Shown here: positions 1 to 5,646 of the stretch, in pieces
Layout of the letters: each line of letters opens with the position of its first letter
Position numbering within the stretch: the first letter of the stretch is position 1
NCBI GenBank assembly: GCA_014859225.1
Contig: JACUUP010000093.1
Span: 1-5,646, forward strand
Reading direction: 5' to 3'
DNA from: Candidatus Aerophobota bacterium
Lineage (GTDB): Bacteria; Aerophobota; Aerophobia; Aerophobales; B3-G15
DNA: 5,646 nucleotides
The notes under the pieces: generated by a model
Told to the model about the DNA's origin: nothing
What the model saw: the letters and a program-made list of their open reading frames with translations, nothing else
The model's database searches: none
Translations under genes and position numbers: made by a program

Positions 1-32
1 CCAATCATTATCCCGAGGATGATGCCGCCTAT
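1..32 (-). CDS. 5' end of a second copy of the coiled-coil membrane protein gene (partial)
   Basis: This is the same 5' end as in the gene at 4514-4783: the ribosome site AAGGAGG (42-48, minus strand) followed by codons for a glycine/isoleucine-rich membrane helix. It is cut by the window edge after about 11 codons. As in the other copy, no AUG, GUG or UUG lies at normal distance from the ribosome site. The first AUG in frame is at 8. Whether the rest of the gene exists to the left cannot be seen. Confidence 0.5.
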   Translation of the reverse strand, partial: MGGIILGIMI

Positions 33-93
33 GATAGCTATCCTCCTTCCTCACCTGTTACAATTATCTCTTCGGCAAAAGCGTTCCGATAAC
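1..93. repeat. Direct repeat copy A (partner 4752-4842)
   Basis: Positions 1-93 match 4752-4842 in the same orientation with two substitutions (at 56 and 66) and one 2-base indel (82-83), so about 89 of 93 columns agree. The match begins at base 1, so the repeat probably continues left of the window. It ends just after TTCCGATAAC. The shared part holds the start of the coiled-coil membrane protein gene (minus strand), its ribosome site and the last codons of the gene before it. The nearly identical copies imply a recent segmental duplication or recombination. A contig end placed inside a repeat would look the same. Confidence 0.95.
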
Positions 94-147
94 CTTTCCA
101 GCCCATACAACGGTACAGCCGCAAAGAGCAATTCCCCAAAAGAGCAA
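64..147 (-). pseudogene. Small one-helix membrane protein gene, probably broken
   Basis: In this frame the last 27 codons encode a hydrophobic segment (LFWGIALCGCTVVWAGKVIG) followed by a basic end, TLLPKR, and a stop, which looks like a real membrane helix. The frame stays open upstream to 276 except for a TAG at 172-174, and that upstream stretch reads as a lysine-rich, protein-like segment (AKPKIDPKKFKFKSHMNE). The simplest view is a protein of about 70-80 residues broken by one nonsense change and one frameshift near 255-262. A short intact product could start at the TTG at 147, which has AAAGGTG eight bases upstream. The end of the gene lies inside direct repeat copy A, and the ribosome site of the next gene follows directly. 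The family is not recognised. Confidence 0.4.
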
Positions 148-196
148 AGGCGTAGCACCTTTCTGTGATCGCTACTCATTCATGTGAGACTTGAAT

Positions 197-307
197 TTAA
201 ATTTCTTCGGATCTATTTTTGGTTTTGCTCCCCCAAAATTCCTGTCCCGAGAAATACGTTTTCCCTTCCTTAGTTGTCAGCCTGGAGGCTTCTTTCGTTT
301 TCACCAT
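197..307 (-). CDS. Hypothetical 36-residue ORF, possible N-terminus of the broken membrane protein
   Basis: An ATG at 307 is preceded by AAGGTG with a 3-base spacer, a usable ribosome site. The ORF reads MVKTKEASRLTTKEGK and continues to a TAA at 197. After residue 16 the neighbouring frame (RISRDRNFGGAKPK...) leads into the membrane-protein frame that ends at 64. These first codons may therefore be the true N-terminus of that gene, separated from it by a frameshift in the AAGGGAAAACG tract near 258. It is also possible that the 36-residue ORF is chance. No family is recognised. Confidence 0.3.
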   Translation of the reverse strand: MVKTKEASRLTTKEGKTYFSGQEFWGSKTKNRSEEI

Positions 308-354
308 TGACACCTTGATTATATTATATTTGAACTGTATGTAATCTTAATCTC

Positions 355-423
355 TTACTTCCTCGGTATCTCTCCAATCTTTGTGTCCCTCAATTCTGTT
401 CCCCATTTAAATTTGAGTATCAA
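355..423 (-). pseudogene. hsdS: N-terminal remnant of a type I restriction specificity subunit (HsdS)
   Basis: From a TTG at 423 the frame reads LKFKWGTELRDTKIGEIPRK and stops at TAA 355-357. This matches, from memory of the family, the conserved start of many HsdS proteins, which runs roughly W-K/D-x-T-x-I-G-x-I-P-K-x-W before the first target-recognition domain. The stop sits where the conserved tryptophan of the I-P-x-x-W motif is expected, and the next codons (EIKI) still fit, so the break looks like a nonsense mutation followed by loss of the rest. The full protein is about 400 residues, and 22 codons remain. No hsdM or hsdR is visible. A tyrosine recombinase remnant lies immediately upstream, an association also known from phase-variable hsdS loci. 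Confidence 0.55.
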
Positions 424-448
424 CGTTTCCCCATTAGTCAATTATCAG

Positions 449-691
449 TCATTCATTCGTCAATGTAGTCAAAGAGTTATATGGCTTAAAAGTATGCTCT
501 TCTCTTAACGTTTGAATAGTCCAGAGTTCTTGGTGACAAACATCCGATGAAACTGATAACCTGGGAGAAAAAATAAATCTGTCCCCTTTTTCAAAATATT
601 CTCGCAAGCCATATAAATAACTTTTTATGGTTTGTAAACTATAGTTTCTAATTTTGAGTTCTCGTTCTATTTTTTTGAGTTCTACTTGCAT
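449..691 (-). pseudogene. Truncated tyrosine recombinase (N-terminal SAM-like domain only)
   Basis: Residues 1-36 (ERELKIRNYSLQTIKSYLYG is the core) have the pattern of the core-binding, SAM-like N-terminal domain of Xer/phage/integron tyrosine recombinases: an amphipathic helix, then N/H-Y-S-x-x-T-x-x-x-Y. The catalytic domain with its R-H-R-Y residues is absent. The remaining 44 residues do not resemble a recombinase, and the switch occurs at about 584, in a GGGGACAGATTTATTTTTTC sequence. Full-length relatives have about 300 residues. The fragment cannot be catalytic. It is transcribed away from the HNH cassette, which is the arrangement of an integron integrase and its first cassette, but 36 residues are too few to tell IntI from other recombinases. 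Confidence 0.7.
562..596. repeat. Candidate dispersed motif (AATAAATCTGTCCCC type)
   Basis: The plus strand carries GGGAGA, an A-rich spacer, then AATAAATCTGTCCCCTTTTT. I recall near-identical sequences as dispersed intergenic motifs in many bacterial genomes, often near IS200-like (REP-associated) transposases; this is memory, not a search. It sits exactly where the recombinase homology ends, so it may mark the breakpoint of an insertion or deletion. Confidence 0.35.
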
Positions 692-721
692 AATCCCTTA
701 AAAATAGGCATGATTGAGTAA

Positions 722-804
722 GTTTTTATACGATTACAATGTATCATAATTTCGTATAATACGCAATTTAATTACTAAACTATGAAAACACTTCGTATAA
801 AAAC
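722..804. repeat. CGTATAA cluster with 12-bp perfect inverted repeat
   Basis: GTTTTTATACGA (722-733) is the exact reverse complement of 793-804. Between them lies the odd palindrome CGTATAATACG (753-763), and TTCGTATAA occurs twice in direct orientation (751-759 and 792-800). The cluster fills the gap between the truncated recombinase (minus) and the left end of the HNH cassette (plus). In an integron this is the place of attI and the cassette promoter. The TATAAT at 755-760 could be a -10 box, but I see no good -35. A recombinase binding site or promoter/operator region is plausible but unproven. Confidence 0.5.
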
Positions 805-828
805 GAGTTATGTGAAATATTTATTGGC
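804..828 (+). repeat. Left 25-bp inverted repeat flanking the HNH gene
   Basis: The 25 bases here match the reverse complement of 1185-1209 at 22 of 25 positions (three mismatches). The conserved core is GTTATGTGA followed by TATTTATTGGC. The repeats enclose only the HNH gene and define a 406-bp unit. GTTATGT (807-813) resembles the GTT-start core of integron recombination sites, though it does not fully match GTTRRRY. Confidence 0.85.
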
Positions 829-853
829 TACCTTTTACTAAAAACAAAGTAAT

Positions 854-1171
854 ATGAATAATTGGAACATTCCTAGTTGGCTTGAAGCAGAAGTTCGCAA
901 AAGAGATACACATTGTATTTATTGTGGTGTTAAGTTTGACAGAAACATCAAGAAACATTCAGCAACTTGGGAGCATATTGTGAATGATGCAAAAATTATA
1001 AATAGAGAAAATATAGCATTGTGTTGCTGTTCCTGTAACGCTAGCAAAGGTGCAAAAGAATTATCAGATTGGATAACTTCTGCTTACTGTAAAAGAAAGA
1101 ATATTACTATTGAAAATGTTGCACCTATAGTAAAGCAAGCCTTAGATAATCCGCCAACTAGAAAAGAATAA
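854..1171 (+). CDS. Small HNH endonuclease
   Basis: The 105-residue protein is a compact HNH nuclease. Zinc-binding cysteines are C21 and C24 (CIYCG) and C58 and C61 (CCCSCN). The catalytic histidine is H41 in ATWEH, and the motif asparagine is N53, followed by IALC and then NASKG. The length and the C-terminal part (DWITSAYCKRK, then VAPIVKQAL) fit, from memory, a family of stand-alone HNH proteins of about 100-110 residues; some occur in mobile cassettes and defence islands. It probably nicks or cuts DNA, using one divalent metal ion, but the target is unknown. The ATG at 854 has no clear ribosome site, as is common for cassette genes. It is the only gene inside the 25-bp inverted repeats and lies beside recombinase relics on both sides, which suggests it moved here as a unit. 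All motif residues are present. Confidence 0.88.
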   Translation: MNNWNIPSWLEAEVRKRDTHCIYCGVKFDRNIKKHSATWEHIVNDAKIINRENIALCCCSCNASKGAKELSDWITSAYCKRKNITIENVAPIVKQALDNPPTRKE

Positions 1172-1184
1172 TACTTGTAGAACC

Positions 1185-1209
1185 GCCAATAAATACATCA
1201 CATAACACG
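1185..1209 (-). repeat. Right 25-bp inverted repeat flanking the HNH gene
   Basis: This is the reverse-complement partner of 804-828 (22 of 25 identical) and begins 13 bases after the HNH stop codon. Its outer end, ACATAAC, is complementary to the GTTATGT core of the left copy. Confidence 0.85.
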
Positions 1210-1340
1210 GTATATGGGGTTCGATAATTTTTGCTCAATTAGATTCAAAGGACTGCAAAAATCATCTCTCCCAAATTTGCCTCACACTATTGATAAAAAT
1301 TAAGGAGTTCGGCAAACTTCCCACATATCGAAACGTTATC
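1201..1340 (+). other. Possible attC-like site
   Basis: Outer arms ATAAC (1202-1206) and GTTAT (1335-1339), and inner arms TATATGGGG (1211-1219) and CCCACATAT (1320-1328, pairing with a bulge), form a large imperfect inverted repeat of about 140 bases. It is immediately 3' of the HNH gene. Position, size and the AAC...GTT ends resemble an integron attC site, in which case the cassette would run from 808 to about 1335. The cores do not match the RYYYAAC/GTTRRRY consensus exactly, so this is a suggestion to be tested by folding, not an identification. Confidence 0.3.
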
Positions 1341-1383
1341 GGTAAGATTTTAGGGAAAGAAAAGATTGATTCAGAAGTAAGAT

Positions 1384-1449
1384 ATGACAGATAGAAAAAA
1401 GCCAGGACTTTTAGACCAGGTAAGATAAGTTATTCGGGTTAAGCATTAT
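1384..1449 (+). pseudogene. intI: N-terminal remnant of an integron integrase
   Basis: From an ATG at 1384 the frame reads MTDRKKPGLLDQVR, a TAA at 1426-1428, then VIRVKHY. This is the typical beginning of integron integrases: K-P-x-L-L-D-Q-V-R-x-x-I-R-x-K-H-Y, followed in the family by S-x-R-T-E-x-x-Y. The stop replaces the variable residue after R14, and homology ends exactly after the tyrosine codon, where the IS21-type element begins. Full-length IntI proteins are about 320-340 residues, and the catalytic part is absent, also on the far side of the element. It is the best evidence that this region was once part of an integron. It has the same strand as the HNH gene, so the cassette would be reversed compared with a standard array if this intI served it. 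Confidence 0.65.
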
Positions 1450-1571
1450 GTTGGAAATAGTAAACTGAATTCCTATGGTAGTGGTAAGCAGAAATCCCAT
1501 AGGCACGGTAAATAGAATTCCCATTTCGGGAAAACTCCTGTATAGTTTGAGAAAACTTTACAGGAGAGTAA

Positions 1572-1745
1572 ATGATACAAGAAAAAATGTATGAAAAGAT
1601 TCAATTCCTAAAAAGACAGGGATATTCCAAAGGAAAGATAACCTCTGAGCTGGAAATAGACGGAAAGACCGCAGCCAAGTACTATGCCATGAGTGAAGGT
1701 GAGTTCAGAGCTTATCGCAAAGAACATATGTTCCGGGATAAATAG
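1572..1745 (+). pseudogene. istA: IS21-family transposase IstA, N-terminal fragment
   Basis: The 57 residues start at an ATG with CAGGAG five bases upstream. They carry the N-terminal helix-turn-helix of IstA: KIQFLKRQGYSKGKITSELE, then IDGKTAAKYY and the M-S-E-x-E-F/Y segment that follows the HTH in this family. This part binds the terminal repeats. The DDE catalytic domain (residues of roughly 110-300 in full proteins) is deleted. The reading frame stops at TAG 1743-1745, just past the deletion point. Confidence 0.78.
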
Positions 1746-1915
1746 ATGAGATAGGACACACCCCGATTGAGAAGCGAGAGACCAATCTTTTTTTCAACCT
1801 GGATGGAGAGTCCTACAGAATGAAAAATAAAAAAAGGAGGAGTGATCATTTCTTGTTTCTTGAAAAATGGGAAATCTGTTTACCGAAGGGGTGGGAAATT
1901 GCCTTGCCGAAGTAG
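1742..1915 (+). pseudogene. istB: IS21-family helper ATPase IstB, internally deleted fragment
   Basis: In the frame shifted from istA the sequence reads IDEIGHTPIEKRETNLFFNL, the Walker B region of the IstB AAA+ helper, directly followed by DGESYRMKNKKR, which is the C-terminal end of IstB (usually I-x-G-E-S-Y-R-L-K). The Walker A part, the sensor segment (about 40 residues) and the start codon are missing. Two deletions are therefore present: istA codon 56 to istB Walker B, and a second inside istB. Codons after about 1840 run into the terminal repeats and are not IstB. Confidence 0.75.
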
Positions 1916-1971
1916 CGGGGAAAGTATTTGACATTTACACAGAGTTACTTATCTTTCACAAATTCTTCTTT

Positions 1972-2061
1972 TTATGCTCTATACCCGCAGCACCTGCACA
2001 CTCGCTCATCTGTTTTCTTCAGCGTATATACACTGCTACTTGTGCATTTTGGACACTTCAA
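1972..2061 (-). CDS. Mini zinc-ribbon protein, probably a remnant
   Basis: Reading from a TTG at 2061 gives KCPKCTSSSVYTLKK and then VCRCCGYRA before a TAA at 1972. Four cysteines (C3, C6, C22, C25) form a clear CxxC...CxxC zinc ribbon of the type found in small Zn-ribbon proteins and at the N-terminus of some transposases. After the TAA the same frame continues KEEFVKDK to a second stop at 1945, four bases from the end of the IS21-type element, which suggests a nonsense mutation in a protein of about 38 residues or longer. No ribosome site precedes the TTG. The cysteine spacing is too regular to be chance, but the host gene cannot be named. Confidence 0.55.
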   Translation of the reverse strand: MKCPKCTSSSVYTLKKTDERVCRCCGYRA

Positions 2062-2130
2062 AGTTATAGAGGGCTTTATAGGTTGGATATACTAAGCTCA
2101 AATTCTTCTGCTTTTCCCTCATATCCACAA

Positions 2131-2164
2131 ACAAAACGGTAGCGCTACACAGCAAATGGCTACC
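2131..2164 (-). terminator. Likely rho-independent terminator of the toxin operon
   Basis: Read on the minus strand, GGTAGC (2164-2159) pairs with GCTACC (2143-2138) across a 15-base loop and is followed by GTTTTGTTT. It begins four bases after the PIN toxin stop codon. The stem is short and the T-tract is interrupted, so efficiency may be modest. Confidence 0.55.
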
Positions 2165-2167
2165 CTG

Positions 2168-2665
2168 CTACTTCACATATTTTTCCAATTTTTGCATAGC
2201 TCTATCTTCTCTTGGGTTGATAACAGTCAGCCCTTCATCTTGGGCAACACTGGAAAGCTCCTCATCATCTACCACGAATAAAAGCTTTTCCTTGCTCTCT
2301 TCTAATACTTCTTTTAAATGAAGTACAGAGCTAAGCTGAATGGAATCTGCTGTTTTGATAGCGTGTTTTATGATAAGAGATACGGAATTGGATACTGCGG
2401 TATCGTCAACTGAGCTTATGATGAAGCACTTCTCAAGGTCGGCTACAAATCTTGCTGTGGAGTCAAAAAATGCCTCTTGGGTTATCTGTTCTCCTTTAAG
2501 GAGTCTTCTCAGAGCCGAGATAAATTCAAGAGCTGAAAAAAAAGAAGTCGCCAGTCTGTCCTCAGACTTTTCTATTTTCTCGAATAATTTATCGATAAAG
2601 TCGGTCCCTTCTTCTGTTCTATACCTTTTTACAAGAGCTGAAGTATCAAGATAGAAAACAGCCAT
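2168..2665 (-). CDS. vapC: PIN-domain ribonuclease toxin (VapC family)
   Basis: The 165-residue protein is a complete PIN-domain toxin. The four acidic metal-binding residues are visible: D7 in FYLDTSALVK, E47 in SALEF, D107 in TADSIQL, and D134 in VVDDEEL, which is followed by the usual A-x-x-E-G-L-x-V-I-N-P end of the fold. VapC enzymes are Mg-dependent ribonucleases that cut tRNA or rRNA and stop growth when the antitoxin is lost. The ATG at 2665 lies one base after the stop of the antitoxin gene, so the two are translationally coupled. Slightly longer than typical VapC (130-145) because of the segment around residues 115-130. The specific RNA target cannot be read from sequence. Start and catalytic set look sound, so this is probably the only functional toxin in the window. 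Confidence 0.9.
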   Translation of the reverse strand: MAVFYLDTSALVKRYRTEEGTDFIDKLFEKIEKSEDRLATSFFSALEFISALRRLLKGEQITQEAFFDSTARFVADLEKCFIISSVDDTAVSNSVSLIIKHAIKTADSIQLSSVLHLKEVLEESKEKLLFVVDDEELSSVAQDEGLTVINPREDRAMQKLEKYVK

Positions 2666-2666
2666 A

Positions 2667-2891
2667 TTAGTGCATCTCTTCTTCTCTTATTTTCCTGACC
2701 TCGTCACTCAACCTTGTTTTTAGCTGTTTATTGAGCTTCTCTCTAACCTCATAAACTGGTTTGACATCATATCCTGAAAGAAGGCTCTTCAGGTTTTCTT
2801 TAATGTTTTGTGTCCTTGTCTTGTACAAGCCAACAGCTATCAAAGCGTCTATTTTTCTCATTCCCTCGGGTAAATCTATGGTCTGCTTCAT
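2667..2891 (-). CDS. Ribbon-helix-helix antitoxin partner of the PIN toxin
   Basis: The 74-residue protein fits a small antitoxin. Residues 1-8 (MKQTIDLP) form the likely DNA-contacting beta strand, residues 10-23 (GMRKIDALIAVGLYK region) helix A, and residues 24-38 (TRTQNIKENLKSLLSG) helix B, the RHH/CopG pattern. The charged C-terminal half (KLNKQLKTRLSDEVRKIREE) would wrap the toxin. The gene lies directly upstream of vapC with one base between, and behind a strong promoter at 2950-2978, so autoregulation through that promoter is expected. The RHH assignment rests on pattern only; other VapB folds cannot be excluded. A weak ribosome site (AAAGG, about 10 bases upstream) precedes the ATG. 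Confidence 0.75.
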   Translation of the reverse strand: MKQTIDLPEGMRKIDALIAVGLYKTRTQNIKENLKSLLSGYDVKPVYEVREKLNKQLKTRLSDEVRKIREEEMH

Positions 2892-2949
2892 TTTTACTCA
2901 ACCTTTCTTAATCTTGGTATTAGAAATTACTAAAGCTTCCTTTTTGTTT

Positions 2950-2978
2950 ATAATAGATTAATTTTCCCCCCAAGTCAA
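2950..2978 (-). promoter_or_regulatory. Sigma70-type promoter of the RHH/PIN operon
   Basis: Minus strand: TTGACT (2978-2973), a 17-base spacer, then TATTAT (2955-2950). Transcription would start near 2943, giving a leader of about 50 bases. Only one base differs from consensus in each box. The promoter lies inside the 17-codon remnant ORF at 2958-3011, so the promoter and the remnant were probably brought together by rearrangement. Confidence 0.75.
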
Positions 2979-3011
2979 TTTTTCTTGCCAGGATTTAGGT
3001 TTTTTCGGCAT
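2958..3011 (-). pseudogene. 5' remnant of a gene starting MPKKPKSWQEKL
   Basis: An excellent ribosome site (AGGAGG, eight bases upstream) precedes an ATG at 3011, but the ORF is only 17 codons: MPKKPKSWQEKLTWGEN. The K-S-W-x-E-K-L start resembles, from memory, the N-terminus of small MGMT-family (alkylguanine transferase-like) proteins, which continue D/N-x-x-x-L-P-K-V-V. That continuation is absent, and the sequence changes into the vapBC promoter after the leucine. I read it as the stump of a deleted gene whose start signals survived. It could still be translated as a short leader peptide. Confidence 0.45.
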
Positions 3012-3370
3012 GCTGGTTACCTCCTATGATGTAGTGGCATGGGATACTTTCCTTTTGCATACCCATCAAGCAGGTACGGTAGGATACCTTGCTCTTACGA
3101 GTCCACATAGGAACCTGAACCCACGAGGTAGTTTGTACCAGAGGGGGAGGTTGCACGCTTGATGAAGCTTGCCTTCTGGATGGGAAAAATGCGACAAAAA
3201 TAAAATAGCAGAAACTTACTACATTGTGAACCATGCGAAACATAAACAACAGGCAAAAACCAAAACGAAAGAAGCAGCTCAAAGGAACTGGAGCACGGAA
3301 CCTATACGGAAAACCAAAGATGAAGGGCAAAAGAAAGGATAAACACTACTAAGTGGCAAAGATGAACGTT
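3012..3370. other. Unassigned region without a convincing gene
   Basis: About 360 bases lie between the MPKKPKSW remnant and the nuclease gene. The plus strand has an A-rich, very basic ORF of 39 residues at 3233-3352 (RKKQLKGTGARNLYGKPKMK core) without a ribosome site; the minus strand is open from 3330 to 2995 in one frame, but that protein (low-complexity, F/C/S-rich) looks like the shadow of the A-rich strand. The segment 3040-3180 is richer in G+C than its surroundings and reads like neither coding nor a recognisable RNA. I see no terminator, tRNA or repeat here. Confidence 0.5.
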
Positions 3371-3480
3371 CAGCCAATTCGAGCAAAAGCTCTTTTGTGT
3401 TCTCTTCGCCTTCTATATCTACCCTTCGCATATTTCCGGGTTCCGTCTTTCTCTTTATGTTTTATAGCCTTCTCAAAAAG
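3370..3480 (-). other. Possible C-terminal frameshift in the nuclease gene
   Basis: The nuclease gene ends DKTF then TGA, just after a run of five T. One base fewer in that run would continue the protein as TFEKAIKHKEKDGTRKYAKG and on to a stop at 3370. The fused methyltransferase relatives, as I recall them, end with T-F-K-K-A-x-K-x-K, which fits the shifted frame. The missing tail is outside the catalytic core, so the protein may still fold. A sequencing or assembly slip is equally possible. Confidence 0.4.
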
Positions 3481-4057
3481 TCTTATCCACGGCAGCCATT
3501 CCTTCGGGTGGGCGTTGTATTTCTTTGCCATTAAATAATTCCTCTATGGTGAAGATCTGAATCTTAGGATACTGCTTACCAAAAGGGGATTTGTAGAAGC
3601 CTGAAGATACAGCCTCTTCTCTCATCTCTTTGGTAGGCTCTTGCAGGGTTATTAAAACTCCTATGTGAGCTTTTTCTCTTTCAAGAACACCTTTTAAGTC
3701 TGTGATTACCCCCGGATTAACTTCCCCACTTTTAACCTGAACAATAATTTTCTTTGTCTGTTTTCCCTCAGGGTCATCGCGAAAATATATTCTTCCGTCA
3801 ATTCCCCTGTCTGCAACATCGCTTGGTTCAGGCTTTGCTTTGACAAGGCTTAAAGCCCAATTTCGAAACTGAACCCTATCCCTCAAAGCTAAATCCTCAG
3901 CATCTCTAAGAAAGGTAGGAATATTTTTGACATCATACCCACCAAAGCCTCCAAAAGTTTCGTTTAGTTTGCCTCGTAATAATAACCAAATGAATCCCCC
4001 AACACCGATAAAGAATAATAGTTGGCTGATTGCCATGAAGATTTCTCCTGAGCTCAT
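3473..4057 (-). CDS. Membrane-anchored PD-(D/E)XK (Mrr-like) nuclease domain
   Basis: The 194-residue protein has one N-terminal membrane helix (residues 10-27, ISQLLFFIGVGGFIWLLL) followed by R/K, then a domain that I recognise as the C-terminal part of DNA adenine methyltransferase fusions: the D-R-V-Q-F-x-x-W-A-L-S-L-V segment, then DRGIDGRIYF (D87 likely catalytic), IIVQVKSG (Q107 and K109 as the Q-x-K pair), and L-E-R-E-K-A-x-x-G-V-L-I-T-L, E-P-T-K-x-M-R-E-E-A. This is the restriction-endonuclease (Mrr) fold. In relatives the methyltransferase stands before this domain; here it is absent and a membrane helix takes its place. ATG 4057 is chosen because GGAGG lies nine bases upstream; ATG 4036 also has AGGAG. 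Homology may continue past the stop (see frameshift note). Targets are unknown. Confidence 0.72.
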   Translation of the reverse strand: MSSGEIFMAISQLLFFIGVGGFIWLLLRGKLNETFGGFGGYDVKNIPTFLRDAEDLALRDRVQFRNWALSLVKAKPEPSDVADRGIDGRIYFRDDPEGKQTKKIIVQVKSGEVNPGVITDLKGVLEREKAHIGVLITLQEPTKEMREEAVSSGFYKSPFGKQYPKIQIFTIEELFNGKEIQRPPEGMAAVDKTF

Positions 4058-4220
4058 TTCCAAGCTCCTCCCTTGCGTATACAAATGGCTTCCTTGCGAA
4101 CAGGTGGAAGCTAAAGTATCGTAAATAGGATTTGTAATGTTTCCACCCCGGGCCTTATAACCCGGACTAAACCTTATTTTGGGTCATTTTCTAACTACAA
4201 AACCTGTGGCATTAGAATCC

Positions 4221-4508
4221 TTAGTAATGCTCATACTCATATATAATTTTACTTTCAGGGATTTCTTGCATTTCACCAAAACGGAATTTATACCTATATG
4301 TTATTTGTTCCACCTCATTTCCCTGCTCGTCATACTTGTAGAGGTGTTTGCCTGTGAGTTTCGCTTCAAGTTCCCCGAATCTTTCTATAAAAATGTAGCT
4401 TCGTTCAATCTTTTGTCTAATCCCTCTAATATCAGATGTGGCTGCAATGCTAAGAAAAATTAAACATAGAACCAAGAATAAAACGAACCACTTTGCTCCT
4501 TTTCTCAT
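4221..4508 (-). CDS. Small membrane-anchored or secreted protein, family unknown
   Basis: The 95-residue protein starts MRKGAKWFVLFLVLCLIFLS: basic residues then a hydrophobic stretch of about 17, a signal peptide or signal anchor. The rest (25-95) is soluble and rich in charged and aromatic residues (KHLYKYDEQGNEVEQITYRY), with alternating pattern that suggests beta strands. If the hydrophobic part is a signal peptide, no clear lipobox cysteine is seen apart from C15 inside the helix. The ATG follows the stop of the preceding gene by five bases (TAA AAAGG ATG), too close for a separate ribosome site, so translation is likely coupled to that gene. I do not recognise a family. It lies between the coiled-coil membrane protein and the membrane-anchored nuclease on the same strand. 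Confidence 0.6.
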   Translation of the reverse strand: MRKGAKWFVLFLVLCLIFLSIAATSDIRGIRQKIERSYIFIERFGELEAKLTGKHLYKYDEQGNEVEQITYRYKFRFGEMQEIPESKIIYEYEHY

Positions 4509-4513
4509 CCTTT

Positions 4514-4783
4514 TTAGAGCATACGTATTTTATGTTCTGCCTCTTTTTGAGTCATTTCGTAAGAAATCTTTGCCTGTAATGTAATGAGGTCCTTTTTCAG
4601 CAGCTCTTTTTCTCTTTCTTTTTCTTCTGGTGCAGGAAAAGCCTTACTCTTGAACGCATGTATTTTCTCCTCTATCTCTTGGAAGTATTTCTTGTCCCTT
4701 CTTTTAATCAGCAGGGCCCATACACGGGATATGCAGGTAGCAAGTATGAGCCCAATCATTATCCCGAGGATGATGCCGCCTAT
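4514..4783 (-). CDS. One-helix membrane protein with cytoplasmic coiled coil, family unknown
   Basis: The protein has an N-terminal membrane helix (IIGGIILGIMIGLILATCIS), a basic stop-transfer patch (LLIKRRDKK) and a soluble, highly charged helical tail (EEIEEKIHAFK, then EEKEREKELLKKDLITLQAK) predicted to form a coiled coil. A perfect ribosome site, AAGGAGG (4793-4799), precedes it, and the frame is closed upstream by TGA at 4802-4804. Between these and the ATG at 4759 there is no AUG, GUG or UUG. A start at the ATA at 4783 (spacer 9) or ATC at 4786 (spacer 6) keeps the full membrane helix; starting at ATG 4759 (81 residues, 33 bases from the ribosome site) would remove half of it. I therefore extend the gene to 4783, with the start uncertain. 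The 5' end is repeated at window start. Confidence 0.6.
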   Translation of the reverse strand: MGGIILGIMIGLILATCISRVWALLIKRRDKKYFQEIEEKIHAFKSKAFPAPEEKEREKELLKKDLITLQAKISYEMTQKEAEHKIRML

Positions 4784-4842
4784 GATAGCTATCCTCCTTC
4801 CTCACCGGTTACAATTGTCTCTTCGGCAAAAGTTCCGATAAC
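4752..4842. repeat. Direct repeat copy B (partner 1-93)
   Basis: This 91-bp copy spans the start of the coiled-coil membrane protein gene and the last codons of the truncated PIN toxin. The right boundary, TTCCGATAAC at 4833-4842, is also where the PIN toxin stops resembling its family. One of the two substitutions (4817, A to G on the plus strand) changes the TAA found in copy A to CAA, adding two codons to the toxin. Confidence 0.95.
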
Positions 4843-4994
4843 ACTCTTTCTACCTCATCTAACAACGGTTTGGAAAGATAGAGCTTTATTTCCCCCGCTA
4901 ACGCCAAGCTATAAATTTGTCTTTCATTACTTTTTAGTTGCAACAAAGAAGAAATTAAAACATTTGTGTCCAATACTACTTTTGTCTTGCCCAC
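4809..4994 (-). pseudogene. PIN-domain toxin, C-terminally truncated
   Basis: The first ~53 of 61 residues are those of the COG1569-like PIN toxin family: KVVLDTNVLISSLL with D9, then SNERQIYSLALAGEIKLYLS and LLDEVERVLS with the conserved acidic residue at 46-47. Family members have about 130-145 residues. The second half with the other two catalytic aspartates is missing, because the gene runs into the direct repeat and ends ELLPKRQL. In copy A of the repeat the same bases end the small membrane protein (IGTLLPKR). The toxin is therefore a chimera and should have lost nuclease activity. It starts with GTG at 4994 inside the antitoxin gene (19-base overlap), typical of a TA operon. Confidence 0.8.
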
Positions 4995-5230
4995 TTAACA
5001 GCATCCTCAATGTCTTTATCTGTAATACCAAGTTGTTTGACTTTTTTATCTAAGATTGAAACTAACTTGTTGAATTCTTCTTCCGGAGATACCCTTGCTT
5101 TTTTTAACACAACTCTTTCCCCCTCCTGGGCAAAAAGGATAAAGTCCCCTGGCGCAATTCCTAATTTTTCTCTGACCTCTTTAGGTATGGTAACCTGTCC
5201 TTTAAAGCTTACCTTGCTTGGATAACGCAT
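4976..5230 (-). CDS. AbrB/SpoVT-family antitoxin
   Basis: The 84-residue protein begins MRYPSKVSFKGQVTIPKEVR, the swapped-hairpin AbrB fold: K-G-Q-V-T-I-P-K-x-V-R-x-x-L-G-I-x-P-G-D at residues 10-29, then the second half GERVVLKK. The C-terminal 35 residues (from about 50) are helical and charged, and would neutralise the toxin. It is the antitoxin of the overlapping PIN gene. Start ATG 5230 is preferred over the TTG at 5248 because GAGGAGG lies nine bases before it. A palindrome directly upstream (5247-5269) is the likely autoregulatory operator. Since the partner toxin is truncated, this antitoxin may be an orphan, kept perhaps as a repressor or through cross-neutralisation. Confidence 0.88.
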   Translation of the reverse strand: MRYPSKVSFKGQVTIPKEVREKLGIAPGDFILFAQEGERVVLKKARVSPEEEFNKLVSILDKKVKQLGITDKDIEDAVKWARQK

Positions 5231-5246
5231 CTTTATATTCCTCCTC

Positions 5247-5269
5247 AAAAGTAAAGAAGTTTTACTTTT
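5247..5269. promoter_or_regulatory. Palindromic operator upstream of the AbrB antitoxin
   Basis: AAAAGTAAA (5247-5255) and TTTACTTTT (5261-5269) form a perfect 9-bp inverted repeat around a 5-base centre. It lies between the -10 box and the ribosome site, where bound antitoxin would block transcription. AbrB-type antitoxins usually repress their own operon at such palindromes. Confidence 0.7.
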
Positions 5270-5272
5270 ATA

Positions 5273-5301
5273 AGGATACTATAAATTAAGAGAAAAGTCA
5301 A
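5273..5301 (-). promoter_or_regulatory. Promoter of the AbrB/PIN operon
   Basis: Minus strand: TTGACT (5301-5296), 17 bases, TATCCT (5278-5273). The -35 box and spacing are the same as in the other toxin-antitoxin promoter at 2950-2978; the -10 is weaker (4 of 6). Confidence 0.65.
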
Positions 5302-5311
5302 TCTTACGCGT

Positions 5312-5340
5312 TAAGGTCAGGTTCAATATTTGACCCTGTT
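5312..5340. repeat. Candidate dispersed palindromic motif
   Basis: GGTCAGGTTCAATATTTGACC (5315-5335) carries GGTCA and TGACC arms and a near-palindromic centre. I recall GTCAAATATTGAACCTGACC-type sequences as dispersed motifs in bacterial genomes, often near IS200-like transposases. It lies between the decayed PIN gene and the AbrB promoter. Memory-based, not searched. Confidence 0.3.
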
Positions 5341-5351
5341 TTCTATTTTTG

Positions 5352-5646
5352 GATGGAATTCGTGGAGGTGGGTATCCCTTAATCTGCTTGAATTTTGGTA
5401 TTCCTGGTACATTACCGGTAGGGTATAGTTACATAAAGGCAATCCTTAAGTTTTTTTAGTCTCTCAAAGATTTTTCGCTTTCTGCTGGGTGAGAGGATTA
5501 GAAAACACCCTGGTAAAGTTCTGCTAAGGAAACAACGCTTAAAGATACCCCTTCGGGAGCAAGTCCCTCCAGTTTATCTCTTAAGAGGTCATTTAACTTC
5601 TTCTCGCCTAATTCCCCTCTCGTAAGATAAGGGGATACAGGCGAGT
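5352..5646 (-). pseudogene. Decayed PIN-domain toxin (VapC), runs off the window
   Basis: From the right edge the frame at 5644 reads KLEGLAPEGVSLSVVSLAEL then YQGVF, a stop (5498-5500) and SSHPAESEKSLRD, another stop (5456-5458). This is the middle of a VapC-like PIN protein: L-A-P-x-G-x-x-x-S-V-V-S-x-A-E-L-Y-x-G-V (with the second catalytic glutamate in AEL), then S-x-x-P-x-x-x-E-x-x-L-R-x-F. The part holding the third aspartate is deleted, and 5352-5416 may keep the C-terminal end (GNVPGIPKFKQIKGY). At least two nonsense positions plus the deletion make it non-functional. The N-terminal aspartate would lie beyond 5646; the visible N-terminal residues are already divergent. Confidence 0.7.

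Follow-up and report, generated by a model that had tools for sequence, protein, structure and literature searches.

The window, i.e. the whole stretch of DNA analysed here, is a complete contig of 5646 bp from a 1.8 Mb genome assembly (273 contigs, 91% complete) of a sparsely sampled phylum, and it probably contains a single integron-type gene cassette that carries a lone HNH nuclease gene (Table 1). This reading best explains the anatomy of the unit, its borders, the computed hairpin of its joined ends and the presence of related HNH genes in cassettes of other bacteria. The original prediction had already considered a cassette, and the borders, the cassette-borne relatives and the merged hairpin of the circular form bear this out, whereas a canonical site geometry, an array and an intact integrase were not found. 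Evidence against the cassette reading comprises the presence of one site only and no array, the integrase searches, the non-canonical spacers and extrahelical base, the E value of 1.1 with the Flavobacteriaceae site model and the lack of an Rfam match.

Table 1. Features of the cassette region (positions in the window; ^ marks the point between G and TT)
Feature	Position	Strand	Evidence or remark
N-terminal remnant of XerA/IntI-like tyrosine recombinase, points away from cassette	449–691	−	NF040815 E 0.026; TIGR02249 E 0.064
12-bp perfect inverted repeat GTTTTTATACGA / TCGTATAAAAAC	722–804		abuts cassette start; fold z −3.06
Possible recipient half-site (attI-like or other insertion) ...TATAAAAACGAG^TT	790–807	+	predicted
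Cassette start arm GTTATGTGAAATATTTATTGGC	807–828	+	pairs with 1185–1206, 20/22 complementary, A/G at position 11
Gene cassette, 528 bp (probable)	808–1335	+	first base after G^TT to G preceding next TT; inverted repeat 804–828/1185–1209 and AAC...GTT site
HNH nuclease gene, 105 aa	854–1171	+	Pfam PF01844 E 0.0015, just below curated cut-off
Cassette end arm, ends in R''-like box	1185–1206	+	complementary to start arm
attC-like site, 142 nt (R'', spacer A, stem, spacer AAAC, R')	1200–1341	+	stem shuffles, folds
R''-like box ACATAAC	1200–1206		
Stem arm CGGTATATGGGG	1208–1219		
Stem arm CCCACATATCG	1320–1330		
R'-like box GTTATCG	1335–1341		
IntI-like N-terminal remnant MTDRKKPGLLDQVR*VIRVKHY, in-frame stop	1384–1449 (end approximate)	+	ATG at 1384, direct reading
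IS21-like remnant cutting intI-like gene	1450–1955 (ends approximate)		57-aa transposase N-terminal fragment at 1572–1745

Cassette borders and the joined-end hairpin

The 25-bp inverted ends noted earlier are real (22 of 25 positions complementary). Their best arm score is 16, a value reached by none of 1000 dinucleotide shuffles of 691–1345 (maximum 15), and with the repeat anchored on GTT...AAC none of 20 000 shuffles gave a match. Between 807–828 and 1185–1206 there are nine pairs, two mismatches (AA/TG) and 11 further pairs, and the first bases of the unit (GTT...) are complementary to its own R'' box, as is expected of an integron cassette. The imperfect AAC...GTT inverted repeat that had been noticed after the gene is likewise present, with the layout R''–L''...L'–R' and a length at the upper limit of the published attC range of 57–142 nt (PMC2727003). 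Its stem, whose spacers measure 1 and 4 nt, was equalled at this place in 33 of 3000 shuffles. In the fold suggested as a check on this repeat, the bottom strand (z −2.28) folds better than the top strand (z −1.27).

In its architecture of one gene plus an imperfect repeat with R'' ending in AAC and R' beginning with GTT, in the complementarity of its start to its own R'', in the favoured bottom-strand fold and in its 142-nt site, the unit resembles the cassettes of class 1 and sedentary chromosomal integrons. It differs from them in the extent of complementarity (20/22 versus 9–11), in its spacers (1/4 versus about 5/5), and in having no array and no integrase gene. The symmetric unpaired central spacer and the extrahelical base in L'' of canonical attC sites are absent, and the bulge of the window's site is located on the L'–R' arm. 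A scan for canonical attC geometry found no site in the window, and an Rfam search returned nothing in either the window or the Muriicola array described below. Clusters of attC sites lacking an integrase and single attC sites (CALIN, in IntegronFinder terms) share with the window a cassette without functional intI, but the window's one site falls short of the threshold of two (PMC9024848). The earlier label of an unusual cassette type is apt for the non-canonical spacer and extrahelical-base geometry, but not for the long ends, which are no argument against an integron cassette. Pairing past the 7-nt R boxes, to 9–11 nt, has already been reported for most cassettes (PMC2727003), and in the Flavobacteriaceae arrays it extends to 14–22 nt; the view that 25-bp ends point away from an integron is therefore not supported.

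To model the circular form, the unit was excised at the G^TT point of each end and 1335 was joined to 808. Across this junction, the computed fold is a single uninterrupted hairpin built from the 25-bp ends together with the arms of the attC-like site, at −31.4 kcal/mol for the bottom strand (z −7.0, 0 of 300 shuffles) and −26.3 kcal/mol for the top strand, the preference expected of attC; when arranged as in the integrated form, this stretch reaches only −15.5 kcal/mol (z −1.4). As the circle unites the two repeats in a single hairpin, the 25-bp ends are read as an extended cassette arm and not as transposon termini; a transposon with 25-bp termini beside an unrelated repeat would not predict such a joined hairpin. 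The long ends thus find an explanation in the hairpin that a circular cassette would form as single-stranded DNA, and the window offers an exceptionally clear case of an extended arm outside the R boxes.

In the proposed mechanism, the bottom strand of the free circle would fold over the 1335/808 junction into a long hairpin of start arm, R boxes and L-like stem; a tyrosine recombinase would cleave this hairpin at the G^TT point and insert the cassette at a G^TT site. On this reading, the present location of the cassette is a G^TT site next to degenerate recombinase genes, and it can probably no longer move unless an integrase is supplied in trans. The unit has a single copy in its own genome, the site recurs neither there nor in the 17 genomes of the phylum, and no target duplication was seen at the ends of the unit.

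The HNH cargo and the decayed recombinases

The single small gene that had been placed between the 25-bp arms is indeed there and encodes an HNH protein. Both CxxC pairs, E40 H41, N53 and N62 (alignment numbering) are invariant in 21 aligned sequences, which supplies the hallmarks of an HNH endonuclease, namely the invariant His and Asn and the two CxxC pairs, i.e. the catalytic and zinc residues. In all likelihood the protein is an active small nuclease and would serve as cargo, the usual guess at its role being defence against foreign DNA. Scanning one genome per species yielded 85 loci with relatives, of which 80 were kept (50–68% identity, many phyla), while searches of plasmids and of viral contigs each returned a single relative (43% identity in the plasmid search), and no further copy was found in the window's own genome or in 17 genomes of the phylum. 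Most relatives are lone genes with unrelated neighbours and no cassette borders, which lends no support to the earlier idea that the enzyme could help its own unit to spread. At least nine of them, however, sit between complementary GTT.../...AAC ends, several with adjoining recognizable attC sites, and the HNH gene is therefore a recurrent cargo of cassettes. The cassette-borne relatives occur in Methylotenera (L009, L012), Nitrospiraceae (L018), Marinobacter (L019, L027, L036, L054), Saccharospirillaceae (L068) and Muriicola (L072).

Recombinase remnants lie on both sides of the cassette, as originally described. On the left, about 39 aa are similar to the N-termini of XerA and IntI, and no continuation of this remnant was found in any frame. 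The right remnant looks like the start of IntI when judged by eye over 22 codons, a length too short for any profile; the earlier wording ‘clearly IntI-like’ is accordingly plausible. It is broken by a stop and by the IS21-like remnant, whose transposase fragment matches transpos_IS21 weakly (NF033546, E 0.038) and which contains internal inverted repeats (1506–1526/1865–1885). Joined without the cassette, the flanks at 807 and 1336 read AAAAACGAG followed by TTATCGGTAAG. The hairpin at 722–804 was considered as the attC of a preceding or reversed cassette and rejected, the R'/R'' box being absent at the expected place. The window holds no intact integrase, its flanking recombinases being short N-terminal remnants. 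An integron-integrase profile retrieved only XerC/XerD-type recombinases from the window's own 91% complete genome, no integron integrase was found at E 1e-40 in 17 genomes of the phylum, and no intI gene with the IntI-specific insertion was present in the window or its own genome. The cassette is stranded beside these remnants.

Cassette arrays in Flavobacteriaceae

In Muriicola jejuensis (G017, L072), the HNH gene lies inside a tandem array of attC-like repeats. A covariance model derived from the Muriicola sites (R1) matches 83 sites in this genome, where superintegron-like arrays were observed at L072, L092 (C22:123–5211) and L136–L141. Other genomes gave weaker, often clustered R1 matches; a match was obtained in 20 of 41 genomes, a figure that includes Muriicola, and arrays of the same kind with recombinase homologues were seen in other Flavobacteriaceae (L142, L143, L144, L145–L152). 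A second model, built from 22 diverse sites (R2), identified 153 sites in 18 regions, always on a single strand within a region. These arrays apparently represent a widespread and undescribed integron-like cassette system, no description having been found in the open-licence literature, with an earlier account elsewhere being possible. IntegronFinder 2.0 reported one complete integron in Bacteroidetes proper (Salinibacter ruber), where only In0 had been known earlier (PMC9024848). Muriicola jejuensis by itself contributes about 80 sites, and the arrays, if functional, would give access to a large pool of cassettes that seemingly escapes standard integron finders. The Flavobacteriaceae arrays are more novel than the window, which is a variant of a known cassette type.

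Neighbouring sites delimit 131 cassettes (L092, L136–L151), in which the cassette's own start and own end are complementary at 89–98% for positions 4–9 (30–51% in mismatched-pair controls), at 69% for position 10 and at 77–94% for positions 12–14 (controls 37–65%), falling to background thereafter. Position 11 is almost never complementary; in 88% of the cassettes, an A at the start stands against a G (complement of the end), which results in a G.T wobble on the bottom strand.

The Muriicola array is headed at one end by a gene for a 314-aa tyrosine recombinase that reads in the same direction as the cassettes. This recombinase scores above the cut-off of the XerA-type model (221.8 vs 220 bits) but below that of the integron-integrase model (199.5 vs 265), to which it aligns in two pieces. 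Compared with the Vibrio IntI structure (2a3v), it has 18 residues in place of about 61 and so lacks the IntI-specific insertion. Published accounts treat this insertion as a defining or essential feature of integrons (PMC9668308; PMC8138268), and a Muriicola-type recombinase, if functional, would test the need for the IntI domain in cassette recombination. Homologues with 40–56% identity occur near same-strand sites in three genomes, G029 (L142, at a distance of 231 bp from the first site detected), G042 (L143, a copy interrupted by a stop) and G023 (L144). Many of the homologues are extended at the N-terminus (e.g. 394 aa in L142).

Alternative origins and contig setting

As a special case of the integron-type cassette, the unit might be a transferred member of this separate, undescribed Flavobacteriaceae system, i.e. 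of a Bacteroidota-type integron-like system with an XerA-like recombinase lacking the IntI insertion, which would imply long cassette-specific arm hairpins and exchange across phyla. We regard such an origin as possible, though rather unlikely. At position 11, the window carries the A/G found in 88% of the 131 Flavobacteriaceae cassettes, in an arm that is longer and better scoring than any of them (score 18, length 22; best of the 131, score 16), and the AA/TG at positions 10–11 of its start arm is identical in two Muriicola cassettes. Both site types have asymmetric spacers (1/4 in the window, 2/5–6 in Flavobacteriaceae), the extrahelical base is lacking in L'', one HNH relative of the same family is itself a cassette of the Muriicola array, and local sequence likeness is seen between AACACGGTATATGG and AACAACGTATATAG and between CATATCGAAACGTT and CATATACAAAACCGTT. 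On the other side, the R2 model places its full length exactly on 1200–1339 of the plus strand with an insignificant score (7.1 bits, E 1.1), and R1, built on Muriicola only, has no match in the window. The Flavobacteriaceae arrays are long and headed by a recombinase co-directional with the cassettes, whereas both remnants in the window read away and the right one looks like ordinary IntI. The comparison suggests likeness to the Flavobacteriaceae sites, short of membership.

A small transposon-like element bounded by the 25-bp terminal repeats (804–1209), which carries or is mobilized by the HNH nuclease and merely neighbours the AAC...GTT repeat, could account for terminal repeats that exceed the usual cassette length, yet it is improbable: no transposase is present, the two repeats combine as a single arm, the borders coincide with the GTT/AAC boxes, and the relatives share cassette borders and not the window's ends. 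A transposon or MITE with 25-bp ends was rejected on the single copy and the lack of a duplication. Slightly less probable still are chance or regulatory repeats (a terminator or leader) around an ordinary gene, which would fit an AT-rich region and the modest fold of the integrated form and are countered by both shuffle tests, by the joined-end fold and by the cassette-borne relatives. Most doubtful of these readings is that of a homing-type endonuclease, in which the HNH protein would drive the spread of its own unit; the HNH motif is intact and the gene is scattered over many phyla, but the ten loci inspected are surrounded by unrelated genes and share no common neighbourhood.

With respect to the contig itself, an 81-bp direct repeat (98% identical) occupies positions 1–81 and 4752–4832, and because the contig start falls within it, the contig probably broke at a repeat. 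An orphan protein encoded on the contig has a weak relative (36–40%) in a genome of the same order, which mildly supports correct binning of the contig. The minus strand additionally encodes a toxin–antitoxin-like pair of a PIN protein with a small upstream partner (2168–2891), a 203-aa protein combining a hydrophobic N-terminal stretch with an Mrr_cat/NA-iREase1-type nuclease domain (3473–4084), and a second toxin–antitoxin-like pair of a truncated PIN_3 protein and a MazE-type antitoxin (4809–5248).
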